A stretch of DNA of 13,243 nt, from positions 1 to 13,243 of the forward strand of contig MU621502.1 of the NCBI GenBank assembly GCA_025399215.1, given 5' to 3'. The notes beneath the pieces were generated by a model, which worked only from the letters and a program-made list of their open reading frames with translations, had not been told where the DNA came from and made no database searches. The position numbers and the translations under genes were made by a program. This DNA is from Globomyces pollinis-pini. Its lineage: Eukaryota > Chytridiomycota > Chytridiomycetes > Rhizophydiales > Globomycetaceae. This document shows, one piece after another, positions 1 through 13,243 of this stretch (its first letter is position 1; each line of letters begins with the position of its first letter).

Positions 1-323
1 ACTTGATACCAACTATTGTTGTGGTTGTGATTATCCACTCTGATAAAATAAAACAAGTGGTTTCACTTGGAAATGAATGGTTCATGATTGGTACGACAGA
101 TAGGACTCGTTGGACTATCTCATCTGATCGTCTGGATTACAACGTGTGTCCCAAACGACACAATACACAAGTATTGTCGAAACGTGACCTTTAGAATACA
201 AAAGTAGATAGTTACACGATCCTGCTTGTGTGGGTCAAACAGGTCCCTAGCAACTATTGTGGCAAAGAGTCTCAGTTCTGGAAAAAAAGGTGGCAGCCTG
301 GAGATGTTTCGCCTCTAATGAAG
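1..323. other. Upstream intergenic region, no supported gene
   Basis: I see no convincing gene here. A 63-codon open frame at 3-194 has no signal peptide, domain or composition suggesting that it is coding. The stretch 181-213 is matched by a diverged copy at 1009-1042 (28 identities over about 33 aligned positions), so this is probably promoter-proximal DNA of the repeat-protein gene starting at 374 that was once duplicated with it. Confidence 0.5.
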
Positions 324-331
324 TATAAAAG
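324..331 (+). promoter_or_regulatory. TATA box of the secreted repeat-protein gene
   Basis: The octamer TATAAAAG lies 43 bp before the start codon at 374. Transcription starting about 25-30 bp downstream would leave a 5' leader of roughly 20 nt. Only this gene and the lactonase-like gene at 12858, both encoding secreted proteins, have such a clear TATA box in the window. Confidence 0.65.
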
Positions 332-373
332 CAACGGACAGTGTCTCTGAAGACTATCAAATAAATAGAAAAT

Positions 374-871
374 ATGTTCTCTGCTGTAGTCCTCGCCCTT
401 GTCTCTTCTTCCATCGCTGCCCCAGCTTATGGTTACGATAAAGCTGCTCCAGCTTACGTGACCCCAACCACCACTCCTTGTGCTGAAACTACTGCTCCAA
501 TTGCTACTCCAGCTTACAACCAAGTCGCTCCAATCGCTACTGCTCCATACAACACTGCAGCTCCAATCGTAGCAACCACTCCTTGTGAAACTCCAAATGT
601 TTACGCGACTGCTGCTCCAATCGCTACTCCAGGTTACAACACTGCTGCTCCAATTGTAGCAACCACTCCATGTGCTGAAGCAACTCCAGCTGGTTATGCA
701 CATGCAGCTGCCACTCTTGCTGCTGATGCTTATGGTTATCAAGCACCAGTTGCTACTCCAGGATACGCTGAAGCAACTCAAGCAGCTTCCAGCTACAGTG
801 TCGTTTCTGGTGCATCCTCAAGTACTTTTATTGGATCTGCTATGATGGCTATTGCCTTCTTTGCTCTTTAA
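374..871 (+). CDS. Secreted Ala/Pro/Tyr-rich repeat protein, probably GPI-anchored in the cell wall
   Basis: This intronless gene encodes 165 aa. Residues 1 to about 16-20 form a signal peptide (hydrophobic core AVVLALV, then SSSIAAPA). The body is low-complexity and built from AAPI(V)AT, TPGYN and TTPC(A)E motifs. The only three cysteines, C36, C71 and C100, each sit in a TTPC motif. The C terminus has small residues (SGASSS, 145-150) followed by a hydrophobic tail (FIGSAMMAIAFFAL), the layout of a GPI-anchor signal, with a likely omega site near 146-148. I infer a structural or adhesive wall protein displayed at the surface. No enzymatic domain is visible. Codons are richer in C-ending forms than in the housekeeping genes, which fits strong expression from the TATA promoter. 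I do not recognise a named family; the AAPAY-like repeats recall insect cuticle proteins but are probably convergent. Confidence 0.85.
   Translation: MFSAVVLALVSSSIAAPAYGYDKAAPAYVTPTTTPCAETTAPIATPAYNQVAPIATAPYNTAAPIVATTPCETPNVYATAAPIATPGYNTAAPIVATTPCAEATPAGYAHAAATLAADAYGYQAPVATPGYAEATQAASSYSVVSGASSSTFIGSAMMAIAFFAL
527..674 (+). repeat. In-frame direct repeat, two 61-bp copies 87 bp apart
   Basis: Copies at 527-587 and 614-674 are nearly identical apart from scattered substitutions, and are offset by 87 bp (29 codons), which keeps the reading frame. Each encodes APIAT..(P/G)YNTAAPIVATTPC. A shorter, more diverged unit precedes them at about 494-520. The array has the look of tandem duplication inside a wall-protein gene, a region likely to vary in copy number between strains. 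Confidence 0.85.
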
Positions 872-1008
872 TTAATTACTTAATTCTTTCTAATATATTT
901 TGTTAATGGTAATACAGTATCAGCATACATCATACATTTTATTCTTTGTAAGTGTAACTACCATAAACATCGAATGGATGCTTACTCATCATCGTCGCAC
1001 AACAGATT

Positions 1009-1099
1009 AACGTTGACCTTTGGAATATACAAGCGGATAGTTTGCAGCTGCTTGCTGCCGATGTCTATGATTACAAAGCACCAATTGCTACTACGGGGC
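1009..1099 (+). pseudogene. Decayed, internally deleted copy of the upstream repeat-protein gene
   Basis: Two matches to the gene at 374-871 lie side by side. Positions 1009-1042 match 181-213 upstream of that gene (28 of about 33 aligned bases). Positions 1044-1097 match 704-763 inside its coding region (about 46 of 55 aligned bases, plus a 5-base gap). In the intact gene these two segments are about 490 bp apart, so the copy has lost everything between them. One frame still reads AADVYDYKAPIATTG against AADAYGYQAPVATPG in the intact gene, but that frame has no upstream ATG and ends at a TAG at 1147-1149. I read this as a remnant of a tandem duplication, not a working gene. The rest of 872-1242 shows nothing else beyond AT-rich spacer. 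Confidence 0.75.
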
Positions 1100-1242
1100 A
1101 AATCATTGGTTTGCCAAGTTTTTTAGAATTTCTCCTCCAAATTGAATAGATGTGATGCAGCAGTACTTTGTTTGAATCGATGTGATTATAAGATTATAAT
1201 GTAATATGATGCGAGTCTATGGATAACTTATTTATTCGATTA

Positions 1243-2487
1243 TTATTTCTGTAAACAGTGCTTTTCAAATGATGCTTGTAATTTTGACTTATCCAAATCT
1301 CTACCTAAGAGAATTATATGAAAAATAACTTACCAATAAACACTAACTTGTTCTTTCGCTCTTCAGATCCCCAACTGATTCCGACTTGAACATCAAAAAG
1401 TTCTTGTACGGCCTGGACTACATGTTTACTGTCACTATTTTCCATATTAATCAATGCTTTAAATCGGATGACATCCATATTATGATCAGGAAAGCCAGGT
1501 GCAAATTTATCCCATAATAATGTCTGTATCCAAGTATTCAATTCTTTGTTCTGAACAACTCCTGATAAATAAAATACAATCGTCTTGACTGAAGAATCGA
1601 TAGAATGACTAGTGTGTTGTGCATTTTGCTCAGAAAATGGATCGACTTGGTTTTGATCAAATGAGTGTAAATCGAATATGAAGTCTATCGGAACATTGGA
1701 TCGAGTCACTCTTTCAATTACTGCCACTGAGTTGATGGATTTAAGTTGGATTTCTAAATTGACTCTTGTTTCTTCATCAATCAAGTCAATTTTATTTAGT
1801 ATAATCCTGTCTGCCAGTGCAATTTGCTTAGTTGCTTCATTGATGGATCCTTCTTGTTTTTTCTCTCCCAGATACTTTGAAATATATTTCGAATCTACTA
1901 CAGTCACAATACCTATTGATTAGCAATCTTCTAGTATCACCATCCAAATAAAGCTCGCTCTGAAGTGCATCATCCAACCAAAACATTGAAGCGATTGGTC
2001 CTGGATCTGCTAATCCAGTTGTTTCTAACAAAACGTAATCAAAATGAGCATTCTTCAAAAGTAAGTTTTCAATAGCTTTCACACCCATATCTCTAAACTG
2101 GTTAATCCAATTGACCTCGATTACTTGACAGAGCAGCAGAAACAACCATTTGCCAACTCTAACCATTCTTCAGTGATTTTACCATCCTTTCCCAAACTCA
2201 AACTTTTGTCGATGCCAGTACCTAATCATTAGATTCAACAACTGCCCAAACTTTCTCCAAATTCATTTAAAATAACTGCAATTTTCTTTTGTTGATTTGG
2301 GTCATTTAAAAGTCTCATAATCAATGTTGTTTTTCCACTCCCAAGAAAACCAGTGATGATCGTCACAGGTACTGGTGAACTCCTTCTCCTATACATTTAG
2401 ATGTTCTGTTATGTACTTTTGTTGTAGTGAGGGAGTTGGTACAGCGTCGGGTACTAAATCTGGAATATCATCATCACTTTCTGCCAT
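1243..2487 (-). CDS. ZNG1: ZNG1/CBWD-type CobW-family zinc-chaperone GTPase
   Basis: Spliced product of 365 aa. Exons on the minus strand, in order: 2487-2417, 2388-2252, 2221-2125, 2092-1941, 1912-1334 and 1304-1243. The introns are 28, 30, 32, 28 and 29 nt. The G domain shows Walker [10 protein letters not shown] (37-45), LNEFGES, the metal-binding CFCC motif (96-99), ETTGLADP (125-132) and NKID (192-195), followed by a CobW C-terminal domain ending in LVFIGRDLDK. The closest family I know is eukaryotic CBWD/ZNG1, a GTP-driven zinc transferase that loads methionine aminopeptidase 1. Length and order of motifs fit that family. The N terminus has IPDLVP where ZNG1 proteins carry a Cys-Pro-x-Leu-Val-type docking motif, so the Cys is missing. 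The start at 2487 gives an acidic N terminus and is the only ATG compatible with the first intron. A minus-strand AATAAA lies at 1231-1236, just past the stop. Confidence 0.93.
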
Positions 2488-2797
2488 GTTAAATTTTACA
2501 AAAGGATTTCTATTTCATTTCAAGCCCAAAAAATCAAATTTCTTGGAAACTTGGGATTGTCTTTGCCAATTGAGCTTAATACAATTCATTGAGTACCTAT
2601 GTTCCCATTGACCTAGTCAATCTTAATTAAATGGAAGTATTTAAGGGCCATTATAGCTTAAACAACACATTCATGAGTGTGGAGTGAAACACTGAATACT
2701 CATGGAAATACAGATAGATAAAATTCATGGTAAAATCGCGTCGTGGATGTGGGTGAGATCATTTGAAGTTTGACTTTAACATTTCTCAGCAATAGTA
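2488..2797. promoter_or_regulatory. Divergent promoter region between the ZNG1-like and LRR genes
   Basis: These 310 bp separate two outward-facing start codons (2487 on -, 2798 on +) and must hold both promoters and 5' leaders. It is AT-rich, with no clear TATA box near either start and no supported gene. A small inverted repeat, CATGAGT (2672-2678) and ACTCATG (2698-2704), sits near the middle. Whether it binds anything is unknown. Confidence 0.5.
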
Positions 2798-4593
2798 ATG
2801 GGTTGTTGTGTATGATCTACATCTCTAACTTTAGAGTTCGAAAGTTGAGGATGATCCTACAACAGAAATTGATATCTCGAATAAAGGACTAAAAGAGCTC
2901 CCTGAGGATATTTTAAAACTCAGCAAATTGGTTAAATTGCAAGGAGGAAGCAATGGAATATCGCTATTACCTGATCAAATTGCGAATTTAAAGGAGCTTA
3001 AACACTTGGAATTTCCTTCTAACGCTCTGAAACAATTCCCAGTTGCTCTACCTCCTAGTTTGACTGTTATATTATTCGGTAAGTTTCAGTTTAGTTAACA
3101 TTAAACAGCAAACAATCGTCTATTCTACTCACCAATCCAACCATCCATTGGCCTTTTGGTCAACTTACAACATTTAGACTTATCTGCGAACCAATTAGAG
3201 TAAGGAGCGTAATTTATCTTATATATTAAGGTCACTACCAATGGAAATTGGTCAATTGACTTCATTAAAAACGTTGGATATCTCCAAGAACCTAATGGTG
3301 GTACGTACTACTTTTGACAATAATTATATTTAGGAATTGCCAGAAGGTATTTATCAACTAGGAAATACGCTTGAGAAGTTATTGATTTTTGAGAATAAGT
3401 TAACCAAAATCGACACGAATATCGATGCGTTGGCTTCTTTAACAGTACGAATTGAATTATTAATTGGATTAGTACCTGGATGTCACCAACAATCATATAA
3501 GTCACATATCAAAGGCAATATCAGGATGTTCAAATCTTCAAGTACTCAAAATCGGTGCAAATATATTTCACGATGTCCCAGAAGTTAGTAAGTCATTCCT
3601 TATCATAACCTTAGTATGCAATTTAAGCAAACTAGAAGTTTTAGAAATTACTGATAATCCACATATCATAAGCATTCCTGTGGTCTTTTCTCAATTGGTT
3701 AAATTAGAACAAGTGTCATTGAATCAACTCAAAATTGATCGGTTCCCAATGGCATTAGAAAATTGGATGTCTATTAAAGACTTGAGCATTAGAAACAATC
3801 ATGGAATATTGGAGATTCCAGACATTATTGGTAGCTTACCACAGTTACGGTCTCTGGATTGTCAAGATTGTACTATATCTGCTATACCATACACCATTGG
3901 AGATTTATCTAACCTGACAAGACTCGATTTAAGGAAAAACAGGTATTTACACCATTTTAGGTTTACCATAGAATTACCTCATATGATATCCCAGAAACAA
4001 TTGGCCAATTAGAATCGTTAACCAAGTTAAACTTAAGGTAGATAAAGTTAATCTTCTCAACCCGTATAGTCACAATCAATTGACTACTATTCCAGATGAT
4101 CTATTTCAACTTGGTTCTTTAACAGAACTTGACCTTTCTCATAACACAATTAGCGATTTGCCAGAAGAATTAGGAAAGTTAAAGAATCTTGTCAAGATTT
4201 TAATTAACTACAACAAAATCTCTAGTATACCTAGTTCAGTTGGGTAATTCGCCATCTTATTTAACAGCTAGCGAATTGATAAATCTTTCAATCCTAGAAT
4301 GCCATCATAACTTATTGGATACACTGCCTGACAGCATTGGAAAGTGTGCAAATTTAACTAGGCTAGACTTCAGTGACAATCACATTCATGATTTACCAAA
4401 TGATTTAGGAGACTTAAAGATTTTAATCGTATACACTTTCTAACTTAACTTTTAGTTCATCAATTTCAAAGGAAATAATCTGATACCAGAGTTGAATACT
4501 GCACTGCAAGGTGGTAAAGATAGCATCTTGAAAGTACTACAAGTAAGAAAAGAGAAATCCAAGTACACAGCCAGATTAGCAGATAAAAAATAA
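2798..4593 (+). CDS. Leucine-rich-repeat protein with a myristoylation/palmitoylation-type N terminus
   Basis: Spliced product of 501 aa from 11 exons: 2798-2809, 2835-3078, 3109-3199, 3231-3300, 3334-3444, 3473-3587, 3615-3942, 3972-4037, 4070-4243, 4272-4428 and 4456-4593. Introns are 25-33 nt. After removal of the initiator Met, the N terminus GCCSSK fits an N-myristoylation site (Gly2, Ser6, Lys7) with adjacent palmitoylatable cysteines, so membrane attachment is inferred. The rest is about 20 LRRs of 23-24 residues in the LxxLxLxxNxLxxLP form typical of the SHOC2/LRRC40/PIRL group, followed by a short basic tail ending in DKK. No kinase, phosphatase or cyclase domain is fused. A membrane-bound scaffold role in signalling is a family-based guess. 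The start is fixed because no other in-frame ATG precedes the repeats. The stop overlaps an AATAAA (4589-4594). Confidence 0.9.
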
Positions 4594-4702
4594 AGATATT
4601 TATTTATGTTCACAGTTGTTTTCCATAACAAACAATGGGTGATTATGTACTGTTTACATCAACATGTAAGCAAGAAAGTTGTATTAAAAGTTGATTCCAA
4701 AA

Positions 4703-5435
4703 ATGGCAATGTATATGCAATTATTAGTATTTTTGTCAACGTTGGTCAGCTGTCAGCAGATTGGAGAGTTCTCACCACCAACAAAATGGGATATTAGATC
4801 ACCTTGTCCTGCATTCAATACGATGGCGAACCATGGTTATTTGTAATTCAATGGATGATTAATTCTGTAGTCCTAGATCAGGTTCTGAGATTCCTGCACA
4901 GCAAATTGTTGATGTATTTCGTGAACAATTTTCGTTAGATCCAGAGTTATCAAATTTATTGATAAGTAAAGCTTATTTATTGAATATTGGCAATCCAATT
5001 AAGGAGACGATTAGGTTGGATCAATTAAGACTTCACAACGCGATGGAACATGACTCATCACTTGTTCACAATGATTTTTACTTTGGACCACACTACATAG
5101 TAAACCAAACACTAGTAGACGGATTGATAAATTCATCCAAAGATGGTAAATATTTAACGACGAATGATATTGGGGAATTTCGCAAAGAAAGATATGATGA
5201 TTCCAAACGAAATAATCCAACTTTTGATTTTTCGTACATTCGACAAGTTGCAACATTTGGTGAATCAGGAGTTATGTACGCTATTTTCGGCAATGATAAA
5301 GGCATCCCCAACGAGTATATCCGATCCTTCCTCGGAGAAAACAGACTGCCAAAAGAATTCACGCCAAAGAAGTCTTTGGTTGGACAGAAAACTACCGAGA
5401 ATTTTGCATACATAATCGCTTGGGCATCTTCATGA
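4703..5435 (+). CDS. Secreted heme-thiolate peroxidase (chloroperoxidase/unspecific peroxygenase family)
   Basis: Spliced product of 234 aa: exon 1 4703-4842, a 28-nt intron, exon 2 4871-5435. A signal peptide spans about residues 1-17 (core LLVFLSTLVS). The Peroxidase_2 hallmark follows: PCPAFNTMANHGY with Cys35 as the expected axial heme ligand, then PRSG. The Glu-His-Asp motif (EHD, 106-108) is in NAMEHDSSLVHNDFYFG. Glu178 in ATFGESG is the best candidate for the distal acid-base residue. Potential N-glycosylation sites are NQT (125) and NSS (134). The size matches short members of the family, which use hydrogen peroxide to halogenate or oxygenate organic substrates outside the cell. The real substrate cannot be read from sequence. 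ATG codons 1, 3 and 5 are alternative starts; all keep the signal peptide. An AATAAA (5445-5450) follows the stop. Confidence 0.92.
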
Positions 5436-5472
5436 TCTTGTAACAATAAAATGTACCTGTCTTTTTTACCAA

Positions 5473-7726
5473 ATGACTGATAATGTGATTGAAAACTTTG
5501 TGGAAAAACAACTGAATTATATCGATAATGAATTAGAATCTGAAATAAATGAAGTATCCTGGAGCGTTGTTAAGCATTAGGCCAATCAGTCAAATCAATC
5601 GATAACCCAATTACAAAAAAGAGGTGTTTTATTGACAAACCTAAGATGTTCGTCAATGAAAAGTGGACTAGGTGGGAATACCTTATTACAATTAGAGTCG
5701 CAAATTGGATTAAATAAATTGCCTTTTCATAAATTCAAGTAAATCTGAAGTAATTAAATGAAAGGATAGGGGATATATTAGAGATAAAGCAATTTAAAAG
5801 CGCAAAGTCTGCTTCTAAAACTACATCTAGCGATGATAATGAATTCAAATTACTTGGAACAGTTACAAAGTTGCAAGATTCACTAATTGTACTAAGCATT
5901 AAAGAAGAGCTTCCGAATGATTTACCATCTTCTTTTCAACTGTACTAAAAAGTATCATTAACAAAATAGGTTAAAATTAGCCAACACCGTGTCGTATAAA
6001 AGAATGAAGTATGCTTTAAATGATTTGCAGAAAATAAGAGAGGAACCTCCAAAACTAATACGTGTACTGTTTAACCTGGATCGCCCAACAGTTTCGAAGA
6101 ATAACTTCAGTGATACTGAATTCATAAATCAACAACTTAATGACTCCCAAAAAGATGCAGTACGATTCGCATTGAATGCCAATGAGCTAGCTCTTATTCA
6201 CGGACCACCTGTAAACTCGCTTCGGAAATAACACAAATAGGGTACATGAATCATGTATTGATTACCTCAGGGACAGGAAAAACTCAGACTTGTGTGGAAA
6301 TCCTTCAACAGTTAAGCAAATTGGGCCTGAGACTGCTAGTATGTGGTCCTTCCAACATAAGTGTTGGTATTTGATCTTTTCATTGGTAATATCACTAGAC
6401 AATCTTGTTGAACGACTGGGCAAAAGTAAATTGGATATGTTACGAATTGGCCATCCTGCGCGAATTCTAGAGAGTGTTTTGCAACATTCTTTGGATGTTA
6501 GATTAAATTCATCAGATGAAGGTCTAATTGTGAATGATGTCAGAAATGAATTGAATGCCACTTTTAAAGAGATAGAAAAGACAAAGAGAAAATCAGATAG
6601 ATATAAGCTGTACCAAGAAGTAAAGCAGTTAAGGAAAGAAGTAAGATCGTTCAGTCTTAAATGAATCAGGTAAAAACCAGAGAGAAAACTGTGTTGAAAA
6701 CGCTAATCAAAAATGCCAAAATCATTTTAACCACCTTAAATGGTGCTGCAACTCATTTACTCAAAGATGAAGAATTTGATGTGGTGTTAATTGATGAAGC
6801 ATCCCAGGCATTAGAAGCTGAGTAGAAGTTGTTATGATTTGATGATAGGTGTTGGATTCCAATTCTGAAGGGGAAAAAGCTCATATTGGCAGGCGATCAT
6901 AAACAAGTTTGTGTTCTTCGTTTAATTCCAGTTACCACCAACAATTAAAAGTGAATCCATAATCGCTGAAGCACTTTCTGTAACCCTCTTTGATCGCTTA
7001 TTAGGTTTACATGGTGCTAAAATCAAAAAACTTTTGAATGTACAATATCGAATGGTATAAACTTGGAAGTTAAATTGTGTAGCACTCTGATATCATGAAT
7101 TTTTCTTCGGAGAATTTTTATAATGGTAAACTAACCTGTGCAGCAGGTGTAGAATCAAGGCTCTTGGTGGATTTACCAGGTGTGGTTGAGTCGGAAGAGA
7201 CAATGATTCCATTACTTTTCTTCGACACCAATGGCCAAGGTTTTCATGAATTAAATGATGAGGAGACTAAATACAATGATGGCGAAGCTGCAACAGTTGT
7301 AAACTACATAAAACTTTTATGTGATGCTGGAATTGAAGACAGTCAGATAGCAGTTATTTCACCATATGATGGTCAAGTAAGTAATCACTTTTCCTAAACA
7401 GACAGGTGAGATTATTAAAGAAACTATTATCCGATCAATACCAGAACCTCGAGCTAGGGACAGGTACACCATATTAAATGTAATATTTAATTATAGTGGA
7501 TGGATTTCAAGGAAGGGAGAAAGAAATTGTCATTTTATCTCTTGTTCGGTCAAACGACAAGGGGGAAGTTGGGTTTCTAAAAGAGTACCGTAGATTAAAC
7601 GTTGCTATCACAAGGCCAAAACGGCATCTTTGTGTAATTGGAGACTCCATGACTTTGAATCGAGACCCATTTCTCAAAAAGATGGTCGATTATTTTGAAT
7701 CTGTAGGGGAAGTCAGATATCCATGA
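5473..7726 (+). CDS. HCS1: SF1 (UPF1-like) DNA/RNA helicase of the IGHMBP2/Hcs1 family
   Basis: Spliced product of 636 aa from 13 exons: 5473-5553, 5581-5738, 5765-5941, 5970-6210, 6241 (one base), 6271-6366, 6399-6640, 6670-6821, 6849-6906, 6932-7054, 7083-7376, 7406-7463 and 7497-7726. The other introns are 25-33 nt. Motifs in order: Q-motif region LNDSQKDAV, Walker A HGPPGTGKT (216-224), Walker B DEAS (374-377), AGDHKQLPPT (397-406), QYRM (440-443), [10 protein letters not shown] (561-570) and VAITR (596-600). The N-terminal beta-barrel region (KRGVLL...[10 protein letters not shown]) also matches the family. The protein stops after the helicase core, so it lacks the R3H and AN1 zinc-finger domains of animal IGHMBP2, like yeast Hcs1, which copurifies with DNA polymerase alpha. 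The start codon lies only 37 bp after the peroxidase stop, so its promoter must overlap that gene. Confidence 0.94.
6211..6270 (+). other. Two abutting mini-introns flanking a one-nucleotide exon (G6241)
   Basis: The upstream exon ends CAC GGA CCA CCT (His-Gly-Pro-Pro) at 6210; the downstream one resumes at 6271 with GG ACA GGA AAA ACT. Intron A is 6211-6240 (30 nt, GTAAAC...AATAG) and intron B is 6242-6270 (29 nt, GTACAT...CTCAG). The lone G at 6241 completes the Gly codon (GGG) of GPPGTGKT. A single 60-nt GT-AG intron from 6211 to 6270 would give CCT GGA CAG and shift the frame. Both halves fit the 24-33 nt size of the other introns in the window, and the middle has a proper acceptor (TAG) and donor (GTACAT) around the G. 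Confidence 0.8.
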
Positions 7727-7731
7727 TAGAA

Positions 7732-7737
7732 AATAAA
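7732..7737 (+). terminator. Poly(A) signal of the helicase gene
   Basis: AATAAA lies 6 bases past the helicase stop codon (7724-7726). It faces the minus-strand signal of the ABC gene at 7755-7760 within a 39-bp gap between the two stop codons, so the two transcripts very probably overlap at their 3' ends. Confidence 0.55.
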
Positions 7738-7754
7738 AATCATATACCACCATC

Positions 7755-7760
7755 TTTATT
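7755..7760 (-). terminator. Poly(A) signal of the ABC transporter gene
   Basis: On the minus strand this reads AATAAA, 6 bases after the TAG stop at 7766-7768. It mirrors the plus-strand signal at 7732-7737. Confidence 0.55.
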
Positions 7761-7765
7761 CAATT

Positions 7766-10700
7766 CTAAATCGTTCGTTTTGTACTAGAAGTGGCCAATT
7801 GATATAGTTCATCATAATTACCACTTTCTCTGCACATTTGAAAAAATATACCATTCTCCTTCACCATCAAATCTTTTGGACGACCGATTTCAGCTACTTT
7901 ACCCGCGTCCATTACTATAATTTTGTCATAGTCTATGACAGTTTGAATCCGATGCGCTACTGTTAAGATTGTACACTTAAACTCTTGTCTTATTGTGTCT
8001 TGGATTTTCCTATCTGTTTCTGGATCAACTGATGCTGTAGCTTCATCCATAAATATTATGCTTGATGTGCGCAAAAGAGCTCTTGCTAAGCATAATAACT
8101 GTCGTTGCCCTTGAGAAAAATTCTTGCCATTTTCTGTCACAGTAGTATCCAAAGATACGGATGATATTGAATTATTTTTCGAAGTTTGAATAGATTCTAG
8201 TACATGGGTGTGTTTCAGAGCATCCCAAATTTTAGAATCCGAATGCTCATCCAATGGATCTAAGTTGGAGCGAAGTGTTCCTATAAAGAATTATGAACCG
8301 ACTCAATTATACCTTCAAAGAGAATAGGATCTTGAGGTATAATGGTTAACTTAGACCTTAAGTCATGTAACCCCAATTTGGATATGTCAATGTCGTCAAT
8401 AATAATTGTCCCATTCACAAATGGCAAAATTCTAAAAAAAGCCATGGATAATGTTGATTTGCCTGCTCCAGTTCTTCCAACAATTCCGACCTTTTCCTTT
8501 GAATCTATCGTGAAGGACACGTTTTTTAAAACTTCGGGTAATTCTTCAGAGTATTTTACTGATAGATTTTCTACAATTATTCTACCATAATTTGGCCACT
8601 AAAATCAATCAAATGTTTCATACATTAGCTGGCGCTACTGTCCCATCGAATGAATCAAAATCTTCTTTTTTCAATTCTGAATATTCATCAATTCGTTCAA
8701 CAGAGCTATGGATCAATCTAATTTATCTATTTACTTCAAAGACATTTCTAGAGTTGAATGATACTGAATAATATCCTACACATAAAATCCAGAATATTAC
8801 AGTTATGGTAGTGGTAATTTGAGAAGCAAAATTAAATGCCACTCCTGCCCAACCTGCTGACAGATTGGAGTACAACACAGATCCTCCAGCCAAGAATACA
8901 ATAAATGCTGAGAGAATGCTAGTTCTGACCATCAACTAAATGGTTAAAAAAAGAAGATCGTTTATACCCATCTATTGGTAACGAATAGGTAGAAATAAGC
9001 ACGATTATTGTTCTCGACTTTATCTAAAATTTCTTTGATAGATTTTCGTTCTGCACCGTAAGCTCTTATAGACGAAACACCACTATTGTTAAGCAATAAT
9101 CTTTACATCAACGTTTCGCCGAATTGAGCATAAATTGGAGAACTCAAGACACTTTCAATTCGTTTGAGCTCTCGGGAACTTTGAAGATAAAATTTGGCAA
9201 TTCGGTAGTAAAAATACACTATCGTTAATTCAAATATTATGGTACAAAAAAACAAAGTAGATATAAATCCTGGAGCCACAAATGATACCAAAATCACTTT
9301 TCCAATGCAACCAACAATAATAGTTCCAAAATGGGCACATAACCACATAATTGTTGAATCAATCTCATCAATATCTTTGCTAAATCGATTGATAATTCTA
9401 CAGAGTTATTGAAGTAAATTACCGACCCACTGGAGTAATTTCAAAGAAGCGCATTGGAGATCCCAGAATTGAATGAAGCAGACTTGCATGAAGTGTTCTT
9501 GAAGCCTTTGCACCACCGATATACTGCACATAGACTTTAAACCAAAAAGGTATAAACTCAAATGCACAAATGATCCCATAGATTCCAATATAAAAAGTAG
9601 AATTTGAACTGGGTGGTAGAGAAAAAATGGTTGTGATTGAAAATGTTGTGCGCAATTTGTCTGTCCAAATTTCAACCCACCAGTTGGCCAAATAATCAAA
9701 AATGGTCATGCTGCCATAAGTTATTGCAGTGCCGACAACAAATAATAGACCCCCACAAGCCATGATGTATGATTTATAAGTTTTGAATTTTACTGCTCCA
9801 ACCACTTTAGATTCTTCATTTTTTATGGAAGTTTCGTTAATCAACTGCACTTCACCAGAATCTTCATGGTTAGAACCAAAAGGTTCAACTTGGGATTGCT
9901 GGTTTAACTCTTTTAATGAATCATCATTGGCGACATCATTTGGTACTCCTTGATTTGAGACAGATCCGTTTCTCATTATCACAATCCAATCAGACTTAGG
10001 GAACACCAAATTAATAGCATGCGTAACAAGTATAACCGTTCTTCCTTTCAAAACTTTAAGAATACAGTTGTTAAGTAAATGTTTGGCAGTTGGGGCGTCA
10101 ACTGCTGATAAAGGATCATCCAATAAGATGATAGATGCGTTCGAAAACACAGCTCTCGCTGAAAATGTTAATGCGTTTAAGCTAGATTACCTAATGATAT
10201 ACGCTGCTTTTGGCCACCTAATGATGAATTTCGCATAATTTACCTGATAAATTGACTCCTTTTTCTCCTATTTCCGTTTGGTCACCATCCCCTAGATTTC
10301 GTAAATCAGTGTTAAGGGCACATGCCCGTAATATCTGTAGGTATTTTACTTCATCAAAAGTTTCGCCAAACAAAATATTCTCACGAATCGTTCCATTCAT
10401 TAACCAAGGAGTCTGAGGGACATATGCGATATCACTCTTTGGACAGTCATTGATTAGATGATGCTCAGAAATGGAATAGGTCCCCTCGTAACACTTTAAT
10501 TCTTACATAAACATATCAATAAATACCTCCAAGTAATGTAAGCAGTAATGAAGTTTTCCCAGATCCTGTCGCACCAATTATCGTTGATATTTTGCCCTTT
10601 GGAAATACGATGTTGATGTTTCGCAACTTAAACTTTTCCGGTTCATCTTGATCTGCTTGCAAAGGAGTTTCTTCAGTTGGCATGGCTTCTTTTTTTTCTG

Positions 10701-12685
10701 CAGTATAGTAACCAAAAGTAGCGTTCTTAAATCCTATCCAAGTGTTTGGATCACGATTGGAAGATGAATTCTTATCACTGTACTTTTCTAACTCTTGCTC
10801 CTCGAGAAACTTATTTATTCTCCCTAAAACAATGCGAATATTGAGGATTCTTGAAACAGATTCACTTAAAGAACTCAATCTCCAAGTCACCTAGGTATCA
10901 AATCAAACTTTAAAGTTCACTGTTGCTAAGAGATTCATGCTTGTAAAAGCTGTTGCCGCATCTAGTGTATTCCCGGCCACCACCTGTAATTAATAGAATG
11001 ATTCTTACAGTGTAAAAAATTAAAGATACAATAACAACCAGAATGCTTGCACACCATGATATACTCCATAAGCTTAGTATATGCATCCAACCATTAAATA
11101 GAACTTTCAACTCATTATCACGAGCTTCCAAAATTCGTCTTATGAACTGATTTTCCCACGCCATAAATTTGATAATTCGAATTCCCTTCGAGTCAAAGTT
11201 AAAATACTTTACCTGTAAAGCTTCATTTGTTAATTGAATTCTTCTATCGCACAATTTTTTACTCTCTTTCTGACATTTATAATACTTGGCAAGAGTCCAG
11301 GAAGATAAAGGACCACTTAATATTAAGACCACCAGTCCTGATAATGCTGGAGCCCCCATAACACTAATTAAACCAACGAGCGAAAAAGCTATTGAAAAGG
11401 GAATCACAATGATCATGGTGTGCAAATCAGTGATAAAGTATTGAATCGAATGGGTGTCACTGGACATTAAATTGACAATTTTGCCCTAAGATTAGCCAAA
11501 TCAACATACTTGGCTAGCTTTATCATCGTTATCTTCGTCATCTAGCTCAACTGCCGATTCCGTTCGTTTTAAACTCTTCTGGAAAATTTCATATATTAGT
11601 ACTGTCCTTAATCGGATAGACCAATGTCGGCCATTCAAATCGATTTGCGAATTAAGCAGTTGTTCCACCGATTTGCAGAAAAACATCAAGATCAAGAGTA
11701 AGAGGGTATAATAATAATGATTGAGGTCATCTGTTTCCGAAATCTGTTGAATTGATCTCAAAATCAGGTTTATAAACAATGGATCTGCAAAAGATAGAAT
11801 TGTCGAGATAAACGACACAAATACTTGAAATACCATAAAAGACCTAGTGAATCTAATCAACTTCCAAATGATCTTGCTCGGCTTCGATCTATACTGTTAC
11901 TTAAGATTGATAATACTTGAATTTAACCCAATCTGAAATAATCTCATCAACTTGGTCCGACTTTGGTAAGTGAGGAATATCAACACTCTCTAACGGCTTT
12001 TCCGATCCACTTTTTAATAATGAGTTAACCCAAGAAAATGACAATTTGGAATAAAATGATGCTGTCGAATACTCACATGGATATCTTCCATCTATCTTCA
12101 AACTGTTGATTAATTCTGCATTTCTGGATGGATTAATGGAATCTAGCAACACCAATAATAAAGTTAAAAGAAAAGATACCAAGACTGAGTAATCAAATGA
12201 GTTTAAGTTAGTCTGTTGTTTGTAGATTAAAACGATACAATACGTTTGCCCAGTCAATGCAAGAAGGTAGGACATAGTATGATATCTTGGTAAAGTAGGT
12301 TTTGGAATTATTACTGAATATGTAATAAGCAATAGTATTAACCATCCAGATGATTGTAATACAACAAAGGTGATAAAATTCAAATAATTCAAATAAAAAC
12401 TTGATACTGATAAGTACAAGTTGATAATCACTTGAAGGAGTGTAATAAAGAATAAAGAGTTGTCAATCTTGGTACATTCTGTTGATTCCGTGATCACATC
12501 GTCACTGACATCTCGCTGTTGGTATAAATAAACCTTTACGTATTCCCTTAAATTATTTAATGTAAACAACAGTGCAGAGAGCGTTCCAAGGTAACTAAAC
12601 TCTCCAAATGATCCAAAAATTGTCATAAAAAACAAAACTTGATTGACCGTTTTTACACAGATACACCTAATATACCAAATTCCAT
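7766..12685 (-). CDS. Full-length ABCC (MRP/Ycf1-type) ABC transporter
   Basis: Spliced product of 1493 aa. Minus-strand exons: 12685-12667 (tentative), 12637-11917, 11888-11510, 11485-11213, 11185-11009, 10983-10921, 10890-10527, 10501-10244, 10217-10191, 10158-9423, 9397-9107, 9082-8968, 8935-8801, 8775-8735, 8705-8624, 8598-8313 and 8280-7766; introns 24-32 nt. The layout is TMD0 (about five helices, to residue 170), linker, TMD1, NBD1, TMD2, NBD2. NBD1: Walker A GATGSGKT (650-657), LSGGQ (750-754), Walker B ending DD (774-775), the Asp-for-Glu change usual in ABCC NBD1. NBD2: GRTGAGKST (1268-1276), FSQGQ (1377-1381), MDEA with catalytic Glu1402, H-loop His1432. [21 protein letters not shown] and [11 protein letters not shown] mark TMD2. 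The family exports glutathione conjugates, bile acids or drugs across vacuolar or plasma membranes; the substrate here is unknown. If exon 1 is wrong, translation starts at 12626 (MTIFGSF). Confidence 0.92.
10191..10217 (-). other. 27-nt exon carrying most of the NBD1 ABC signature
   Basis: Between a 26-nt intron (10218-10243) and a 32-nt intron (10159-10190) lies a 27-nt exon. It completes the second-last Gly of LSGG and encodes GQKQRISL plus the first base of the next Ala codon. Without it the NBD1 signature motif LSGGQ would be cut after its first Gly. Skipping is frame-neutral (27 = 9 codons), so an isoform lacking the signature could be translated. Confidence 0.85.
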
Positions 12686-12857
12686 CTCACTTCCACTAGG
12701 CCTTCTGGTTTGCGGGCGATGAAACTGTGACTCCGGAATAATAAAAGTCTCCAGTTCACGAAAGGTTGTAGCCCAGGTAACAGCCTTCAAAGCGCGTATC
12801 GGACTTGTGGCAGCCCAGCAACTATATAATCAAAATTCATAGTTACTAATACATACA
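12686..12857. promoter_or_regulatory. Short bidirectional promoter between the ABC transporter and the lactonase-like gene
   Basis: These 172 bp are all the space between two divergent start codons. The lactonase side has a TATA box (TATATAAT, 12823-12830) 28-35 bp before its ATG; no TATA is evident on the ABC side. The segment 12701-12815 is less AT-rich than the rest. It shares the 9-mers GTGGCAGCC (12807-12815) and AGCAACTAT (12817-12825) with the upstream region of the repeat-protein gene (290-298 and 249-257). Confidence 0.55.
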
Positions 12858-13243
12858 ATGAAATTCTCTACTCTTATTATCTTGCCTTTATCTATCCTAT
12901 GTGCTCCTGTCAATAACCGCGAAAAGCCTTCCAATCGTCAATCTCGTACAAAAAGTTCTACTGGTGCGGCTTACTTCATGACCAATGATCCAAAGGGAAA
13001 CTCAATCGTCATCAACCGTATCCAGAATGATGGAAAGCTGGCATTTTCAAAAACCATTCAAACTCAAGGAAACGGTGCTGGTGGTTTTGACACCAACTCA
13101 AATGATACAGTTGGTCCAGATGGTTTATTCTCGCAAGATTCGGTGGTTGTGGGAAACAATTTTCTGTTTGCTGCCAACGCTGGTTCGAATAGTATTTCAA
13201 CATTTCAAATCAACAAGAATGACCCTACGAAATTACAGTTTCT
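12858..13243 (+). CDS. Secreted lactonase-like beta-propeller protein (3-carboxymuconate-cyclase-like), 3' end outside the window
   Basis: The open frame runs without an intron to the window edge, giving 128 residues and two extra bases. Residues 1 to about 16 form a signal peptide (MKFSTLIILPLSILCA), then a basic, Ser-rich stretch that may be processed (NREKPSNRQSRTKSS). The mature part begins GAAYFMTNDPKGNSIVINRI, and later FLFAANAGSNSISTFQI, the repeated blade pattern of the 7-bladed Lactonase propeller family common in fungal secretomes (LFAANAGSNSIS is the usual inter-blade signature). The family was named after the muconate-lactonising enzyme, but most secreted fungal members have no proven substrate. 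A complete protein would be expected to be about 350-450 aa. Codons rich in C endings and a TATA box suggest strong expression. Confidence 0.8.
   Translation, partial: MKFSTLIILPLSILCAPVNNREKPSNRQSRTKSSTGAAYFMTNDPKGNSIVINRIQNDGKLAFSKTIQTQGNGAGGFDTNSNDTVGPDGLFSQDSVVVGNNFLFAANAGSNSISTFQINKNDPTKLQF

Follow-up and report, generated by a model that had tools for sequence, protein, structure and literature searches.

Few nuclear exons of a single nucleotide have been described, and the account given here follows the available parts of the papers cited. In Arabidopsis thaliana, APC11 contains a constitutive single-nucleotide exon that is essential for the reading frame, which was demonstrated by altering the base and finding it in the cDNA (Guo and Liu 2015, PMC4674806). 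CYP621A of Fusarium has a one-nucleotide exon confirmed by transcript reads, which its authors describe as the second example (Nelson and Syed 2026, PMC12940212). Related arrangements include stwintrons, in which two U2-type introns are nested and removed in consecutive reactions (PMC12403724), and abutting donors in Lipomyces, for which removal in one or two steps is described (PMC7138796). At the ratchet points of Drosophila, a juxtaposed AG|GT forms a seeming zero-nucleotide exon and removal is stepwise; these points sit in long introns and depend on a cryptic downstream exon (PMC8605326). The available part of PMC9860276 held nothing on nested or tandem introns.

Our phrase searches of open-licence PubMed Central papers returned two nuclear gene families with a one-nucleotide exon, APC11 and CYP621A, and no reports of micro-intron arrays with 0-nt exons. 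A one-base exon is also reported for cox1 of placozoan mitochondria, and further examples may exist among mitochondrial genes and in surveys of plant microexons. The first-pass annotation of this DNA had stated that few single-base exons are known, citing Arabidopsis; this stands, except that a fungal case, CYP621A of Fusarium (2026), now joins Arabidopsis among the nearest precedents.

The window, a 13,243-nt stretch of the chytrid Globomyces pollinis-pini, contains a candidate for the same class at G6241, inside the Walker A motif of a helicase gene. As in APC11, a one-base exon is needed for the frame; the APC11 exon sits within 422 nt that used to be regarded as a single intron, whereas G6241 is flanked by introns of 30 and 29 nt and the genome seems to contain several cases. 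As in CYP621A, the case is fungal and has the form AG-G-GT, and the base belongs to a glycine codon within a conserved motif. CYP621A is one family, with a 139-nt stretch in F. graminearum, whereas several gene families and units of about 30 nt are involved here. Stwintrons share the feature of two introns at one place, but they are nested, while the introns here are adjacent and separated by 1 or 0 nt. An earlier comparison of this site with stwintrons is useful as an analogy and fails as a class assignment, because no contiguous GT-AG excision at 6211-6270 gives the frame. Drosophila ratchet points resemble the AG|GT joints at array sites elsewhere in this genome, where 0 nt separate AG from GT; at 6240-6242 the separation is 1 nt. 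Unlike ratchet points, the units here are 25-35 nt and leave no evident room for a cryptic exon.

Removing twelve GT-AG introns from the helicase gene yields one open frame of 636 aa. Its features are as follows; each intron outside 6211-6270 was placed by the spliced frame.

5473..7726, + strand: SMUBP-2/IGHMBP2-type helicase gene, ATG to TGA, 13 exons including the putative 1-nt one, 636 aa
5554..5580, + strand: sister intron, 27 nt
5739..5764, + strand: sister intron, 26 nt, AAAG acceptor
5942..5969, + strand: sister intron, 28 nt
5970..6210, + strand: exon ending ...LIHGPP in phase 0 (spliced frame, SMUBP-2 alignment)
6211..6240, + strand: predicted first micro-intron, 30 nt, GTAAAC...AATAG (spliced frame, parse enumeration)
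6241..6241, + strand: putative one-nucleotide exon G, base 1 of the glycine codon GGG after HGPP in Walker A (spliced frame, parse enumeration; recurrence elsewhere in the genome)
6242..6270, + strand: predicted second micro-intron, 29 nt, GTACAT...CTCAG (spliced frame, parse enumeration)
6271..6366, + strand: exon restarting (G)GG ACA GGA AAA ACT = GTGKT (spliced frame, SMUBP-2 alignment)
6367..6398, + strand: sister intron, 32 nt
6641..6669, + strand: sister intron, 29 nt
6822..6848, + strand: sister intron, 27 nt
6907..6931, + strand: sister intron, 25 nt, GTTTGT donor
7055..7082, + strand: sister intron, 28 nt
7377..7405, + strand: sister intron, 29 nt
7464..7496, + strand: sister intron, 33 nt

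All ten sister introns are GT-AG and 25-33 nt long. In the one at 5739-5764, the AAAG end is demanded by the frame, though a TAG ends five bases downstream (window 5739-5769). The spliced protein carries the Pfam domains SMUBP-2_HCS1_1B, AAA_11 and AAA_12 and the Walker A motif GPPGTGKT, and by these features the predicted product is a helicase of the SMUBP-2/IGHMBP2 type (SF1, UPF1-like). Residues 5-634 align to SMUBP-2 (PDB 4b3f; E 9.5e-163, phmmer), with Walker A free of gaps. The best matches in the protein collection (P0001-P0004) are 54-56% identical, and the nearest organism-labelled matches are all chytrid: Polychytrium aggregatum at 48%, then Nowakowskiella, Entophlyctis and Synchytrium. 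These matches by themselves suggest a source in or close to the chytrids. In a relative's protein, P0007, about 30 foreign residues lie within Walker A (HGPPGTG...GKT) and resemble a retained intron, so this relative may also have an intron in Walker A, a few codons further on.

Four neighbouring coding regions were noted in the window. At 374-871 (+) lies an ORF of 165 aa that is repetitive, rich in Ala, Pro and Thr, and signal-like at its start; it had no Pfam match. A CobW-type protein is encoded at 1314-2166 (-), with PF02492 and PF07683 in the part 1314-1907. Directly 5' of the helicase is a Peroxidase family 2 region (4959-5435, +; PF01328), and an ABC transporter gene with several introns (7766-12635, -; PF00005, and PF00664 in two pieces) is convergent with it.

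On re-reading, the coordinates and letters given earlier for 6211-6270 were borne out. CCT runs up to 6210 and is followed by GT from 6211; AATAG closes the first unit at 6240, G6241 comes next, and the second unit opens with GTACAT at 6242 and closes with CTCAG at 6270. The upstream exon ends CAC GGA CCA CCT and the frame restarts GGG ACA GGA AAA ACT; the first G of that GGG would have to be 6270, the last base of CTCAG. Splicing in silico confirmed the earlier claim that excising 6211-6270 whole loses one base and that the split restores GPPGTGKT: the joined sequence is one base short without G6241 and reads HGPPGTGKT with it. A single 60-nt GT-AG intron was rejected on this loss of frame.

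We enumerated every parse of the site with zero to two GT-AG introns of 15-110 nt each and a frame open throughout. Fourteen parses were open, and 6211-6240 plus 6242-6270 alone gave HGPPGTGKT; among the other 13, one gave HGPPGKT and twelve lost or broke the motif. The one-nucleotide exon is thus the sole canonical solution that keeps Walker A. GT at 6255 was rejected as a second donor, being absent from all 14 open parses. Single intervals that restore HGPPGTGKT have the ends CT-CT, TG-TC, GT-CA or TA-AG, all non-canonical. Together with the SMUBP-2 alignment, the enumeration indicates that G6241 is required for the reading frame of the conserved Walker A, and the base is flanked by AG and GT with both adjoining introns canonical (AATAG-G-GTACAT, units GT...AG).

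The inner split alone is weak evidence, because 4.0% of random 60-nt introns of the same composition contain an AG-N-GT that divides them into units of 24-36 nt. The case for the one-nucleotide exon, argued from sequence, is carried by unit length, by the exact frame and, as the main argument, by recurrence. With regard to length, 30 and 29 nt fit the ten sister introns, as the first-pass annotation had claimed, while 60 nt does not. The intron-model scores of the two units are low (-1.4 and -4.0), though they fall within the range of the ten sister introns (-5.5 to 9.3). A branch-like TTGAT, with its A nine bases before the last base, is present in the second unit; a YTRAY branch motif was looked for in the first unit and none was found. 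The two units are mutually dissimilar (score -2.7 vs a mean of 4.5) and therefore not recent duplicates.

Recurrence was assessed with the pattern TAG-G-GTAW with flanking units of 25-35 nt, using units of 39-49 nt as a length control. Genome-wide, there were 33 matches against 9 in the control; the window site is outside the 33, as its flanks differ (GTAC, TCAG). With A, C or T as the middle base there were 76 sites (109 minus 33) against 54, and with two bases, NG, 34 against 17. The one-base G sites differed from the A/C/T sites (33:9 vs 76:54; Fisher, P = 0.026) and not significantly from NG (33:9 vs 34:17; P = 0.25), and NG showed no clear difference from A/C/T (P = 0.40). The excess at one-base G sites is modest, and single cases weigh more than the count.

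Thirty of the 33 G sites were examined; of the other three, two are copies of the same repeat and one is an overlapping variant. Among the 30, six behave as one-base G exons, five are something else, and 19 fall in neither class, many of them without a coding signal. The six candidates rest on clear homology (SDR, DnaJ), on Pfam matches below cut-off (MFS, mannosyltransferase) or on the frame alone (two):

L046: short-chain dehydrogenase (SDR), ...AESTF-G-KLNIIFNNAGI, glycine codon G|G|T; PDB and Pfam alignments run through the joint
L047: DnaJ protein with DUF1977, ...DEAFK-A-LSHAWTVLG, codon G|CG; homology runs through the joint
L053: MFS transporter, ...LIAFQ-G-ILSCG; MFS_1, residues 6-107 on profile 246-347, E 1.8e-7, below the curated cut-off
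L056: mannosyltransferase-like, ...WHIL-G-VPCTDEFE; Mannosyl_trans3, E 2.4e-4 and 7.1e-4, below cut-off
L048: RING-like by eye; frame alone
L049: candidate with a third unit; frame alone

For L046, L047 and L048, the one-base exon was also called by the gene model. In L047 the two units resemble each other, with a score reached by 0.3% of random intron pairs. Of four joints tried in L049, the frame was open only with the 1-nt G and with a third, 34-nt unit removed. The MFS piece had no match in NCBIfam; Pfam gave no match for L048, L049, L055 or L040, and PDB nothing useful for L048 or L056. The earlier reading of a one-base exon is supported by the recurrence of this structure in further genes, where conserved protein sequence flanks it on either side.

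Several matches were rejected. Coding sequence runs through the second supposed unit in L057 (TAP_C) and through the first in L058 and L059 (gene model) and in L063, where NGILADEMGLGKTIQT was read by eye. We take this L063 stretch, NGILADEMGLGKTIQT, to be an SNF2-like motif. L065 is a single intron by the gene model. In L055, which belongs neither to the candidates nor to the rejected sites, the frame would skip the G and the coding signal is weak. Eight of the 76 A/C/T sites were examined: five look like coding sequence or a single intron and three have no coding signal, so none of the eight is a convincing non-G one-base exon. Every surviving one-base candidate has G, in an examination aimed mostly at G sites.

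Micro-introns placed back to back, with no base between them, also occur in this genome. A genome-wide search for GTAW...TAG|GTAW...TAG with 25-35-nt units gave 222 + 276 = 498 matches, against 36 + 44 = 80 for the same pattern with units of 39-49 nt; this ratio is an upper view of the excess, because single introns beside chance matches can inflate the 25-35-nt count. A reversed-pattern control (459 vs 498 matches) is not composition-matched, so the 39-49-nt units were used instead. Compared with the one-base A/C/T sites (each 25-35 vs 39-49 nt), the 0-nt sites gave a Fisher P of 1.6 × 10−11, and the excess at 0 nt is firm. Triples and quadruples are visible as overlapping matches. Arrays in individual genes are listed below.

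L033 7077-7590, + strand: NTF2 gene, with a 30+42 pair at 7274-7346 between V and S of KLVSLPF (model and homology)
L033 3698-3750 and 4280-4333, - strand: UPF1 gene, two pairs, 26+26 and 26+27 (homology-checked)
L033 8142-8266, + strand: RasGAP-like gene, four head-to-tail introns of 29+31+31+33 nt (Pfam PF00616, E 9.5e-8)
L042: GH47 (EDEM-like) gene, pair called by the gene model
L040: triple array called by the gene model in a gene without a Pfam match

Spliced NTF2 aligns to NTF2 of PDB (1gy7) through the joint with no gap, and spliced UPF1 aligns to UPF1 of PDB (2wjv), gapless at both paired-intron places. The second unit of the NTF2 pair, at 42 nt, exceeds all single introns in the final gene model, which reach 36 nt at most. 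UPF1 is the nonsense-mediated decay helicase, and its gene carries two back-to-back micro-intron pairs with no exon between. Units 2 and 3 of the RasGAP-like array are clearly similar; a search of that piece against PDB gave no useful match. A PIN1-like triple array (L035) proved to be coding sequence up to its stop, a false model call, and was dropped. In 0-nt arrays, the protein cannot separate unit-wise from whole-chain removal.

Unit similarity was computed for 98 pairs (100 of the 498 matches, minus two overlapping variants), among which rows from the same array share units. Adjacent units in these listed pairs had a mean similarity of 6.8 against 4.3 for shuffled pairs, and 15 of the 98 exceeded the 99th percentile of shuffled pairs, which suggests tandem duplication behind part of the listed arrays. 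YTRAY occurred at 6-18 bases in 86 of 183 listed array units, compared with 22% when shuffled.

To place these lengths in the context of the genome (18.5 Mb in 459 contigs), we used a gene model trained on the genome itself, on 24 and later 28 loci with the window held out. The final model contained 222 introns, 220 of them 19-36 nt, a sharp peak that is partly circular because the model trains itself. The remaining two, of 72 and 124 nt, each consist of consecutive GT...AG units joined at AG|GT (30+42 and 29+31+31+33). In the first pass, with a flat length prior, 46 of 63 introns were 24-36 nt and four were 59-60 nt. The model also proposes a 74-nt intron in the DnaJ gene (L047, 319-393, -), possibly another composite. 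In the window helicase it called just the piece 7095-7397 and none of the introns, most of which score below the training introns; the homology model is the basis for this gene.

Taking these lines together, 6211-6270 probably consists of two adjacent spliceosomal micro-introns (30 + 29 nt) flanking a real one-nucleotide exon, G6241. The rival that deserves most attention is an assembly base error, such as a G lost at CCT(G)GTAAAC, with which 6211-6270 would be one ordinary intron of about 60 nt. The 4.0% of random introns that contain an AG-N-GT split count in its favor, but the same arrangement with conserved frames is present in other genes of the genome, and because of this recurrence we regard an error as unlikely. 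It also fits poorly with the lengths of the ten sister introns (25-33 nt) and of 220 of the 222 model introns (19-36 nt, partly circular) and with the in-frame joining of every other exon of the helicase. A single intron near 60 nt was confirmed nowhere, the four at 59-60 nt belonging to the first model pass. A true frameshift in a decaying gene copy would likewise put a single base at stake in an invariant motif; given that all remaining exons join in frame, that no stop interrupts them and that the motifs are intact, we give this next to no credence. Among 20 candidates scored, no closer second helicase copy was found, the best other being a 37%-identical UPF1-like gene. Origin of the contig from another organism was rejected on GC content (0.357 vs 0.301-0.397 in 14 other stretches), which is a weak test.

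The remaining rivals accept the sequence and differ in how it is spliced. One intron of 59 nt with the non-canonical ends TA-AG (6212-6270) or GT-CA (6211-6269) would be removed in one step. Since positions 6211 and 6241 are both G, the one-nucleotide exon and the TA-AG intron predict identical mRNAs, and mature mRNA alone cannot decide between the two; G-type sites elsewhere are equally ambiguous because every unit begins with G. Such an intron would nevertheless need unusual ends and unusual length together, it leaves the inner TAG-G-GTAC unexplained, and ends of this kind occur in none of the ten other helicase introns, which makes it an improbable explanation. In a nested stwintron, an internal intron would split a splice site of the external intron. 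Two consecutive excisions at one place are indeed known in fungi, as the available part of PMC12403724 describes, but nested excision removes one contiguous G(T)...AG stretch and no such stretch restores the frame here, so that we consider a stwintron very improbable.

For the preferred reading of two micro-introns around G6241, we propose a mechanism based on intron definition. Each intron of about 28 nt would be recognized as a unit across the intron; exon length would hardly matter, and the exon between two units need hold no signal. Exons of 0 or 1 nt would then be tolerated because each ~30-nt intron is recognized by itself and removed stepwise. The spliceosome covers far more than 60 nt, so the two window introns would not be served at once, and their stepwise removal can soundly be inferred. 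If the first unit left first, CCT-G|GTACAT would remain, and if the second left first, AATAG|GGGACAGG would remain, in each case with sites intact; on paper, either order works.

The 1-nt exon would represent one end of a wider class, that of the arrays in which two to four micro-introns follow one another with 0 nt separating them (AG|GT). Removal of a whole chain from GT to AG would lose the base, and the 1-nt exon therefore indicates that the units of an array leave one by one rather than as a single long intron, with the caveat that one-step TA-AG excision would give the same mRNA. As for the G, AG|G and G|GT both suit common splice contexts. The available part of the CYP621A paper makes the same point on G and suggests the loss of an exon-edge base followed by adoption of a cryptic AGGGT (PMC12940212). 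Here, the second intron may have been gained one base from an old intron, or the edge of a 0-nt array may have shifted by one base.

At the scale of the genome, we lean towards the view that exon size has been given up as a constraint: introns of about 28 nt would be removed singly by intron definition and would have multiplied next to one another, in part through tandem duplication, to form arrays with two to four units. The exons between them would number hundreds of zero nucleotides and at least several of one nucleotide. Taken singly, the window case would be an addition to the very small known class of one-base exons. The new part is the presence of several one-nucleotide exons in one genome, beside tandem micro-introns. 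Unlike the 0-nt arrays, a one-base exon can separate unit-wise from whole-chain removal, which gives it a wider relevance. In such genomes, gene models that apply customary minimum lengths to exons and introns will disrupt conserved motifs. Judging from the sequence, exons of zero and one base appear routine in this genome, suggesting a splicing machinery that takes no account of exon size. With several one-base exons and many zero-nucleotide junctions between micro-introns, such a genome would be a natural test of minimum exon size, of intron definition where introns are smallest, and of intron multiplication.
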